A DNA stretch of 64,000 nt from Acidobacteriota bacterium. Its GTDB lineage: Bacteria; Acidobacteriota; Terriglobia; Terriglobales; Acidobacteriaceae. Made by a program: the position numbers and the translations under genes. The stretch lies in the NCBI GenBank assembly GCA_013289685.1, contig JABCZL010000014.1, positions 62,001 to 126,000 on the forward strand. Reading direction: 5' to 3'. Of this stretch, positions 1 through 64,000 are shown piece after piece; the first letter of the stretch is position 1; every line of letters starts with the position of its first letter. The notes beneath the pieces are model-generated. The model saw only the letters and a program-made list of their open reading frames with translations. It ran no database searches and was not told the origin of the DNA.

Positions 1-710
1 AGCCAGAATTCCAGCGTGTTCCACTCCGAGCTCGCTCCGACATGGCGAAATTCCGCGGGCGACCGGTCGACCGAAACCAGCGGACGGTTCACGTAACAGA
101 AGTCCGTGAGCATTGCCAGCCGGAACATGAATTCACTGTCTTCCCCGACGCGCAGGTTGCGATCGAATCCACCCAATCTTCCTACCACATCGGCGCGTGC
201 CAGCAGAGTGCAGGTGCAGATGACCATACCTGCGCCCCCTGGTCTCAGCAGTACCCTCAGCACGTCCGGGTTGATGCCCATCGTTCCTTCATGCCGGTAG
301 CTCTCTTCCGCCAGTTGGAACATGGTCCGCGTTTCTGGATAGTTGAAAAATCGCGTGTCCGTATAACACCCGCCGCACCGGGAGCCAAATTGCTCCAGGG
401 CCTTAAACTGCCATTCCAGCTTTTCCTTCTCCCAGAGATCGTCCGAGTCCAGCAAAGCGATCCACTCACCCCGCGCTTCCGCCAGCCCCTTATTCCTCGC
501 CGCACTGACGCCCTGATTGGCCTGGGCAAAGTAGCGGATCCGATCGCCATAAGTTTCCTGCAGGATTTTGCCTGTATCGTCCGACGATCCGTCATCCACC
601 ACGATGACTTCGAGGTCGGAGAATGTCTGGCCCAGGACGCTTTCGACGGCGTTTCGGACCGTAGCCGCTCGGTTATAGGTCGGAATGATTACGGATACTT
701 TAGGATTCAT
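1..710 (-). CDS. Family 2 glycosyltransferase, 3' end cut by window edge
   Basis: Reading left from an ATG at 710, the frame stays open to position 1, so the C-terminus lies outside the window. The first residues, MNPKVSVIIPTYNRAATV, are the typical GT-A start. They are followed by EVIVVDDGSSDDT, the nucleotide-sugar binding stretch, and by ALLDSDDLWEKEKLEW, which carries the DxD-like metal-binding motif. A later GEDSEFMFRLA segment matches the catalytic ED region. The protein should be cytoplasmic or peripheral on the inner membrane and add one sugar to the lipid-linked EPS repeat unit. The donor and acceptor cannot be predicted. It lies 24 bp after the O-antigen-ligase-like gene and is the last visible gene of the EPS locus. 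Confidence 0.9.
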   Translation of the reverse strand, partial: MNPKVSVIIPTYNRAATVRNAVESVLGQTFSDLEVIVVDDGSSDDTGKILQETYGDRIRYFAQANQGVSAARNKGLAEARGEWIALLDSDDLWEKEKLEWQFKALEQFGSRCGGCYTDTRFFNYPETRTMFQLAEESYRHEGTMGINPDVLRVLLRPGGAGMVICTCTLLARADVVGRLGGFDRNLRVGEDSEFMFRLAMLTDFCYVNRPLVSVDRSPAEFRHVGASSEWNTLEFW

Positions 711-734
711 GAATCGGTTCTTTGGCTGCTTACG

Positions 735-2120
735 CTAGCTAGTTTTGAGCGGCAGATCAGTTCCTGCACCGACGAAAGCCAGTTCCAACCGTTCCTGATC
801 CGGCGGGTTCACGCTTCGGACCGCCGCCCGCCTTGCCTCGAAGGTTGCCACGGAAATGAAGGCCGGTAACGCGTATAAGAGCATCTGCGACTGATAGAGA
901 AAGGCAATTCCGAAGCACGCCACCACACAGGCAAAAAGGGCCGAACCCAGGCACCAGAGGAACCATTCCTGCTTGCGATCTCCGCTCACTCGTTTCCTCG
1001 CCGTCCCGATTGCCCCAAAGCTCCGCTTGAAGACCGCAATCACCAAAACCAGGGTGATAAGCCCTCCGCTCAAGGCAGCGGTCACAAACAGGTTGCTGGT
1101 ATCCCACATATCCCAGTCCCACTGGTCATAGTACCTGTATCCCAGAAGCCACCAGTCGCGGAAATGCAGGATGGTTTGGTTTATCAACGTATAGCGGTGC
1201 CAGCTGGAGGAGGATCCGAGGTCCAGCCGGGAAATCAGGTGCCAAACTGGTGCCTTCATGGCTAGGTGCAGCGCCACGAGAATGAGTGCGAGTCCCCAAC
1301 GGAGGATGCGCATCCGCTTGCGCAGGGGCCAAAAGCCAAGGCCCACAAGGCCCGCGCCCAAGGCCATCCAGGGAGTGCTGGCGTGAGTCGTAATCAGCAT
1401 GGCCGTGGCCCCGGCAAGTCCCGCGTACGCCGCCCACCGGGACTTCCCTTCTGTCCACACCCAGAGAAACAGGGGCACCAAGACGCCGGCGAAAGAGCCG
1501 GCGCCCAGAGGGCCCATCACTCCCGACGAACGTAACACCCCGTCTCTTATGATGGGTTCGACCGGAATCCCCCCGTCGCCCAGCAAATTGAATACATTTA
1601 CGCCAGTGATCTGCTCGTTGATCATGCAAAAGCCCTGGATTGCGCAGATCACAGCAAACACTTTTATTGTGCGCCGGAGCGCCTCGCCATCAGTTATGAA
1701 AAATCTCAGCACCAGGTAGGCGCCCAAAGCGTCCAGAAGGTTCCCCAACTGCGCGATCAACATTTGTGAATTCATCCATTGAATTGTTGTGACGATGAAG
1801 CCGGACACCGTCCACAGCACCACGACTTGATCTATAGGGGTGAATCCTGTCGAAAGCCAACTACTCGATGACGATTTAAACTTAGCGGCTCGTACCAATC
1901 CTGCCAGAATCAGAATGCGCATCATAGTAAAGTGCACGCCTCCGATCAGCACTACTTGTCCCATAGGGATCATTAAGACCGGCAGAAGGAAAGCTACAAT
2001 TGCTTTTTTGCGCGGAAGCGTGAGGATCAGCACGATAGCGATGAGCGTCCCGATCGCCACCACCGGATGCAGCAGGGTGGCTGTCGCGCCACCTCCAAAT
2101 CGATTGTGCTTAGGTTCCAT
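735..2120 (-). CDS. O-antigen ligase/polymerase-like polytopic membrane protein
   Basis: About 461 residues with roughly ten hydrophobic segments, the first near residues 15-60 (LLHPVVAIGTLIAIVLILTL and on). The central part carries short polar loops and a large loop with RDGVLRSSGVMGPLGAGSFAG, as in Wzy_C/O-antigen-ligase family proteins. Such proteins polymerise or transfer undecaprenyl-linked glycans on the periplasmic face. A TTG at 2156 would add 12 residues; the ATG at 2120 is preferred, although neither has a clear Shine-Dalgarno. It lies between the FkbM methyltransferase and the GT2 of the EPS locus, consistent with a Wzy role in a Wzx/Wzy pathway. No flippase is visible in the window. 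An exosortase was considered and rejected because no exosortase catalytic motif is seen. Confidence 0.8.
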   Translation of the reverse strand: MEPKHNRFGGGATATLLHPVVAIGTLIAIVLILTLPRKKAIVAFLLPVLMIPMGQVVLIGGVHFTMMRILILAGLVRAAKFKSSSSSWLSTGFTPIDQVVVLWTVSGFIVTTIQWMNSQMLIAQLGNLLDALGAYLVLRFFITDGEALRRTIKVFAVICAIQGFCMINEQITGVNVFNLLGDGGIPVEPIIRDGVLRSSGVMGPLGAGSFAGVLVPLFLWVWTEGKSRWAAYAGLAGATAMLITTHASTPWMALGAGLVGLGFWPLRKRMRILRWGLALILVALHLAMKAPVWHLISRLDLGSSSSWHRYTLINQTILHFRDWWLLGYRYYDQWDWDMWDTSNLFVTAALSGGLITLVLVIAVFKRSFGAIGTARKRVSGDRKQEWFLWCLGSALFACVVACFGIAFLYQSQMLLYALPAFISVATFEARRAAVRSVNPPDQERLELAFVGAGTDLPLKTS

Positions 2121-2355
2121 TAGCCACGACGTAGATGACGAATGCTTCGGGAGCAAGCAAGCAGGTTAACAATAGGTTCCGAGCGAAGTTGGATTGTCTG
2201 TTTGAAGCAGCCCCCCGGCCATGCGGCGCCTCCAAGCACGTTGGCCTTTAAGCCATCTCGAAATAGAAGTAGCCGAGTCTGTTGATCATCGCTACTTGAA
2301 TGGTTCAACACGCCTACTGTACTTTGGACGACCTTTGCCAGATCGGTCTCTGCGA

Positions 2356-3105
2356 TCACATTCGGCCAACAAGATTGTCGCAATAAATGCTGGTCTCGCC
2401 GCGATGTACTGCGGGGGCTCTCTTCATGGCGGCAGCCACCGCGGCGGAGCAGCCCTGCTTGAAACGATCATGATTTTCGATCATCAGACAGCGGACGCAC
2501 TCAGTCCAATCCGCAGCCTCAAAGACTTCCTTTTCGGCTCCTTCGATATCGACCTTCAGCAGATCTATGCTTGTAACGCTGTGCTCCCGCATGAGCGTGC
2601 GCATCGTCACGGATCGTACTAACGCGCCATGTTCCCCCACGGCAAAGCCCCATTCACCGTCCTGACCCAATGCCGGATTCGGAAGACCAATCGAAATCCG
2701 CCCATCCTCGCTCCAGAGAGCAGCATGAACAGGGATAATTGAGGAATAAGGGCTAACGTTCTTCTGCAGCGATCTGAAGTTCTCCGGCTCCGCCTCGACG
2801 GCTATAATGCGTGCCTCCTTATACCTGTTGGCAAAATATATGGAAGCCATTCCGATGTTAGCGCCAACATCAATAATCACTCGCGGAAGAAATGGCAAGT
2901 CAATGGAATAGTCACCACCACTCAGAAGTGCACTGTATATCGAGGCGTCCGTAGTGCCGAGGCGCAGGTGGACCGGGAATTTAATCGCGGGATGCTTCAC
3001 CACGATCTGCCGCGGATGGCCGGACATACGGTACGCCGCCATAGCAATGACGCCCCGAATGCTAGCGGCCCGATAATATTTGCTGACTCCGTAAAGAAGA
3101 CTCAC
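2356..3105 (-). CDS. FkbM family SAM-dependent methyltransferase
   Basis: A 249-residue protein with the SAM-binding signature VIIDVGANIGMASIYFANRY near residues 75-95 and the acidic loop IIAVEAEPENF after strand 2. The FkbM family signature IDLLKVDIEGAEKEVF is near residue 185. FkbM enzymes O-methylate sugars or natural products; in an EPS locus the likely target is a sugar hydroxyl of the repeat unit. The start is a GTG at 3105; an in-frame stop lies upstream, so it cannot extend far. It is separated by 91 bp from the FemAB-like gene upstream and by about 235 bp from the O-antigen-ligase-like gene downstream. No gene is recognised in either spacer. Confidence 0.88.
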   Translation of the reverse strand: MSLLYGVSKYYRAASIRGVIAMAAYRMSGHPRQIVVKHPAIKFPVHLRLGTTDASIYSALLSGGDYSIDLPFLPRVIIDVGANIGMASIYFANRYKEARIIAVEAEPENFRSLQKNVSPYSSIIPVHAALWSEDGRISIGLPNPALGQDGEWGFAVGEHGALVRSVTMRTLMREHSVTSIDLLKVDIEGAEKEVFEAADWTECVRCLMIENHDRFKQGCSAAVAAAMKRAPAVHRGETSIYCDNLVGRM

Positions 3106-3196
3106 CGACGGTATCCCGGGGCTGCACTGCCAGCTTGCCTACCTAAATCCAGCATTTCGAATTTTCCTTAACATCGGTCAGCACTGACTTCCCTGC

Positions 3197-4456
3197 TCAC
3201 ATTTCTTCTTTAGTTGTAGTTCCTAAGGAAGCGGCGGCCGCCTTGCTAGCTAAACGGCTACGCCAAGCCTTCTTCACGGCTCGCTGCGCTGGTCCGAGGA
3301 ACTTACGGGCAAGTCGATCTATAAAGTTCGAAACCGTCCGCGTAAGGTTCAGTGCTGCACCACGTGCGCTCGGGCTGAAAATGAAAACTGAGGCCTCTAC
3401 GCTGCCCCGAGTACTGAGAGACTGCTTGTACTCCGCAGATCCTGAACCGAAATCTAGCTCGTTGACTATGTCCCCATTCTGACGCTGGCAAAAACCATCA
3501 ATAACCCGCATGATCAAGACCATTCCTGGAGAGCTTCTGCGAAACTCTGGGTCGTAACCCATGTACTCACTCACGAAAGTGTGTCTATAGAGTGTGCCAA
3601 TCCAAAATGCGACGGGCCGTTCGCCCACGTAAAGAACGTTGGCTCGTAGCCATCCTCTTCTTGCAGCATGCCCAAGGCTCTGCCGCACGGATTTATTGTC
3701 TGCGAAACCTGCTCCAAGCGCTCGCTGGTAAGTTTTTTTCGCAATCAGCTCGGCATCACGGAAGAGGGTGTCAAGCTGGGACTCGCCGGCATAACAGACG
3801 ATGCTCGCCTCCTTGAATTGTGCGAAAAAATGCTTGACTTCTCTCCGCAGGTTCTTTCTGTGTTTTGCAGACATTCGACGATAGACTTCCTCGATGCTGT
3901 CGGGAACGACCATAACCTCGTGCTCTCGTATCGCAGGAATCCAGTCACGGCTTAGGGGTCCAGGTGCTCCCAATGCAGTGCGGTGGAGATCGCACTGAAG
4001 CGGTAGACCTTCCAACACTGCTGCGTCAGCCTCACCCTTGCGCAAGGAAGTCATGATCGACCTAATCAGCTTCCCGCAGTTGCCGGGGGACGTATTACCC
4101 AGGATCCCAGAAAAGACCAAAGAGCGACAGGAAATTCCGGGCAGCCGCACATATCCGATCTTGGATATCATTCGACCTTGCTCGAGTCGTCCAACCAGCA
4201 TCGCTTCTGGTCGCCCATTGTTGAGAAGAATGACTACATGCGGGCGCACCACGCCTTTCCGAGTCCAAACGACCTCAAGACAAAAATCAAGGTCACTGTC
4301 GCGATCGCTTTTCCAGGAAGACCAGATTGGCCGGATACTCTCAATTTCTTCAAGGGATCTGACGATCCGCACTTCTTCGACAGGGTCGGGCGAACCCACC
4401 GCCCTCCGATCGCGCGCCGGTGCTTCCGACAGGACGACTGCACTCGCATTCTTCAT
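3197..4456 (-). CDS. FemAB-like/GNAT-fold acyl- or aminoacyl-transferase
   Basis: A 419-residue protein. The middle contains SIEEVYRRMSAKHRKNLRRE, the basic helix typical of BioF2-like/Acetyltransf_6 proteins related to FemAB. The C-terminal half has RPVAFWIGTLYRHTFVSEYMG and NELDFGSGSAEYKQSLS, matching the conserved cofactor-binding end of the fold. Members occur in exosortase-type EPS loci and are predicted to acylate or aminoacylate glycan precursors. An upstream ATG at 4501 exists, but the ATG at 4456 overlaps the stop of the GT4 gene as ATGA, the usual sign of translational coupling. A second member of the family is at 13177-14331; the two are diverged. The substrate is unknown. Confidence 0.8.
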   Translation of the reverse strand: MKNASAVVLSEAPARDRRAVGSPDPVEEVRIVRSLEEIESIRPIWSSWKSDRDSDLDFCLEVVWTRKGVVRPHVVILLNNGRPEAMLVGRLEQGRMISKIGYVRLPGISCRSLVFSGILGNTSPGNCGKLIRSIMTSLRKGEADAAVLEGLPLQCDLHRTALGAPGPLSRDWIPAIREHEVMVVPDSIEEVYRRMSAKHRKNLRREVKHFFAQFKEASIVCYAGESQLDTLFRDAELIAKKTYQRALGAGFADNKSVRQSLGHAARRGWLRANVLYVGERPVAFWIGTLYRHTFVSEYMGYDPEFRRSSPGMVLIMRVIDGFCQRQNGDIVNELDFGSGSAEYKQSLSTRGSVEASVFIFSPSARGAALNLTRTVSNFIDRLARKFLGPAQRAVKKAWRSRLASKAAAASLGTTTKEEM

Positions 4457-5727
4457 TGGAAATTGATGCCTCGCGGCGTGTCCGCTGTCGCGGGGAGACA
4501 AAGCGGCGCAGGCGGTCGCTTGCCATGCTGCACTCTACTCCGCGCAGAGTATAGTTCGATCGTCTCGCGATAGACCTCAAGAAGCCTGACGCCTGCCGCC
4601 CTCCACGTCAAGCTGTCTCTGATTCCTAGCCCTGCCGTGCGAAGCTTCTTAAGAAGAGCCCGATCACTGTGCATCAGTGAGATGTGCCGCGTCAGGCTGT
4701 CGACATCGCCCACCCGATGCAGCAGCGAATTCTCCATGTGTCTGCAAATACCAGCGCAGACTTCTGAGACGACGGGAACGCATCCGGTTCCCAAAGCTTC
4801 CGCGCAGACCAGTGGGAATCCTTCCTCGAGACTGGGCAGCACCAGAACGTCGTGACTACGCATGAGATCCGGCACATCGCTGCGATGACCGAGGACCCGG
4901 ACGCTGGGGTGTGACAACGCGGGAGCAAGTTTCCTGGCGTAGTCGGGGGAAAACCTTCCAGCAATAGAAAAGGTGCCTTCGCGATGAGCAGGCGACCTGA
5001 GCCATGCATCGAGCGCGAAGTGAAGACCTTTGCGCACCGCGCAGAAACCGACGAAGAGCATTCGGAGGCCGCCGGCGTTCGGCTGGTAGTCAGGCGCGGG
5101 GAACGATTTATCCTCATCAAATCCGTAGATGTGCCTGGCCAAGCTGTCTTGTGAGAATCCTCTGTCAAGAAACGTCCGGGCCACGAAATCGGACGGACAG
5201 AGGAGCCGGTCAGCTAGCCTGAATTCCTCCTCTTCAACCCTGAGCGTGCGTTCGTTGTACGCGGCCTCGTCATTCGGGTCCAGATGGACTCCGAGTCGCT
5301 CGCTCTCGTTTCGCACGGTCTCGTACACATAGCGAGTATGCGAGTTGCACCTTTCGAAAACTGTGGGAATCCCGACATGAGCAGCGGCCTTTAAGGTCCT
5401 GAGGGCGCCTGACGGCCATGTGTGTACGACATCAATCTTCCCAGCCAGGTTTCTAACCCTCTGGGCCACAATCTGGTCATGGAGAGCGTGCGCTCGGCCG
5501 TTGCCTATAAGCTTGAATGGAATCCTCAATTTTCCCCGTGATAGTGTGGGCCAAACCGAGACGGTAGGCGGAAGCGGGCGGCAGTTGGAAGCAGCGCATA
5601 AAATCACTTCGGCTCCCGCAGCGGCCAGTCCATTGACTTGCTGCCAGGCGGTGTAGCAGATGCGCTCTCCCCCCAGTCTGTTCGGAAAGCTGTACAGCAC
5701 CCTAACACGCTTTGTCATCTGGCTCAT
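4453..5727 (-). CDS. Family 4 (GT-B) glycosyltransferase
   Basis: A 424-residue GT-B protein. The N-terminal half has the glycine-bearing acceptor loop (SFPNRLGGERICYTAWQ), and the C-terminal half has LRMLFVGFCAVRKGLHFALD, the start of the GT1/GT4 donor domain. The motif HDVLVLPSLEEGFPLVCAEA gives the ExFGxxxxE-like donor-sugar site. The ATG at 5727 is preceded by GAGAGGAAATC, a good ribosome binding site. It is the first gene after a 538-bp gap, so it may start its own transcript. It is translationally coupled to the FemAB-like gene by an ATGA overlap. It probably adds one sugar to the EPS repeat from the cytoplasmic side. Confidence 0.9.
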   Translation of the reverse strand: MSQMTKRVRVLYSFPNRLGGERICYTAWQQVNGLAAAGAEVILCAASNCRPLPPTVSVWPTLSRGKLRIPFKLIGNGRAHALHDQIVAQRVRNLAGKIDVVHTWPSGALRTLKAAAHVGIPTVFERCNSHTRYVYETVRNESERLGVHLDPNDEAAYNERTLRVEEEEFRLADRLLCPSDFVARTFLDRGFSQDSLARHIYGFDEDKSFPAPDYQPNAGGLRMLFVGFCAVRKGLHFALDAWLRSPAHREGTFSIAGRFSPDYARKLAPALSHPSVRVLGHRSDVPDLMRSHDVLVLPSLEEGFPLVCAEALGTGCVPVVSEVCAGICRHMENSLLHRVGDVDSLTRHISLMHSDRALLKKLRTAGLGIRDSLTWRAAGVRLLEVYRETIELYSARSRVQHGKRPPAPLCLPATADTPRGINFQ

Positions 5728-6265
5728 GATTTCCTCTCGCTACAATGACGCCCATTGTAGGCAGTTCGGCTACGACCTTGTTCGGGGCGGCCCCTGCCCA
5801 TCGGCCACCATGATTGCTCAAATAAACGCGGAAATTCTTTTATTTGGTACGCGCAAAGGCTGCGGAATAAACGATTCGTACGCGGGATTGCCAGCATCCG
5901 CGGGCTGCTGCCGATCTGCTCTGCTGCGATTTTTTTGGATCAAAGCGATTGTAGAAGTAAAGGAGCGCAGGCGCTCGTCAGCAAGCGACATTTCATCCAT
6001 CGATAATTGTCGCTTTGATCCCTAGTTGGCAAAATTCTTTCGGCAGCGCTGCACAGCGATGGACAGAAATCAAGTCCGATTATTTCCGGAAGAACACCTT
6101 ATGCGCAACGATCAACACTCGACCGAAGACAACGGACCGTTGGTCCGAAATACCACTCGAATTCATTCGGAAATCAGCGAGCAGATCAGATCATGGCCGT
6201 CGCGGCGTGCGTAGTATTGTTCGCATTCTTTAAGCCCTCGATATTTTTTTATTCGATAGCTCTTA
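5728..6265. other. Gene-free spacer inside the EPS locus
   Basis: This 538-bp stretch separates the beta-helix gene from the GT4 gene. It is visibly richer in A and T than the flanking genes, especially 5990-6260. The longest open frame, about 120 codons, has no recognisable family and an unnatural composition. A run of seven T at about 6244-6250 is not preceded by a convincing stem. It probably holds a promoter for the GT4-to-GT2 block, but no strong -35/-10 or -24/-12 pair was identified. Confidence 0.5.
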
Positions 6266-8041
6266 CTACTGAACCAACGCTGAGAGGCCAGTCGGAGGAC
6301 TTAAGGTGCTTCCGGAACTGAACTGATACACTCCTGCATCCCACGTTGATCCGCGAGAGTTAGCAGTCGTATATGGATAATAAGCGAACTGCCCGCCCCA
6401 TGCGCTGATCTCGCTTACTGCTCCAGCGCTGCCAGCTTGACACGCGGAAATGGCGAGACTATTCGGTAATCTATTGCAAAAGCTGGAGCTTAGATCAGCC
6501 CCCTTCCCCACGGTCGCCGCATTCGACGATTGCGGAGTCCATCGGTTTGCGATGCTGTAGCCATTCGACTGCGCGGCGGCGAGGGTCTGAAAAACTTCAT
6601 TCCCGCTGTCCGTTACCGCGCAGACATTGCCTCCTCCATTGCAGTTAAAGAAGTTTCCATTCGAGATGGGGCCTGTGTGCTCCATGATGTGATTGTTCTG
6701 GAATGTGATGGAACTTCCACTCGCCCAGCCGCCACCCGATCCGCCAGAAGTCCCAGCTTCTATATCTCCCTGAACTGTGTTGTTGTACCAGAACACTGTG
6801 GCAACACAGTTCGTGCCGTTGCAATTCCCCTGAATGATGACTTGTTCGTTGAAGCTGGGGTTGCTGCCGTTATTGATCCAGACGTTGTTGAATATGTTGT
6901 AAGTACTTGCCTGAATATCCCAGTTATTTCCTTGGTTGGTGTTGGCGGTGAAGTTGCCGTAGTACAGGGCGTTCGTGCAACTGGTTCCGCTCACGGCCTC
7001 GACCACATTGCCATGCCCTGATGGGAGAGTGTTACCCCCCTCGAAACTATACTCCAGGTCGTTCCCAATCAGCGTGCAGATGTTGCCGGACTGAATGGCG
7101 TTAGACGTGTGGTGGATGACGTTGTATTCGACATCGTAACCATAGCCGATTCCCCAGCCTGTTCCGCAGTTCGCAATGTAGCATGTAGGCACACATGATG
7201 CCGACGTGCAGGCGTTACCATAGGTTGAGTCTTGGCCGTCAATTACATTGAACAAGTCACGGATGGTGGCATCCGGACTATTTCCCTGATCTCCGAGAAA
7301 TACGATGTTGTCACTGGCACCGGTAGCATGGCTCCAACCGTGAAAATACAATCGCTCAAAGATTTCGTGTCCTCCACTGTGCGGCTCCATAACGTGGATG
7401 TTAGATGAGCCAGCGGAACACACTCCCTTCACCTCCAATCCCTCCACGATCAGGTAAGTAGCGTTGGTAAAACTGATCAGGTTTCCAGTAGGAGCAGATG
7501 TACATGAACCAACAAGGGAAGTGCTGAGGGCGTTGTCAAAATTAACGATTGGGCGGGCGAAAGAGCCTCCGCTGTACCATGTAGGGTCGATACCAATATA
7601 AATATAATTGGAGCTTGTTCCATTACTGGAAGGCCACGTCCACACCCCGCCCATGTTTGGCGTACCAGACGTGTAGTGATAAACCGAGCCGCCCTCTATG
7701 ATGAATCCGTTTCCCGCCGCGGGCGTAATAGCCGCACAGTTGCTTGTACAGTTCGCCATACCGGGAAGGTGCTGAAGTGGATGGGATTCATCTAATCCGG
7801 TCGAAGTATCAGAACCCGTTGAGGAAAAGTAATAACAACTGGTTATTCCTCCCGCGTTGGTTGCCGTCAACGCGATTGAGCCATAGCCGTTGCCGTTCGA
7901 TGGGTTTGTCAGATCAATGTAATTCGCTCCCGCGGGACAAGTGCCTCCTCCCGTCACTGAGGCCAAGGAGTGTTGAGGCATTGCGAGACTGATAAATCCG
8001 AGAATTAGCAAGAAAAGAGCTTGGGGGAACTTGCGGCTCAT
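6266..8041 (-). CDS. Secreted right-handed parallel beta-helix protein
   Basis: From the ATG at 8041 (upstream AGGACCCCAA gives a ribosome binding site) the product has 591 residues. It begins with a classical signal peptide: MSRKFPQALFLLILGFISLA and then PQHSLA before the mature start. The mature part is rich in Asn, Gly, Ser and Thr, with repeated turns such as YLIVEGLEVKGV, NIFNNVWINNG and VFWYNNTVQGDIEAG. This is the pattern of pectate-lyase-like beta-helices and carbohydrate-binding secreted proteins. Many Cys residues could form disulfides. There is no sorting signal at the C-terminus. A longer start at 8155 would put 38 residues before the signal peptide and is rejected. It may be a lyase, hydrolase or epimerase that trims the exported polysaccharide; no catalytic triad was identified. 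Confidence 0.75.
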   Translation of the reverse strand: MSRKFPQALFLLILGFISLAMPQHSLASVTGGGTCPAGANYIDLTNPSNGNGYGSIALTATNAGGITSCYYFSSTGSDTSTGLDESHPLQHLPGMANCTSNCAAITPAAGNGFIIEGGSVYHYTSGTPNMGGVWTWPSSNGTSSNYIYIGIDPTWYSGGSFARPIVNFDNALSTSLVGSCTSAPTGNLISFTNATYLIVEGLEVKGVCSAGSSNIHVMEPHSGGHEIFERLYFHGWSHATGASDNIVFLGDQGNSPDATIRDLFNVIDGQDSTYGNACTSASCVPTCYIANCGTGWGIGYGYDVEYNVIHHTSNAIQSGNICTLIGNDLEYSFEGGNTLPSGHGNVVEAVSGTSCTNALYYGNFTANTNQGNNWDIQASTYNIFNNVWINNGSNPSFNEQVIIQGNCNGTNCVATVFWYNNTVQGDIEAGTSGGSGGGWASGSSITFQNNHIMEHTGPISNGNFFNCNGGGNVCAVTDSGNEVFQTLAAAQSNGYSIANRWTPQSSNAATVGKGADLSSSFCNRLPNSLAISACQAGSAGAVSEISAWGGQFAYYPYTTANSRGSTWDAGVYQFSSGSTLSPPTGLSALVQ

Positions 8042-8209
8042 TTGGGGTCCTAGCGTATCAGATTTGAGGCTTGCGCCGTGGCGCGCCTCTCTGGACATGC
8101 TAGGGAATTCCGGCAGACCGTCCAAGATGCCGTTTGGCCCTTGTCGAAGGTTCATGGCCCATATTGGCCCTTAGGGCGGCGGTCCGATAAACGCCACAAA
8201 TCAAGCGGG

Positions 8210-9007
8210 TTATCCCTTGATCGTTGCAGCCCCGTGTTCAACCTGGGCGCCCCGCGGCGGCGTGCTGCCCGCAATTTCGCTCAGCACCTGTTCGACCGTC
8301 AGGATGCGGCTGCCGCTCTTGGCTGCTGCCGAGACCGCGAACTCGCATAACTCGGGAGTACATCCGTACTCGCTGTGGTTCGGCCGCACGTCGTGAGTGT
8401 AGAAAATCAGCCATCCCTTCTGCGCGACGTTTTGCTCGATCCATTGCTGCAGGTGAGGAGCGCCGGACATATCTCCATACAACCGGTTGGCGCGCAGCAG
8501 GTTGAGGTCGATCTCGGGCCCGTTGATCCCGGGAAAAATGCCTCTCGCGCTGGAGACCACAGACTCGAGATGCTGCTTGGTGCGGATCGTCGCATGTCCG
8601 TAGGGATAACAAAAATTATCGGAGTGACGCTCCACCAGACGATCGAGTTCGCGAATGCCTTTGTGAACGTCGTTTTGAAATTCGGTGAGAGAGACCCTGC
8701 GGCTGGAGCTGTGACGAAACGTCTGCGTACCCAGCTCATGCCCTCGTTCCAGCAAATCGTGCAGGTCCTCGACGTGGAAATGGTCTCCCAGACCGTCGCT
8801 CGTGTTCAGGAAACCGGTGGTGGTGTAGTACGTTCCCCGGCCTCCGAAAGCCTCAAGAATCGGGGCTCCCACCAGGTACGCGCTGCGCGGAAAATCGTCG
8901 AAGGTGAAGGAGACAATGGGACCGTGATTCCCGATCGGTACCATGCGCCGGTGGAACGAACACAACACTGTTCGTCGGGCCGCGCTGGCTAGTGACCGCA
9001 AAGTCAT
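8210..9007 (-). CDS. NodB-type polysaccharide deacetylase
   Basis: A 265-residue protein. The stretch IVSFTFDDFPRSAY carries the TFDD motif with the catalytic base and metal-binding Asp. The second motif is GHELGTQTFRHSSSRRV, matching H-x3-S/T with His and Ser as metal ligands. FCYPYGHATIRT matches the RxPY-like motif, with F-C replacing the usual Arg-Phe. WLIFYTHDV is the late Leu/His motif. Members remove N- or O-acetyl groups from polysaccharides, here probably the EPS or its precursor. No signal peptide is evident from the ATG at 9007. A start at 9109 would overlap the epimerase gene by 74 bp and is less likely. The gene lies 28 bp after the epimerase gene. Confidence 0.85.
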   Translation of the reverse strand: MTLRSLASAARRTVLCSFHRRMVPIGNHGPIVSFTFDDFPRSAYLVGAPILEAFGGRGTYYTTTGFLNTSDGLGDHFHVEDLHDLLERGHELGTQTFRHSSSRRVSLTEFQNDVHKGIRELDRLVERHSDNFCYPYGHATIRTKQHLESVVSSARGIFPGINGPEIDLNLLRANRLYGDMSGAPHLQQWIEQNVAQKGWLIFYTHDVRPNHSEYGCTPELCEFAVSAAAKSGSRILTVEQVLSEIAGSTPPRGAQVEHGAATIKG

Positions 9008-9035
9008 TTTGGTTATTGGATTGGCGGGTGCTACT

Positions 9036-10055
9036 TCAGACCGTCGCCGTCTGACCGACGGGATGCGCGAGGGTCGACTGCATGTCGTGAATGTCGATGG
9101 CCCTCTCAATCTTCTTGAACGTCATGATGTTCGAGTAGGCCGGGTTGTCCAGATCCTGGAACTTCTTGAAGTTGTCGACCAGATCGTAAACGATCGACTT
9201 CACGTCGCTGGTCGGATGGAAGCTCAGCACATTCGCGGCCTTCTGGGTGCTGACCTTGTAGTTGCGGAAGTCCTGAATGTGCTTGATGTCGAGGTTGACT
9301 TGCAGGTTCATGCGCTCACGAATAGCGCCTTTGACCAGGTCGGCCACCTCGCCCACGGTGTAGTTTCCTGACGCGATGTTGAAAATTCCAGAGATGCTCT
9401 GATTTGCCTCGATGGCGCGAATGTATGCCGTCGCAGCATCTTCGATGCCCAGCAGCGGACGCCAGATGGAAGGATTGTTTACCATGATGACCCCGTCCTT
9501 CATCGCGGACTTGAACATCGTGTTGATGATCAGATCGAGCCGCATGCGGGGGCTGTAGCCGGAGACGGTTCCTTTGCGTAAGGACACCACCGAGAAGTTG
9601 TCGTCGACGAGTTGCATCACCGCTTGCTCGCCCTGCAGCTTCGAAATGCCATAGGGATAGCTGGAACTGACCGGACGTGTCTCATCGAACAGTTCGTTCT
9701 CCGTGTATCCGTAAACCGAGCACGAGCTGGCGTAAACGTAGCGCTTCACCTTGGCGATCTTGGCGATGTATCCGAGGTACGCCGGCGCTGCGGCGTTGAA
9801 GACGAAGTTCTTCGCGGGCGAGAACTCGGCCATGGGGTCATTCGACAGTCCCGCCATGAAAACGACCTGGTCATACGGTTCGAGGTCCTCGACCGTGAGC
9901 TGGAAGATGTCCTTGTTCAGCGTGCCGACCGTGCGCGGCAGATGATTGCCGAACCAGAACAGGTCCACGACATCGACCTTGTATCCGCGCTCTAGAAGTT
10001 TGGGAATCAACACCGATCCGAGATAGCCAGCGCCGCCTGCAACGAGTATTTTCAT
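9036..10055 (-). CDS. NAD-dependent nucleotide-sugar epimerase/dehydratase
   Basis: A 339-residue extended SDR protein. MKILVAGGAGYLGSVLIPKL has the GxxGxxG Rossmann motif, and YVYASSCSVYG followed by SSYPYGISKLQGE gives the Ser and YxxxK catalytic residues. The ATG at 10055 is preceded by CGGAGCTAACT, a clear ribosome binding site; the longer frame from 10133 would overlap rmlC. Enzymes of this type convert UDP- or dTDP-hexoses (4-epimerase, 4,6-dehydratase or 4-reductase). The exact reaction is not deducible, but coming directly after rmlC it probably finishes a deoxysugar donor. It ends 28 bp before the deacetylase. Confidence 0.88.
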   Translation of the reverse strand: MKILVAGGAGYLGSVLIPKLLERGYKVDVVDLFWFGNHLPRTVGTLNKDIFQLTVEDLEPYDQVVFMAGLSNDPMAEFSPAKNFVFNAAAPAYLGYIAKIAKVKRYVYASSCSVYGYTENELFDETRPVSSSYPYGISKLQGEQAVMQLVDDNFSVVSLRKGTVSGYSPRMRLDLIINTMFKSAMKDGVIMVNNPSIWRPLLGIEDAATAYIRAIEANQSISGIFNIASGNYTVGEVADLVKGAIRERMNLQVNLDIKHIQDFRNYKVSTQKAANVLSFHPTSDVKSIVYDLVDNFKKFQDLDNPAYSNIMTFKKIERAIDIHDMQSTLAHPVGQTATV

Positions 10056-10057
10056 AG

Positions 10058-10660
10058 TTAGCTCCGTGTGGATAATTCTGTTTCGAGGGTTGAGAGATAT
10101 TGAAAGTGATCCGACTGCGGTGAGGCCAGCCACTGGGCGAGCGTCTGGGCCTTGCGATCTTTGTCAGACACGATGACGTCCTTCAGCGGCCATTCAATGC
10201 CGATCGCAGGATCATTCCAGAGGATCCCCGATTCGGCTTTGTTATTGTAGATGCCGGTAGTTTTGTACTGAATCTCGGTAGCGTCGGAAAGGGCGCAGAA
10301 CCCGCGGGCAAATCCGGCGGGCGCCCATACGCTGCGCCGATTCTCAGCAGTCGCTTCAACGCCAACCCACTGACCCAGCGTCGGCGAACCCTTGCGGATG
10401 TCAACGGCGACCAGAAACGCTGCGCCCACCGTGACTCGCATCAGTTTTCCCATCGGCGGTTCCCACTGGAAATGAAGGCCGCGCACGACACCCTTCGCCG
10501 ACCGGGAGTGGTTGTCCTGCACAAACTTCGTGGGTAAGCCGAGTTCTTCAAACTGATCAGCTCGGAAGGTTTCAGTAAAGAACCCCCGGTCATCGCGAAA
10601 CACATCCGGCACAACGACGGCGACGTCGCCAAGATGCCTTGATTCGATCTTAATTTGCAT
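10058..10660 (-). CDS. rmlC: dTDP-4-dehydrorhamnose 3,5-epimerase
   Basis: A 200-residue cupin protein. It shows the RmlC hallmarks DDRGFFTETFRADQF, VQDNHSRSAKGVVRGLHFQW (with the catalytic His) and VWAPAGFARGFCALSD. A late IYNNKAESGILWNDPAIGI segment matches the substrate loop. RmlC epimerises dTDP-4-keto-6-deoxyglucose at C3 and C5 on the way to dTDP-L-rhamnose; related cupins make 6-deoxytalose or other deoxysugars. The ATG at 10660 has an excellent GGAGG nine bases upstream, so the longer frame to 10822 is rejected. No rmlA, rmlB or rmlD is next to it, so the remaining steps must be encoded elsewhere, or the adjacent SDR does one of them. Confidence 0.9.
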   Translation of the reverse strand: MQIKIESRHLGDVAVVVPDVFRDDRGFFTETFRADQFEELGLPTKFVQDNHSRSAKGVVRGLHFQWEPPMGKLMRVTVGAAFLVAVDIRKGSPTLGQWVGVEATAENRRSVWAPAGFARGFCALSDATEIQYKTTGIYNNKAESGILWNDPAIGIEWPLKDVIVSDKDRKAQTLAQWLASPQSDHFQYLSTLETELSTRS

Positions 10661-10712
10661 GAATGAGAGCCTCCGCCCGCATAACGAGTTTTGAGAATTC
10701 AAATAGGTAGGA

Positions 10713-11963
10713 CTATCGGGCGACCGCTTCGGACGCCGGTTCCTGCCGCTCCGCAGAGGGTGCGTTTCGGCGAGAAATTTCCTGCGCGATGATTGCCACA
10801 ATGCGCTCCGCAGCGTGGCCATCCCACTTCTGCGGAATGCTGGAATGCTTGTGTCCGTTCAGTTGGTCATCAACCGCCTTCTGGATGTCCTTCGCGTCGG
10901 TGCCAGCAATGAGGTTTGTGCCGTGCGTCACGGTAACCGGACGCTCCGTGTTTTCGCGTACCGTTACGCAAGGAACCCGCAGGCAGGTCGTCTCTTCCTG
11001 GATACCGCCGGAGTCAGTCACGACCAGCTTGGCGTGCTTCATCAGGCAGAGAAAGTCCAAGTAGCCGAGTGGGCTCAGCAAATGAACCCCTGGCGTGTGC
11101 ATGACTGCCGGAGCAGTCGCGCTTTCCTGAACAGGCTGGAAGAACTGCTCCAGGCCGAACTCAACGATGCGTTTGCGCGTCCGGGGGTGAGCGGAGAACA
11201 GAACCGGATATGCGTTCGAAAGTCCTTCGATTCCCTTCAGAATGCTGAGGAACGTCTCGCGGTTGTCCACATTGGAAGGCCGGTGAAGAGTCAGAAGAGC
11301 GTAACGGCGGATGCCTTCCGCGGGGCCATCGCTGTTCCGAAGCCCGAGCTGCCCCAGAATGGGCGACCTGTCGGCGCGCTCCTGGGACGAGAGCAGTGAA
11401 TCGATCATGGTGTTACCCACGAAGTGCGCTTTCTCCAGTGCGACGCCTTCGCACCGCAGATTCTCGATCCCGCTTTCTTCGGTGATGAACAGGAGATCTG
11501 AAAGATGATCCGTCAGCACGCGATTGATTTCCTCCGGCATGCCTCGGTCAAAGGACCGCAACCCGGCTTCGACGTGCGCGATGAGCGGGCGGGTCCCTTT
11601 TGCGTCCATCGAAATCTTGGAGGCCACCAACGCGCAGGCGACGGTCGAATTGACGTCGCCCACCACGACAACTAGATCGGGCTGTTCCTGTAGCAGGACG
11701 CCCTCGAACTTGCGCATGATGTCCGCGGTTTGCACCGCGTGCGAGCCGGAACCGACGCCCAGTTGGATATCCGGTTGCGGAAGCGAAAGATCCGAAAAAA
11801 AAGATCCGGACATCGCTTCATCGTAGTGTTGGCCAGTATGCAGCAGAACACATTGGATTCTGTTCCCTGGAGCCGAACGGCCGTTGTGTTCCCGAATGGC
11901 AGACACCAAGGGCGCCGCCTTCATGAAATTGGGTCTGGCTCCAACGACGATCAGGATTTTCAT
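10713..11963 (-). CDS. wecB: UDP-N-acetylglucosamine 2-epimerase (non-hydrolysing)
   Basis: A 416-residue GT-B-fold epimerase. MKILIVVGARPNFMKAAPLV is the conserved start. HTGQHYDEAMSGSFF, VVVVGDVNSTVACALVA, HVEAGLRSFDRGMPEEINR and VTDSGGIQEETTCLRVPCVT are all typical, with the acid residues of the active site present. The enzyme makes UDP-ManNAc from UDP-GlcNAc, so ManNAc or ManNAcA is a likely EPS component. The ATG at 11963 fits the family start; the track to 12023 runs into the preceding gene. The upstream unknown gene ends at 11966, two bases away, so the two are probably cotranscribed and coupled. Confidence 0.93.
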   Translation of the reverse strand: MKILIVVGARPNFMKAAPLVSAIREHNGRSAPGNRIQCVLLHTGQHYDEAMSGSFFSDLSLPQPDIQLGVGSGSHAVQTADIMRKFEGVLLQEQPDLVVVVGDVNSTVACALVASKISMDAKGTRPLIAHVEAGLRSFDRGMPEEINRVLTDHLSDLLFITEESGIENLRCEGVALEKAHFVGNTMIDSLLSSQERADRSPILGQLGLRNSDGPAEGIRRYALLTLHRPSNVDNRETFLSILKGIEGLSNAYPVLFSAHPRTRKRIVEFGLEQFFQPVQESATAPAVMHTPGVHLLSPLGYLDFLCLMKHAKLVVTDSGGIQEETTCLRVPCVTVRENTERPVTVTHGTNLIAGTDAKDIQKAVDDQLNGHKHSSIPQKWDGHAAERIVAIIAQEISRRNAPSAERQEPASEAVAR

Positions 11964-11965
11964 GG

Positions 11966-13147
11966 CTACTTCTTCCCTTGAGGACTTTTCTGGTATCGGT
12001 TGGCGAACGCATACAGCAGCCAACCCAGTTCATAGGGACGGCATTCGTACTTGACCTCAAGCCCCTCTGGCGAATCCTGCTGCACGGTGTCCGAGTAGCG
12101 GCCAAGGCTTGCCTTCAAGTATCGGGCAACGGAGCGGCGTGAGCGGAAGAGGCAACGCCAGATCACTCCGTTGGCTTGGTCCTCCATATCATAGCCAAGT
12201 TCGTTGTTGGTGTTAATCCAGCTCAGGCCCTTGTAGATGCACTCGTCGAAATTGTGCCGGATTGCTTCACCCAGACCGAACAGGGTAAACGGCCCCATAG
12301 CGTGCTGGTGCACGGAGAATACAGGATAGCCGTCGGTAACGCGGCCAGCAGGAGCATCGTAGTGCCACCACCATTGTCCCTTGGGCCCCTGCTCTTCGCA
12401 GATTCCGGTGGCGCATTTGAGGGCGCGCTGGGCCGCTTCTTCGTGCCCATACGCCTTGGAGAATTGCGCCATGCCATAAATCGGATACACCTGGTCGGCG
12501 AAGCTGCCTGTGCGCCCGCGCGCCCTGCCGATCAGGCTCGCGGTCGTCGACAGATGTCCAAAGAAGCCGCGTTCGCCCTGATTCCCGGTGAGAAGCTTGT
12601 AGGCGTCAAAAGCGGTCGCTTCAAGATGCGAAAGCCTTTCAGGATCAGTCAGCCCCCAGTAGGAAAGCCCTGTCAGAAACCACGCCACGTCCATCGTGAC
12701 CACTTGGCGGGCTCCGCGGTAACGCGTGAGCGCGTCTTTCCACTCGAGGCGCGATTCCAGTTGGGCATAGCGCTCCGGGCAGACGATGCCGCACATCCAC
12801 AGCAACACACCGAGGTCCCCGATGTTGTCTACCCAGCTCAGGTCCGACAGCAGCGCCTGCGAAATGCGTTCTTTGTCGAAAGGCGATTTTGTTCCCGCCT
12901 GCTCCAGCCGATGGAGTCCCATCAGGGTCATCATCGTATAGCGGTGCGAGATGCCCTCCTGCTCCATGCCGTTCTCGGTTTTCTTCAGTTTGTGGCAGAA
13001 CAGTTGCTTCTGGGGGTCGAACATCGGTACCAGTCCGCGGACCGCAAGCTGGATGAAGCGGCTGACGGCGTCGCGGTGTTGGTCCGTTTGTAGTTGCGTG
13101 GCGACTCTAGCGTCAATCATTCGCGCCAATGCTCCAGATGGATTCAT
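11966..13147 (-). CDS. Unknown conserved-looking protein, possible alpha/alpha-toroid
   Basis: The product is 393 residues from the ATG at 13147. It has no signal peptide. It is helix-rich, with aromatic Trp/Tyr/His clusters spaced in repeats: SWVDNIGDLGVLLWMCGIV, VVTMDVAWFLTGLSYWGL, FADQVYPIYGMAQFSKAYG, QWWWHYDAPAGRVTDGYPVF and HQHAMGPFTLFGLGEA. This spacing resembles alpha/alpha-toroid glycan-active enzymes (glycoside hydrolases, lyases or sugar epimerases), but no catalytic signature could be assigned. It sits between the FemAB-like gene and wecB with spacings of 29 and 2 bp, so it clearly belongs to the EPS operon. Function unknown; a cytoplasmic sugar-modifying enzyme is only a guess. 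Confidence 0.7.
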   Translation of the reverse strand: MNPSGALARMIDARVATQLQTDQHRDAVSRFIQLAVRGLVPMFDPQKQLFCHKLKKTENGMEQEGISHRYTMMTLMGLHRLEQAGTKSPFDKERISQALLSDLSWVDNIGDLGVLLWMCGIVCPERYAQLESRLEWKDALTRYRGARQVVTMDVAWFLTGLSYWGLTDPERLSHLEATAFDAYKLLTGNQGERGFFGHLSTTASLIGRARGRTGSFADQVYPIYGMAQFSKAYGHEEAAQRALKCATGICEEQGPKGQWWWHYDAPAGRVTDGYPVFSVHQHAMGPFTLFGLGEAIRHNFDECIYKGLSWINTNNELGYDMEDQANGVIWRCLFRSRRSVARYLKASLGRYSDTVQQDSPEGLEVKYECRPYELGWLLYAFANRYQKSPQGKK

Positions 13148-13176
13148 GATTCTGAGAAATTTCCCTGTGCCGGCTG

Positions 13177-14331
13177 TTATCCGACGTGGCGGTACAAGAC
13201 CTGCCCGATTGTCGAGATGACGCTCGATGGCAAATGGGACAGCAGGTACTTCGCGGTTCTGGCCTTCCATTTTCCGGTCGTCAGATCAAAAAAGTGGGTC
13301 GAACTTTCCGAGGCGCCGTAGCGAGAATACGTCAAGAGCGACTGGGTAGCGCCCCAGCGATTCTTAAAGGTGATCAGGCCCTGTTGATCGGCGTCGGTGC
13401 GGCCAAAATCGAACTGCCGCAGTGCTGCTGCCGCGGCCTCCTGGATCGCCCGCCAGTAGAGCAAATGCATACCACCCAGATTGTTGAAGCGTGGATCCGA
13501 GCATCCGTATTTGTAAACCAGAGTGTCTTTATGACGAAGGGTGATCATCGCGGCGACAGGCTGCTCACCTTGGTAGGCAATACGGATCTTCAAGTCGCTT
13601 CCAAACAATCGCATCAGATTGACGAACCACTTCCGCGGTTGGGGAGGGACTCTGTGCCTTTCGCGAGTCTGTTTGAACATTCGATAAAACTGATCCAAGA
13701 ACTCTGGGGTCGCTCCTTCGCGATAGATCAAACCTTCCCGCTCCGCGCGGAGAATTTTTCGTTGCACTGAATTCTTGTGAAAGTTGCGAAACAGCCTATC
13801 TATGTCTTGAGACAGATCAAGTTGGTGAAAGGCATACGGCACCGGCGTTAGGTGAAGCGGGCTCTTGATGGCCACGGAGCGTAACGGGCGTATCTCGATG
13901 TAGCGCCACCGGTTTCTCCCAAACTCCTGCTCGAAGATTCGCGCCATGATCTCAGGCGTATCATTGGCCTCGACCAGGGGCTCGCAGTGGTCCGAGAACG
14001 GCAGCGAAACCAATCGCCGTCCCGTTAACCAGCTGTTGACCCGGCAAAAGACGATCGCGTTTTCGAGATCTTCGGTTGCAACCGACGTCGTGTAGGCGAC
14101 AGGGTCGTAACCATACGTCTGAGATAGAGCCTCCAGCCAAGCGGAAGAATGAAACACCGATGCGCGCGGATGTCTCTGCACGAAACCATTCCAACGAGCG
14201 TCTGTCAGCGGTCGAAAACAATAGACTGCTTCGCCTGAGCCCCTGGATGCAACTGCTTCCTCCGATGGCCAGGTTCCAGCATGGGGACTGGACACGTTGG
14301 TCTCAACGGCTACTGCTAAACTCACTCTCAT
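13177..14331 (-). CDS. FemAB-like protein of exosortase-type EPS loci
   Basis: A 384-residue protein. The segment DIDRLFRNFHKNSVQRKILR is the basic helix found in FemAB-related proteins, and the C-terminal QFDFGRTDADQQGLITFKNRWG is characteristic of the PEP-CTERM-associated FemAB family. FemAB proteins proper transfer amino acids from aminoacyl-tRNA to peptidoglycan; the EPS-associated subfamily has no proven substrate. The ATG at 14331 is preceded by CGAGGAGA, a strong but close ribosome binding site. It overlaps the 3' end of the DUF354 gene by 29 bp, indicating coupling. Together with the gene at 3197-4456 the locus has two such proteins. Confidence 0.82.
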   Translation of the reverse strand: MRVSLAVAVETNVSSPHAGTWPSEEAVASRGSGEAVYCFRPLTDARWNGFVQRHPRASVFHSSAWLEALSQTYGYDPVAYTTSVATEDLENAIVFCRVNSWLTGRRLVSLPFSDHCEPLVEANDTPEIMARIFEQEFGRNRWRYIEIRPLRSVAIKSPLHLTPVPYAFHQLDLSQDIDRLFRNFHKNSVQRKILRAEREGLIYREGATPEFLDQFYRMFKQTRERHRVPPQPRKWFVNLMRLFGSDLKIRIAYQGEQPVAAMITLRHKDTLVYKYGCSDPRFNNLGGMHLLYWRAIQEAAAAALRQFDFGRTDADQQGLITFKNRWGATQSLLTYSRYGASESSTHFFDLTTGKWKARTAKYLLSHLPSSVISTIGQVLYRHVG

Positions 14332-15523
14332 TCTCCTCGATTGATTGGCTCTGGCCACGCTGCTGATTGTAACGATGAGTGGGTCGTACTGAAACTTGTA
14401 AATTTGAACCGACTCGGGGATCCCGGGCCGCAAGCACTGAAAGAATGCTGTTCACTATAAATGCCAAGGCTGGGCGGCCTCCGGTATGGGGATGTGAGGG
14501 CCGATTCCATCGAGTGACCCTGATCTTCGTTGACACTTCCTGCGGGCTTTCGATCAAAGTCATCCTTCCCTGTTCGACCAGATAACGATCGACGGCTCCA
14601 ATCTTGCCTCGGAAGATGCTGTAGACGGGCACCCCAAGTGCCGCAGCTTCCCGATTCATCGTGCCCCCACCACTCACGACGAGATCGGAGAACCAAATCA
14701 AGTTCAGCCCGTCCACCGGGGAACTCGGTATCACCATGCGGCCATCAGCAATCAGATCGCGCCACTCGCTTTGCAGCTGTTTTCCTTGTCTCGCGTTGCG
14801 TGGCAACGTAATCATGCGCACATTGGAGATGGCTCCCAGGTAGCGCATCGTTTCCGCAAACAGAACTTCGCTTTCAGGACTGTGGTAGTGAGCTTCCGTA
14901 GCCGGCGGGCGCACGACCACGAGTAAGTCACTCTCAGAGATTCCCAACTGCTTACGAATCGAGGCGTCCGGTTGGAATCGTGGCACGTAGACGTCTTCCT
15001 TCAACCCGGGATACCTCAAGACCCGCGACCGCCCCTTGCTCATGGCTCCTTCGGGGATCACATCTGGCATGAGAAGCCAGTCGGACTCGATGAAACCCGT
15101 TTTGGTTGAATGCTCATAGTCGTGCAACATCATGGTCGGAATACGAAACACCTTCGAGATGAGCAGCTGGGCACGGGCGCCATGGGAAATTGCGAGATCC
15201 ACACGTGACCAGGCGGCGGTCGGGGCAAGCTGCGCGGTTCTCAGGCAGTTGCACACGACCTTCAGAATCTTGTTCTTTCCATAGTGACTCCCGATGACTT
15301 TGCAGGGCAGATGAAAGAATTCAATCAACTCCCGCGTTTGATACATGTCGCGGGCCGTCAGAACCACTTCGATACCATTTCTTTTCAATTCGTCGATGAT
15401 CGGGATGAAAAAAGGCACATGCGGCGAATTGTCAAGATCAATCCACACTCGCTTGCCCGAGGGGACGGAGAGGCCGGGCATCTGAACGCGATCCGCTGCA
15501 AGTTCTTCACGTTGCTTATTCAT
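14303..15523 (-). CDS. DUF354 family, glycosyltransferase-like GT-B protein
   Basis: A 406-residue protein. The N-terminus KRVWIDLDNSPHVPFFIPII is the signature of DUF354, a family with a GT-B-like fold related to UDP-GlcNAc 2-epimerases and glycosyltransferases. The central AISHGARAQLLISKVFRIPT and the C-terminal SDLVVSGGGTMNREAAALGV segment correspond to the nucleotide-sugar binding half. The family is frequent in archaeal and bacterial surface-polysaccharide loci, but its reaction is not established. The start is the ATG at 15523. The gene is followed by a FemAB-like gene overlapping its end and lies 40 bp after the large fusion gene. The last 30 or so residues are polar and low in complexity. 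Confidence 0.8.
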   Translation of the reverse strand: MNKQREELAADRVQMPGLSVPSGKRVWIDLDNSPHVPFFIPIIDELKRNGIEVVLTARDMYQTRELIEFFHLPCKVIGSHYGKNKILKVVCNCLRTAQLAPTAAWSRVDLAISHGARAQLLISKVFRIPTMMLHDYEHSTKTGFIESDWLLMPDVIPEGAMSKGRSRVLRYPGLKEDVYVPRFQPDASIRKQLGISESDLLVVVRPPATEAHYHSPESEVLFAETMRYLGAISNVRMITLPRNARQGKQLQSEWRDLIADGRMVIPSSPVDGLNLIWFSDLVVSGGGTMNREAAALGVPVYSIFRGKIGAVDRYLVEQGRMTLIESPQEVSTKIRVTRWNRPSHPHTGGRPALAFIVNSILSVLAARDPRVGSNLQVSVRPTHRYNQQRGQSQSIEENESEFSSSR

Positions 15524-15563
15524 AGCTATTTTCTACCAATCCCGCAATGAAGTATTTGGTGGA

Positions 15564-18194
15564 CTAAAACGCATCCCCGCCGCGGATCACGGCGAATGGA
15601 GTTCTGACCATAATCTTGAAATCCAGCCACAGTGACCACGTGCGCACGTATTGCAAATCCAGTCGCACCATTTCGTCGAAACGCAGGCGACTCCGTCCCG
15701 TCACCTGCCACAATCCGGTGATTCCTGGTTTGACTTCCAGAACACGGCGCCGGTGCCAGATATCGTATTCCTGGCATTCGTAAGCCAGGGGCGGCCGCGG
15801 TCCAACCAGCGACATATCGCCTTTCAGCACACTGAAGAATTGTGGGAGTTCGTCAAGACTAGTTTTGCGGATGAATCGACCAACGCGGGTGATCCTGGGA
15901 TCGTCGGTCATCTTGCTTCCCTCTCCGTCGTGGTTCCCACTGATCACACGTTTCATGAACTCCTGATGAATCTTGGGATCATTATTCGCATACATCGACC
16001 GGAATTTAAGGAAGGTGAAAGGCTTTCCAAACTGTCCGATCCGCTCCTGTTGGAAAAGGACGGGCCCCTTCGAACTCAGCTTGACCAAGGCGAAGACCAG
16101 CAAGAACAGAGGAGACAGGAACGCGACTGCCGCTACGCTGCCTAGGATGTCGATCAAGCGCTTTAGAGCTAGGACGCCACGCTGCTTGTTTTCGCGATGC
16201 TCCAGATCGGGATAGAGAGGACTGCCTACCGACATGTCCTGGTTCCAACTCTCCGGAAACACATGCAGTGAGATATGAATCTGGCTCGCATTCTCGAGAC
16301 TGAGGCTGTACCGAAGAGTCTCGCCGATCCGATGCATCATGGTGGCCATGATCGCCCCCGAATCGTGGATGCCGGTTTCTGTAAACATCACTCCGACGAC
16401 GGATTGATTCTTGTACCACCCGGTGACGTCGGTATCGCGACTTGCGTCCGACAACGCTGCCAGGGCCTTATTCAGGACCTTGCCGCTTCCGTCGCCAGAC
16501 TCAGGGTCGCCCACCCTCAGGAGCATCAGCAAAACCGGCTTGCGCGAGCGTTCGGTCCGCTTTCTCTCGTACGAGATCATGCTCCGGAAGGTTTCTTCGT
16601 CGAGTATCTTCGCTGCGTCAGCGGATTCCGGCCTTGCACTGGAAGACGCACCGGATGGAAGCTCCACTTCTGTACTTCGTTCGAATTCGCGATGAGTCGT
16701 GGCCAGGGCGAAATCCAGATCTTTTCTTGCGACAACAAACGAAACGTTGCACCCGGAAGAGCCCTGACCGTGAACCAGAGTGTGGACACCGTTTTGGCCT
16801 AGTTCATCGAGTACGCGTCCGACAATATCCTTTACCGCCCGCTCGTTCTCTCCTACCACGGTAAGAATGGCCACTGAGGAGTCCACACTCACCTGATCGA
16901 AGCCATCTGGCGTGACTTCCGCCAGGAATTCACGGCGGACTGCATCTACGGTCTTCTGGGCCGACGCGGCGCCGACCACCAGGAGGATTTGGTCATGGCT
17001 GGACGATTTTGCAACCAACAGGAGGTCGGTTCGAATCGCCCGCAGTGCGACCAGCATCCGCGGAATGGCATCTTGCGCAACGGTTGTAATGGCTCCGCCA
17101 ACCTTGATCAGAACTACGTCACTGATCGCGGCAACTGCTTTCACGCCTCCTCGGTTCGCGTTTCCAATGGCCGTGACCTTCGTTCCTCTTCTTGCCGGCG
17201 CGAACGTGTTGCGGATCCAAACCGGAATGCCATCTTCCATGACCGGGCGCAACGTTTTTGGGTGCAGTACCTTCGCACCAAAATGAGCAAGTTCGCTCGC
17301 TTCCCTGTAGGAAATTTCAGGAATGGTGACAGCGCCCGGGAAGAGACGTGGATCCGCAGTCAGGATGCCATCGACGTCCGTCCAGATGATGACTTCGCTG
17401 GCTTTGAGAGCTGCACCGACGATGGTTGCCGAATAATCGGAGCCGCCGCGCCCTAGAGTTGTCAGCGCACCGGCCTCATCGGCCCCAATGAAGCCGGTCA
17501 CGATCGGGATGATCCCTTTACGGATTAGAGGACGCAACCGGCGTTCGCAGCGCTCCGCGGTCAAATCCATCTTCGGATCCGCAGAGCCGAAGGAGGAATC
17601 AGTCACAATCAAGTCCGTGGCTTCCAGAGGTTCGCAGCTCAGTCCATGCGATGCGAGAGCGGCTGCCACCAGTGGCACGGACAGGCGCTCGCCCAGACTG
17701 GAGATCGAATCGCGCATACGCGGCGTCAGTTCGCCCAGCGCAGCTGTGCTGTCGCACCAGCGTCCGCACTCTTCGAGAAGATCACTGATCTTGCGCTGAA
17801 CCCGATCCTGCTCTGCCTCGCAAGAGATCGACGTTCGAATCGCAGTCTCATGTTTCTGGCGTATTTCTTCAAGAATTTCCGCAGCTCGCCCGCGATTCTT
17901 GGCTTCGGCGTGGTTGGCCGCTTCAAGCAGCTTGTTCGTTATGCCACTCATCGCCGATACCACAACCACCAATTCGCCGTCTCTGGCGTTGTTTTTTATA
18001 ATCTCGACCACTTGCTGGATGCAGGACGCGTCACCCACGGAAGTGCCGCCGAATTTCAGGACCCGCAGCGGCCGGGGCGCGTCGCGATGCGCTCGAGTAT
18101 GCGCGGACCGGTGCGGAGCCGGGTGCTCAGGAAAAACTCGCACCGATCGATTGGCTTGAAAAATAACTCGTTCGCTACTCATGTCGAGACTCAT
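15564..18194 (-). CDS. Aspartate kinase / degenerate GGDEF / sugar-transferase fusion
   Basis: One uninterrupted 876-residue frame holds three modules. Residues 44-505 are a full aspartate kinase: KFGGTS at 47-52, [13 protein letters not shown] at 248-260, [13 protein letters not shown] at 271-283, [12 protein letters not shown] at 304-315, then two ACT-like segments (about 361-420 and 438-500). Residues 528-650 are a degenerate GGDEF-like domain, where [17 protein letters not shown] replaces the GGDEF loop. Residues 672-876 are a bacterial sugar transferase that starts the lipid-linked repeat unit: membrane segment about 684-704, FLKFRSM at 728-734, DELPQ at 781-785, VGPRPP at 797-802, KPGITGLWQ at 822-830. 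The ATG at 18194 has GGAG five bases upstream and overlaps the ATP-grasp gene. Priming activity looks intact. The kinase may be catalytic or may serve as an amino-acid sensor; both are inference. Confidence 0.88.
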
Positions 18195-19452
18195 TCAGCT
18201 CCGGTTTGATCAAGCCGGGCAGACTTGCCGTGCGTTTATCGGTAGTTGCCTGCTCCATGTTCCGTCGCATCTTCCGGGAGTTCTGTTTCAGGGCTTTTTG
18301 AATGCAGGCTCGAACTAATTCCGGCTCTTCCCAAGGAACATCGTGATGTCCCGATTGAATAAAGGGGCTCGCTGGATCCCGCATCCATTCTTGCGGGAAA
18401 AGCGTGATCGTGTTGCCCTCCATCACCTTCGGAGCGGCTCGGAGCGGCTCCCCGGAGATGGCGGAGTATAAAGCGGCAGGGAGATCGTGTCCGACCCCGA
18501 GCGCCAGGTGTCCGACCTGAGTCGCACGCGGGTTAATCTCGATCAGATGCGCGTTTCCCGTGTGCATCTCCAGCATGAAATCAAACCCATGAATTCCTGA
18601 AAGGCCGAGCCGACGGACCATCTTTTCCGCCGTTGCCGACATCTCGGAGTTTTCGATCAAACGCAGAACACTGGACGGCCCTTCTGAACTCCGCTTGTTG
18701 ACCACCTCGAAGTGAAGGCTGGCGAGTACGGACCCCTTCCAGCAAGCGACCGTGCTGGTAGCTTCGCGCCCTGCAACAAACACTTGGCCATTCACGACAG
18801 ATCGATGGCGAAGCAGCGCAGGCCAGACCAAACTCTTGTCTTGGTCGATCAGAGCACGCTTGCCGGCTTTCGCAAGGAGCGGAGGAGCTTGGAGGTCCCG
18901 AAAGGCGCCTTCAGCCTCTTCAAGCGTATGCGCAACCCGGACACCCTCGCCGCCAGAGGTCCCATTCGACTTCAGAACTGTTGGAAGCCCCACCTGATCG
19001 ACCCATTCTCTGAGGTCGTTGATGTTCGTGATCACCTCAGTTCTCGGAGCACGGACACCCTCTTCTCGGGCTAGGTCCATAAAAGCGGTTCTCGCATAGA
19101 CCACCGGAAAGCTCGCCGCAGCACCCAGCGATCGCTCGATCAGATCGCAAACCCGGTCTCCGGCTTCCCCGCGTCTGTGTTCCTGCCCGTAGAGGTGATG
19201 CAGGTGACGAGTGGCCAGGTCATCCCCTGGCACGATGAAATCTGGCCTCTCTGCCGCGATCGCATCCGCGAACGATCTCAACGGCATCAGGCCTCGGTAG
19301 GCGTGGGTGCGGCGCACACCGCTCATTCGGCCCAGCGGATGTCCCGAAGGACACACCGCGTCCACGCAGCACCCTGCACCGGCCAATGCCATGGCCAGCC
19401 GGGCAGTCGGAAACCACCGAGACGTTGTGGCGATCAGGACAATTGGTTTCAC
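18175..19452 (-). CDS. ATP-grasp domain protein (carboxylate-amine ligase type)
   Basis: A 425-residue protein with an N-terminal Rossmann-like half and an ATP-grasp half. LPTVLKSNGTSGGEGVRVA (residues 156-174) has the ATP-binding Lys161 and the glycine-rich loop. HGFDFMLEMHTGNAHLIEINPRATQ (288-312) carries the metal-binding acid residues and the Asn-Pro-Arg signature. Such enzymes join a carboxylate to an amine through an acyl phosphate. The start is a GTG at 19452 with GGAGG eleven bases upstream. The end overlaps the start of the aspartate-kinase fusion by 20 bp, so the two are likely made together. That pairing suggests an amino-acid or acyl decoration of the EPS, but the substrate is not visible in the sequence. 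Confidence 0.85.
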   Translation of the reverse strand: MKPIVLIATTSRWFPTARLAMALAGAGCCVDAVCPSGHPLGRMSGVRRTHAYRGLMPLRSFADAIAAERPDFIVPGDDLATRHLHHLYGQEHRRGEAGDRVCDLIERSLGAAASFPVVYARTAFMDLAREEGVRAPRTEVITNINDLREWVDQVGLPTVLKSNGTSGGEGVRVAHTLEEAEGAFRDLQAPPLLAKAGKRALIDQDKSLVWPALLRHRSVVNGQVFVAGREATSTVACWKGSVLASLHFEVVNKRSSEGPSSVLRLIENSEMSATAEKMVRRLGLSGIHGFDFMLEMHTGNAHLIEINPRATQVGHLALGVGHDLPAALYSAISGEPLRAAPKVMEGNTITLFPQEWMRDPASPFIQSGHHDVPWEEPELVRACIQKALKQNSRKMRRNMEQATTDKRTASLPGLIKPELNESRHE

Positions 19453-19454
19453 TG

Positions 19455-20015
19455 CTAGCCGAGCCTCCTGGCGTCTTCACCCGCTGCGAGGTTCGAATAC
19501 AGGGGGGAGGCACTGGAACCGGCCATGATAGGTTCGATGACTCGTTCTTCCGGAAAGATATGGAAGGAAAGACCTACTTCACTGAATTGCTGCGGCGTCA
19601 GATGGCGTCGCAGCGCATCGCTCACGCGTGCCTTAATGGTGATCAGGATCGAACCTCGATCCTCAATCGCGATCTCGGTGAACATCACACCCACCACGGA
19701 ATTGTTCTGGTACCACCCAGTCACATCTGTTTCCCTGGTGGTCGCTGCAAGAGCAGACAAGATCTTGCTGAGAGCCTTTCTCGTCTTCTCAGAAGGCATT
19801 TGGTCCTCGATTTCGAGTAGGGTGAGGAGAACAGGTTTCCGCGATCGCTCAGCCCTTTTGCTCTCGATCGTCATCATCCGACGAAAGGCTTCCTCATGCA
19901 GGATGCTGCGATCTGCAACCGAATGGATCTTTACCCCGAAGTTCGAACTGTTGTTGCGACGTCCGTCCACGATACCTCCACTGAGTTCCGCGCCCATGCA
20001 CTGACGCGGAAACAC
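19455..20015 (-). CDS. Stand-alone degenerate GGDEF-like protein
   Basis: A 186-residue protein from a GTG at 20015; an ATG at 19997 is an alternative and neither has a good ribosome binding site. From about residue 34 it aligns along its length with the middle module of the fusion protein at 15564-18194: EEAFRRMMTIESKRAERSRK and [19 protein letters not shown] have near-identical counterparts there. The GGDEF loop is replaced, so it cannot be a diguanylate cyclase. It may bind a nucleotide or dimerise with the sugar transferase through the shared domain. It lies between the CapB-like kinase (56 bp away) and the ATP-grasp gene (2 bp away). It is soluble, with no signal peptide or membrane segment. 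Confidence 0.75.
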   Translation of the reverse strand: MFPRQCMGAELSGGIVDGRRNNSSNFGVKIHSVADRSILHEEAFRRMMTIESKRAERSRKPVLLTLLEIEDQMPSEKTRKALSKILSALAATTRETDVTGWYQNNSVVGVMFTEIAIEDRGSILITIKARVSDALRRHLTPQQFSEVGLSFHIFPEERVIEPIMAGSSASPLYSNLAAGEDARRLG

Positions 20016-20071
20016 GTCTGAATTGCAGTTAGGGGGGAGTGAAGAACAGGAACGCGCGAACTACCTTGAAA

Positions 20072-21043
20072 CTACTTGCTCGAGTCGCGAGACTCACCAC
20101 GCGATGCGGGGGGACCGTATCGCTGATAGTAATCGCTGTGTGCTGCATTCGGGGAACTGTTTACCAGGGCACCAAGGAGTTTCGACTTCTCCAGTGCCTC
20201 CAACCCTTTCAGCAACTGTTGCTTCTCGGTGATGCCCGGTCGAGTCACCATCAAAATTCCGTCTGCTTGCCGGGCCCAGATGCTGGTGTCACCCAGCGGC
20301 AGGACCGGGGGAGAATCGATAACGATCCAGTCGAACCACGCCGACAGTTGCTCCATCAGCGCGGGCAACTTTCCGGATTGCATCAACTCCAGGGGATTCT
20401 CCGGAGCATTCCCCGCTGGCATAACCCAAAGGCCCAGGCTCTCCAGACGGTAAATGTTCATCGCCGTGCTTTCGCCGCGGAACCATTCACTGAGACCCGC
20501 GACTCGACCCAATCCAAATCGCCCGGCAAGGGTTGGCCGACGCAGGTCACCCTCCAGAAGCAACGTCTTTTGCGGCTTTCGGCGGGCCAGGGTACAAGCC
20601 AGATTGGCCGCGACCGTACTTTTGCCTTCCTGGGGAATCGTGCTCGTAATCAGGACTTTCTTTAATGGCTTGCTTTGCCGCAACTGCCTTAAACGCACTG
20701 CCAAGAAACGGAATTTCTCCGCCCCCAGGCTCTCCTCTTTGTCGATCGACACCAACCGGCTGTCGGTCGGTACGGCAACCGAGAGGCGCGGGCAATGCTC
20801 GAGGTCAACCGGGAACAAAGGCTTCTGGTCGGCGCCGGAATGATCGGAGATGGAATGATCGGAGGCGGGACGATCGGATATGACACGGTCCACTTCATTC
20901 GCCACCGCTGGTGCAGGCGTGCTCGCCGTTCGGATCTTCTCTTCCGCAGCCTGCAGTAATTCCGTCGCGAGAGAAAACGACGAGACTTCGGTCCCGGTGC
21001 GTTCCGATTCCGATCTTTGTAAAGCGTCAAATATATGGCTCAT
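20072..21043 (-). CDS. CapB/EpsG-like bacterial tyrosine kinase, exosortase-type
   Basis: A 323-residue P-loop protein. The start MSHIFDALQRSE is typical of kinases in exosortase-type EPS loci. Walker A lies at residues 134-142 (STIPQEGKS), Walker A' at 161-170 (LLLEGDLRRP, with Glu where Asp is usual), and Walker B at 239-244 (WIVIDS). A small tyrosine cluster near the end, Y305, Y306 and Y309, could be autophosphorylated. It should act with the Wzz-like protein at 22023-23633 to control chain length and export. Residues 51-72 come from a short imperfect DNA repeat (about 20837-20883), giving SDRPASDHSISDHSGAD. It overlaps the ATPase gene by 17 bp. Confidence 0.88.
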   Translation of the reverse strand: MSHIFDALQRSESERTGTEVSSFSLATELLQAAEEKIRTASTPAPAVANEVDRVISDRPASDHSISDHSGADQKPLFPVDLEHCPRLSVAVPTDSRLVSIDKEESLGAEKFRFLAVRLRQLRQSKPLKKVLITSTIPQEGKSTVAANLACTLARRKPQKTLLLEGDLRRPTLAGRFGLGRVAGLSEWFRGESTAMNIYRLESLGLWVMPAGNAPENPLELMQSGKLPALMEQLSAWFDWIVIDSPPVLPLGDTSIWARQADGILMVTRPGITEKQQLLKGLEALEKSKLLGALVNSSPNAAHSDYYQRYGPPASRGESRDSSK

Positions 21044-22010
21044 GTTCGGTAACTCGTACCCTTAGCCGAGGCTTCACTTCTTCGTCGCGCGAACGCTCGT
21101 TGTGGAGGTGGGCGTAGAGCTCAAGCAGGGTCTCGGCCGCTTTCTGCACGCTGAGCGTCTCTCCGGCCGCAGTAGCTTCGAGTGGCCGCGTCTGAACCCC
21201 GAGGCGAAAGTCGGCTGCGATGGCATCGATGATCTCTGGAGTCACGATCGCAGCCTGTTTGGAATAAGCCGCAATCAATGCGTTCTCGCAGATGGTATTG
21301 ATCAATCGGGGAATTCCCCCGCAGTGTCGATAGACCGCCACGACGGTCTCCTGCGGAAACAACTTCGTGGCATGTGGACTCCCGGCGAGCTGAATCCTGC
21401 GCTCGATATAGCCTTTCGTTTCGCTCAGGTCCAACGCGGCCAGATGAGACCGCAACGCGATCCGCTGCTTTAACTGCCGCAGCTCGATCGAATCAAGTTT
21501 GTCATCCAGTTCGGGCTGTCCCACCAGGAGAATCTGCAGCAACTTCTGGTTCGCGGTCTCCAGATTCGTCAACAGCCGGATTTCCTCAAGAATATCTGCT
21601 GAGAGGTGGTGCGCTTCGTCGACCACAAGCACCGTCGTCAGCTGCTTCTGGCTGCGCGCGATGACGTACCTGGCCAACTGCAGCAGAAGTTCGCTCTTAT
21701 TCTTCCCCACGGCCGGCAGTCCGAGATCCCCGGCGACATATTGCAGGAACTCAACCGGAGTTAGCTTGCCGTTAAATATGTAGGCATACTCAACGTCATT
21801 GTTCCGCTTCAGCAATTCCAGCAGGCAGCGCAGGAGCAGAGTCTTGCCCGTGCCGACCTCGCCCGTCAGAACAACGAAACCCTTGTGGCGTCTCACCCCG
21901 TAGTAGAGAGCCGCCAATGCTTCGTTGTGCCGCTTGGTCGGAAAAAGGAACGAAGGGTCGGGGGTGATCTCGAAAGGATTGCGCTTCAAATTGTAGAAGG
22001 CTTTGTACAT
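21027..22010 (-). CDS. ExeA-like AAA ATPase of exosortase-type EPS loci
   Basis: A 327-residue ATPase. MYKAFYNLKRNPFEITPDPS is the typical start of the general-secretion/XrtA-associated ATPase family. Walker A, GEVGTGKT, is at residues 50-57 and Walker B, VLVVDEAHHL, at about 127-136. GGIPRLINTICENALIAAYS near residue 235 is the sensor-2 region. These proteins are related to ExeA/GspA, which energise secretion-complex assembly; in EPS loci the role is unproven. The ATG at 22010 lacks a strong ribosome binding site. It is placed between the Wzz-like gene and the kinase, the usual order in such loci. Confidence 0.88.
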   Translation of the reverse strand: MYKAFYNLKRNPFEITPDPSFLFPTKRHNEALAALYYGVRRHKGFVVLTGEVGTGKTLLLRCLLELLKRNNDVEYAYIFNGKLTPVEFLQYVAGDLGLPAVGKNKSELLLQLARYVIARSQKQLTTVLVVDEAHHLSADILEEIRLLTNLETANQKLLQILLVGQPELDDKLDSIELRQLKQRIALRSHLAALDLSETKGYIERRIQLAGSPHATKLFPQETVVAVYRHCGGIPRLINTICENALIAAYSKQAAIVTPEIIDAIAADFRLGVQTRPLEATAAGETLSVQKAAETLLELYAHLHNERSRDEEVKPRLRVRVTEHEPYI

Positions 22011-22022
22011 GTGTCTGTGCCG

Positions 22023-23633
22023 CTAGCCCCGCAAATAGCTCAGGGCTGACCCCGCCAAAATGGTAGCAGATACGAGCGCCGCCACCGCCCATCCTAGCCA
22101 CATCCGTCCTCGCGCCCGACGTTCGTCTTCTGGACGCGCAATCGCCGGAATTTCCGAGAGCACTGCGACCGGCAGCAGCTTCTGCAATTCTTTCTCGTCA
22201 TAGATTCGGTCATCCATCATTTCGAAAGCACCAGCGACCAACAGGCCGAGAGCAAAGCCGAACCCCAATCCCATCGCACAGAACTTGAGCCGGTTTGGAA
22301 AATCAGGCTTGCTGGGCAGGCTCGGAGCATCGACCACACGGAAGCGCTCCCCCTGCTGAAGCAATTCCATGCTCGTGGCCATCTTGGACTCGTTCTTTTT
22401 CTTCAGCAAATCGTCGTAGTTGACCTTGGACTGTTCGTAGCCGCGAGTCAGGTCGGCCAGTTGCTGCTCGCGGATCGGTTCCTGATTCAGACGAGCCTGA
22501 TAGTCGTCGATTTTTGCCTTCAGAGTCCCGACGGCGTGTTCGCGGTTGGTTATTTCAAGCTGATTGGATCGCAACTGGCTTTGTACCGGAGCCATCAGCG
22601 ACGCCTGCGCCGGATCTCCGCTCAGGTTTGCCGGATCGGTGGCGTCGGTCCCATCGCTGCTGCTCGACGACCCCTTTGCTTTCAAACTCGCGAGGAGTTG
22701 ATCGCGCATTTTCTCGGTCTTCGCAATCTGATCTTTCAGCTTGCGCACGTCGGGGTGGCGGTCGGTATAGTGAGAGCTAAGGTCGGCGAGCTGAGCCTTG
22801 AGCTTTTCCAGTTCCTGTTCGAGAGCAGGCAGCCCCGTCGAAGTGCCGTCCGCACCCTTCGAGGTCCCTTGCACCGCCCGGTACTGGTCCGCCAAGGTTT
22901 GCAGATAGACATGCTGTTGTCGGGCAGTATTGAGGGCGTCTTCCTCATTTTGTAACTGGGATTGCAGACCCTGCAGAATCTGGAGGTTGCTGGCCAGCTG
23001 CCCGGGCATCTCTCCAACATGCTGGCCCTTGAACTCACGGATCTTTTGTTCCTGGTCGGCCAGCGTCTTGCGGGCACTTTCCAATTGGGTCTCGAGAAAC
23101 TGGGTAGTGTCTTCCGACTGCTGCTGACGCACCTCGAGGTTCTCGTTGATGAACAGATTGGTCAGTTCGCCGGTGACCTGCTGGGCCATCTCGGGGTTGC
23201 GCGACGAGTAGGACACATTGAACGCAGTGATTTGATTGCGCTCGTCACGTACAAGATCGATGTTGATATCCTTGCGCATGAGGTCAACCTTCTGGTCGGG
23301 CGATCGCTGGGCGTGGCCGCCGGCATAAAGGTTGTATTGGTCAATGATGTGCAACAGCCGCGTGCGGCTGAGAATCTGCTGCGTGATGCTCTGCATCCGC
23401 TCCTGCAAATCGTCGTTTACGTTAGGCGTGACGTAGTCTTTCGGCATGGTGGGCTGTTCCACCAGAATCAGCGTGCTCGATAGGTAGCGCGGGGGCAGGA
23501 TCCAACTTGCTACCCACACCATGGCCCAACCCAGAAACAGTGGGATCAGGAAGTGGAGGTGGCGCCGCCGCACTACGCCCAGGTAACGCTGAAGGTCAAA
23601 ACCTTCCGATTTCTCATCGAGATCGTCAACCAT
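22023..23633 (-). CDS. Wzz/GNVR-type EPS chain-length determinant
   Basis: A 536-residue inner-membrane protein. A membrane segment lies at about residues 31-51 (HFLIPLFLGWAMVWVASWIL). A long periplasmic region follows, with heptad-rich coiled coil at about 165-270 and 350-430 (QNEEDALNTARQQ, ELEKLKAQLADLSSHYTDRH). PSLPSKPDFPNRLKFCAMG near residue 450 is the conserved Wzz/GNVR segment before the second membrane helix, and a third helix is at the extreme C-terminus. The kinase domain is separate, encoded at 20072-21043. It belongs to the polysaccharide co-polymerase family. The ATG at 23633 follows the beta-barrel gene by three bases. Confidence 0.9.
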   Translation of the reverse strand: MVDDLDEKSEGFDLQRYLGVVRRRHLHFLIPLFLGWAMVWVASWILPPRYLSSTLILVEQPTMPKDYVTPNVNDDLQERMQSITQQILSRTRLLHIIDQYNLYAGGHAQRSPDQKVDLMRKDINIDLVRDERNQITAFNVSYSSRNPEMAQQVTGELTNLFINENLEVRQQQSEDTTQFLETQLESARKTLADQEQKIREFKGQHVGEMPGQLASNLQILQGLQSQLQNEEDALNTARQQHVYLQTLADQYRAVQGTSKGADGTSTGLPALEQELEKLKAQLADLSSHYTDRHPDVRKLKDQIAKTEKMRDQLLASLKAKGSSSSSDGTDATDPANLSGDPAQASLMAPVQSQLRSNQLEITNREHAVGTLKAKIDDYQARLNQEPIREQQLADLTRGYEQSKVNYDDLLKKKNESKMATSMELLQQGERFRVVDAPSLPSKPDFPNRLKFCAMGLGFGFALGLLVAGAFEMMDDRIYDEKELQKLLPVAVLSEIPAIARPEDERRARGRMWLGWAVAALVSATILAGSALSYLRG

Positions 23634-23636
23634 AAA

Positions 23637-25064
23637 TTATCTTCCCAGCGGTCGTGCGAATTGATAGGAGATCGAAACAAATTCGCGATTCGTGTCCGGA
23701 TTCGTAGAGATGGCAGGGACGTTATAACTCTGGTGGAGCCGGGTGTATCCGAGTTGCACGTTCACGTGCTCGCCGAACAACCGCTGCACCGAGGCGGTTC
23801 CTGAAACCGAATGTCCGTTGGTGCTAGCTTCCGCTGTCTGGGACGAGCTGCCCACGACAATGTTCTGGGCATACCCCCCGGAGAGGGATGCGCTCAGAGC
23901 TCGAGCGATCTGCTGCCGGATGGACACACTCACGGCGTCCATCTTGACCGCACCGATCAGTCCCCCTCCGCTCGCAATCATGTGCGAATAACTCACTGCC
24001 ACGCTGGTGAACTGTCCCTGCCAGTTCATGCTCGCTCCCCCAGCCGGGGTCCAGGTTCGTGAGCCGGGCTGCGGAACGGTTGACCCGACGAAGAATTGTG
24101 GACCGATATTTGAGTATTGCGGTCCGCCAAACATTGAGATCGAGAACCTTTTCGACGGAGAGAAGACGTAGAAAGGAAAAATCGCGTCCGTCTGGGTTTC
24201 GTTCTGACCCTGCGTCGGAAACGAGAGCAGCCTCTGATACTGGTAGGTCACACCGATGTAGTGCCTCGCCGAGACGCGGAATGTATAGAACGCCGACCCG
24301 CCTTGCGATTCTGAATCAAACAAGCCCGGCACTTCAGTTTGATTCGGGTAGTGCAGGTTCGTGAATGTTCCGCCCGCTCCGATCATTTGATTGGCAGCGA
24401 ACTGGTACGTGATGCCCACATTCCCGGAATTGCGCAATTGGTCGGCAATCGGGGCGATCACCGAAAAATTCGCTCCCTGCGTTCCACCCGATACCGCCCC
24501 GGCCGATGCCAGGTCCGGCTGGTTAAATACATTCGAGGTCTTCTGGAACCCGTCCACTGCGCTGAATGTTACATGTGGGCTCATGCGGTACTGTAAATTA
24601 ATCGATGCGTTCTGGTCCTGTTCGTTCCGAGAACTGGTGCGCTGGTAAAACGTGAATCCCGGAGCGTAATTCAAAGTCCAATGCAGCCGAGTCGTGGTTT
24701 CGTCCAGAGCCAGGCTCGGCCAAACGGAATAACTGACATCGCTCACCGGCGCAGAGTTCGGTCCAGTCGCTCCTAAAACGTTGTCGCTGTATGCACTCGA
24801 AAAGGTTATAGCCCCTCGCAGGTAGTTGGAACGTTCCTGGGACGCTGTCGCCAATGGGTACGATTGGCCGCTCACTGGAGGAGGCGTCAGCATTGGGGCT
24901 TCACTAACATCGTTGGTACTGTTGTCATTGGTCGTAATGGCGGAAATCAGGGGGCCGTTGGCCGCCGGTACCACAACGTTGGGCTTATCGTCCTGCGCCC
25001 ACACCGGTGCGCTCACCAGCAGGACCAAGCCGAGCCTTACGAAATTGTCGATACTCATGATCAC
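23637..25064 (-). CDS. Outer-membrane beta-barrel protein of the EPS locus
   Basis: A 475-residue protein. A signal peptide (FVRLGLVLLVSAPVWAQ) is followed by a disordered linker and then many alternating amphipathic strands, such as RLHWTLNYAPGFTFYQRTSS and FTSVAVSYSHMIASGGG. The protein ends in REFVSISYQFARPLGR, close to an outer-membrane insertion signal but with extra residues after the last aromatic. The gene order after Wza matches the outer-membrane proteins of exosortase-type EPS loci, which may form a secretion pore or bind the polymer. The ATG at 25064 overlaps the Wza stop as ATGA; a second ATG at 25058 is possible. Confidence 0.8.
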   Translation of the reverse strand: MIMSIDNFVRLGLVLLVSAPVWAQDDKPNVVVPAANGPLISAITTNDNSTNDVSEAPMLTPPPVSGQSYPLATASQERSNYLRGAITFSSAYSDNVLGATGPNSAPVSDVSYSVWPSLALDETTTRLHWTLNYAPGFTFYQRTSSRNEQDQNASINLQYRMSPHVTFSAVDGFQKTSNVFNQPDLASAGAVSGGTQGANFSVIAPIADQLRNSGNVGITYQFAANQMIGAGGTFTNLHYPNQTEVPGLFDSESQGGSAFYTFRVSARHYIGVTYQYQRLLSFPTQGQNETQTDAIFPFYVFSPSKRFSISMFGGPQYSNIGPQFFVGSTVPQPGSRTWTPAGGASMNWQGQFTSVAVSYSHMIASGGGLIGAVKMDAVSVSIRQQIARALSASLSGGYAQNIVVGSSSQTAEASTNGHSVSGTASVQRLFGEHVNVQLGYTRLHQSYNVPAISTNPDTNREFVSISYQFARPLGR

Positions 25065-25702
25065 GGGACGATGATCGTGTCGCCGGGCTGCAGCCTAATA
25101 TTCTGCGCCATGTTTTTGCCCTGGCTCACATCTTTATAGTTGAACGGAAGGCGAGTCTCTCCAGTTGCGCCGTGCCGGAGAACATAGATGGATTTCCTTT
25201 TCGCGAAATCGCGGAAACCACCCGCCAGTGCGATTGCGTCGAGCACGGTTGGAGAATTGGCGATCACGTAAGTTCCCGGCTTGGCTACTTGTCCCAGAAT
25301 ATTGAATTTCTGGCTGTTGACCTGCTGCACCATCACCGTAACTTCCGGCTCAGCAATGTAACTCTTCAGCTTAGTGGCAATATCTTTTTCCAGCATTAAG
25401 GGAGTCAGCCCAGCTGCCTGGACTTCTCCGACCAGCGGGAGCGAGATTTTTCCATCCGAGCGCACCGGAATCGAGCGCGAGATGTCGGGCTCTTTCCACA
25501 CGTTGATCGCCAGCACGTCGTCATTACCGATTACAAAACTGTTGTCGTGCGGCTTGTCAGCGGGTTTGTCCGCCGAGGTCGAGGGGCTTTGAACCGAAGT
25601 GGGGACCGGCGTATCTTGCGCCCACACCGAACTGACCAACACAGCGCCAACCAGCAGTACTGCCATTCGTTCAGCCCACCAGATGCCAGCTTTTGTGGTC
25701 AT
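25061..25702 (-). CDS. Wza-type polysaccharide export protein
   Basis: From the ATG at 25702, preceded by AAGGA, the product has 213 residues. The signal peptide (MAVLLVGAVLVSSVWAQ) has no Cys after it, so unlike E. coli Wza this one is not a lipoprotein. NSFVIGNDDVLAINVWKEPD begins the Poly_export domain and KISLPLVGEVQAAGLT continues it. KFNILGQVAKPGTYVIA begins a single SLBB domain ending with LQPGDTIIVP. At this length it is a short Wza with one SLBB domain and no C-terminal membrane helix, so the neighbouring beta-barrel may supply the outer-membrane channel. The longer frame to 25747 has no ribosome binding site. Confidence 0.9.
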   Translation of the reverse strand: MTTKAGIWWAERMAVLLVGAVLVSSVWAQDTPVPTSVQSPSTSADKPADKPHDNSFVIGNDDVLAINVWKEPDISRSIPVRSDGKISLPLVGEVQAAGLTPLMLEKDIATKLKSYIAEPEVTVMVQQVNSQKFNILGQVAKPGTYVIANSPTVLDAIALAGGFRDFAKRKSIYVLRHGATGETRLPFNYKDVSQGKNMAQNIRLQPGDTIIVP

Positions 25703-25749
25703 AGCAGATCCTTGGAGACGGCCTTCCGTAAAGTTTACGCGTCGCATGG

Positions 25750-27264
25750 TTAGCTTGCTTTCCCGTTGCCCTTGACTTCGGCGTAAGCCGGGAATTCCCC
25801 ACCCGGGAGCGGAGAAAGATAGGGCTGAGGAGCACGCATTTTGTATTGCTCGATCTTGTACAGCATGGTGCGGTAGCTGACTTTGAGCAAGCGTGCGGCA
25901 GCCTTTCGATTCCAGCCCGTCCTCATCAGAGCAGCCCCAATTGCACTCCGCTCTGCCTCCGACTTTACATCCTGGATCAGAGCTCTTAGCGATTCGGATT
26001 TGGGTTCCCTGTGCCCGGTCCCGTTCTTTCCCTCTGGAGTTGCCCCCAGTTCCATCGAGATCGAGACTGAACCGTTGTCCATTCTAGCTACAGGGTCCAT
26101 AGCAATCTCACTGAGCATCGATTCATAGTCGCCCGCAACCAGGTAACGTTTCACAAACGCTTCCATTTCTTTTAAGTTTCCTGGCCAGGAATAATGCTGG
26201 CACGCGGCGAGCATGCTCGACGAGAATCCGCGTGGAGGCAGAGCGTAGTGCTTTGCCAGGTTGTGCATGAAGTAGCGCAGCAAGGTGGCAATCTCATCTT
26301 TACGCTGCCGCAACGATGGCACCTGCAAGGTAAATGCGCTCAGGCGATGGTAGAGATCCTCCCGAAGCTGTCCTGCCGCCAAGACGCGATCAAGGTTGGT
26401 GCTGCTGGTTGCAAGGATTCTCACATTGGCCGGCATGAGGTCGGCGCCCACCTCGGTGTTGAGTTCGTTGTTTTGCAAAACCTGCAACAACTTGGACTGC
26501 ACGCCAGCCGGCATCTCTGCGATTTCCTCGAGGAGGATCGTGCCTTTTTCTCCGGCTGCGAATTTTCCCAGACTCAGCTGGCGCGAAGCTGCAACATGAG
26601 GGTCTGCGAACAGTTCCGCTTCCAGCACAGCCTCCGGCATCGCCGCACAATTCACGCGGAGCAGCTTGAATCCGGAACGCACCGAAAGTTTGTGAATCAG
26701 ACTCGCGACCGTGTACTTCCCGGTTCCCTTCTCTCCCACAATGAGCACGGGAACATCGGTTTTCGCCAGCAGGGCCGCCTGGACGCGGAGCTTCTGCATG
26801 ATCAGACTTGCACTCACGAAACACGAGCCCTGGCCGAGTGGTTCGATATTCTTGCTGGCTGTGTCTACGTAGCCATTTCCCGCCCGATCGAGATGCCGCT
26901 GAATCACTTTGTCGAGGCGCTTCGTATCAAACGGCTTGAATACAATGCTCTCTCCATCCAGACCGGTCGCTTCCTTCACCCGGTCGGCATCGTCGGGATA
27001 GCACAGGAGTACAACCGGAAAATCCGGCCGGAAGCAGCTCAACCATCGCATGAAGTACAACGGTTCGGCGTCGTTGAGCGACATATCCAGCACTAGAAGC
27101 TGGGATGCCGCGCCGGATTGCATGTGCTCCATCGCTTCCCAGCCGTTCGAAGCCGTTTCCAGATGCCAGGCCCCGGATGCTTCCAAAGGCCCGAGCAGGC
27201 GAAAGAAAGCCGGTTCCCGGCTCACGACGAGCACGCGAGCTGTTTCGGTGTTGTTGGCTATCAA
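25750..27264 (-). CDS. NtrC-family regulator lacking GAFTGA (REC-AAA-Fis)
   Basis: About 504 residues in three parts. A receiver-like domain has a potential phosphoacceptor Asp in LLVLDMSLND and Lys in VFKPFD. An AAA+ domain has Walker A VGEKGTGKYT, a Walker-B-like ILLEEI where the usual Asp-Glu is Glu-Glu, and the arginine finger in REDLYHRLS. A C-terminal Fis-type helix-turn-helix is RTGWNRKAAARLLKVSYRT. The loop that should read GAFTGA, which contacts sigma54, reads ADPHVAASRQ and is two residues shorter. TTG at 27264 is preferred because AAGGA lies seven to eight bases upstream; a TTG at 27282 is the alternative. It probably regulates this EPS locus, but may not activate sigma54 itself. 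Confidence 0.85.
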   Translation of the reverse strand: MIANNTETARVLVVSREPAFFRLLGPLEASGAWHLETASNGWEAMEHMQSGAASQLLVLDMSLNDAEPLYFMRWLSCFRPDFPVVLLCYPDDADRVKEATGLDGESIVFKPFDTKRLDKVIQRHLDRAGNGYVDTASKNIEPLGQGSCFVSASLIMQKLRVQAALLAKTDVPVLIVGEKGTGKYTVASLIHKLSVRSGFKLLRVNCAAMPEAVLEAELFADPHVAASRQLSLGKFAAGEKGTILLEEIAEMPAGVQSKLLQVLQNNELNTEVGADLMPANVRILATSSTNLDRVLAAGQLREDLYHRLSAFTLQVPSLRQRKDEIATLLRYFMHNLAKHYALPPRGFSSSMLAACQHYSWPGNLKEMEAFVKRYLVAGDYESMLSEIAMDPVARMDNGSVSISMELGATPEGKNGTGHREPKSESLRALIQDVKSEAERSAIGAALMRTGWNRKAAARLLKVSYRTMLYKIEQYKMRAPQPYLSPLPGGEFPAYAEVKGNGKAS

Positions 27265-27325
27265 GGTAGGAATCCTTCCCAAAGGGAGGACGACGACTTC
27301 AGAGGGCTACTACTTCAAGAGTGTT

Positions 27326-27880
27326 TCAAACCGCTTCGACTTCGTATCCTTCTACACGGACAGCGAGCGATCGTTGGATCGCATCCACGGAAATTACCAG
27401 CGTGCGGTCCCCATTGCGTTGGACGAGTACGCCTTCCAGACCATCGAGTGCTCCGCTACGGATTCGCACCCGCTGACCGATCTTGAGGAAAGGATGGGAA
27501 GACCAGGGCAATTGCCCTTCGACCAGACTGCGAACCGCATTGATCTGTTCCTCGGGGATGGCGATGCCTTCGCCCTTGCCGCCGACCAGACCAAACACGC
27601 CATCCACCCGCAGCGCCCGCAGGCGTTCTGATCGGTTCGGAACAAACTTCGCAAACACATAACAACCGAACAACGGCATCTGCACTGACTTCTTACGATC
27701 GCTCCAGCGATGCACCTCGGTGACCAGAGGCAGATACGTGGTGACGCCTCGTTCTTCGAGTCTTTGGACCACAATCTTTTCGTGCCGCGAGCGCGTGTGC
27801 AGCGCGTACCAGGTTTCGGCTCCTGTCTCAACCGTTGCAGCCGGCTCGCGCAAATCCCAAGACATTGTCGCTACAGCCAT
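27326..27880 (-). CDS. NusG-like specialised antiterminator (RfaH/UpxY/LoaP type)
   Basis: A 184-residue protein. ETWYALHTRSRHEKIVVQRL is the NusG N-terminal domain start, and PLFGCYVFAKFVP is its conserved strand. KIGQRVRIRSGALDGLEGVL is the KOW motif of the C-terminal domain. Being the first gene of a roughly 28-kb polysaccharide operon, it is best read as a specialised NusG paralogue that helps polymerase read through the long locus. The ATG at 27880 has GAGGG with good spacing upstream. A 203-nt leader separates it from the predicted -24/-12 promoter, the place where such factors are usually recruited. No ops/JUMPstart sequence was recognised in the leader. Confidence 0.88.
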   Translation of the reverse strand: MAVATMSWDLREPAATVETGAETWYALHTRSRHEKIVVQRLEERGVTTYLPLVTEVHRWSDRKKSVQMPLFGCYVFAKFVPNRSERLRALRVDGVFGLVGGKGEGIAIPEEQINAVRSLVEGQLPWSSHPFLKIGQRVRIRSGALDGLEGVLVQRNGDRTLVISVDAIQRSLAVRVEGYEVEAV

Positions 27881-27894
27881 AGCTTCGCCCTCTA

Positions 27895-27915
27895 AGTCAC
27901 AGTCTCAAAGTGACT
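27895..27915 (-). promoter_or_regulatory. Hairpin in the EPS leader next to the first RBS
   Basis: On the minus strand AGTCAC and GTGACT are perfect 6-bp arms around a 9-nt loop. The 3' arm ends shortly before the GAGGG ribosome binding site of the antiterminator gene. It could influence translation of that gene or be a recruitment or pause hairpin. There is no U-tract, so it is not an intrinsic terminator. Confidence 0.4.
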
Positions 27916-28093
27916 CTAAAAGAATTCACAGGACTACCAGTGTTCGAGACCTCAACTTGGAGATCTCACGGGGGGAGAATCCAACCAGGGGACTTAGTTG
28001 CGTTAAAGCGTGAACGACGTCCCTATCGGCCATTTCCGGGGGAGGAAGTAGTTACGTCGCTTACTGACTCAGATCTCTTACCCTAGCTAATTA

Positions 28094-28110
28094 AGCAAAT
28101 TGAGTGCCAA
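28094..28110 (-). promoter_or_regulatory. Sigma54 (-24/-12) promoter of the EPS operon
   Basis: The minus strand reads TTGGCACTCAATTTGCT. This matches the sigma54 consensus TGGCAC-N5-TTGCW, with GG (28107-28108) and GC (28095-28096) exactly ten bases apart. Transcription would start near 28083 and give a leader of about 203 nt before the antiterminator ATG at 27880. It is the only match of this quality I noticed in the intergenic regions. A regulator with NtrC-family architecture is the second gene of the operon. Confidence 0.8.
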
Positions 28111-28293
28111 ATTAGTCGGGCTGATTAATGTCTACTAATCCTATATGGTTTATAGCATTCGGCCAATCGTGTCAAGCTGGTGTTCTGATGGACCTCACCT
28201 GCATGGAAAATCACGCTAGAACCAAAGGGCGGGGGGGAGAGGAAATGCCAACTAATCTTTGGCTTGCCCTGATCACAAGCAGCTTACATCGGA

Positions 28294-28309
28294 TTGCAGA
28301 TCATTGCAA
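28294..28309. promoter_or_regulatory. Dyad TTGCA-N6-TGCAA, candidate enhancer site
   Basis: The sequence TTGCAGATCATTGCAA is a perfect 5-bp dyad with a 6-bp spacer. Its centre is about 218 bp upstream of the predicted sigma54 start, a normal position for an enhancer-binding protein. It is one of four similar sites in this 1.2-kb region. Confidence 0.5.
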
Positions 28310-28550
28310 GCGGTATGAAGTAACCGGTGCCGAAGTGGCCCCGGGGCGGGTGCAAACTTGCTCACCCGACCGCTACCTTCGTTCCTCTGCGATCGTCATG
28401 TGGACGATGCGGAAGTGTTGCATCTGCCCAGCATAAGCTACTTAATATGTTATGGTTACGGTCCATATCACATCGAGAAATGGGGCTTCTGGTCCCGAAG
28501 GGGAGTCGGGGTGGCCGCTCCTGTGGGCGCAGCCCGCATTCTAAGAGGAA

Positions 28551-28566
28551 GTGCAAGACTTTGCAC
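28551..28566. promoter_or_regulatory. Dyad GTGCA-N6-TGCAC
   Basis: The sequence GTGCAAGACTTTGCAC is a perfect dyad that extends to 20 bp (AAGTGCA-N6-TGCACTT, 28549-28568). It could also fold as an 8-bp hairpin, but no T-tract follows on either strand. It lies about 475 bp upstream of the predicted sigma54 start. Confidence 0.45.
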
Positions 28567-28614
28567 TTTATGTCCAAGATTTGCAACTATCCCCTCAAGT
28601 CATCAATCGCTTGG

Positions 28615-28630
28615 TTGCAAGACATTGCAC
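28615..28630. promoter_or_regulatory. Dyad TTGCA-N6-TGCAC
   Basis: The sequence TTGCAAGACATTGCAC differs from the site at 28551-28566 at only two positions and starts 64 bp further on. It has one mismatch at the outer base of the dyad. The pair together resembles tandem operator sites. Confidence 0.45.
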
Positions 28631-28715
28631 AGCCAAGAATTGGTTATCTCGTGATGGATTATTGTGCGGTTTGAGAAGGCCAAGAACGGCGACGAGCTCG
28701 ACGCGGGATATCGAG

Positions 28716-29075
28716 TCAGTTCGTTCCTGGCAACCGAGTCCGGCGCCGAATCGTGAAAATTCCGGTCGCGAGGCAACACAGGCCCGCCAGCGTCAAGTAC
28801 ATAAAGTTGGTGCCACCCTCGGGAACCTGGCTGCAGTTTCCACCCCGGCGTCCGTCCCTGTCCCGGTCGCCGCAACCCTTCTTGCCGTGGTCTCCGTCGC
28901 CGCCCCAGTGGTCTCCGGGGCCGAGAGCGAGAACGAGGACAGTGGTTGCCGTCTGGCTCAGAAAGATGCCGTCGCTAACCTTAGCGTTGACCGTGGGTTG
29001 GCCAAGAGCGCTAGGGGCTGAACATAGAAAGGATGCCAACAGTGCCGATGCTAAGAACCTGAAATTTGACTTCAT
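28716..29075 (-). CDS. Small secreted protein with VPEGG-type exosortase sorting signal
   Basis: A 119-residue protein from the ATG at 29075, with GGGAGAAG upstream as ribosome binding site. The signal peptide is FRFLASALLASFLCSAPSALGQ. The mature part has a Gly/Asp/Arg-rich stretch (GPGDHWGGDGDHGKKGCGDR and on). The C-terminus is tripartite: SQVPEGGTN, then hydrophobic FMYLTLAGLCCLATGIFTI, then RRRTRLPGTN. This is the plan of PEP-CTERM-type exosortase substrates, with VPEGG in place of VPEP. Such proteins are cut and anchored or released by an exosortase, and are usually co-regulated with an EPS locus like the one next door. No exosortase gene is in the window. Its own promoter and a dyad lie upstream. 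Confidence 0.82.
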   Translation of the reverse strand: MKSNFRFLASALLASFLCSAPSALGQPTVNAKVSDGIFLSQTATTVLVLALGPGDHWGGDGDHGKKGCGDRDRDGRRGGNCSQVPEGGTNFMYLTLAGLCCLATGIFTIRRRTRLPGTN

Positions 29076-29153
29076 TAACTTCTCCCTCATCCATTGCGGA
29101 CGGTAAGGGGGGAAGGCTGAGTGTGCAGAGTATGGCACCCTGCCACATCTCGT

Positions 29154-29181
29154 ACTCTAACGCGAAGCCGGGAACTGTCAA
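29154..29181 (-). promoter_or_regulatory. Sigma70-type promoter of the VPEGG gene
   Basis: On the minus strand a consensus -35, TTGACA (29176-29181), is followed after 16 bp by TAGAGT (29154-29159), four of six bases of the -10 consensus. The start would be near 29147, about 70 nt before the ATG. A search by eye for GG-N10-GC in the same interval found none, so this gene does not appear to use sigma54. Confidence 0.5.
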
Positions 29182-29204
29182 GGCTGATAATTTTTGCGCA
29201 CCGG

Positions 29205-29220
29205 TTGCAGGCAATTGCAA
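29205..29220. promoter_or_regulatory. Dyad TTGCA-N6-TGCAA upstream of the VPEGG promoter
   Basis: The sequence TTGCAGGCAATTGCAA is a perfect dyad of the same form as the site at 28294-28309. Its centre is about 65 bp before the predicted start of the VPEGG transcript, the classical position of an activator that contacts RNA polymerase from upstream. Confidence 0.5.
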
Positions 29221-29491
29221 CCCTTGCGGACGGGATAGCAAAGCCGGATCAAGTCTCTCCTGACTACACTAGAATGTCAGGGCTTTACGAGCTTTATCAT
29301 GCCACGCTGAAAACTGGGCAATGGAGCGCCGACTCCGCAGCCACCTTCATTCCTGATTCTTGCCGCTTCAGAAACCTTCTCTGGAACCAGCGAAGAGCCC
29401 ATTCTGCAAACGCAAGTGATCCCCATTGGGGACTGATCCGACCGCAAAATCTCACGCCGGATCAAAGGCCTCTACGTTACACTAACACCCC

Positions 29492-30763
29492 ATGACACGA
29501 CCGGAAAGCGAAGGCGCTGCTGCGCCGACGGCGTCGATCGGCGAGCTGTCAAGAAGACGCGGGTCATCTGCCACTCAACCTCCGGCAACCCAGTGCCAGG
29601 CGTACCAGGCAGCGGCGACAGCATTTGTAGTGCTCTTCTTTGTTGTCGGAGTCTCCGTCTGGGGCCTGCCTTTCTATTACGACTTAATGGTCCAACAGTT
29701 CGGTTGGACGCGTGCTCAAGTGACGTCAGGTAACGCACTGAGCAAGCTCGTGGTCGGACCTATCTTCGGGTTCCTCGCAGGATGGGTTGTGGACCGCTTT
29801 GGGCCCCGTCGCTTGATGATGATTGGAATATTGATGGCGGGGGGAGCATTGGTAGGACTGGGCTCCATCTCAAGCCTTGGCATGTTTTACTTCTTTTACT
29901 TGTTCAACGCGCTGGGCTACGTTTGTGGGGGGCCGCTTCCCAACCAGGTCCTCTTGACGAAGTGGTTCGATCGATCGCGCGGAAAGGCGATGGGGTTCGC
30001 CTATCTCGGGATCGGCATCGGCGGGGCAACCGTCCCGTGGATATCACACGCGCTCGCCCTGCATTTCGGATGGCAGACCTCTCTGCGGATTCTCGGCCTG
30101 TTGCTCGTGGTCGTGTCATTGCCCCTGGTACTCCTGCTGAAAGAACACCCCGCGAAAGTGAGCGTTCCCTCGGCTAGGTCCCCGAGTCCGATGGCAGCAT
30201 TCAAGCGATCGTCGTTCTATCTGCTTACCCTGGGGAGTATGTGCTCGATCGCCGCAGTCAGCGGCACGCAACAGAACCTGAAACTTTTCTTAACCCTCGA
30301 CCGGCACTTCACACAGCGGGATGGCGCGAGTGTCCTATCGCTGGCGCTGGCCTTCAGTATTGCTGGCCGGTTACTCATTGGTTGGCTCGCTGACCGCTTC
30401 TCCAAGAAGTACGTCATGCTGCTGACGTATCTGCTGGTCGCAGCGGGAATCCCTCTGCTGTTCCTCGGGAATACGCGGCTAACGCTCTACATCTCCGCTG
30501 CGATTTTTGGGATTGGTCTTGGTGGCGATTACATGATCATTCCGCTAATGACAGCGGAACTTTTTGGGCTTGAAATCCTGGGAAGATTGCTGGGCGTGAT
30601 CCTGACCGCCGGCGGCATTGCGGATTCAGTTGCGCCTTGGTTGATAGGCCGCCTACGAGACTCCAGTGGAAGTTACCGCGAGAGTTGCTTTGTGCTAGTG
30701 GGCATCGCATTGCTGGGCGGAATTGCCGTTTTGGGTTTACCCGGCCGGCGGAGGGCAGCATGA
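29492..30763 (+). CDS. MFS transporter, monocarboxylate/oxalate-formate-like
   Basis: A 423-residue protein with about twelve membrane segments starting near residue 40 (AATAFVVLFFVVGVSVWGL). Loop 2-3 has GWVVDRFGPRRLM, the MFS A-motif, repeated in the second half as GWLADRFSKKYVM. TKWFDRSRGKAMGFAYLGIGIGG resembles members that carry monocarboxylates and organic acids (OFA or MCT type). It should import or exchange an organic acid or sugar acid across the inner membrane. The stop overlaps the ATG of the next gene as ATGA, so it is translationally coupled to the OYE homologue. It is divergent from the VPEGG gene, with 416 bp between. Confidence 0.88.
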   Translation: MTRPESEGAAAPTASIGELSRRRGSSATQPPATQCQAYQAAATAFVVLFFVVGVSVWGLPFYYDLMVQQFGWTRAQVTSGNALSKLVVGPIFGFLAGWVVDRFGPRRLMMIGILMAGGALVGLGSISSLGMFYFFYLFNALGYVCGGPLPNQVLLTKWFDRSRGKAMGFAYLGIGIGGATVPWISHALALHFGWQTSLRILGLLLVVVSLPLVLLLKEHPAKVSVPSARSPSPMAAFKRSSFYLLTLGSMCSIAAVSGTQQNLKLFLTLDRHFTQRDGASVLSLALAFSIAGRLLIGWLADRFSKKYVMLLTYLLVAAGIPLLFLGNTRLTLYISAAIFGIGLGGDYMIIPLMTAELFGLEILGRLLGVILTAGGIADSVAPWLIGRLRDSSGSYRESCFVLVGIALLGGIAVLGLPGRRRAA

Positions 30764-32223
30764 GCACCGGAGCAATCCTTCGCCTGGGGGGCCTGAAGAA
30801 CGTTGAACGCTTTCAGGCTCACGCGCAGGCCCTCGATCTACAGATCCCCTGCGATGCCCAGATCGTGACAGGAGCGCAATCCCCGCTGCGCTGGCCGCTG
30901 AATCGCGGGCCATTCAAAATCGGCAACCGGATCGCGGTTCAGCCCATGGAGGGCTGGGACGCGACTCCGGATGGGTTGCCTTCTGAAAATACCGTTCGGC
31001 GATGGCAGCGGTTCGGCCGTAGTGGCGGCAAGATGATTTGGGGTGGAGAAGCGGTTGCGGTTTCCCACGAAGGGAGAGCGAACCCAAATCAGCTTCTCGC
31101 TGCGCCGCGCACGCAGCAGGCGCTTGCACACCTGCGAGACGTTGTAATACGCGAGCATATTCTGACAACCGGTTCCGACGATGGTTTGATAATCGGTTTG
31201 CAATTGACGCATTCCGGCCGGTACTGCCGCCCGAATGAGCATACCCGCCCGGAACCGCGCATTCTCTATCACCATCCATTTCTCGACCAGCGTCTGAAAC
31301 TGCCTCCCGACTACCCTTTGCTCACCGACGGCGAAATTGAGTCGATCATCGAAGACTTCCATTGGGCCGCGCTAATGGCTTGGCAGTTGGGTTTTGATTT
31401 CGTAGATATCAAGCATTGCCACGGCTACCTGGGTCATGAATTTCTGAGCGCTCACACGCGGGAGGGACGTTACGGCGGCGCCTTCGAAGGCCGCACGCGC
31501 TTTCTTCGCGAGGTCGTACAAGGCATCCGCTCGCACTGTCCTGAATTGCACATCGGAGTGCGGCTCTCGGCGATCGACACCGTCCCATTCCGCAGTGACC
31601 CGACTCAGAGCGTGAACGGGAAATCCGCCATCGGAATTGCAGAGACGCGCCCGGAGTTACTTCCCTACCGCTGGGGGTTTGGCGTGAATCCGCTCGACCC
31701 GACGGATAGCGACTTGCGTGAGCCAGAGTGTTTTTTATCATTACTAGAAGAGCTTGGAATTCAGTTGGTGAATATCACCGCCGGCAGTCCTTACTACAAT
31801 CCGCATATCCAACGCCCGGCGCTGTACCCACCTTCCGACGGATATCTGCCACCAGAAGACCCGTTGGTTGGAGTTGCTAGGCAGATGGCAGTGACCCGTC
31901 AGCTAAAGCGGCGGTTCCCAAACCTGCTCATGGTTGGATCGGGGTACACCTATCTGCAGGACTTTTTACCTTATGTAGCACAAGCTGCTGTGCGCGAAGG
32001 GTGGGCCGACTTCGTGGGGCTCGGCAGGATGGTATTGACCTATCCTGAGATCCTTTGGGAAACATCCGAGGGGAGCGAGATGCAACGCAAGCGTGTTTGC
32101 AGAACCTTCAGCGATTGCACCACTGCACCACGGAACGGACTGCCCTCCGGTTGTTATCCGCTCGACGAATACTACAAAGACTCCGACATGGCCGACAAAC
32201 TCAAGGAGGCCAAGAAACGCTGA
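30760..32223 (+). CDS. Old yellow enzyme family NADH:flavin oxidoreductase
   Basis: A 487-residue TIM-barrel flavoprotein starting at the ATG that overlaps the MFS stop. FKIGNRIAVQPMEGWDATPDG is the N-terminal FMN site, and IIGLQLTHSGRYCRP carries the FMN-contacting Gln/His. FDFVDIKHCHGYLGHEFLSAHTREG matches the family HGAHGYLxxQFLSP signature. NLLMVGSGYTYLQDF and ADFVGLGRMVLTYPE bind the phosphate. The C-terminal CRTFSDCTTAPRNGLPSGCY adds three Cys, but the chain stops before the Fe-S and FAD domains of dienoyl-CoA reductases. It probably reduces or dehydrogenates the substrate imported by the adjacent transporter; the exact reaction is unknown. Confidence 0.88.
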   Translation: MSTGAILRLGGLKNVERFQAHAQALDLQIPCDAQIVTGAQSPLRWPLNRGPFKIGNRIAVQPMEGWDATPDGLPSENTVRRWQRFGRSGGKMIWGGEAVAVSHEGRANPNQLLAAPRTQQALAHLRDVVIREHILTTGSDDGLIIGLQLTHSGRYCRPNEHTRPEPRILYHHPFLDQRLKLPPDYPLLTDGEIESIIEDFHWAALMAWQLGFDFVDIKHCHGYLGHEFLSAHTREGRYGGAFEGRTRFLREVVQGIRSHCPELHIGVRLSAIDTVPFRSDPTQSVNGKSAIGIAETRPELLPYRWGFGVNPLDPTDSDLREPECFLSLLEELGIQLVNITAGSPYYNPHIQRPALYPPSDGYLPPEDPLVGVARQMAVTRQLKRRFPNLLMVGSGYTYLQDFLPYVAQAAVREGWADFVGLGRMVLTYPEILWETSEGSEMQRKRVCRTFSDCTTAPRNGLPSGCYPLDEYYKDSDMADKLKEAKKR

Positions 32224-32281
32224 CATCGGTTCTGTCGCGCTGAGTGCCGACCCCATGGTGGATCCAAGGATAAGGACAGGG

Positions 32282-33229
32282 ATGACAGTTGACGAGTTGC
32301 TAGCACGCCAAAAGCCACGACGCAAAGTAGAGGGTATTGCCGCAGCCTTGTTGCCGTACGAGGCCGACGGCCGGGTCGCTGTCGATGCATTTTCGCAGCA
32401 GCTGACTTCCACACACCGAGCCGGGCTGATGAATGCCGTCAACATGGACACCGGCTACGTGAATTACTTGAGCGATACAGAAAAACAAGAGGTGCTGAGC
32501 TGGACGCGCGAGGTTCTCGGGAAAGGAGTTCCGTTTGTGGCCGGCGCGTACATTGAACATCTCGCCGGCGACGACATCGTCGCGCTCTACCGACAGCAGA
32601 TCGACACCATCGTTCGCTTTGGTGGCATTCCGATCCTGTTCCAGTCCGCTCGTCTGCACGGCAAGTCTCCGGCAGAGATCGCTGAAGCTTATCGAGATAT
32701 ATGCAGAGACTATCCGCACGTGTTGGCGTTCGAATTGGGTTCGATGTTTGCGCCCAACGGCGAGATATGGAACTCCGAGACTGTGCGCCGCTTGATGGAC
32801 ATCCCAGAGATCAAGGGGATGAAACACTCTTCCCTCGACCGCATTCTGGAGTTTGAACGACTCGCTCTTCGCGATGTGCACCGGCCAGACTTTCGCATCT
32901 ACACCGGGAACGACCTGGGAATCAATATGATTGAATATGGGTCGGAGTATTTGCTGGGCCTTGCCGCTTTTGCGCCGGAGAAATTCGCCGCCCGAGACCG
33001 GCTCTGGGAGGCCGGGGACCCGGAGTACTACGCCCTTTCCGACGCCCTGCAGTACTTGGGAAATGTTGCGTTTCGTGATCCCGTTCCCGCGTACAAATTT
33101 TCTGCCGCAGTGTTCTTAAACCTGATCGGACGGATTCCCAGCGCTGGCACCCACCCCAGGAATCCACAGCGTTCTGCTTGGGAGGCAGAAATCATGGCGG
33201 ACTGCGCTCGCCGGTTGTGTCTGCTCTGA
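32282..33229 (+). CDS. Dihydrodipicolinate-synthase-like (DHDPS/NAL) protein
   Basis: A 315-residue TIM-barrel protein. GIAAALLPYEADGRVAVDAF is the usual start, and IPEIKGMKHSSLDRILEF contains the Schiff-base Lys. The Tyr that normally assists catalysis (in the YNxP region) is absent: the corresponding ILFQSARLHGKSP has Phe-Gln. The active site is therefore not that of a standard DHDPS, and a related aldolase or dehydratase of sugar-acid catabolism is more likely. The ATG at 32282 has AAGGA five bases upstream; the ATG at 32255 and the longer frame to 32093 lack one. It follows the OYE gene by 58 bp and precedes a broken lactate-racemase-like gene. Confidence 0.82.
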   Translation: MTVDELLARQKPRRKVEGIAAALLPYEADGRVAVDAFSQQLTSTHRAGLMNAVNMDTGYVNYLSDTEKQEVLSWTREVLGKGVPFVAGAYIEHLAGDDIVALYRQQIDTIVRFGGIPILFQSARLHGKSPAEIAEAYRDICRDYPHVLAFELGSMFAPNGEIWNSETVRRLMDIPEIKGMKHSSLDRILEFERLALRDVHRPDFRIYTGNDLGINMIEYGSEYLLGLAAFAPEKFAARDRLWEAGDPEYYALSDALQYLGNVAFRDPVPAYKFSAAVFLNLIGRIPSAGTHPRNPQRSAWEAEIMADCARRLCLL

Positions 33230-33288
33230 GCGGGCTGGACGCACCTTGACGCACGACGAGAAAGGACAACAGGATATTTCCCAACCGG

Positions 33289-33777
33289 TTGCTCAACAAA
33301 AATCAGCAGAAAATGTCTGCGGAAAAACGAGAGCAAGTGGTATGGAGCGAATTAGAGAGTCTGGCCGAGCTGGGGCAAAGGAATCGCGTGCTCGTTGTAC
33401 CTCCTGATCAGAGCGGCGTGCATTCTCGCTCTGGCGACCTGACGCGCTACGCGTGGGAGTATTACACCGACTGGTTGCGAGCGGCTCTACCTGCTCTTGG
33501 CACGCATGCGGCCATGCAGACCGATCAGATCGCACGAATTGTTTCGTCCCATGCCGCAATCGCTCTTTCTCATCCACAGAGGGCGAACCGACGTCGAGAC
33601 TCTCGGGGAGGGCCCGGCCGAGTTCATCCACGCGCAATCGGGAGGCCAGCTGAACTATTCGTGGCCGGCGCAGGTGAACCGGTCATTTCACGTGGCGGCT
33701 TCGATCTCGTTCTCTCGATCGGCCAAGTCGTCCCGCACGAAGTTATAGACATGGCGAATTGCAACAAGAACATTTTG
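33289..33777 (+). pseudogene. Broken lactate-racemase-like (LarA/DUF2088) gene
   Basis: Parts of the N-terminal half of a LarA-type protein can be read in two alternating frames. Frame 1 gives NRVLVVPPDQSGVHSRSGDLTRYAWEYY and LPALGTHAAMQTDQIAR. The other frame gives MPQSLFLIHRGRTDVETLGE and GPAEFIHAQSGGQLNYSWPA. Frame 1 resumes with GGFDLVLSIGQVVPHEVIDM and ANCNKNI. That needs shifts near 33530-33555 and 33680-33692. Similarity stops near 33774, so the C-terminal two thirds are missing. The family comprises nickel-dependent racemases of 2-hydroxy acids. Its position after the OYE and DHDPS-like genes suggests it was once part of the same pathway. Identification is from memory of the family. 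Confidence 0.65.
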
Positions 33778-33961
33778 GCTGACTTGGGCTTGTTCCTTCG
33801 CAAGTCGCTCCCGCTCCTTCAACATTTGACGGATGGACTTCAAGAACTTTTTCCAGGCCGGAACAAAGGACAGCCCCATTTTCGCCAAGGACAATGCCGG
33901 ACTCATCAAAAAGCGACCCTAATGTCGAAAAGCCCGCCGCAGAATAAGGTAGAGTCTCTAG

Positions 33962-34921
33962 ATGCCAAAGCGCGCACCTGCCCGACGTCCCCGCAAAGCC
34001 AAGCCAGGTACCAAGGGCCTCGATCCAGCACAGTGCAGGTTGGAGCGGTCAGAAGGATCTGCCGCAGAAGCTGCAGAAGCAGTCGAGAAGGCTGGGGGCT
34101 GTGTGGTGGGTCAGTACAAGGAGCCCCTCGGCGGTCATCCCACGCTACTTTCCATTCTTCCCATCGACAAGATCGAGCCGACGCCGTTTCAACGCGATCT
34201 CTCCGATACTCACCACAAACGTCTAGCGGACGTCATTAATAAGACAGGATATTTTCTCGACCCGCTCATCGCAGTCCTCGCCCCCGGTGGTGGCTTCTGG
34301 ACTCCCAACGGCCTGCATCGCCTTGCGGCCATGCGTCGCCTTGGCGCTAAATCCATCACGGCACTGGTCATCCCGGAACGCGAGGTTGCCTGGCAGATCC
34401 TGGCTCTAAATACGGAGAAAGCACATAACCTCAAAGAGCGCTCACTAGAAGTCATACGGATCTACCGTGGCTTGGTCGACGAGGATGGCTCGCGGCCCGA
34501 ATCAGGATTTGCCTTCTATCTCGACCAAGCTGCACTCGTCACTTTGGGCGTCTGCTACGAACGAGTCACCCGCTTCGGCGGTGGCGCTTACCATCCCATC
34601 CTTCGCCGCCTTGAGGACTTTAGCGACGAGTCATTGCGCTCTGCGCTTAAGCAGCACGAGAAGCGAGCAACGATCGTGCTCGATCTCGAGGAGAAGGTCG
34701 CCGCCGTCGTCAAGAAGTTGAAAGAGCGCGGGCTGGTGAGTCCGTACTTGCGATCGTTTGTGGTCGCGCGCATCAACCCATTGCGATGGATCAAGGGTGA
34801 ACCTCCACCTCTCGAAGATGTTCTGAAAACAATGCGCGAGCGCGTAGCGAAATTCAATGTGGAGAAGGTTAAGCCTCAGGACCTTGCTGGCGCGGCGGGT
34901 CCGCCCGACGACGAAACGTAG
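33962..34921 (+). CDS. ParB/Srx-domain protein, non-partition type
   Basis: A 319-residue protein. The basic, Pro-rich N-terminus is followed by a ParB-like domain at about residues 60-150: LPIDKIEPTPFQRDLSDTHH, then KTGYFLDPLIAV, then the GLHRLAAMRRLG motif in place of GxxRxxA. The C-terminal half is helical and charged, without a clear helix-turn-helix, so it is not a canonical chromosome-partition ParB, and no parA or parS is visible. Proteins with this domain include nucleases, CTP-binding switches and regulators. It is followed 17 bp later by the HugZ-like gene, suggesting cotranscription. The role is unknown. Confidence 0.75.
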   Translation: MPKRAPARRPRKAKPGTKGLDPAQCRLERSEGSAAEAAEAVEKAGGCVVGQYKEPLGGHPTLLSILPIDKIEPTPFQRDLSDTHHKRLADVINKTGYFLDPLIAVLAPGGGFWTPNGLHRLAAMRRLGAKSITALVIPEREVAWQILALNTEKAHNLKERSLEVIRIYRGLVDEDGSRPESGFAFYLDQAALVTLGVCYERVTRFGGGAYHPILRRLEDFSDESLRSALKQHEKRATIVLDLEEKVAAVVKKLKERGLVSPYLRSFVVARINPLRWIKGEPPPLEDVLKTMRERVAKFNVEKVKPQDLAGAAGPPDDET

Positions 34922-34938
34922 GAGAGGCTAGACAAGAA

Positions 34939-35739
34939 ATGACCAACTCATCATCTAGAAAACACGCGGGGCCGGGGCCAGCGACTGACCTGCCGCCTGT
35001 TCCTGAGCTCACTTTCGCCGAGCGTGCCCGGACATTGGCCTACTTGGGTCGCATGGGCAGCCTGTCCACCTTGTCGCGAAAACAGCCAGGATTCCCTTTC
35101 GGTTCGGTGATGCCCTACGGACTCGACGATCATGGCCGTCCCATCTTCCTGATCAGCACCATGGCCATGCACACGCAGAACCTGCAGGCCGATCCCCATG
35201 CCAGTCTGCTTGTCACGCAGCAGGACACCGGGGGCGAACCACTTGGAGCATCGCGGGTAACGCTGCTTGGGAACGTTCTGCCAGTGCCGAAGCCGGATTT
35301 AGCCGAGGCTCGCAAGCTCTACCTCGAGCGTCATGCCAACAGCAGATATTGGGTAGATTTTGAAGACTTTTCTTTTTACCGCATGGACGTCGTCGATGTT
35401 TATTACGTGGGAGGCTTCGGAGTGATGGGCTGGGTATCCGCATCCGATTATGACCGCAGCCAACCCGACCCTCTTGCGGACTCCATGGCCGAAATCATTC
35501 AGCACATGAACGCCGACCACAAGGATGCGCTCGTCATGCTTGCCCGGACATTTGCTCACATTGACTCAACGGAAGCAACGATGACCACAGTCGATCGCCT
35601 CGGCTTTCATGTCCGCTTGAAAACCGCTGAGGGCATGCGTGGCGCCCGCATCGCCTTCTTGAGGGAGGTAAGCAATCAAGGTCAGACCCGGAAAGTCCTG
35701 GTGGAAATGGTGCAACAGGCGCGCTCGCAAGCCAAATGA
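34939..35739 (+). CDS. HugZ-like split-barrel flavin/heme protein with DUF2470
   Basis: A 266-residue protein. Residues 25-160 form a pyridoxamine-oxidase-like split barrel (ERARTLAYLGRMGSLST, PFGSVMPYGLDDHGRPIFLI, SRVTLLGNVLPV). Residues 180-260 match DUF2470, with MAEIIQHMNADHKDALVMLA, where the paired His residues occur in heme-utilising HugZ proteins. Members bind FMN, F420 or heme and take part in heme degradation or redox detoxification. The ATG at 34939 has GAGG upstream and comes just after the ParB-domain gene. No other heme genes are nearby, so the substrate cannot be given. Confidence 0.85.
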   Translation: MTNSSSRKHAGPGPATDLPPVPELTFAERARTLAYLGRMGSLSTLSRKQPGFPFGSVMPYGLDDHGRPIFLISTMAMHTQNLQADPHASLLVTQQDTGGEPLGASRVTLLGNVLPVPKPDLAEARKLYLERHANSRYWVDFEDFSFYRMDVVDVYYVGGFGVMGWVSASDYDRSQPDPLADSMAEIIQHMNADHKDALVMLARTFAHIDSTEATMTTVDRLGFHVRLKTAEGMRGARIAFLREVSNQGQTRKVLVEMVQQARSQAK

Positions 35740-36979
35740 ACTCTACACCTGGCCCCCAGTGGTGCACTGGACTGGCGATATTCCTGGCAAAACTGCCGCT
35801 TTCGAGTGATTGTCAGTCCACTTGAGCCACAGAGGTACAGATGGTGAAGATCGGTCGATGCGTATTGGTCGAACTGAAGGCGCATGTCTTCGCGAACCCC
35901 GGGTCCTTCCGGCGTGGCCCATCAACGGTAGACGAAAGCCAGCGACCACCGCGCAAGGCGCTGCTCAATATCGTGCAGCCGATTACACGCGGCTGTTTGT
36001 GCAACCTGAATTCCCCGAATTGCGGCATAGCGGCTCAACATCAATCGAAGGAGTGGAGCGGATTCCAAAGTGTTTTGCAAAGCTCCGACCTCTACCCGGA
36101 ACCCATCTCCCGTGATTTGTACCGCCGCTTGAAGCGGGCTTCTGCTCAGGCCAACAGCCGCCAGTGTTCCTGTAAGCCCTCATTTCCAACTATGCCAGCT
36201 TCGGCCGTTTTTCCATCTTTCATTACGACTACAAGAGAAATCAAACCTCGATTCGGGAAATACGCAATTTCAACTTTCCGCCCGCCTCGTGAAGGATTAG
36301 ATGGTTTGGCAAGCTGATGTATTCGAGATGGGGACGAAGTGAGCTGTAGTCGCTATCGGAGATCGACAGAAGTATTTTGTTGCTGACTTGATTCCCTGCG
36401 GCATTCGTCCGCCCGCTAGGCTGAGAATGAACTCGCCCGTCATGGGTGTTTTCAACGGAGAAGGCCGGTCTCCGACGGGATGCTGTACGCTCCCAAGTTA
36501 TCGACGCGCTCTAAGCGCAAGAGATAAAAGGAGACTGGCAGTGGAGAAGATTCGCCTCTGCAGCAAAGGCGACGAAGAAGTGAGCGACGAGAAATATCTG
36601 TACGTTTGGCGCGCCGACTCACGTAAGAACACGGCAGCAACGGAATAGCGGGCTTACCGCATGCAACAGCTGGCGAGTGACTAACGTGAGCTTGTCCGCG
36701 ACATTCCCAGGCTACCAAATAAGAGAACTCCGCACTCTTGCCTTCCAACCCCTCGGAGTAAATAAATCCGAGCCTTCTGAGCCATTCTGCACAGTATTCG
36801 CAGAGGGAACGAGCGAATCTGTTAGTACCTCAAGAGGGCAGGTCCCCGCCAAACCAGACGGCCCGACCTGCCTCCCTGGAGTTGGTTCGAGACAGATCCA
36901 AGTGCCGTTGAAGGTACATGGACACTGCGCACCCAGGCCCTGCATTCAGACCGCCTGTTTACAAAATCGAGGGAAAGGG
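35740..36979. other. 1.2-kb stretch without a recognised gene
   Basis: Several frames of 60-160 codons are open here on both strands, but their translations have no recognisable domain and an erratic composition. The only one with a good ribosome binding site is the tiny frame at 36541-36648. The stretch could contain decayed genes or a promoter for the peptidoglycan-binding gene at 36980. No repeat, tRNA or terminator was identified. Confidence 0.4.
36541..36648 (+). CDS. Possible small protein of 35 residues
   Basis: A GTG at 36541 is preceded by AAGGAG with a 7-base spacer and opens a 35-codon frame (MEKIRLCSKGDEEVSDEKYL and on). The product is charged and soluble and matches nothing I know. 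It is included only because of the ribosome binding site. Confidence 0.25.
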   Translation: MEKIRLCSKGDEEVSDEKYLYVWRADSRKNTAATE

Positions 36980-37462
36980 ATGTTTCTTGCCAGCAAAATT
37001 GTTTGCTCTGGGATTGCCTTCGTGTTGATGACGCCGTGGATCTCAGGACCACGTCCGAGACCACTTGATTCGGGAGCCAATCTCAGCAGAGAACTGGTGG
37101 TGGCTGGCAGTTGGAGCTCGAAAGAGCCAAAGGAAACGCCTGGGGACCATGTCAAGGAGATGCAACAGACTCTTCGGGACAAAGGACACTACGGAGGCAG
37201 AGTCGACGGCGTGTTCGGTCTACGAACTCGGGCGAGCATCCGTGAATTCCAGAAGGCAGTGAGTCTACCGGTCACAGGGCAGTTGGATGTTCGGACGGCC
37301 GGTAAGCTTGGAGTCAGACCTGAAGTTCGCCGGGATACGGGCTACGAAACTTCACAATATAAACCTTCAGCAGGCATAAAGTGGGCTAGAGGTTCGAGGC
37401 GATCCGGAAGGACACTACAGAAGATTGTCAAGAAATCGGCTCCGACCGTCCCGCCAGCCTAG
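36980..37462 (+). CDS. Secreted peptidoglycan-binding (PG_binding_1) protein
   Basis: A 160-residue protein. The N-terminus (MFLASKIVCSGIAFVLMTPW) is a signal peptide or anchor. Residues about 55-110 form a PG_binding_1 domain: VKEMQQTLRDKGHYGGRVDG, then FGLRTRASIREFQKA and LDVRTAGKLG. The C-terminal 45 residues are basic and disordered. The ATG at 36980 follows GAGGGAAAGGG, a clear ribosome binding site, so the longer frame to 36677 is rejected. It overlaps nothing and lies 88 bp before the preferred start of the M23 peptidase. The two may act together on the cell wall. Confidence 0.78.
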   Translation: MFLASKIVCSGIAFVLMTPWISGPRPRPLDSGANLSRELVVAGSWSSKEPKETPGDHVKEMQQTLRDKGHYGGRVDGVFGLRTRASIREFQKAVSLPVTGQLDVRTAGKLGVRPEVRRDTGYETSQYKPSAGIKWARGSRRSGRTLQKIVKKSAPTVPPA

Positions 37463-37550
37463 TGTGGATCGGGAGCCTTCGGAAGAACATGATGAGTCCA
37501 TCGCCATCCCGTCCGGGCACGGTCCGGCGCGGCATTCTGGAAGAGGAAGC

Positions 37551-38060
37551 GTGAGGCTCTGCGTTTACATCGCATTTCTTTTTCCACTGTTTCTTGTCGC
37601 TGGCGCGCCCTCTTCCATTCTCGAAATGGCCCCCCCTATTACCGGACTGGCTCTCGCAAGTTTGCAAGACACCTTCGAAGAAATTCATAGCGGACACCCG
37701 CATAACGCAATCGACATTCTAGAGCCGAGAGGGACGCCCGTGCATGCAGCGGTATCCGGGACGGTCCACAAATTGTTCCTCAGCAAACCGGGCGGCAACA
37801 CGATCTACCAATTCGATGAAGTGGGACAGTATTGCTACTACTACGCGCATTTGGACAGATACATGAAAGGTTTGCGGGAGGGGATGCGAGTTGAGCGTGG
37901 CGACGTCATTGGTTTCGTTGGATCGACGGGAAATGCGGATCCAGGCACGCCACACTTGCACTTTGCGATCTTCGAGTTGTCACCGGACAAGCTTTGGTGG
38001 AAGGGGAAGGCCGTAAACCCTTATCCTGGTCTGGTTGCTGCAGTGAAGCGGGCGCGATAG
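37551..38060 (+). CDS. M23 family metallopeptidase (LytM-like)
   Basis: From a GTG at 37551, with GAGGAAG upstream, the product has 169 residues. It begins with a hydrophobic export segment, VRLCVYIAFLFPLFLVAGAP. HPHNAIDILEPRGTPVHAAV holds the first zinc ligands (H-x3-D), YYYAHLDRYMKGL the central region, and GTPHLHFAIFEL the HxH motif. LytM-like enzymes cut peptide cross-links of peptidoglycan in the periplasm, or regulate amidases when degenerate; here all ligands are present. A TTG at 37425 would give a 42-residue N-terminal extension overlapping the previous gene. It converges with the L,D-transpeptidase gene across 67 bp. Confidence 0.82.
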   Translation: MRLCVYIAFLFPLFLVAGAPSSILEMAPPITGLALASLQDTFEEIHSGHPHNAIDILEPRGTPVHAAVSGTVHKLFLSKPGGNTIYQFDEVGQYCYYYAHLDRYMKGLREGMRVERGDVIGFVGSTGNADPGTPHLHFAIFELSPDKLWWKGKAVNPYPGLVAAVKRAR

Positions 38061-38127
38061 CAATCGCGTTGAGGAACCTGCTCCGATGTGGTCACTGCGT
38101 TCCCTGAGCGGTCGCAGCTTCGCCTTC

Positions 38128-39090
38128 TCATTCCTCGAACACAACCGGTGTCCCATCTTTGACCAGGTCGGCGACTCGGTTGGCGTCCCAGTTTGTCATC
38201 CGCACGCACCCGTGAGACTGGGAATGTCCGATCTCCCCCGCTTCCGGCGTGCCGTGGATCCCGTAGTGCGGTACGTTGATTCCCATCCAGACAACGCCCA
38301 CCGGATTGTTTGGACCCGCTGCGATCTTGACCTTGGCATTTGCGGGATTGGCGTCCCAGAACAAGTCTGGGTTGTAGTTGTAGGTTGGATTTCGCACCAC
38401 ATCGGTGATCACCCAATTCCCGAACGGGAGCGGATCGTGTGCGCTGCCGCTTGTCACCGGGGCGTAAAAAATAACCTGGCCTTCCCGATCATAAACCATC
38501 AGGACCGAGGCTTTCTTCGAGACAACGATCTTGACGGCGCCAGCATGGGCCGGCTCACCTTGTTTTACACCCAGCACATTCGGGACACGGATGCGTTCTC
38601 CCGCTGTGAAGCGGGCGCGGAGGTTCAAGCGCTTAAGCAGCGCAGGTGCCGAGTGGAATCTCGCGCCGAGCTCTTCCAGCACGGATGTGTAGTAAAGGCC
38701 CGGAAGTTTCGACTGCTCCGTCGCGTCTTCCGGAATGGTTTTATTGAACGGCCCTGCGGCGTCTTCCGGGGTGATCGTATAGGACACCATCGGTTCAACT
38801 GCACCAGCGCCCAGCGCCGCGAGCAGCGCCTTGCGGCTCCGTGCACCTTGAGCAATCCCACGTGCTTTTTGGAACGCCGCCAGCGCCTCGCGGCTGTTTC
38901 TTCCATTTTCGTCGTCGATCTGTCCTGGTGAGAAGTCGGCTCGATCCAGAAGGACCTGCAATTGAAGGTCTGCGAGCCCGACGGCCCGAGCTGGCGGGGC
39001 CGGGCGTTTGGCTGCGATCGAGGTCGATGTGCCAAGCAGAATCGCCGCGCTCACGACAAAATACGACAGAGTCTTGAGTGTGAATTTCAT
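38128..39090 (-). CDS. L,D-transpeptidase (YkuD family)
   Basis: A 320-residue protein from the ATG at 39090 (CAGGAG upstream). The signal peptide is SYFVVSAAILLGTSTSIAA. Residues 35-75 are a partial peptidoglycan-binding domain (LQVLLDRADFSPGQIDDENG). Residues 135-150 look LysM-like (FTAGERIRVPNV). The YkuD domain fills the C-terminal half and carries MGINVPHYGIHGT and HSQSHGCVRMTNWD, the HxxGC-type active site with its Cys. The enzyme would make 3-3 cross-links or attach proteins to peptidoglycan in the periplasm. Tandem CAACGTT repeats lie just upstream. Confidence 0.9.
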   Translation of the reverse strand: MKFTLKTLSYFVVSAAILLGTSTSIAAKRPAPPARAVGLADLQLQVLLDRADFSPGQIDDENGRNSREALAAFQKARGIAQGARSRKALLAALGAGAVEPMVSYTITPEDAAGPFNKTIPEDATEQSKLPGLYYTSVLEELGARFHSAPALLKRLNLRARFTAGERIRVPNVLGVKQGEPAHAGAVKIVVSKKASVLMVYDREGQVIFYAPVTSGSAHDPLPFGNWVITDVVRNPTYNYNPDLFWDANPANAKVKIAAGPNNPVGVVWMGINVPHYGIHGTPEAGEIGHSQSHGCVRMTNWDANRVADLVKDGTPVVFEE

Positions 39091-39127
39091 GATGCTCCTG
39101 AGCGACAAGTGCGTGTTCTTCTGGTCA

Positions 39128-39153
39128 CAACGTTAAGAACCAACGTTGAGAAC
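39128..39153. promoter_or_regulatory. Tandem 13-bp CAACGTTRAGAAC repeats upstream of ldt gene
   Basis: CAACGTTAAGAAC (39128-39140) is followed immediately by CAACGTTGAGAAC (39141-39153). Two related CAACGT units occur at 39162 and 39184. The block sits 38-100 bp upstream of the L,D-transpeptidase start. It may be an iterated operator or a short repeat without function. Confidence 0.35.
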
Positions 39154-39364
39154 CAGCGATGCAACGTTATCAGGCACGTTTCTCAACGTCTGTTCAACAC
39201 CGCTCACATCGAAGCAGAACGAATGAGTTCAACTCGATGCTTTCCGCCGATGAGCACTCTTGCTCAAACGAATGCCGGGTGGAGTGCTAGCGTTAAGATG
39301 TGCCTCCAGGGGACTGCTTCAGCGCATCAACGCGCGCTCCGTTTGCATGTTCCCGCAGGAACAC

Positions 39365-39405
39365 AACGTCATGACAGGACGGGGTGTACGATAACGTCAT
39401 GACAG
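39365..39405. promoter_or_regulatory. Direct repeat AACGTCATGACAG over the BrnA start
   Basis: AACGTCATGACAG occurs at 39365-39377 and again at 39393-39405, 28 bp apart. Each copy contains the 8-bp palindrome GTCATGAC, and the second copy includes the ATG of the BrnA-like gene. Antitoxins commonly repress their own operon, so this is a plausible operator. Confidence 0.4.
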
Positions 39406-39683
39406 CCAAGCCCAAGAAAGCAAAGCGGAAAAAGTTACGCCCGCGGCCGGAGAAAATTGGCGACCTGCAGGCATCGGTTGAAGACGACTTGTTATTGCTG
39501 GCGGATGGGGAGACGGGCGCGGAGGCGCGCTGGAACCGGCCGCGAAAGCGGAGAGTCTCGTTGCGCGTGGATGTTGAAGTGGTGGACTGGTTCAAGTCCA
39601 AAGGTCCGGGCTACCAGACGCGAATCAACCGGATATTGAGAAGAGTCATGATGGAAGGGAAGAAGCGGATGGGCGAGAAGTAG
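39399..39683 (+). CDS. Orphan BrnA-like antitoxin
   Basis: A 94-residue basic protein from the ATG at 39399. The C-terminal half, VSLRVDVEVVDWFKSKGPGY followed by QTRINRILRRVM, is the BrnA-type DNA-binding segment (ribbon-helix-helix-like). BrnA neutralises the BrnT ribonuclease and represses the operon. BrnT should lie directly upstream, but no BrnT-like frame is present between 39091 and 39398, so this is an orphan or serves as a plain regulator. The upstream GTG at 39384 would add five residues. The N-terminal half is Lys/Arg/Pro-rich and probably disordered. Confidence 0.72.
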   Translation: MTAKPKKAKRKKLRPRPEKIGDLQASVEDDLLLLADGETGAEARWNRPRKRRVSLRVDVEVVDWFKSKGPGYQTRINRILRRVMMEGKKRMGEK

Positions 39684-40060
39684 AGGGATCGAGCACACTC
39701 TGGCAAGCCCGGCCTGAATGCGTCAGCGCCGCTCGCTGCCCGTGTAAGCCCGCAGAGTCCGCCCTAATCTCCGACAACAGATCCGCACGGAAAAAATTGG
39801 GGAACGTTCCGTCTGTTCCCGGGTTCCCCCCGGGTTCCCCTCGTGATCAAAACCACTTGGCGCCGGCATTTCCGACTCCCGCCCTTCGCCAAGGACGCGA
39901 AGGACGGGGCACCCCACTGTGCTGGTGATTCCAGCGAGATCAAAAGCCTGGGCCACCCGCCGCGAGCGAGCAGCGGGAAGACTCTGTCCAGCGGTCGAAG
40001 TGCCCCACTCAAGCCAAAATCAGGCTTGAATGGGCCACCCGTCAACCTTTCTCTGCAACT
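39684..40060. other. Spacer with short palindromic C/G runs
   Basis: No gene is recognised between the BrnA-like gene and the end of the GloVer gene. The part around 39805-39840 has GTTCCCGGGTTCC-like units that can fold, but no T-tract follows on either strand. The right part (39880-40020) resembles the short repeated non-coding sequence often seen in these genomes, although no second copy was found in this window. Confidence 0.35.
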
Positions 40061-41764
40061 CTAGTTCACGGTGAACTTTGTCGGGCTGTTGGCGGTCCCG
40101 CCCGGTGTGGTGATGAATATCGTCACAGCTCCCGGCGCGAGTCCTGAGGGCACATCCGCCGTCACCTCAGAGTCGGAAACCACAGTGAACGTAGTCGCCT
40201 TCACAGTGCCAAATTTCACAGCAGTGGCCTGAGTCAACCCTGAGCCTTTGATCGTCACCAGCGTTCCCGTAGCACCGCTCGGCGGCGAAAAGCTCGTGCT
40301 TTTCGGCTTCACTTTGAACGTCTGCGGACTGGTCAGTGTCGTCGCGCCCGTCGTCACCGTAACCGGGCCCGTGTGCGCTCCTGCGGGAACCACGGCCGTG
40401 AGGTAACTCGTGCCAGATCGGGTCACCTTCGTCGCCGCGACGCCGCCAAACTTCACCGCCGACGCGCTCGTAAAGCCCTGCCCGAACATGCCCACACTCG
40501 CGCCCACAAAGCCCGTCTTCTGCGTCGGCTCCATATTCACAAATGCCTCATCACCCGTTGCCACGCTGAAAAACGTGCCTTGGCAGACGTAGGCACAGGA
40601 GGCGGGGTTGCCGCCACTAGGGGTCGTTCCATACAACAGCCCGTTCGTATTCTGAATCAGGGTGGAACTGGGCAAGTTCCCATCAACCGGAGGGTTCGGG
40701 AACAAAAACGCTGTAAACACGCCAGCCGATGTCAGTTTGTAGATGCTGCCGTTTCCGATGGGCCCGTAAGCCGGGTTTACTCCATAGAAGCTTCCGTCGG
40801 CCACTTGCAGCAGATTCACCGGCGGACCGGAATTATTGACGCAGGACGCATCGGTCGCATTGGTGAAATCGTGAAAATCAGTAGCGACTCCGGCTGTGGT
40901 CAGCTTGTAGATATTTCCGCTGCCATTCAGCGCTCCCTGTTGCGTGGCTCCATACAGCTTTCCATCCTTGCCCTGAATCAACCCGGTACATGGAACATCC
41001 CCGGTTGTGAACGCGAAATCGTGAATTTCCTTGAAAACACCTGTCGTGCTGATCCTATACACACAGCCCGCTCCCTGGACCACCTCACAGTCCGCGAGCG
41101 TGCCATAGAGATTGCCATCGCTGGCCTGGAACAAATTGGAAGCGTGGCATTCTCCGTTGTTAAAGACAAAAGTATGGAGATTCGTGTACACGCCCGCCGG
41201 GGTCAGCTTGTAAACATTCCCGCAGACCTGAACCTCGTTGCCAGTTACGCCATAGAAATTGCCATCGACGCCCTGGATCGGCGGGTATATGGGCAAGGAG
41301 TCGCCGTTCGCACCGGTGAAGTCATGCAGATCGGTAAACACTCCGGCTGGCGTCAGCCGGAAAATGCTGCCCATGCCGGTCGCCGGATTCCCACCCTCGC
41401 ACACGCTATAAAAATTTCCATCGCTGCCCAGCGTGAGCCCTGCACCACCACAATTGGTCCATCCCTGCGGGAAGTTGAAAAACATGGTTTCCATTCCCGC
41501 CGGAGAAATCTTGTAGATCGCGCCGCCGCCGGTGCCGCCAGCTCCGCAGGCTGCACCACCCCCGTACATATTGCCGTCGCGGCCTTGCACGATGTTGCCG
41601 CGAGGAGCGCAGGCGTCCAGCGTACCGAGGTTAAAGCTGTGCAGCACAGTGGGAGTTTGCGCCTGCGCCGGAACGGCCCCGGCGAATATGACCACAACCG
41701 CGAGCAAGGTGAGCGCCATTGCAATCACGCCCGAGCTCTGACCTTGATAATGATTCGACTTCAT
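40061..41764 (-). CDS. Secreted GloVer-repeat protein with two IPT/TIG domains
   Basis: A 567-residue protein from the ATG at 41764 (CAGGAG eight bases upstream). The signal peptide is ALTLLAVVVIFAGAVPAQAQ. Residues 40-400 hold about eight repeats of the choice-of-anchor GloVer type, such as IYKISPAGMETMFFNF, FRLTPAGVFTDLHDFTGANG and VYKLTPAGVYTNLHTF, each with LIQGxDGxxYG. Residues 400-567 are two immunoglobulin-like IPT/TIG domains (VGMFGQGFTSASAVKFGGVA and VTIKGSGLTQATAVKFGTV). There is no membrane anchor at the C-terminus. Members are exported proteins of unknown function, abundant in Acidobacteriota. It is divergent from the winged-helix/TPR gene. Confidence 0.85.
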   Translation of the reverse strand: MKSNHYQGQSSGVIAMALTLLAVVVIFAGAVPAQAQTPTVLHSFNLGTLDACAPRGNIVQGRDGNMYGGGAACGAGGTGGGAIYKISPAGMETMFFNFPQGWTNCGGAGLTLGSDGNFYSVCEGGNPATGMGSIFRLTPAGVFTDLHDFTGANGDSLPIYPPIQGVDGNFYGVTGNEVQVCGNVYKLTPAGVYTNLHTFVFNNGECHASNLFQASDGNLYGTLADCEVVQGAGCVYRISTTGVFKEIHDFAFTTGDVPCTGLIQGKDGKLYGATQQGALNGSGNIYKLTTAGVATDFHDFTNATDASCVNNSGPPVNLLQVADGSFYGVNPAYGPIGNGSIYKLTSAGVFTAFLFPNPPVDGNLPSSTLIQNTNGLLYGTTPSGGNPASCAYVCQGTFFSVATGDEAFVNMEPTQKTGFVGASVGMFGQGFTSASAVKFGGVAATKVTRSGTSYLTAVVPAGAHTGPVTVTTGATTLTSPQTFKVKPKSTSFSPPSGATGTLVTIKGSGLTQATAVKFGTVKATTFTVVSDSEVTADVPSGLAPGAVTIFITTPGGTANSPTKFTVN

Positions 41765-42030
41765 TGTTTGTCTCCTGAGAGTGAGTCGCGCTCAGGCTTT
41801 GTTTCGGGGGATCCGCCTTCACGCTGCGGCGACTGTCGCCCGAAAAGAAGCTTTCGGTCAATAGACTGAGGATAGCGGGTGGCTGGTACGTGTCTGGCGA
41901 GATAAGATATTTAGTTACAGGTGCTTACACGAACTTATTGCCTGACAAAACAGGTTGGGATCCGCCCGAAAGTGTGGTTTCACAGCATTACGTTCGGTGC
42001 TACACTGACCATCCCCCTGCGACCGTCCCT

Positions 42031-43581
42031 ATGGGCTCTCCCCAGGCAGTTCGGGTTCTCGTTCGCTTCGGTATGTTTGAAGCCGATCTGCGCGCGGGCG
42101 AACTGCGGCGGAATGGCGTCAGGGTCCGTCTTCAAGATCTACCGTTTCGGGCGCTGACGCTATTGCTCGCCCGTCCCGGGGAGGTGGTCACGCGCGAGGA
42201 GTTCCGTCAGGCGCTTTGGCCCTCAGACATCTTTGTGGATTTTGAGCAGGGGATCAGCAGCGCCGTCATGCGACTGCGCGACGCCTTGCAGGACTCGGCC
42301 GACAATCCAATCTTTATTGAGACGATCGAACGCCGCGGCTACCGCTGGATCGCACCCATCCATCCAGCCGAACCTCTCGGGGGCGAAGCACCGGAACTGG
42401 AAAAAGAATCGGCGGAAGCACAACCGTCTCCAAAGGCAGCGCCGCTAACGTTAGGAGTCTCTTCAGGAGTCTCCTCGTGGCGGAAATTGGTTTTTGTCCT
42501 CCCAGCGCTGGCGCTTCTTTTCGCGGTGTGGATCTTCCGTCCCTTCTATCGCGAAACCAAAGCGAGCGCGAAACTCAGTCAGCCTCACAGCCAGAGCCTG
42601 CATCCACCCGCCAATCGCGAGGCCGAAGACCTTTACCTCAAAGGCCGCTTCTACCTGAACAAGCGTACTCCCGAGAGCCTGAATCAGGCTTTGGAAGCCT
42701 TCACCCAGGCTATTGCGCGCGATCCCAACTATTCCGACGCCTACGTTGGCCTCGCCGACTGCTACAACTTGCTGCGGGAGTTCTCCGCCATGCCGGGGAA
42801 TGAGGCCTATTTCAAAGCGTTTGCGGCTGCCAAGAAGGCGGTTGACCTGAATCCGCAGTCTTCCGAGGCGCATGCCTCGCTGGCGTTTGTGACGTTCTTT
42901 GGAATTTGGGACGCTGCCGACGCCGAAAAAGAATTTCGCCGCGCCATCGAACTCGATCCAAACAACGCCAAGGCCCATCACTGGTACGCGACGTTTCTGC
43001 ATACCCTTGGCCGCTACGATGAAGCTCTGACCGAGATTGGCTTGGCGCGCGAACTTGCCCCGGATTCCTCCTCCATCCTCGCCGACAAGGGAGAATTGCA
43101 ATGGGGTGCGGGACATCACGAACAAGCGCTGCAATTGCTGAAACAACTTGAGGCGGCCGAACCAGATTTCATTTCGCCCCACCTTTACCTGAGATTCGCT
43201 TACTTCGAAACTGGCGATTATCCCAACTACATCGTGGAGTTGAAAAAAGACGCCCTGCTGACCCACGATGCGGCGCAATCATCAGTGGCTGAGGCAGCGG
43301 CGAATGGCTTCGCCAGGGGTGGCGAACACGGCTTGTTCGAAGCGCAACTTTCGGAACAGAGGAAGCTCTACGAACAGCGGAAGCTGTCACCCTATTTTGT
43401 CGCGCAGACCGACGCCCGGCTCGGCAACACGCGCGAAGCGCTCAAGTATCTGACCATCTGCGTCCAGTCGCATGACCAGGTCGTGCTGAATCTTCGCGAT
43501 GACCAGGACTTCACCAGCCTTCACGGGAATCCAGCATTCAAGCAACTACTCACCAAAATTGGCCTGCCGCCGGTCAATTGA
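42031..43581 (+). CDS. Winged-helix, membrane-anchored TPR protein (ToxR/CadC-like)
   Basis: About 516 residues from the ATG at 42031; the longer frame from 41890 would add 47 residues without a domain. Residues 10-105 are an OmpR-type winged helix (LRRNGVRVRLQDLPFRALTL, ending in IETIERRGYRWIAPI). One membrane helix is at about residues 150-170 (LVFVLPALALLFAVWIF). The rest is TPR-like: FTQAIARDPNYSDAYVGLAD, FRRAIELDPNNAKAHHWYAT and LARELAPDSSSILADKGE. This plan is that of CadC/ToxR-like one-component regulators, which are greatly expanded in Acidobacteriota. The ligand is unknown. Confidence 0.82.
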   Translation: MGSPQAVRVLVRFGMFEADLRAGELRRNGVRVRLQDLPFRALTLLLARPGEVVTREEFRQALWPSDIFVDFEQGISSAVMRLRDALQDSADNPIFIETIERRGYRWIAPIHPAEPLGGEAPELEKESAEAQPSPKAAPLTLGVSSGVSSWRKLVFVLPALALLFAVWIFRPFYRETKASAKLSQPHSQSLHPPANREAEDLYLKGRFYLNKRTPESLNQALEAFTQAIARDPNYSDAYVGLADCYNLLREFSAMPGNEAYFKAFAAAKKAVDLNPQSSEAHASLAFVTFFGIWDAADAEKEFRRAIELDPNNAKAHHWYATFLHTLGRYDEALTEIGLARELAPDSSSILADKGELQWGAGHHEQALQLLKQLEAAEPDFISPHLYLRFAYFETGDYPNYIVELKKDALLTHDAAQSSVAEAAANGFARGGEHGLFEAQLSEQRKLYEQRKLSPYFVAQTDARLGNTREALKYLTICVQSHDQVVLNLRDDQDFTSLHGNPAFKQLLTKIGLPPVN

Positions 43582-43844
43582 ACGGCAACGAAAAACAGCG
43601 CACGGAAGTTGGCCGGATTGGTCAAGTGAAGTCGGCTTACCGGACCTGATGGCGATTTCTGCCGGTTGACGGTCTAACCGGAAGTTACGTTCTAGCGCGG
43701 ACTCCGACGACGTTGTCCCGAAGCCGGGCTTGGCGGAGATCTCGGTCGATCTCTTCAATCCCGTTTCTGGACCGCGTTCGTTTCTCACGCGGCGGTCAAA
43801 ATGAGGCCCATTTTGAGCGCTGCGAGTCGAGCGGCTGTAACTAT

Positions 43845-44336
43845 CTAGGCAAGGGCCTGCCGGAGATATCCTGCCACGTCGCTAACGAAGCGATGCACCG
43901 ACACTTCCGCGATGCGGTGGCCGACGATCGCGTTCATGGTTTTTCCCAAAGCGCCGAAAGGTGGTTCGTAAATCCCGGAGAAATCCACTTGCGTTTCGGT
44001 CGAGGTCAGCGGATACACGGAAAGCTCGCCCTTCATGAGCGGAAACAATCCCGGCATGGTCGTGGCCTCCCACTCCAGCAGCAAACGGGTGGTGGGAGTT
44101 GAAGTGGCGTCAACGACTTTTTCCTCAATGCTTTTCACGGAGATATTGATGTCGGTCTTCACGCCAATACCGCCAAAATCGACGTGCAGTTCAGCGGCGA
44201 CCGATTGCGCGCGGGAAGCGGCCGCCTTCGTAGCCGACTGGAACACCGTGAGTGCGTTCTGCCTCAACGCATCGCGGACGAGCTCGTAGGGACGGTTAAC
44301 ATAGTCGAAGCTGCGAATCTCACGTCCTGTACTCAT
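43845..44336 (-). CDS. SRPBCC-like small protein
   Basis: A 163-residue soluble protein from the ATG at 44336. It has the alternating strand pattern of the START/SRPBCC fold: LHVDFGGIGVKTDINISV, TRLLLEWEATTMPGLFPLMK and GELSVYPLTSTETQVDFSGI. It ends in a long helix, VHRFVSDVAGYLRQ. The family binds hydrophobic ligands, but no ligand can be inferred. It is transcribed away from sdhC. The C-terminus lies 263 bp from the end of the TPR gene; no hairpin terminator was recognised there. Confidence 0.6.
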   Translation of the reverse strand: MSTGREIRSFDYVNRPYELVRDALRQNALTVFQSATKAAASRAQSVAAELHVDFGGIGVKTDINISVKSIEEKVVDATSTPTTRLLLEWEATTMPGLFPLMKGELSVYPLTSTETQVDFSGIYEPPFGALGKTMNAIVGHRIAEVSVHRFVSDVAGYLRQALA

Positions 44337-44588
44337 CTTCAGTCCAGCGTGGGCTAGTCTTCAAACGGCAGTCACGAAAACTGTACCATAGCGCGCTCGT
44401 ACCGGAGTTCGATTGCGGCCTCCGGACCTCTCGGGTTCATTCTGCTCCCACCGTTTAGTTGAGGCATCGTTTCCGGGAACAATGACAATGCATTTCGCTG
44501 TATCATGGCTACCGCCCGAATTCAATCGCATCAGGCTAGCGCTTGATCGCGTGGAAGCAAGGTCCGCATCGACGCGTGAGGAGGCTCG

Positions 44589-45368
44589 ATGTCTCAGATT
44601 GACGTCCCACTATCAAGCGCGGGTTTCGGAAAAACGCAGCGAACCGACTATTGGTGGGTACAGCCACTGGTTGTGTTTCTTGGGTTGTCGGCATTCATCG
44701 TTTACTCCACCTGGGCTGCTCTGCAGGGACAGCATTTCAGGTTCGGACCTTATCTTTCACCGTTTTATTCTCCCGAATTGTTCGGTCCCACCCATGGGAG
44801 TTGGTTTGGTCGAAACCCAAGCTGGATGCCGGTCTGGGTGACGGGAGCGATGCTCATTCTGTGGGCGCCGGGCGGATTTCGAGTGACGTGCTACTACTAT
44901 CGCGGGGCATATTACAAGGCTTTTTGGGCCGATCCGCCTTCCTGCACCGTGGGTGAGCCGCGGAAGACATACCTCGGCGAACGATCGTTCCCTCTGATCC
45001 TGCAAAACGTCCACCGGTATTTTCTGTATCTGGCCCTGGTGTTTCTTGTAATTCTAGCGCGGGACGTGTGGGATGCTTTCTGGTTCAAGGGCAAGTTTGG
45101 CATCGGCGTCGGCACTCTCGTCTTGTTGACGAATCTGACGCTGCTGAGCTCCTACACTCTGGGATGCCATTCCTTGCGCCATCTGGTCGGCGGTTTACGC
45201 GATCGGTTGGCGGGGGCGCCCACTCGCAAGCGAGTCTACGATTGCGTGAGTTGCCTGAACCGGCGCCACATGCTGTTTGCCTGGTGCTCCCTCTGCTCGG
45301 TAGCGTTCTCTGATTTGTACGTGCGGATGTGTTCGATGGGTATCTGGACGGATTGGAGGATCGTCTAG
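44589..45368 (+). CDS. sdhC: Succinate dehydrogenase cytochrome b-like membrane subunit
   Basis: A 259-residue protein with five hydrophobic segments, including VVFLGLSAFIVYSTWAALQG, MPVWVTGAMLILWAPGG and YFLYLALVFLVILARDVWDA. Candidate heme-ligand His residues occur in ILQNVHRYFLYL and LGCHSLRHLVGG. The position immediately before sdhA, and the length, fit the single fused membrane subunit of the type found in Actinobacteria, Deltaproteobacteria and Acidobacteriota. The ATG at 44589 has GAGGAGG upstream. The stop TAG shares its last base with the GTG start of sdhA. It anchors the complex and passes electrons to quinone. Confidence 0.85.
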   Translation: MSQIDVPLSSAGFGKTQRTDYWWVQPLVVFLGLSAFIVYSTWAALQGQHFRFGPYLSPFYSPELFGPTHGSWFGRNPSWMPVWVTGAMLILWAPGGFRVTCYYYRGAYYKAFWADPPSCTVGEPRKTYLGERSFPLILQNVHRYFLYLALVFLVILARDVWDAFWFKGKFGIGVGTLVLLTNLTLLSSYTLGCHSLRHLVGGLRDRLAGAPTRKRVYDCVSCLNRRHMLFAWCSLCSVAFSDLYVRMCSMGIWTDWRIV

Positions 45369-47179
45369 TGAGCGAGTACATCACGCATGAGCACGACGTC
45401 CTGATCATCGGAGCCGGGGGCGCCGGTCTGCGGGCTGCCGTCGAGGTGTCGGCCGCTGGCGCAAAGGTCGCGGTCATTTCGAAATCTCTTCTTGGCAAAG
45501 CACACACCGTCATGGCCGAGGGCGGCATAGCTGCGGCCATGGGAAATGTGGACGACCGGGACAACTGGCGCGTTCACTTTGCCGACACGATGCGCGGCGG
45601 TCAATACCTGAGTAACTGGCGGATGGCGGAACTTCATGCCAAAGAAGCTCCGGCATGCGTGCGCGAACTCGAAGCTTGGGGCGCACTTTTCGATCGCACG
45701 GGCGACGGCCGAATTCTCCAGCGGAATTTCGGTGGCCATCGGTATCCTCGGCTTGCTCATGTGGGCGACCGTACTGGCCTGGAGATGATCCGCACTCTTC
45801 AAGACCATGGAATTCATCTGGGGCTCGACGTTTTCATGGAACACACAGTCGTCACGCTGTTGAAGGACGGCGGCCGCATCGCAGGCGCGTTTGGATACGA
45901 CCGCGAGCGCGGCCGATTTCACCTGTTCCGCGCCCAGGCCGTAGTGCTGGCGACGGGAGGAATTGGAAGAGCTTACAAAATCACCAGCAACAGTTGGGAA
46001 TATACGGGCGATGGCCATGCGCTCGCCTACCATGCCGGGGCGGCGCTGATGGACATGGAATTTGTGCAGTTCCACCCTACAGGAATGATTTGGCCTCCAA
46101 GCGTGCGCGGCATTCTGGTCACCGAAGGAGTGCGCGGCGAGGGAGGGGTGTTGCGTAATCGGAATGGCGAGAGATTCATGTTCAAAGATATTCCGCCGTT
46201 GTACGCCAACTCGACCGCCGACACCGAAGAAGAAGGCTGGCGGTATACGCAGGGTGACAAGAACGCGAGACGTCCGCCCGAGCTGCTGACCCGCGACCAC
46301 GTGGCTCGCTGCATCCGGCAGGAGGTTCGAGAGGGGCGGGGCAGTCCTCACGGCGGTGTGTTCCTGGACATTGCGTGGATCAAGGCGAGAATTCCGAACG
46401 CGGCCGAGCATATAAAGAAGAAGCTGCCCAGTATGTATCACCAGTTCAAGCAGCTTGCCGACATTGACATTACCCAGGAGCCGATGGAAGTTGGTCCTAC
46501 GACCCACTACATGATGGGAGGCGTGAAGGTGGACGCTGATTCCCAAATGTCGGACGTGCCAGGCCTGTTTGCAGCGGGAGAGTGCGCGGCTGGTTTGCAT
46601 GGCGCCAACCGGCTCGGCGGGAATTCACTTTCCGATTTATTAGTTTTCGGCAAGCGGGCAGGTGAGTACGCCGCGGCCTATGCAAAAGAGAACTCGCTGG
46701 GCGCGGTGAAAACGGATGAACTCGGATCCGCGGAAAAGTGGGCACTGCGGGCCTTCGAGGGCAAGGGGGCCGACAATCCGTACGCTGTGCAACATACATT
46801 GCAGGATGTGATGCAGGAACTGGTGGGGATCGTACGTCAGGAACAGGAGATGCTGCAAGCGCTCGAGCGCCTTCGAGAGTTGAAAGGCGCCAGCGAGCGG
46901 GTCAGCGTAGATGGAAACCGGGAATACAATGCAGGCTGGCACACGGCGCTCGACTTGCACAGCCTGCTGACTGTCTCCGAAATAATTACTCGGGCTGCGC
47001 TGGAACGGAAAGAGAGCCGTGGGGCGCATTTCCGCGATGATTTTCCCGCCAAGGACAAGCAGTACGACGGCTTCAACATCGTGGTGCGAAAAGGCGCTGG
47101 TGGAGAAATGCAGCTCACCCGCGTGCCCATTCCCCCGATGCGAGAGGATCTGCAGCAAATCATCCAGGAGATGAAGTAA
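45368..47179 (+). CDS. sdhA: Succinate dehydrogenase/fumarate reductase flavoprotein subunit
   Basis: A 603-residue flavoprotein from a GTG at 45368. HDVLIIGAGGAGLRAAVEVS is the FAD-binding Rossmann motif. AHTVMAEGGIAAAMGN includes the His that can link FAD covalently. ALMDMEFVQFHPTGM, GILVTEGVRGEGG and LFAAGECAAGLHGANRLGGN are the family signatures with substrate-binding His and Arg. It oxidises succinate to fumarate, or does the reverse, on the cytoplasmic face of the inner membrane. Its stop overlaps the sdhB start by one base, so sdhCAB is a tightly coupled operon. Confidence 0.95.
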   Translation: MSEYITHEHDVLIIGAGGAGLRAAVEVSAAGAKVAVISKSLLGKAHTVMAEGGIAAAMGNVDDRDNWRVHFADTMRGGQYLSNWRMAELHAKEAPACVRELEAWGALFDRTGDGRILQRNFGGHRYPRLAHVGDRTGLEMIRTLQDHGIHLGLDVFMEHTVVTLLKDGGRIAGAFGYDRERGRFHLFRAQAVVLATGGIGRAYKITSNSWEYTGDGHALAYHAGAALMDMEFVQFHPTGMIWPPSVRGILVTEGVRGEGGVLRNRNGERFMFKDIPPLYANSTADTEEEGWRYTQGDKNARRPPELLTRDHVARCIRQEVREGRGSPHGGVFLDIAWIKARIPNAAEHIKKKLPSMYHQFKQLADIDITQEPMEVGPTTHYMMGGVKVDADSQMSDVPGLFAAGECAAGLHGANRLGGNSLSDLLVFGKRAGEYAAAYAKENSLGAVKTDELGSAEKWALRAFEGKGADNPYAVQHTLQDVMQELVGIVRQEQEMLQALERLRELKGASERVSVDGNREYNAGWHTALDLHSLLTVSEIITRAALERKESRGAHFRDDFPAKDKQYDGFNIVVRKGAGGEMQLTRVPIPPMREDLQQIIQEMK

Positions 47180-47928
47180 TGGCGACGGCCACGTTTCGGA
47201 TATGGCGTGGGGAAAAAGGCCAGGGGAAATTCCATGACTACCCTACAGAAGTCTCAGCGGGCATGGTGGTCCTCGATGCCGTGCACCAAATACAGGCGGA
47301 ACAGGCCGGCGATCTCGCGGTTCGCTGGAACTGCAAGGCAGGAAAATGCGGCTCGTGCTCGGCCGAAATCAATGGTATGCCGAAATTGATGTGCATGACG
47401 CGGCTGAACACGCTTCCACTGGATAGGCCTGTGACCGTCGAACCCATGAAGGCGTTTCCGCACATGAGAGACCTGGTCACGGACGTATCGTGGAATTACG
47501 AAGTGAAGAAGCGCATCTCCAGGTTCGAGCCGCGGCCGCCCGACGCACCCGATGGCACCTGGCGCATTGCCCAGGAGGTCGTCGAACGGGTGCAGGAGTT
47601 TCGAAAGTGCATCGAGTGCTATCTCTGTCAGGATGTCTGCCATGTCTTGCGCGACCATCACATGCACGAGCAATTCATCGGTCCGCGATTTCTGCTGTAT
47701 GCGGCCGCGCTCGAAATGCATCCCTTGGACGTGGGAGATCGCGTGGAAGATCTGAGAAAGCAATTCGGCGTCGGTCTGTGCAACATCACCAAGTGCTGCA
47801 CCAAAGTGTGTCCTGAAAACATCACGATCACCGACAACGCAATCATCCCGCTCAAGGAGCGCGTTGTGGATCGCTTTTTCGATCCGCTGTCGAAACTATT
47901 CCGGGTATTCAGCAATTCGAAAACCTAG
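47179..47928 (+). CDS. sdhB: Succinate dehydrogenase/fumarate reductase iron-sulfur subunit
   Basis: A 249-residue protein. WNCKAGKCGSCSAEINGMPK and a following Cys bind the [2Fe-2S] cluster. CIECYLCQDVC and CNITKCCTKVCPEN provide Cys ligands for the [4Fe-4S] and [3Fe-4S] clusters. It relays electrons from FAD in SdhA to the membrane subunit. The length is normal for the family. The ATG overlaps the sdhA stop (TAATG). Eight bases after its stop begins the next small gene, behind a perfect AGGAGG. Confidence 0.95.
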   Translation: MATATFRIWRGEKGQGKFHDYPTEVSAGMVVLDAVHQIQAEQAGDLAVRWNCKAGKCGSCSAEINGMPKLMCMTRLNTLPLDRPVTVEPMKAFPHMRDLVTDVSWNYEVKKRISRFEPRPPDAPDGTWRIAQEVVERVQEFRKCIECYLCQDVCHVLRDHHMHEQFIGPRFLLYAAALEMHPLDVGDRVEDLRKQFGVGLCNITKCCTKVCPENITITDNAIIPLKERVVDRFFDPLSKLFRVFSNSKT

Positions 47929-47936
47929 GAGGTGTT

Positions 47937-48467
47937 ATGCATTTCGAACTGAAATCCATTTCCGAGCAGAGCATTCCCGAAGCTCTGGCGAAGGTCGAGC
48001 GCTACAGACTATTGAATGAACCCAGCTTGGCGGAGAGCATTTGCCTTGATATTCTGGCCATCGTGCCCGACCATCAACAGGCGCTGATTTCACTTCTGCT
48101 CGCGCGAACCGACCAATTCGATTCTGATGTCCATGCGAAAACGGCACAGGAGGTTCTTGCGCGGATCAAGGGCGACTACGAGCGGGCCTACTATCAGGGC
48201 ATCATCTGGGAGCGTTTCGGAAATGCACGCATTCGCCACGGCGGCGCTGGAGCCGGCGCATCCGCATATCACGCGCTGCGGGAGGCAATGGATCACTATG
48301 AGAAGGCCATGAGTTTTGCGATACCCGGGAACGACGATGCGATTCTGCGATGGAACACCTGTGCGCGCGTGATCATGCAGAATCCGGACGTCCGACCGGG
48401 TCCTGAGAGTGAGCCTGCCGAGGCTTGGGAGCACGACGAAGCCGGCTCCAGAATCGCAGACGCTTAG
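47937..48467 (+). CDS. Conserved-looking TPR-like protein after sdhB
   Basis: A 176-residue soluble protein. The ATG at 47937 is preceded by the perfect ribosome binding site AGGAGG, and the gene starts 8 bp after sdhB, so it is the last gene of the sdh operon. The sequence is helical, with TPR-like pairs: ALAKVERYRLLNEPSLAESI, CLDILAIVPDHQQALISLLL and HALREAMDHYEKAMSF. The C-terminal 30 residues are acidic and disordered. No catalytic motif is present. It may assist assembly of the succinate dehydrogenase complex or be an unrelated hitch-hiker. Confidence 0.75.
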   Translation: MHFELKSISEQSIPEALAKVERYRLLNEPSLAESICLDILAIVPDHQQALISLLLARTDQFDSDVHAKTAQEVLARIKGDYERAYYQGIIWERFGNARIRHGGAGAGASAYHALREAMDHYEKAMSFAIPGNDDAILRWNTCARVIMQNPDVRPGPESEPAEAWEHDEAGSRIADA

Positions 48468-48483
48468 CATCAGATGCTGTGGC

Positions 48484-48621
48484 TGTTGAAAAACTCACTC
48501 ACCGGAAAATGGTCAAAAAAACTTTGCAATAGAAAGCCCTACAAACGACGATCTCCGTTTTGGTACACATTTTCTATCTCCCAAATTCCAGCCATTTTGA
48601 CAAAACAGGAGTTTTTCAACA
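48484..48621. mobile_element. 138-bp element with 13-bp terminal inverted repeats (MITE-like)
   Basis: TGTTGAAAAACTC at 48484-48496 is the exact reverse complement of GAGTTTTTCAACA at 48609-48621. The interior is AT-rich compared with its neighbours, and a GTCAAAA unit occurs in inverted orientation inside each end. There is no coding capacity. The ends resemble those of some DDE transposons, so this is probably a non-autonomous relic. No target-site duplication is obvious. Confidence 0.55.
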
Positions 48622-48745
48622 CCCACGAGATGCTACGTCAATTGAGACACCTGCCTATCCGCCGCAACTCGGATAGCTTTGCCGACCACCCGCCCAGAAT
48701 CGTCGCATCTTCGGACTTGCTGCAGGGCTATAATTGCGCCGACTC

Positions 48746-49042
48746 ATGACTCTAAGCTCGGGCAACAAAGTCGGCCCCTACGAAATCGAATCGCCGCTCG
48801 GCGCGGGCGGCATGGGCGAGGTATATCGCGCTCGTGATCACCGTCTTGGTCGGTATGTAGCCATCAAGGTGCTCCCAGCATATCTGTCGAACGATTCGGA
48901 TCGCCTGCGCCGCTTTGAGCAGGAGGCCCGTGCCACAGGCTTACTGAATCATCCCAATGTCCTCGCTATTTACGATTTAGGGAATCATAACGGCACGCCC
49001 TATATCGTTTCAGAGCTTCTGGAAGGTGAAACCCTGGAGCAG
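48746..49042 (+). pseudogene. Serine/threonine kinase gene, N-terminal fragment only
   Basis: The frame from the ATG at 48746 reads as a Pkn-type kinase for 99 residues. [20 protein letters not shown] is the glycine loop, YVAIKVLP contains the ATP-binding Lys, [16 protein letters not shown] includes the helix-C Glu, and [12 protein letters not shown] is the hinge. After LEQ, at about 49042, similarity stops and the frame runs through unrelated sequence to a stop at 49148-49150. The catalytic loop, activation segment and sensor part are missing. The break coincides with the 3' end of an opposing DinB fragment, so a deletion or recombination joined the two. Confidence 0.75.
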
Positions 49043-49211
49043 CCACGCGCGTCATCACCGCAATGTGGACCAGCGTCTCCCCTACAGAGCGGCATCCCGT
49101 CGCCGGACGGAAGCTGTACTTCTCTTCTGGGATCTCCTCGGCAATCTTGATCGTATTGTTGCGAACCGTGCGGAACGATTGCGCTAGCTCTCTCGCTCCG
49201 TAGTAAGTCAT
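49041..49211 (-). pseudogene. DinB-family gene, N-terminal fragment only
   Basis: Reading left from the ATG at 49211, 57 residues match the start of a DinB/YfiT-type four-helix protein: [39 protein letters not shown] and [12 protein letters not shown], with the first metal-binding His. Similarity ends at about 49041, exactly where the opposing kinase fragment ends. The frame then runs on to a stop near 48966. About two thirds of the usual 160-170 residues are lost. The start has GGAGAG upstream. Confidence 0.65.
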
Positions 49212-49534
49212 AGTGATATTTCTCTCCAGCGTGACTTCGAGACTTAGTTTATCGCGCCATCTGGCTAAGTGAAGTCCCCAATTGTATGAAACATCCCCAT
49301 TACACTCATTAACCCAGACGAGCTGGCTTTCAGGAGGTGGGCCAGATTGTCAGAGGCTCTTCCACTGATTGCGGGGGATCACGTGCAACCGGAATGGTCG
49401 GGATTGAACAGCGTCACACTTTTCGGCCGTCCATTCTGGGTGCGATCTGGGTGCAATAAGACTTCCCGACGGTTACCTTGGGCGCCAAAACTGGCGATCG
49501 GCACCGTAGATTTTCACTCAGTTACCTCTGAACC

Positions 49535-49575
49535 ATAGGCTGTCACCGTAGAGGTCAGGAGTTCGAATCGGCACG
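49535..49575 (+). other. tRNA-like 3'-half remnant
   Basis: The stretch around GGCTGTCACCGTAGAGGTC and AGGAGTTCGAATC reads like an anticodon loop (CTGTCAC, as in tRNA-Asp), a variable loop and a T-loop (TTCGAAT). The anticodon and T stems do not pair properly and no acceptor stem is present. It cannot be a functional tRNA. Confidence 0.3.
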
Positions 49576-49701
49576 CGTGCTCAGTCGGAAGTTCGCCTCA
49601 CCCCCATGCCGTTTCCGTGCCGCTCGCACTGCTTTACATCGAAAACAAGGTATTACGTGCCATCTGCTGCCATCTAAGTTGTTGTAATAACGTTGTCACG
49701 C

Positions 49702-49727
49702 GGATTCGAATCCTACCTGAGGAGCCA
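49702..49727 (+). other. tRNA 3'-end-like remnant, possible att scar
   Basis: GGATTCGAATCCTACC followed by TGAGGAGCCA looks like the T-loop, acceptor strand and CCA of a tRNA, most like tRNA-Asn, which often ends AGAGGAGCCA. The upstream bases also include TGTCAC at the place of the variable loop, but no matching 5' acceptor strand (TCCTCA) is found. Integrating elements leave such 3'-end copies at their borders. Confidence 0.35.
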
Positions 49728-50346
49728 TATCTTTTCAGGGGCTTATTGCACAGCGGCACTTGGCACCTCTTCCGACTTTGGGGGCTTTTTGAGGGACCCC
49801 AGAGGAATTTCGAATCGCCCCGAACGTCGGCGGCTTGGCCGTCGAGCACCGGTCAAAGCGGCCTGATACCAACAGCTCCCGCCCGCCCCTTAGAACAATT
49901 TTCACAGCCCTTTGTCTGCCAACTGAAATTCGACGCGCTGCTGGCTATTTGTTTCGCGTTCTTCTCCGATTGTTCATGTTCCCGATTGGGATCGAACACC
50001 ACCACGCAATATCCCTCAGGCAACGTGAAATCGATTTTTGTATTTCCTATACGTCAAGAGACCGCACCCCCACGACCCGCCTGGATAGTTCGTGCACAGA
50101 ACACGAGATTTTGATTTTCCTATACTTCGAGGGGGCGACTGCTCAGGTTTTGGACAATCGTCCCATCCGCAGACATTACTGGCTGATCATGTTCCTTCCA
50201 TTGCGTAAAGGATCAAGGAGTTAGGCTTTCGACAAAATGGACCCTCATGTGCGACCGAGAAAAGTAGTACCTGCCTATGACGAGTAGTCCTGGCGATACC
50301 GAGGGTCCGCAGCCTGATCTCTACTGCGCTTCCTTGAAAGGCGCGT

Positions 50347-51039
50347 ATGACACCCGAAATGGCATTTGAATGCTTGCTGCTTTCCCGGGATCCAGCGGTG
50401 TTCTGCACCCTGGATCGCATACTGCAGGATTTCTCCATCCGTACCAACGTCTGCTCGAACTCTTCAAGAGTTGCCAGTTTATTGGCGGAGGGTAACACGG
50501 ACCTCATCGTGATTGACTTACAAAGCGAAGATTCATCGGAAGTAATGCATCAGATTTGCCAGTCCCGTATGGGGCAAAAACCGACCGTCCTTGCGGTTTC
50601 AGCCATGGATTGTGCCATACCCGGTGTCCACGTCGTCCTTCGAAAGCCGGTGACGCCTGAATCCGGAGCGAAGTCACTGAAAGCAGCTTATTCAAGAATG
50701 CTCCAGGACTATCGAAAGCACACCAGGTTTGCTCTCATGACGCCTGTTCTGGCCAGCGACGAGAACAACCTGACACTCTCCGCAATTGTCACCAATATTG
50801 GCGAAGGTGGAGTTGGGCTTACTACCAAAAAGAAGCTGGCAGTCGGGAGCGTCTGGTCTTTTCGTGTGCCGCTGCCAGGATTGGGGAGCGAAATTCACGT
50901 TCAGGCCCGCGTTCTTTGGACCCGCTCCTATGGCGCCGCAGGCTGCGAGTTTGGCACCATTGCCCCGGGCGACCTGCAGGTTCTGCATGCCTGGCTGGAA
51001 AGCAGGTACCGGTTCAAGAAGCCCTTGATTCCGGTCTAA
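50347..51039 (+). CDS. Degenerate receiver plus PilZ domain protein
   Basis: A 230-residue protein. Residues 8-115 resemble a receiver domain (CLLLSRDPAVFCTLDRILQD, DLIVIDLQSEDSSEV with a candidate Asp, VVLRKPVTP with the conserved Lys-Pro). Residues 122-225 are a PilZ domain: YRKHTRFALMTPV in place of RxxxR, and NIGEGGVGL as the D/NxSxxG motif with Gly for Ser. PilZ domains bind cyclic di-GMP. The whole protein is a paralogue of the C-terminal 240 residues of the giant protein at 52745-55861. The ATG at 50347 has AAGG upstream. It is probably a cyclic-di-GMP effector acting in the cytoplasm. Confidence 0.8.
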   Translation: MTPEMAFECLLLSRDPAVFCTLDRILQDFSIRTNVCSNSSRVASLLAEGNTDLIVIDLQSEDSSEVMHQICQSRMGQKPTVLAVSAMDCAIPGVHVVLRKPVTPESGAKSLKAAYSRMLQDYRKHTRFALMTPVLASDENNLTLSAIVTNIGEGGVGLTTKKKLAVGSVWSFRVPLPGLGSEIHVQARVLWTRSYGAAGCEFGTIAPGDLQVLHAWLESRYRFKKPLIPV

Positions 51040-51171
51040 ATCGCTGCGTCTGGAAGAAACCGCAACGAGACGGTGCTGTTGTTCTGTGAATTTGGTCGCA
51101 CCCAACCGTGACGACAGACCGTTGTGAGCGTATTGCTTCAAGAGTGAGGAAATAACAACATACTATAGTTT

Positions 51172-51343
51172 AGGATTCTCGTGGCAGACGACTCCCATTT
51201 TCAAATAACTTTACTCACGAAGGCCTTGCAAGAGAAAGGCTTCGAGGTGGTGGTCGCCCAAGAAGCTTGCCAGGCAGGGATGGCCGCGAGGCGTACTGCA
51301 CCAGACGCCATCGTACTCGACATAAACATGCCCGGTGGCTCCG
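51172..51343 (+). pseudogene. Receiver domain fragment, both ends lost
   Basis: The frame gives RILVADDSHFQITLLTKAL, then EVVVAQEACQAGMAARRTAP, and DAIVLDINMPGGSGT, the first half of a receiver domain with the acidic pair and phosphoacceptor Asp. An in-frame TAG just upstream leaves only a GTG at 51181 as start, inside the first strand. After GSGT the similarity ends and the frame stops at 51381, inside the next gene. It looks like a truncated receiver gene. Confidence 0.55.
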
Positions 51344-51361
51344 GTACCCTTGGAGGTTTAC

Positions 51362-51637
51362 TTGCCGGATACAAGAATTGAGCGCGGAACGTGTCGTTTC
51401 GTCGCACGAAGAGGGGAGGGTGGACGGCCAACAATCACCCTTCAGTTGTTCCATGGAACCGTGTCAATACTAAACCACGCTGCCCTGAGCTTTAATCTTC
51501 TGAGTGGTCTTACACTGGAACAAGCCCAAAAGCTGGCCGACGCCTTGAACGAGAACGTCCTGGATGCTTCTGTAGCAGTGTCCAGCGAACATCCCCTGTT
51601 TGCGGGTGAGTTTGTACCTGCGTTTAAGTTTAGTTAG
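51362..51637 (+). CDS. Small unknown protein with TTG start
   Basis: A TTG at 51362 is preceded by GGAGG with a 5-base spacer and opens a 91-residue frame. The product has a strand-rich first half (ERGTCRFVARRGEGGRPTIT and LQLFHGTVSILNHAALSFNL) and a helix, LTLEQAQKLADALNENVLDA. It resembles no family I know, but the composition is coding-like. It sits between two decayed receiver genes. A GTG at 51335 would also work but lacks a ribosome binding site. Confidence 0.55.
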   Translation: MPDTRIERGTCRFVARRGEGGRPTITLQLFHGTVSILNHAALSFNLLSGLTLEQAQKLADALNENVLDASVAVSSEHPLFAGEFVPAFKFS

Positions 51638-51667
51638 GAGGCACACCGGTTTTCAGGCACTTCGAGG

Positions 51668-51910
51668 GTGCTCGCGAGAATATTCCCGATCTTAATTCTG
51701 CTCGATTATGATGCTGCCCCAAGTATCAGGACTCGATGTTTTCTGGCTCTTAAGCTCGCTGTGCTCGTAAAACGCACCCCCGTCATCGTGCTAAGCGGAC
51801 TGGGTCAAGCCAATGACGCCGAGTTCCTGAGTGAGGGCGCAGCCACGTTTCTTATGAGATCGGAGAAAGCGTGGGACGACAATTCAGCGGTCCTAAATTC
51901 AGGTGATTGA
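51668..51910 (+). pseudogene. Receiver domain gene with two compensating frameshifts
   Basis: The frame starts with a strand like PILILLD, leaves register after a base gained near 51703, and returns near 51757. Read across the shifts, the sequence gives MMLPQVSGLDVFWLL in the alternative frame. The original frame then gives LKLAVLVKRTPVIVLSG and QANDAEFLSEGAATFLMRSE. Together these are strands 3-5 of a receiver domain. As written, the frame is open for 80 codons but encodes about 18 wrong residues. The N-terminal third is also missing. Confidence 0.5.
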
Positions 51911-52089
51911 GGGGGTGTTAACAGGAACAACAGCACGAATTTAGCGGCCTGGTGAAGGTCAGTGGTGCCGCCTTGTTGGTTGAACAGAAAGAAGTTGGGG
52001 CAGGCCAATTCCCCGCCTTGGCGACCACATAGGGCTGTCGCCGCCGTTGGTTACATCTTGAAGACAAATGAATTCAGAGGAGGAATCTA

Positions 52090-52284
52090 ATGAGCTATAG
52101 TGAAGCGAGGAGTCATTTCGAAAAGGCCAGAAACAATGCCGCTGATCCTGGTGTCATCGACATGTTGGAAGGACTCAAGCACTTATCACACGCTATTGAG
52201 GAGGACATTAGAACATTGGGACAAGGCATACGTGATATCGGTGACAACCAGAAGAGCAAACAAATAGCGAGTTCCTTCAGTTAA
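52090..52284 (+). CDS. Small helical protein, unknown
   Basis: A 64-residue frame with the ribosome binding site GGAGGAATCTA directly before the ATG at 52090. The product, starting MSYSEARSHFEKARNNAADP, is predicted to be two or three amphipathic helices (VIDMLEGLKHLSHAIEEDIR). It is soluble, without Cys, and matches nothing known to me. Its position between decayed receiver genes and the large GGDEF-EAL gene does not reveal a role. Confidence 0.55.
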   Translation: MSYSEARSHFEKARNNAADPGVIDMLEGLKHLSHAIEEDIRTLGQGIRDIGDNQKSKQIASSFS

Positions 52285-52744
52285 GGCTACGTCCTCTTCA
52301 CGCCTTTGGTTGCACGACACGATTTCAGCGAGTTCCACGATATAAGATACAGCCGCCGTCGACGGAAGAACAGCTCCGTCCTCACTTCGTCTTAGGATTA
52401 TCGTTTTTGTAAAGCGCGGGAGATGTCGTGATTGTGAAGCGATCAACAACGCCGAGGCAGTTCTGGAAGACGCAATACCGGACTACCATGACTTGCCCCG
52501 GCCGAGGGCATTCCCCTGTAGTTGTCGCCAACTGAGGGATTGCCTAGGCCCTGGGGACAGGCTTCCGCTTCGTCCACAATCTGGAGCCTTGTCCGAACTA
52601 AAGACAAATCTGGTTTGTCTCCAATCCCCCCACTCCGGCAGAACAATTTGAATCAGTGGCTTAGCCTGCGCCGGAAATTGGTTGCCCAAGTGCAGTTCCT
52701 GCCATGGTTGGATACCCTTGCCCAGCCTGCACTTCTGACCGATT
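52285..52744. other. Spacer before the GGDEF-EAL gene
   Basis: No coding-like frame was found in these 460 bases. The last 30 bases before the ATG at 52745 have no Shine-Dalgarno, so translation of the large gene may be weak or may start elsewhere. No promoter or terminator was identified. Confidence 0.4.
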
Positions 52745-55700
52745 ATGTCCAAACAGTATCCTTTTCTTCGGGCATCTCGTTGCGCAGCCATCGCACTGGT
52801 CTTTGCCTCTGCACTTGAGGGACTGAGGCACACTCCCGTTCCTGGTCTTTCCGCTTGGCCGTGGCATGTTGCGGCAATCTTGGCTTACGCCGCTCTTGTT
52901 TTCCTTCTAGCCTCAGCAGGATTCCCCCGCGAACGAAGTACGCCGGCGCAACGCTGTGAAACAGACCATCAAGTGCGTGACATAAATGGGCGAGCGCAAG
53001 ACGCGATGGCAGAAAGCGAAAGGCGTTATCGCTCGCTGTTTGAAAACATGTTGGAGGGGTTCGCATACTGCAAGATGCTTCTTGACGACCGTGGCCGTTC
53101 CATGGATTTTGTCTATCTCGATGTCAACAGTGCATTTGGAGAGTTGACCGGCCTGAGGAATGTGGTTGGCAAGAGATTTACCGAGGTTGTCCCGGGGGGA
53201 AAGGACTCGCAGGCAGAATTGTTCGAAAGATACGGCCGAGTGGCACTCACGGGTGAGCCAGAACGATTCGAGATCGAAATTAAAGCCCTAGGAATGTGGT
53301 TCTCGATCTCAGCTTATGGTGCGGGAGAGCGATGCTTTGTTGCAGTTTTTGACAACATCACCGAACGCAAGCAGACTGAGCAAGCGCTTCGGCAGGCGGA
53401 GGAAAAGTACCGTGCTATCTTCCAAGATGCTGTCGTCGGCATCTTTCAGAGCACGCCCGATGGGCGGTATATCAACGCGAATCCAGCGATGGCCCACATG
53501 CTGGGCTATGACTCTCCTCAAGAACTAGTGGCAAGCATCACCGACATTTCCCGACAAGTCTATGTCGATCCCACGAGTCGAGAAGAATTAGCACGGCTGC
53601 TGAGAGAGCAGGGACAGGTCAAGAACTTTGAATGCGCGGTCTACCGCAAAGACGGCAGCAAGATGTGGTTCTCGGCGAATGTGCGAGCCGTTTCCGAAGA
53701 TGGCGTTCTGGTGGGATATGAGGGAACGAACGAGGACATCACGACTCGCAAAATCGCCGAGGAACAGGTTCAATTCTTAGCCTACTATGATGCCCTGACG
53801 GGCCTTCCCAATCGGACTCTTCTTCAAGATCGCTTGGGTAAGGCAATCGCTGGATCTCGTCGACAAAAGTGTAAGATCGCGCTTCTATTCCTCGATCTCG
53901 ACGGCTTCAAAATCATTAATGACTCGCTGGGGCACTCGGTCGGCGATCTCCTGCTGCAACAAGTTGCGGAACGACTTAAGAAGTGGGGGCGTGAGCAGGA
54001 CACCGTTGCCCGTTTAGGCGGCGACGAATTCCTGATAATGTTGACGCAGGTAAAGGAATTACCCGATGTAGCGGTTGCCGCTGAGCGGCTGATGGATGCT
54101 ATGACCGCTGAGTTCGACGTCCAAGGTCACTCCCTCAATGTTAGTTGCAGCATCGGTGCCAGTATCTTCCCTGAAAACGGTGCGGACTGCGAAACGCTGA
54201 TCAAGAATGCCGACGCAGCTATGTACGGTGCCAAGGATAGCGGACGTAACAGCTTCCGGTTCTTCGCCGAAGATATGAACGCTCAGGCGGGCGAGCGATT
54301 GAGCTTGGAGAACAGCCTGCGATTGGCACTCGGCAAAAAAGAACTCTTTCTCATGTACCAGCCCCAGATGCATGTGGTCACGGGGAGAGTCACCGGACTC
54401 GAGGCGCTCCTTCGTTGGCAGCATCCGGACCTGGGTCTAGTGCCACCCGACAAGTTCATACGAATTGCCGAGAACAGCGGACTGATCGTACCAATTGGCG
54501 AATGGGTGCTGCAGACGGCCTGCCGTCAGGCGAGAAAATGGCAGGATGAAGGCCTCCCCGCGGTTTCGGTAGCAGTCAACGTATCAGCGGTCCAGTTTCG
54601 CCAACAGGGCTTCTGCGAACTCATTAGAAGTGTGCTTCATGAGACTGGCCTGGCCGCGCAATGTCTTGAACTGGAACTGACGGAAAGCCTACTCCTAGCC
54701 AACGCGGATGTGACGCTCTCGGTCCTTCGGGAATTGAAGTCTATGGGGCTGACGCTGGCGATTGACGACTTTGGAACTGGTTACTCCAACTTCACGTCCT
54801 TGAGACAGTTTGGGGTTAGCAAGCTCAAGATCGACCGCTCGTTTATCAGCGACGTTGCCACGAATCCGGATGATTCTGCGATCACAGCCGCAATCATCAG
54901 CATGGCAAAAAGTCTGAGGCTCAAAGTGATTGCCGAAGGCGTCGAAAACGAAGCACAAATGTCATTTCTGCGGAAAAATCGGTGTGACGAGATTCAAGGC
55001 TATTATTTCAGCAAGCCCCTGGCGGTTGACAAAGTTGCTGGCAAGCTGCGAGGCAACGTCGCCGAAACGCAAGCCGTACCGCAGCCCGTGGGAGACAATC
55101 ATGACAACAAATCTAATGAGGTGAGTGTTTCACTTATGTCGATAGGACTTGCACTCTTGGTGTCCACCGATCCAGATACAGTTCAGCAATTCAGCCTCGC
55201 CCTGCAAGAGTTGTCTATCTCGCCGGACGCATGTCAGGACGCGGCAAGCGCAGGTCTCCTGCTGAAGCGCAGAAAATTCGATGCCGTCATCGTTGATCTC
55301 CAACTGGGAGAGCAGTCTGGACAGATTCTGGACGAGGTGCATCTTTCCGCATCGAACAGAACGGCGGTGAGCTTCGGCATCAGCAACAATGACGCTGAAG
55401 CTACCGCAGCTTTTCGAAAGAAGTCGCAGTTCGTCTTCGAGAGACCGATTTCTCCCCAATCAATCCACAAAACTCTCAAGCCTGCTTATGGACTCATCCT
55501 GAGAGAACGGCGGCGGTATTTTCGCTGCCCGGTCTCTATTCCAGTCATCATCCGGAGCAAAAGCATGCAGGAGGTTTGGTGCAACAGCGTAAATGTCAGC
55601 GGAGGAGGTATGGCTTTGAGCACACAGGTTCCGTTCCTTCCCGGAGAAAACGTCTGCGTTCAGTTCACTTTGCCGGATCACAAAGTACCCCTCTCAGCAG

Positions 55701-55861
55701 AATCGACGATCTGCTGGTCGAAAACAGGCAATATGGGAGTTCGCTTCGTATCCATTTCTGACGAACAGAAGTCGGTGCTACAGGTCTGGCTGTCAGAAAA
55801 GTTGGAAGAAACGCTTCCCGAAGGCGTTGCCGGACAATTCCGAAAGGCAGAACTCTGCTAA
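52745..55861 (+). CDS. PAS-PAS-GGDEF-EAL-REC-PilZ cyclic-di-GMP protein
   Basis: A 1038-residue protein. Two membrane helices lie at about 10-27 and 41-59. PAS domains are at about 90-208 and 215-337. The GGDEF domain is at 345-505: LDLDGFKIINDSLGH and an intact RLGGDEF at 423-429, with an RxxD inhibitory site at 416-419. The EAL domain is at 520-770: GLEALLRW at 551-558, ELELTES at 642-648, IDDFGTGYSN at 673-682, KIDRSF at 695-700, IAEGVE at 729-734. A degenerate receiver follows at 799-912 and a PilZ domain at 920-1025 (RRRYFR, NVSGGG). The last 240 residues are paralogous to the protein at 50347-51039. It could both make and break cyclic di-GMP and sense it itself. It abuts the next gene. 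Confidence 0.9.
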   Translation: MSKQYPFLRASRCAAIALVFASALEGLRHTPVPGLSAWPWHVAAILAYAALVFLLASAGFPRERSTPAQRCETDHQVRDINGRAQDAMAESERRYRSLFENMLEGFAYCKMLLDDRGRSMDFVYLDVNSAFGELTGLRNVVGKRFTEVVPGGKDSQAELFERYGRVALTGEPERFEIEIKALGMWFSISAYGAGERCFVAVFDNITERKQTEQALRQAEEKYRAIFQDAVVGIFQSTPDGRYINANPAMAHMLGYDSPQELVASITDISRQVYVDPTSREELARLLREQGQVKNFECAVYRKDGSKMWFSANVRAVSEDGVLVGYEGTNEDITTRKIAEEQVQFLAYYDALTGLPNRTLLQDRLGKAIAGSRRQKCKIALLFLDLDGFKIINDSLGHSVGDLLLQQVAERLKKWGREQDTVARLGGDEFLIMLTQVKELPDVAVAAERLMDAMTAEFDVQGHSLNVSCSIGASIFPENGADCETLIKNADAAMYGAKDSGRNSFRFFAEDMNAQAGERLSLENSLRLALGKKELFLMYQPQMHVVTGRVTGLEALLRWQHPDLGLVPPDKFIRIAENSGLIVPIGEWVLQTACRQARKWQDEGLPAVSVAVNVSAVQFRQQGFCELIRSVLHETGLAAQCLELELTESLLLANADVTLSVLRELKSMGLTLAIDDFGTGYSNFTSLRQFGVSKLKIDRSFISDVATNPDDSAITAAIISMAKSLRLKVIAEGVENEAQMSFLRKNRCDEIQGYYFSKPLAVDKVAGKLRGNVAETQAVPQPVGDNHDNKSNEVSVSLMSIGLALLVSTDPDTVQQFSLALQELSISPDACQDAASAGLLLKRRKFDAVIVDLQLGEQSGQILDEVHLSASNRTAVSFGISNNDAEATAAFRKKSQFVFERPISPQSIHKTLKPAYGLILRERRRYFRCPVSIPVIIRSKSMQEVWCNSVNVSGGGMALSTQVPFLPGENVCVQFTLPDHKVPLSAESTICWSKTGNMGVRFVSISDEQKSVLQVWLSEKLEETLPEGVAGQFRKAELC

Positions 55862-56857
55862 ATGACGGCCGTGAACGACAAGATCGAGACCATGAATCCT
55901 TCTTTCCAGCGCTTCACCGTTCTAGCGGTTGATGATTCGGCGATCTATCGCAAACTGGTCGAGCAGTCTCTCCTCGGGCAGCAGTACGAGGTGCTATTTG
56001 CGAAGAACGGTCGGGAAGCTCTAGACCTATTCGCAGAGCACCGGCCTGCTGTGGTTATTACGGATTGGAGCATGCCGGATATCAGTGGACTGGAACTATG
56101 CAGGCTTATTCGCCGCAACTTCCAAGGCTTCCACTCTCATCTCATCCTGCTTACAAGCAACAGCGATAAAGAGCAACTCGTGGAAGGGCTTGCTGCCGGG
56201 GCCGATGACTACCTCACGAAGCCGTTTCACTCCGGTGAGCTTGTGGCGCGTATCGCAGTGGGCCGCAGAATCGTTGATCTTCACCGCGAAATCCAAGCAA
56301 AGAATCGACTTTTGGAAGAGATGGCATTGACGGACGCCCTAACAGGTTTGCCAAACCGCCGTGCTGTTGATGTTTGGGCTTCACGTGAACTCAGTGCCGC
56401 CGCTAGGCACGACTTTGCCTTTTGGGTAGTGCTGGCTGACTTGGATTTGTTCAAAAAAGTCAACGATACCTACGGGCACGATGCGGGCGACACCGTGCTT
56501 AAGACCTTCGCGGAGATTCTCAAGACGCATACACGCCAGTCCGACATTTGTGCCCGTTTGGGAGGGGAAGAATTCCTCGTAATGATGACCCATTCCGACA
56601 GGTGCGGCACGAAAACCTCGGTCGAACGGATTCGCAAACAATTCGAAAACACAACGTTCACTTTTGGGAACAGCACCGTTTCGGAGACTGCGAGCTTCGG
56701 AATTGCCGGATTTCGAGGTACCAACCCTCCTGACTGGAACGCCCTCGTGGAATACGCCGATAACGCTCTTTACTCAGCCAAGCACAAGGGTCGCAACCGA
56801 ATAGAATTCGAGGGCTTGCCCGAGCACATTTCTCAAGACTTGATCGGGTCGGTTTAG
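55862..56857 (+). CDS. Receiver-GGDEF diguanylate cyclase (WspR/PleD type)
   Basis: A 331-residue protein. The receiver domain has the acidic pair D24-D25, phosphoacceptor D68 in VVITDWSMPDISG, and K120 in YLTKPF. A coiled linker (REIQAKNRLLEEMALTDALT) joins it to a GGDEF domain with LADLDLFKKVNDTYGH, GGEEF at 234-238 and an RxxD inhibitory site at 225-228. All features of an active, product-inhibited cyclase switched by phosphorylation are present. The ATG follows the stop of the preceding gene with no spacer, so the two are cotranscribed. No histidine kinase is in the window. Confidence 0.93.
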   Translation: MTAVNDKIETMNPSFQRFTVLAVDDSAIYRKLVEQSLLGQQYEVLFAKNGREALDLFAEHRPAVVITDWSMPDISGLELCRLIRRNFQGFHSHLILLTSNSDKEQLVEGLAAGADDYLTKPFHSGELVARIAVGRRIVDLHREIQAKNRLLEEMALTDALTGLPNRRAVDVWASRELSAAARHDFAFWVVLADLDLFKKVNDTYGHDAGDTVLKTFAEILKTHTRQSDICARLGGEEFLVMMTHSDRCGTKTSVERIRKQFENTTFTFGNSTVSETASFGIAGFRGTNPPDWNALVEYADNALYSAKHKGRNRIEFEGLPEHISQDLIGSV

Positions 56858-57182
56858 TTTCGTTTCCACAAGAATATTAACGCGTCCACCTACTCCGAAA
56901 ACGCCTGCATAACCTGCCCAAGGGGGGGTAGCACCAGTTCGGCCTGGCGTGAAACGAGAGGACATGCCTAGACGAGGCGTGAGCAACACTTGGCGTCCTC
57001 TCGCCAACACTTCGAACGGTGGAGTGGGTTCGGTTAAATTAATGAACTCGCATTAGAAGGCGGTCACGAGAATTGCGCATCAGCTTCCGATAAGGGCCGC
57101 CCTATCGCCGCCTGCGATCCAACAGCGAGGGTGCACGTCAAATGGATGCCGCTGCTGGGTAGTGTCTAAACAGTGCCCGTCG
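56858..57182. other. Convergent spacer
   Basis: This 325-base stretch lies between two genes that point towards each other. No coding-like frame was seen. It should hold terminators, but no stem followed by a T-run was found; a short run of G (about 56923-56929) is the only notable local feature. Confidence 0.35.
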
Positions 57183-57635
57183 CTAGGCTGCGGCGTCAGC
57201 TGGTTTCGCTCCCATCAAGCTGCGCACGGTTTCCATGAGTTGCGCATCCACCTCGTCCGCGATGACCATTGCGGCTAAAAGCACCTGGTTCGGATCGAGT
57301 TCGCTCTTATGGAGATGTAATGTTCCGAATGTGGCGACCTGGAACACCCGCGATTCCTCAATGAGCATCGCGGCAGAGTAGCCCTGCGCACGACGTACTT
57401 GTCCGTGCGCAGCAGCGGCGACGGAGATGGGCGAATGAGCATCCTTAGCGAGGCGCAGGCGGCTAATCAGGTCGTTGTAAAGCTTGGGCAGATGTCCAGT
57501 GCGCTCCGTATCGCTTAGAGAGATGCGGCTCAGTTCTGGAACCAGATTCACCCGCCTAAGCCATTCTTTGATCGTAGGTTCGATTTCCCGCTCCAATATG
57601 TCCGCCACAGTCGATACTGTCTTCAATTCCATCAT
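57183..57635 (-). CDS. RsbRD-like helical domain protein
   Basis: A 150-residue, mostly helical protein. The ATG at 57635 has AGGAG six bases upstream. Conserved parts are ILEREIEPTIKEWLRRV, ERTGHLPKLYNDLISRLRLA, HGQVRRAQGYSAAMLIEESR and MVIADEVDAQLMETVRSL. The same blocks occur in the C-terminal half of the response regulator at 59141-59965. The pattern is like the RsbRD/histidine-kinase N-terminal sensory domain of stressosome-type proteins, although this assignment is by resemblance only. It has no output domain of its own, so it may act by binding the response regulator or a kinase. Confidence 0.7.
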   Translation of the reverse strand: MMELKTVSTVADILEREIEPTIKEWLRRVNLVPELSRISLSDTERTGHLPKLYNDLISRLRLAKDAHSPISVAAAAHGQVRRAQGYSAAMLIEESRVFQVATFGTLHLHKSELDPNQVLLAAMVIADEVDAQLMETVRSLMGAKPADAAA

Positions 57636-57701
57636 GCGGTACTCCTATGGCCGTGCCAATGCTTACGCGGAAGCATTGCATGTAGTGATTTCAAAAGCTG
57701 T

Positions 57702-57917
57702 TCAAAACAGCACAATCGCAAGAGGGATGGGTTCGGATTGCATGAGAGGGAGAGGGACTTGACGTTCAAGCTCCTGAAGCCGCGCCTCGATTTCGGTATG
57801 CGCGTCACTGATTCGACCCGTCATACCTGTGCGTTCCAGTTCCAGCAAAGCAGTTCTGTATATTCTAACCCTCTCTGTCTGTCGTAATCGTTCAGGAGCC
57901 CACTCAGAAAGACGCAC
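57702..57917 (-). CDS. Possible small helical protein
   Basis: A GTG at 57917 opens a 71-residue frame, ERVRIYRTALLELERTGMTG and ISDAHTEIEARLQELERQ, with coding-like, helix-forming composition. There is no clear ribosome binding site and no known family. It lies 66 bp upstream of the RsbRD-like gene on the same strand and might be its leader gene. Confidence 0.3.
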   Translation of the reverse strand: MRLSEWAPERLRQTERVRIYRTALLELERTGMTGRISDAHTEIEARLQELERQVPLPLMQSEPIPLAIVLF

Positions 57918-57988
57918 GCCTTGCGCTGGGTCCAGTGACCCAGTCTTGATGTCCTAAATTGAACAACCGTTTCCGATTGGAAGGAGAC

Positions 57989-58018
57989 GGCTTTTTCAAC
58001 AGTAGCTGTGAAAAAGCC
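57989..58018. repeat. Hairpin GGCTTTTTCAACAG / CTGTGAAAAAGCC
   Basis: A near-perfect inverted repeat with arms of 14 and 13 bases (one bulge) and a 3-base loop. No T-tract follows on either strand, so an intrinsic terminator is doubtful. The arm read in reverse, CTGTTGAAAAAGCC, shares CTGTTGAAAAA with the terminal repeat of the element at 48484-48621. Confidence 0.5.
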
Positions 58019-58139
58019 AACGGCAAGAGGTCTTGAAACTCAGGACCACACTGCCTTTGAGCGGTTTGCACCTAAGCTGATTCATGAATCCCGGAACTGT
58101 TCAAATGTGGACAGCTTGCTCCCGGATTCTTCCCAGACA

Positions 58140-58796
58140 TTACTCGTGAAGGACAATGTCGAGTAGCGAGCTGTGAACTTCCAACCCACCGTTGTACTCA
58201 ATAAAACCTAGTTGCCTAAATCGATTCATGAAGAAGTTAATTCGCGCTCGGGTCGTACCGACCATTTCGGCCAGAGTCTCTTGGCTTATCTTCGGAATCA
58301 CGTTCTCCGATCTCCCTTCCTTTCCGAAGCGGGCCAGCAACAAAAGGGTCCGGGCCAACCGCTTCTCGGCAGAATTGAAAAGCTGGTCAACTAAGTCGGC
58401 CTGAGTCTGGTTGTAGCGACCAACGAGGTACGCGACAAACAGGTCGGAAAACTCATGCTGCTGGTGAAGTACTTTCAGCATCGCGTCCTTTTCAATTCTT
58501 AGGGCAAAGCAGTCTGTGATCGCTGTGGCAGACACGGTTCGCACAGGCTGGTCAGAGGCCATACACCCCTCACCCATGAAGTCCCCCTCTCCAAGTAGGG
58601 CGATGGTAGCCTCTTTGCCATGTGCAGATAGGACCGTGAGTTTTGCTCGACCTCTTTGAATATAGAAAACGGCATCGCTTGGACTTCCTTGCGAGAAGAT
58701 CACTTGATTCTTCGGATATTGCAGGATCGTTCTTCCCAATCCGGTTTCGGCTAGGAATGCCCTGGGATCAAATGTTCGTGGTTTGGCAGACGACAT
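58140..58796 (-). CDS. Crp/Fnr family transcription regulator
   Basis: A 218-residue protein from the ATG at 58796 (GGGAG seven bases upstream). Residues 20-130 form a cyclic-nucleotide-binding barrel (KNQVIFSQGSPSDAVFYIQR, then EATIALLGEGDFMGEGCMA). A long helix leads to a winged helix, ISQETLAEMVGTTRARINFF, ending in EYNGGLEVHSSLL. There are no N-terminal Cys for an Fe-S cluster, and the Arg/Ser pair typical of cAMP binding is not evident. It belongs to a broad acidobacterial type with unknown ligand. It is divergent from the receiver gene at 59141. Confidence 0.9.
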   Translation of the reverse strand: MSSAKPRTFDPRAFLAETGLGRTILQYPKNQVIFSQGSPSDAVFYIQRGRAKLTVLSAHGKEATIALLGEGDFMGEGCMASDQPVRTVSATAITDCFALRIEKDAMLKVLHQQHEFSDLFVAYLVGRYNQTQADLVDQLFNSAEKRLARTLLLLARFGKEGRSENVIPKISQETLAEMVGTTRARINFFMNRFRQLGFIEYNGGLEVHSSLLDIVLHE

Positions 58797-59140
58797 ACAA
58801 CGCTCCCGCACGACCCCGATGTAAAATCGTGCACCGGACAGCTACGAAAAGCAATATCAAATAGTGTTTGTTACGAAATCCGAACAAGCAGCCCGGCGCT
58901 GTGGCGGAACGGGGTCCGCGACCGGAGTTTTAGCTCTGTTAGATCTACAGGTTAGAGAAAATAAGTTAGATCGGGAGGCGGGGAATCTTTGACGGGGAAC
59001 CGGAGAAAGAATCTATTGGGTTAACAGCTCGTGCACCTAATTCTGTGCAGTTTTGTACAGACAGTGTTGATTGACCTAGTCTATTGTGTCGGAAATCCTG
59101 GAGTGAACTATTCAAGAGCAAAGAAGAAAGAAGTGCAGCG
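58797..59140. other. Divergent promoter region
   Basis: This 344-base spacer separates the Crp/Fnr gene and the response-regulator gene and must contain both promoters. GTTAGATC occurs twice (about 58937 and 58966). No TTGAT-N4-ATCAA or TGTGA-N6-TCACA site was seen. No gene is recognised. Confidence 0.4.
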
Positions 59141-59965
59141 ATGAGCCGAGTCTTACTAGCCGATGACGACGATGCTGTCCGCCATATGTTGCGGGCAATG
59201 CTGGAACGCGACGGCTTTGAGGTCGTTGCCGTTGCGAGCGTTCGCGACGCGCTTGCTTCCATTGCAGCCGAGAACTTTGACGTACTAATCTCCGACCTGC
59301 ACATGCCCCAAGCCGGTGATGGCTTCACGGTCGTGAGCGCCATGCGCCACACCCACCCACAGGCAGTAACTCTGGTGCTCAGCGGTTACCCAGCGCTGGA
59401 CGAGGCTTTGACCGCCATTCGCTTACAGGCAGACGAAATCCTTGTGAAACCCATCGAAATCGCTTCCCTTCGGGCACTTATCCGCGAAAAACTCGCGAAC
59501 CCGGTATTCCGTAGGCAGGTGCCCACGGAGAGTGTAGCCTCCATACTGGAGCATGACCTCGATGCTACGATTCGGGACTGGTTGGCGTTGGTGGAGCAGG
59601 ACGAAGAGCTGATCTGTGTCCCGTTGAGCTTTCAGGACCGCACCGGTCATCTTCCCAATCTGCTCTCTGACTTAATTTACCGCTTACGCCTCCCGCCAAC
59701 AGCAAGAGCGAACATCTCCATCGCAGCACGCCAGCACGGAGATCTACGGCGCAGACAAGGTTACACCGCCGCGATGCTGGTAGAGGAGTCGCGAATCCTA
59801 CAGGTGAGTATCTTTAACACCCTACAAAACAATCTGACAAAGGTGGATTTCAGCAAGTTGCTGCTGGACGTTGTCACCATCGCGGACGAAGTGGATTCGC
59901 AATTGAAGCAGGCTATGCTCAGCTACATCGGACCCGCGCCTAGGACCGCGTGGTCAGCGGCTTAG
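59141..59965 (+). CDS. Response regulator with RsbRD-like output domain
   Basis: A 274-residue protein from the ATG at 59141; a frame to 59084 adds 19 residues without similarity. Residues 1-120 are a receiver: VLLADDDDAVRHML, phosphoacceptor Asp in VLISDLHMPQAGDG, and ILVKPIE. Residues 135-265 repeat the domain of the protein at 57183-57635: ILEHDLDATIRDWLAL, DRTGHLPNLLSDLIYRLRLP, HGDLRRRQGYTAAMLVEESR and VVTIADEVDSQLKQ. There is no DNA-binding or enzymatic output, so it probably signals by protein contact. It lies beside the Crp/Fnr gene, facing away. Confidence 0.8.
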   Translation: MSRVLLADDDDAVRHMLRAMLERDGFEVVAVASVRDALASIAAENFDVLISDLHMPQAGDGFTVVSAMRHTHPQAVTLVLSGYPALDEALTAIRLQADEILVKPIEIASLRALIREKLANPVFRRQVPTESVASILEHDLDATIRDWLALVEQDEELICVPLSFQDRTGHLPNLLSDLIYRLRLPPTARANISIAARQHGDLRRRQGYTAAMLVEESRILQVSIFNTLQNNLTKVDFSKLLLDVVTIADEVDSQLKQAMLSYIGPAPRTAWSAA

Positions 59966-60400
59966 GGCACTGAACTCAATGCGCGTCCCCATGAAGTAAC
60001 AGTCGTCAATGCTGGCCTCTCCTAGGTGTTGTCGGACGGCCTTTTCTAGGTTGCCCGGTTGCAGGACCCCTTTGGCAATTGTAGGCAAAGTCAGAAGATC
60101 GCGCAGCCAAGCGGGACGAGCCTACAGTGGTTGAAGTCGGCCGTGCAATGAGGTCGCAGCCGTTGGTCCAGCGAAGAAACATTGGGATGATTTCGGCTCG
60201 ATACAGAGAACGGAGTTCCAGAGTGATGAAGACCTAACGTTGATACAGAGAAGGTCGGAGGGAACCGAGTCGATTCTGGTGCTGGGTGGGTTGTCGGAAC
60301 CTCGGGCGGCAATGGCACAACCGGCTGGTTACTATACGTTACTACCTTCTATTACGGTCTCGCCATTGTGTGCTGCAGGGTGTGGGCATATCTTCAGGCC
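59966..60400. other. Spacer without a recognised gene
   Basis: No coding-like frame was found in 435 bases. GATACAGAGAA occurs twice (near 60199 and 60243). It should contain the promoter of the gene at 60401, but no strong -35/-10 pair was picked out. Confidence 0.35.
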
Positions 60401-60982
60401 ATGACCAATCGTAACGAATCACCGGACTCAGCCGCGAAGACCAGCCAACTGCACAGCACAGTCGCGGCGGGTGAAAGCAAGCCAACAAGTAAGGTGAGAT
60501 CGATACTGCGCATTGGCTTAGCCGTGATGGCGCTGGTTACGACCTCGATGGCTGCCGAGCTCCCGGAAGCCCCCAGCGGGGTCGGGCGGGCAGACATGAT
60601 AGAGGCTATAGAACCAGTCCAAGTGCCAAAGACTGCAGCGGCCAGGCCCAAGGTCAAAATAATCGACAAGACGTTCCTTAGCCTGGCTGTCATCTCTACG
60701 GGTAGCACATTCGCCGATTCATACACGACGCTGTTTGCCCGCCAGAATTGGCTAGCCGGAAAAAAGGGAGTCTGCAATGTGGAGGTTCAATCGGCTTACT
60801 TATATGGAACCCACCCGACCGTTGGGCGTGCGTACGCAGTGGCATCAGCAAAAAGCATCAGTTCTGTGTTTGCGGCGTACTACTTTCGCAAACACCACAA
60901 CAAGTTCTGGAGCCTGCCACTGGTGGCCAACTCCATCCTCAGCCTTCAAGGCGTGGGCCAAAACATGGCCACATGCAACTAG
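60401..60982 (+). CDS. Exported or membrane protein of unknown function
   Basis: A 193-residue protein from the ATG at 60401. A polar 35-residue N-terminus is followed by the hydrophobic ILRIGLAVMALVTTSMAA and then ELPEAPS, a common mature start in exported acidobacterial proteins. A second hydrophobic part (FLSLAVISTGSTFADSYTTL) and a third (FWSLPLVANSILSLQG) follow. No enzymatic motif was seen. It converges with the large SBBP gene, with 22 bp between the stops. Confidence 0.6.
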   Translation: MTNRNESPDSAAKTSQLHSTVAAGESKPTSKVRSILRIGLAVMALVTTSMAAELPEAPSGVGRADMIEAIEPVQVPKTAAARPKVKIIDKTFLSLAVISTGSTFADSYTTLFARQNWLAGKKGVCNVEVQSAYLYGTHPTVGRAYAVASAKSISSVFAAYYFRKHHNKFWSLPLVANSILSLQGVGQNMATCN

Positions 60983-61004
60983 TCGAGCATTCGCTTCCCG
61001 ATTT

Positions 61005-64000
61005 TCACTTGACGATGAGCGTTACAGGCAGTGAGTGTCGCAAAGCGCCCGAAGTTCCTGTGACTGTGATCGTGTAGGTTCCAGGAGTTGTTCCAGACTG
61101 GGGCGGCGAAACGATGCCGGTTCCTCCGGCGCATCCAGACATGTAGACCAGAGCCCCGCTCACAAGAACTAGAAGGATGATCATCCGAAGCTTTCTCGAC
61201 CGAAGCCGGGAACCCACCAGAATAATTCCGAATAGGCCAACGGCTTGTAACTGGATCCATATTGCAATCGGACGGTCTTGGGTTGAACCAAGGTTAGCTG
61301 CCTGCGCGACAGCTGCCGTCGTGGAAATGCTCAGGTTGACCGCTGCGGGGTTTCCGCCCGGGGTCACCTTGGTCGGCGATAGGCTGCAGGTCGTCAGAGC
61401 GGGCGCCCCGCCACAGCTGAGCTGGACAGCACTGGTGAACGGTCCCCCCAGTGGACTAAGAGTCAGTGTGTAGCTGGCTGTTATGCCAGCCTTAACCGTG
61501 TCGCTGCTCGGTGAACCCGTCAGCCAGAAATCTGATCCCGCGCCGGACAGTCCGACCATTTGCGGACCACCCAGAGCGTTGTCGTTGATGGTCAGGGCCC
61601 CGCTGCGCATTCCAGAAGCTGTCGGAGTGAACGTAATGCTGATCGTACAACTGGAGCTAGCGGCTATCGCGGTCGGGCATGTGTTGGTTTGCGCGTAGTC
61701 TCCCGTCGACTGGACGCTGTTGATACTCAATGCCGCGTTACCACTGTTGGTGAGGGTTACGGTTCGTGCTGCACTGGAGATTCCCACCTGTTGTCCAGGA
61801 AAGGCCAAGCTCGTGGGGGTAACGGTGGCGATGGGGGCGGGCGCGCCCGAACCAGTCCCGGTAAGAGTCACGGTTTGAGGGCTGCCCTGAGCGTTGTCAC
61901 TGAGGGTCAGTGCTCCGCTTCGACTTCCGGTTACTTTCGGTGTGAAGGTCACGTTGAGGGCGCAACCGGAGTTGGGAGCCAATGTACCGGGACAGCTGTT
62001 GATTTGGGCGAAGTCTCCCGTCGACTGGATGCCGTTAATGTTCAAAGTTGCGTTGCCGGTGTTGGTGAGGGTCACAACTTGAGCCGCACTGGAGGTTCCC
62101 ACCGTTTGAGCTGAAAAGACCAGGCTTGCGGGACTCAGACCGGCAACAGCACCGGAGCCGCTGCCGCTCAAGTTGACGGCATGGGGCGACCCCGCTGCAT
62201 CATCCTGAATCAGGATTGATCCCGAGCGGGCCCCCACGGCGGTGGGGGTAAAGGTCACAGAAAACGTGCAGCTAGCAGCGGCTGGTACGCTGGCCCCGCA
62301 ATTATCGGTCTCCGCAAAATCTCCGTTGCTTGTGATCGATGAAATCGACAGCGGCGAACTGCCCATGTTGCGCAGCAGGACAGTTCGGAGCTGGCTGCTT
62401 GAGCCGACCGCCTGACTGGCGTACTGCAAAGAAGCGGGACTTAAGGCAACGGCAGGAGCGGACGCGGCTCCCATCTTCAGAATGAAGGCGTCAGTATTCC
62501 CTCCCAATACACTCTGGAACGCAGACTGTGTCACCGGGAAATCACTGGAATCCGTCATACCGGCTATATAAAGATTGCCACTCGCATCGAGAACCATTCC
62601 TGCTGGCGCCGGCTGATCATTCCCGCTGCCGCCGAGATATGTGGCGAATAGCTGTGTGCTGGCCGTCGGGTCAATCTCCACTAGTAAAACATCATTTCCG
62701 TTAGAGAAGCTTTCGATCCCGTTCACCGTGCCGAATGAGCCGCTTCCTGTGAAACCCAGAATATAGGCATCATTGTTTCCGTCGAGCACAATGGCCTGCG
62801 GGATGGCATAGTTGTTTGGACCGAGGTACGTCGAGTACGTCAGTGTCGCACCGGCGGCGTCGAACTTAGTAGCGAACGCGTAGTTGCATCCAAATCCATA
62901 AACGCTGGGGTCACAAATGCTGGTCGAAGTGATGGGGAAAGTTCCGTTACCGATCGTGACTCCGGTTACATAGACCGAGCCAGACCCATCTACTGCTAGC
63001 GCCTCTAGCTCGGTTATCAGCCCGCTGGGATCAAAGAAATACGTTGAATACTGGAGACTTCCGCTGACGTTGAATTTGCTGACGAATCCTACTGTGCCAC
63101 TCCCCGGTTGGGTAGAATCTGTGGTCTGATAAGCGCCGTGCGTGACAGGAAAGTTGTAAGTATTCGTGGTGCCGGTAACATAAGCGTTACCCGCGGTGTC
63201 CAGCACCATGCCGAGAATGAAGCTGGCAGGTGGTATCCAGCAAGGAGTTCCCCCGCAGTTGAGCGGCAGGTTCAAATTGCCACCGAAATAAGTGGAGTAG
63301 GACAGGGACGATCCGTCCGGGCTGAACTTCGTCAGAAACCCGTAGCTGCCATACATCCCCCCAAGGTTGGCTGAGACGCTGGATTGATAAGCGTTGGCAA
63401 CCGGAAGATTTGTTGAGGATGTGTATCCGGCGATGATCATTTCTCCCGCAGGGTCAATGGCGACGCTGGACGGTAGATCCGAACCATTTCCCCCGAAGTA
63501 AGTCGAGTACAGGAGCGACGAACCATCCTGAGAGATCTTAGTGAGAAAACCGTTCGATGATCCGGGATAGGTTCCCTGAAACGGATTGACCATCGGAAAG
63601 TCGGCAGATGCCGTACTGCCGGTAACGTAAACGTTATTTGCAGAATCGAGTGCCAGGGCGTAGCCAAAATCCGCGTTGCTACCACCGATGTAATCGGCGT
63701 ACAAAAGGTTCGACCCAGAGGGATCAAGTTTCGCCACGAAAACGTGGTCTGTACCCGTTGGAAGCGAGCCCAGAGTCGCCAGCGGGAAGTCGGCTGAGTC
63801 TGTAGACCCTGCCACGTACACGCTGCCCGTGCTGTCCACAGCGATTCCCGCAGGCTGGTCGGTACCGCTTCCTCCCAGGTACGTCGAGTAGACGAGCACG
63901 GGGTCAATCACCAGCGGCTTCGCTCGATCGTAAGGAGCCACGTGAAAACTGATGTGTGTCGGATCATTCACGACGTATCCCCCGTCAACGACGACGAGCT
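61005..64000 (-). CDS. Large secreted SBBP beta-propeller/HYDIN-like protein, 5' end cut
   Basis: The frame is open from 64000 to its stop at 61005 and has no convincing start, so the N-terminus lies beyond the window. At least 998 residues are visible. The first half has SBBP repeats such as VYSTYLGGSGTDQPAGIAVD, NVYVTGSTASADFP and SLLYSTYFGGNGSDLPSSVA. The second half has three choice-of-anchor D/HYDIN-like domains (LQYASQAVGSSSQLRTVLLR, TVTLTGTGSG). A further Ig-like domain and the membrane segment MIILLVLVSGALVYMSG lie near the end. Proteins of this type are large surface or secreted proteins of Acidobacteriota with no known function. Confidence 0.85.
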   Translation of the reverse strand, partial: LVVVDGGYVVNDPTHISFHVAPYDRAKPLVIDPVLVYSTYLGGSGTDQPAGIAVDSTGSVYVAGSTDSADFPLATLGSLPTGTDHVFVAKLDPSGSNLLYADYIGGSNADFGYALALDSANNVYVTGSTASADFPMVNPFQGTYPGSSNGFLTKISQDGSSLLYSTYFGGNGSDLPSSVAIDPAGEMIIAGYTSSTNLPVANAYQSSVSANLGGMYGSYGFLTKFSPDGSSLSYSTYFGGNLNLPLNCGGTPCWIPPASFILGMVLDTAGNAYVTGTTNTYNFPVTHGAYQTTDSTQPGSGTVGFVSKFNVSGSLQYSTYFFDPSGLITELEALAVDGSGSVYVTGVTIGNGTFPITSTSICDPSVYGFGCNYAFATKFDAAGATLTYSTYLGPNNYAIPQAIVLDGNNDAYILGFTGSGSFGTVNGIESFSNGNDVLLVEIDPTASTQLFATYLGGSGNDQPAPAGMVLDASGNLYIAGMTDSSDFPVTQSAFQSVLGGNTDAFILKMGAASAPAVALSPASLQYASQAVGSSSQLRTVLLRNMGSSPLSISSITSNGDFAETDNCGASVPAAASCTFSVTFTPTAVGARSGSILIQDDAAGSPHAVNLSGSGSGAVAGLSPASLVFSAQTVGTSSAAQVVTLTNTGNATLNINGIQSTGDFAQINSCPGTLAPNSGCALNVTFTPKVTGSRSGALTLSDNAQGSPQTVTLTGTGSGAPAPIATVTPTSLAFPGQQVGISSAARTVTLTNSGNAALSINSVQSTGDYAQTNTCPTAIAASSSCTISITFTPTASGMRSGALTINDNALGGPQMVGLSGAGSDFWLTGSPSSDTVKAGITASYTLTLSPLGGPFTSAVQLSCGGAPALTTCSLSPTKVTPGGNPAAVNLSISTTAAVAQAANLGSTQDRPIAIWIQLQAVGLFGIILVGSRLRSRKLRMIILLVLVSGALVYMSGCAGGTGIVSPPQSGTTPGTYTITVTGTSGALRHSLPVTLIVK

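Follow-up and report, generated by a model that had tools for sequence, protein, structure and literature searches.

What does an aspartate kinase do in the same polypeptide as the enzyme that starts an exopolysaccharide (EPS) chain? The question is raised by a 64,000-nt stretch of an Acidobacteriaceae genome (hereafter the window), in which one minus-strand frame of 876 codons, opening with ATG and free of internal stops, encodes in order an aspartate kinase (AK), its ACT region, a degenerate GGDEF domain and a phosphoglycosyl transferase (PGT). A preliminary description of this DNA had proposed the frame at 15564-18194, its strand not being given, and the chain of AK with ACT, GGDEF-like and sugar transferase modules; both are borne out, the latter by Pfam, NCBIfam, Foldseek and hhalign. 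As far as searched, the AK-PGT fusion is a new architecture, so far found in one lineage. In the open-licence PMC literature (titles and the starts of abstracts), no report was found of an AK-PGT fusion or of an AK serving EPS, and none in open-licence PMC literature of amino-acid metabolism and polysaccharide initiation in one chain.

The fused frame and its EPS cluster

Three domains of the fused protein pass their Pfam cut-offs, namely AA_kinase at residues 43-329 (199.7 bits, cut-off 24.9), ACT_9 at 444-504 (44.7 bits, cut-off 27) and Bac_transf at 678-870 (225.9 bits, cut-off 27), and the NCBIfam model asp_kinases (TIGR00657) is exceeded as well (367.5 vs 208.7). A frame of this length with three domains over threshold is not a product of chance, and the fusion is real in the assembly. 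Third-position G+C is similar in the kinase, ACT, GGDEF-like and PGT parts (0.60-0.72) and falls to 0.41, below its neighbours, in the linker between the ACT and GGDEF-like parts. The fused gene holds no good internal start for the PGT part: an in-frame GTG at residue 510 lacks a Shine-Dalgarno-like sequence, and an ATG at residue 539 lies within the first helix of the GGDEF-like domain, with a GGAG merely 2 nt upstream.

The AK module carries KFGGTSV (47), VSAMSG (79), SLGERLS (166), TLGRGGSD (246) and a further motif at 305, which, from solved AKs, we take to be catalytic or aspartate-binding here as well. The catalytic motifs are also kept, by alignment, in the EPS-type relatives defined below, the AK of genome G157 being partly missing because its frame is broken. 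The best PDB matches of the AK-ACT part are 3c1m and 2hmf, over residues 44-508 and 45-504 (best E 2.1e-100), presumably an archaeal aspartokinase. Like that enzyme, the fused protein aligns over 44-508 with catalytic motifs intact; unlike it, its ACT region is diverged, GGDEF-like and PGT modules are attached, and the gene lies in an EPS operon. No Pfam model picks out the first ACT region, which is visible by alignment to the solved aspartokinases over 44-508. Two further AK genes of the source genome are 35-36% identical to the EPS-associated one.

The C-terminal module combines the PF02397 profile, a DX12P motif (D682-x12-P695), SLDELPQ at 779, presumably with its usual role in such enzymes, and a PglC fold, all of which mark a monotopic PGT and are shared with PglC and WbaP; WbaP is the best solved relative, over 675-872. 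The DX12P motif is described for PGTs in passages of PMC7484181. Large PGTs of the WbaP/WcaJ kind, as outlined in parts of PMC10942596 and PMC7484181, differ in having an N-terminal membrane bundle and a CoA-binding-like domain; neither has a Pfam match in the fused protein, where the GGDEF-like domain stands in front instead. In agreement with this, TIGR03025 stays below its cut-off (286.8 vs 295.55) and matches over positions 254-444 of 445 only. The N-terminal domain of unknown function in WbaP is implicated in uridine nucleotide binding and regulation, according to a passage of PMC10942596. The PGT module is 7 residues shorter than in genomes G150, G151 and G096, between HDG and KMT (window 15909-15926, residues 757-762).

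The fused gene belongs to a minus-strand run (Table 1) that begins with a NusG-like gene, a sigma-54 regulator, a polysaccharide export protein, a putative outer-membrane barrel gene (recognised by eye, no Pfam match), Wzz and an XrtA-associated-type ATPase (below its cut-off), continues with a tyrosine kinase, a stand-alone GGDEF-like gene, an ATP-grasp gene, the fused gene, DUF354 and FemAB, and extends to a protein without matches, WecB, RmlC and others. The ATP-grasp gene and the fused gene overlap by 20 nt. In fold, the ATP-grasp protein matches biotin carboxylase, PurT, DdlB and RizA, and it keeps E-I-N-P-R, of which E, N, P and R are invariant in 13 rows. No asd or homoserine dehydrogenase was recognised by Pfam or NCBIfam among the annotated cluster genes, which counts against the function preferred below. 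An exosortase-family gene over cut-off lies on another contig of the source genome (G000:C2:24112-24825), although the XrtA-associated-like genes are in the EPS cluster.

Table 1. Features of the fused gene and its neighbours (window coordinates)
Feature	Position	Strand	Basis
Fused gene, 876 aa, AK - ACT - degenerate GGDEF - PGT	15564..18194	-	ORF + Pfam + NCBIfam
Aspartate kinase catalytic domain (residues 43-329)	17208..18068	-	Pfam AA_kinase, motif positions, alignment with relatives
ACT region (residues 350-504), strongly diverged from relatives	16683..17147	-	ACT_9 at 444-504; divergence measurement
Linker, 25 residues (505-529)	16608..16682	-	Comparison with relatives
GGDEF-fold domain without active loop (residues 530-672)	16179..16607	-	AlphaFold + Foldseek, hhalign
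RDTD (586-589), counterpart of c-di-GMP I-site RxxD	16428..16439	-	Alignment, 34 rows
KNQSV (595-599) at place of GG(D/E)EF, variable in family	16398..16412	-	hhalign, alignment
Monotopic phosphoglycosyl transferase (residues 678-870)	15585..16163	-	Pfam Bac_transf, PglC/WbaP fold, motifs
ATP-grasp protein, conserved neighbour of EPS-type AK	18175..19452	-	Pfam, fold, synteny
Stand-alone degenerate GGDEF copy, 186 aa, also R-x-T-D	19455..20015	-	Alignment
EPS tyrosine autokinase	20072..21043	-	TIGR01007 over cut-off
DUF354 protein, next gene downstream of fused gene	14303..15523	-	Pfam
FemAB/GNAT protein of EPS cluster	13177..14433	-	Pfam, NCBIfam

Separate genes and a shared neighbourhood in relatives

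AKs at least 50% identical to that of the window, here called EPS-type, occur in 12 of 45 genomes of the genus, the window's included, and in at least four further genomes (G045, G048, G071, G096) among 150 of the family. The genome sets searched for a second fusion overlap and include the source genome; none was found in the 45 genus genomes, among the matches listed for the 150 family genomes (up to six candidates scored per genome), in 396 phylum genomes (E 1e-110, up to two candidates scored per genome) or in 67 loci from a scan of genome contigs. A gene for GGDEF-like domain and PGT (GGDEF-PGT) directly follows the AK in 8 of the 16 genomes with an EPS-type AK and is fused to it solely in the window, the two genes being adjacent yet separate in the other seven. 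It lies upstream of the ATP-grasp-AK pair in four genomes (G155, G162, G048, G071) and is not adjacent or not seen in G165, G176, G180 and G045, some of whose contigs are short. Judged by these comparisons, the fusion is lineage-specific as far as seen and the gene pair is conserved; the preliminary description had set absence of the fusion from all related genomes as the test against its proposal, and within these searches that absence is what was found. Two candidates suggested by their open frames, G096 and G156, were discarded, the DNA having TAA and TAG, respectively, between the genes; so was G157, with its AK in two frames and neighbouring genes frame-shifted too. The GGDEF-PGT frame of G157 runs on into DUF354 (822 aa, L112 9021-11486), possibly by an assembly error.

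The join itself is shorter than its counterpart in relatives. Between the conserved protein ends, 75 nt are found in the window vs 210, 215, 305, 328, 331 and 336 nt in six relatives (G157, the seventh with adjacent genes, stands outside this measurement with its broken AK), so that the window is short of 135-261 nt and the linker replaces the AK 3' end, the intergenic stretch or overlap and the GGDEF-PGT 5' end of relatives. Because of this shortening, the fusion is to be read as a deletion and not just a lost stop codon. The two genes of the six relatives are separated by 12 to 153 nt, or overlap by 40 nt in one, and in two relatives they share a reading frame already, interrupted by a stop codon.

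The more widely conserved unit is the pair of ATP-grasp gene and AK. ATP-grasp stands directly upstream of the EPS-type AK in 15 of 16 genomes, window included, and in G180 the two are on different contigs. Within the genus, ATP-grasp is present in all 12 genomes with an EPS-type AK vs 7 of 33 without (in 2 of these 7 at 40-41% identity only), a co-occurrence with a Fisher p of 1.8e-6 if genomes are treated as independent, which they are not. The pair is not obligate: a large part of the cluster recurs in G160, where the ATP-grasp gene has no AK or GGDEF-PGT gene next to it, and in G174 the ATP-grasp gene lies among amino-sugar genes in the absence of an EPS-type AK. Many genomes also have GGDEF-PGT without an EPS-type AK, which speaks against the function preferred below. 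In G169 (L122 8730-10511) a stand-alone GGDEF-like gene is followed by GGDEF-PGT with no ATP-grasp or AK between, so ATP-grasp-AK may be a cassette inserted between GGDEF-like genes. The tie between EPS assembly and an aspartate kinase that the preliminary description had drawn from one gene holds as a gene neighbourhood beyond the source genome; one of the two routes it offered, lysine or threonine sensing through ACT domains, is not supported (see below). Neither the ATP-grasp partner nor the conserved I-site of the GGDEF-like domain had been mentioned there.

Other contexts hint at the chemistry of the pair. In G165 (L119 960-9969) ATP-grasp, AK, AsnB, a FAD oxidoreductase-like gene, MetY and MetA lie in this order on the same strand, with MetA, MetY and AsnB over an NCBIfam cut-off, a possible amino-acid tailoring operon; as MetY, MetA and AsnB stand beside ATP-grasp-AK, aspartate-family amino acids are indicated. 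An ATP-grasp gene of G178 has MetY- and MetA-like genes at a distance of about 5.5 kb. In G048 the pair is found among UDP-GlcNAc 3-dehydrogenase-like, hexapeptide acetyltransferase, PseC-type aminotransferase and WecB genes, WecB alone of the amino-sugar genes being over cut-off. Such contexts favour a role of ATP-grasp-AK in making or attaching an aspartate-family amino acid. A ligase role for the ATP-grasp enzyme is plausible because in Campylobacter, as stated in a passage of PMC11800379, ATP-grasp domains form amides on capsule sugars.

A candidate c-di-GMP receptor and a diverged ACT region

The middle domain of the fused protein has no Pfam match, and its assignment comes from structure and profile comparison. 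An AlphaFold model of the GGDEF-PGT part, built from 34 rows, reached a mean pLDDT of 77.0 and a pTM of 0.61; among the 50 Foldseek matches listed for it, PglC and WbaP fill the first four places and GGDEF-containing chains the rest, with 6khu (E 3.0e-5, TMt 0.66) and 4urg (4.8e-5) matching the GGDEF-like domain. Against a profile of 15 GGDEF domains from the same genome, hhalign gave 95.7% and E 8.5e-9 in a single one-to-one comparison, pairing a 15-residue stretch with the RxxD and GGEEF stretch and leaving a gap at the FKxxND stretch of GGDEF enzymes. The Pfam GGDEF model itself matches weakly, in three rows out of eight with a best E of 0.069, and gives no match to the stand-alone copy of the window. 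The lack of an active loop, noted in the preliminary description, is confirmed, KNQSV taking the place of the GG(D/E)EF that defines diguanylate cyclases. R586 and D589, by contrast with the varying loop 595-598, are invariant in 34 of 34 rows of the GGDEF-PGT alignment, and position 622 holds Arg in 30 of them and Lys in 3. This alignment omits L031 (PGT match split), L124 (two frames), L112 (broken frame) and L014 (same as L127), and likewise L108, L122, L131 and L132. In seven stand-alone copies taken with the fused domain, the Arg, the Asp and the second Arg are each present in 8 of 8.

The I-site of PleD lies nine and six residues before GGEEF (a passage of PMC2170427), the spacing also seen in the fused protein. 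Closer still is PelD, which requires R367, D370 and R402 according to a passage of PMC8461298: it shares with the fused protein a GGDEF fold without active loop and RxxD nine and six residues before the loop site, and its second Arg follows the first by 35 residues vs 36 here. PelD differs in being a separate protein with a GAF domain and membrane helices, while here the domain belongs to a PGT, and Pfam finds no GAF domain in the 876 residues. With the active loop and the FKxxND stretch missing and the I-site kept, the domain cannot be an ordinary cyclase and looks like a c-di-GMP receptor; by the same alignments, it probably binds c-di-GMP. The ligand is probably made in the source organism, since its genome has GGDEF proteins (23 match rows, some being two pieces of one protein; two proteins within the window). 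At 52745-56857 of the window, a GGDEF protein that by eye includes an EAL-like part adjoins a response regulator-GGDEF protein, and the GGDEF/GGEEF loops of both are intact.

The ACT region was compared with 38 reference AKs, ordinary AKs of other Acidobacteriota records in L042-L093 (44-55% identical; one, L072, is titled Betaproteobacteria). They are taken as ordinary because, in the sequenced flanks examined, sigma-54 regulators are the only relatives of the window's ATP-grasp or EPS proteins near them. Left out were L051, L056, L065, L069, L079 and L081 as EPS-type, the truncated L059, L083 and L087, the divergent L088 and L090-L093, and also L096. The fused AK is 60.7% identical to the references in its kinase part and 40.2% in its ACT part, a difference of +0.204, where the references themselves have a mean of -0.067 (sd 0.029, maximum +0.024, n=38). 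The AKs of G096 (54.7 and 34.6, +0.201) and G150 (63.7 and 50.6, +0.131) complete the three greatest differences among the 15 EPS-type AKs measured, L112 being set aside for its broken frame; the remaining 12 range from -0.092 to +0.103 (G165), and 9 of the 15 surpass the highest reference. By this measure, ACT divergence is common among EPS-type AKs, extends beyond the clade of the window, and is largest in the window, G096 and G150. A segment of the first ACT domain conserved in the reference AKs, GPGIVGVPDVVGR, is replaced in the fused protein by 13 other residues, unlike the second ACT domain, which does pass Pfam (ACT_9).

In a tree built from just the kinase domain, the window groups with G150 and G096 (support 98/92), G096 being on a long branch. 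The ACT change probably preceded the fusion, because G150 and G096 are not fused. The tree does not unite the 16 EPS-type rows: they require two changes, with one sufficing in 1% of bootstrap trees, so a single origin of EPS-type AKs is not established by it. The preliminary description had suggested that the ACT domains sense lysine or threonine. As this region has diverged far more than the kinase, such sensing is improbable, and freedom from feedback is the likelier reading; the decay probably means loss of control by the usual end products. It could also mean a changed effector, the region binding something else rather than nothing.

Possible functions of the fused protein

The fused frame, its domains and intact motifs, the gene order, the divergence of the ACT region and the conservation of the I-site can be read directly from the sequences; aspartate kinase activity, its product and use, c-di-GMP binding and any benefit of tethering are what we infer from them. 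In one lineage, a deletion would have merged two adjacent genes of one EPS operon. The AK module would be an extra, EPS-dedicated enzyme, separate from the genome's two other AKs, making beta-aspartyl phosphate for an aspartate-family building block and, with its decayed ACT region, probably free of the usual end-product feedback. The ATP-grasp enzyme encoded upstream would probably couple this building block to an EPS sugar or its precursor, and the PGT module would move a sugar phosphate to the polyprenyl carrier as the first step of EPS assembly. The GGDEF-like domain would probably bind c-di-GMP and, in a PelD-like way, act as an on/off switch for the PGT. By anchoring the AK to the membrane-bound priming enzyme, the fusion would bring precursor supply and chain start into one complex. 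We give about even chances to this proposal of a feedback-released, EPS-dedicated AK that supplies ATP-grasp attachment and is tethered to a c-di-GMP-gated PGT. AK modules within fusions are familiar from the bifunctional AKs of NCBIfam models (AK-homoserine dehydrogenase, AK-diaminopimelate decarboxylase); here, unlike there, the partner is an EPS enzyme and not one of amino-acid synthesis.

With a single fused genome known, no case for selection on the fusion can be made, and a neutral account competes with the proposal: a deletion joined co-transcribed genes that share an operon since both serve EPS, the modules work as before and the join has no function. The single occurrence fits this account, as do the short distances and in-frame pairs of the relatives and the retention of motifs in both AK and PGT modules. 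It fits less well with the loss of the PGT's own start region, by which AK and PGT are made 1:1, and a membrane enzyme would not obviously tolerate so large an N-terminal extension, though neither argument amounts to a test; we leave the neutral account a serious, if minority, chance. The restriction to one genome and the low third-position G+C of the linker could also be signs of an assembly or sequencing artefact. An error is, however, hardly likely to join orthologous neighbours, remove 135-261 nt and leave the frame open, and the uniform third-position G+C of the four module parts points the same way, so that an artefact is scarcely credible.

Other alternatives concern the AK's product and its control. 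Sugars with an aspart-4-yl decoration exist, and beta-aspartyl phosphate might itself donate the acyl group to an amino sugar, whether or not the ATP-grasp enzyme takes part, a reading suited to the amino-sugar genes around the G048 pair (with the cut-off limit noted above). Against it, ATP-grasp enzymes make their own acyl phosphate, no candidate aspartyl transferase was identified, and the MetA/MetY neighbours of G165 suit homoserine-derived products better, and we regard this reading as improbable. Among the open-licence PMC papers listed, none carried the term for such a decoration. Control of the PGT by lysine or threonine sensed in the ACT region could appeal to the one ACT domain over threshold, but the low conservation of ACT relative to kinase and the loss of the relatives' conserved segment make it very improbable.

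It is tempting to go further than the proposed supply and tethering and to see in one chain three controls over slime: a feedback-released AK supplying an aspartate-derived decoration, c-di-GMP gating through a dead GGDEF domain, and initiation by the PGT, with the PGTs of many Acidobacteriaceae being themselves c-di-GMP receptors. The odds are well against this whole, which we offer as speculation. Were it true, c-di-GMP would act directly, as a switch working after translation, on the step that opens EPS chain assembly. According to a 2025 paper (PMC12802240), it is incompletely understood how Wzx/Wzy pathways are controlled post-translationally, and c-di-GMP binding by the GGDEF-like domain would give a testable answer to how a PGT-started EPS pathway is switched post-translationally. 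What is conserved across the sequences compared is the ATP-grasp-AK pair and the combination of PGT and I-site-bearing domain, and the former predicts an unknown amino-acid decoration on acidobacterial EPS. In G178 (L123 8743-11411), with no ATP-grasp beside it on the contig, a 44% identical AK is followed by an aspartate-semialdehyde dehydrogenase-like gene, recognised by eye.
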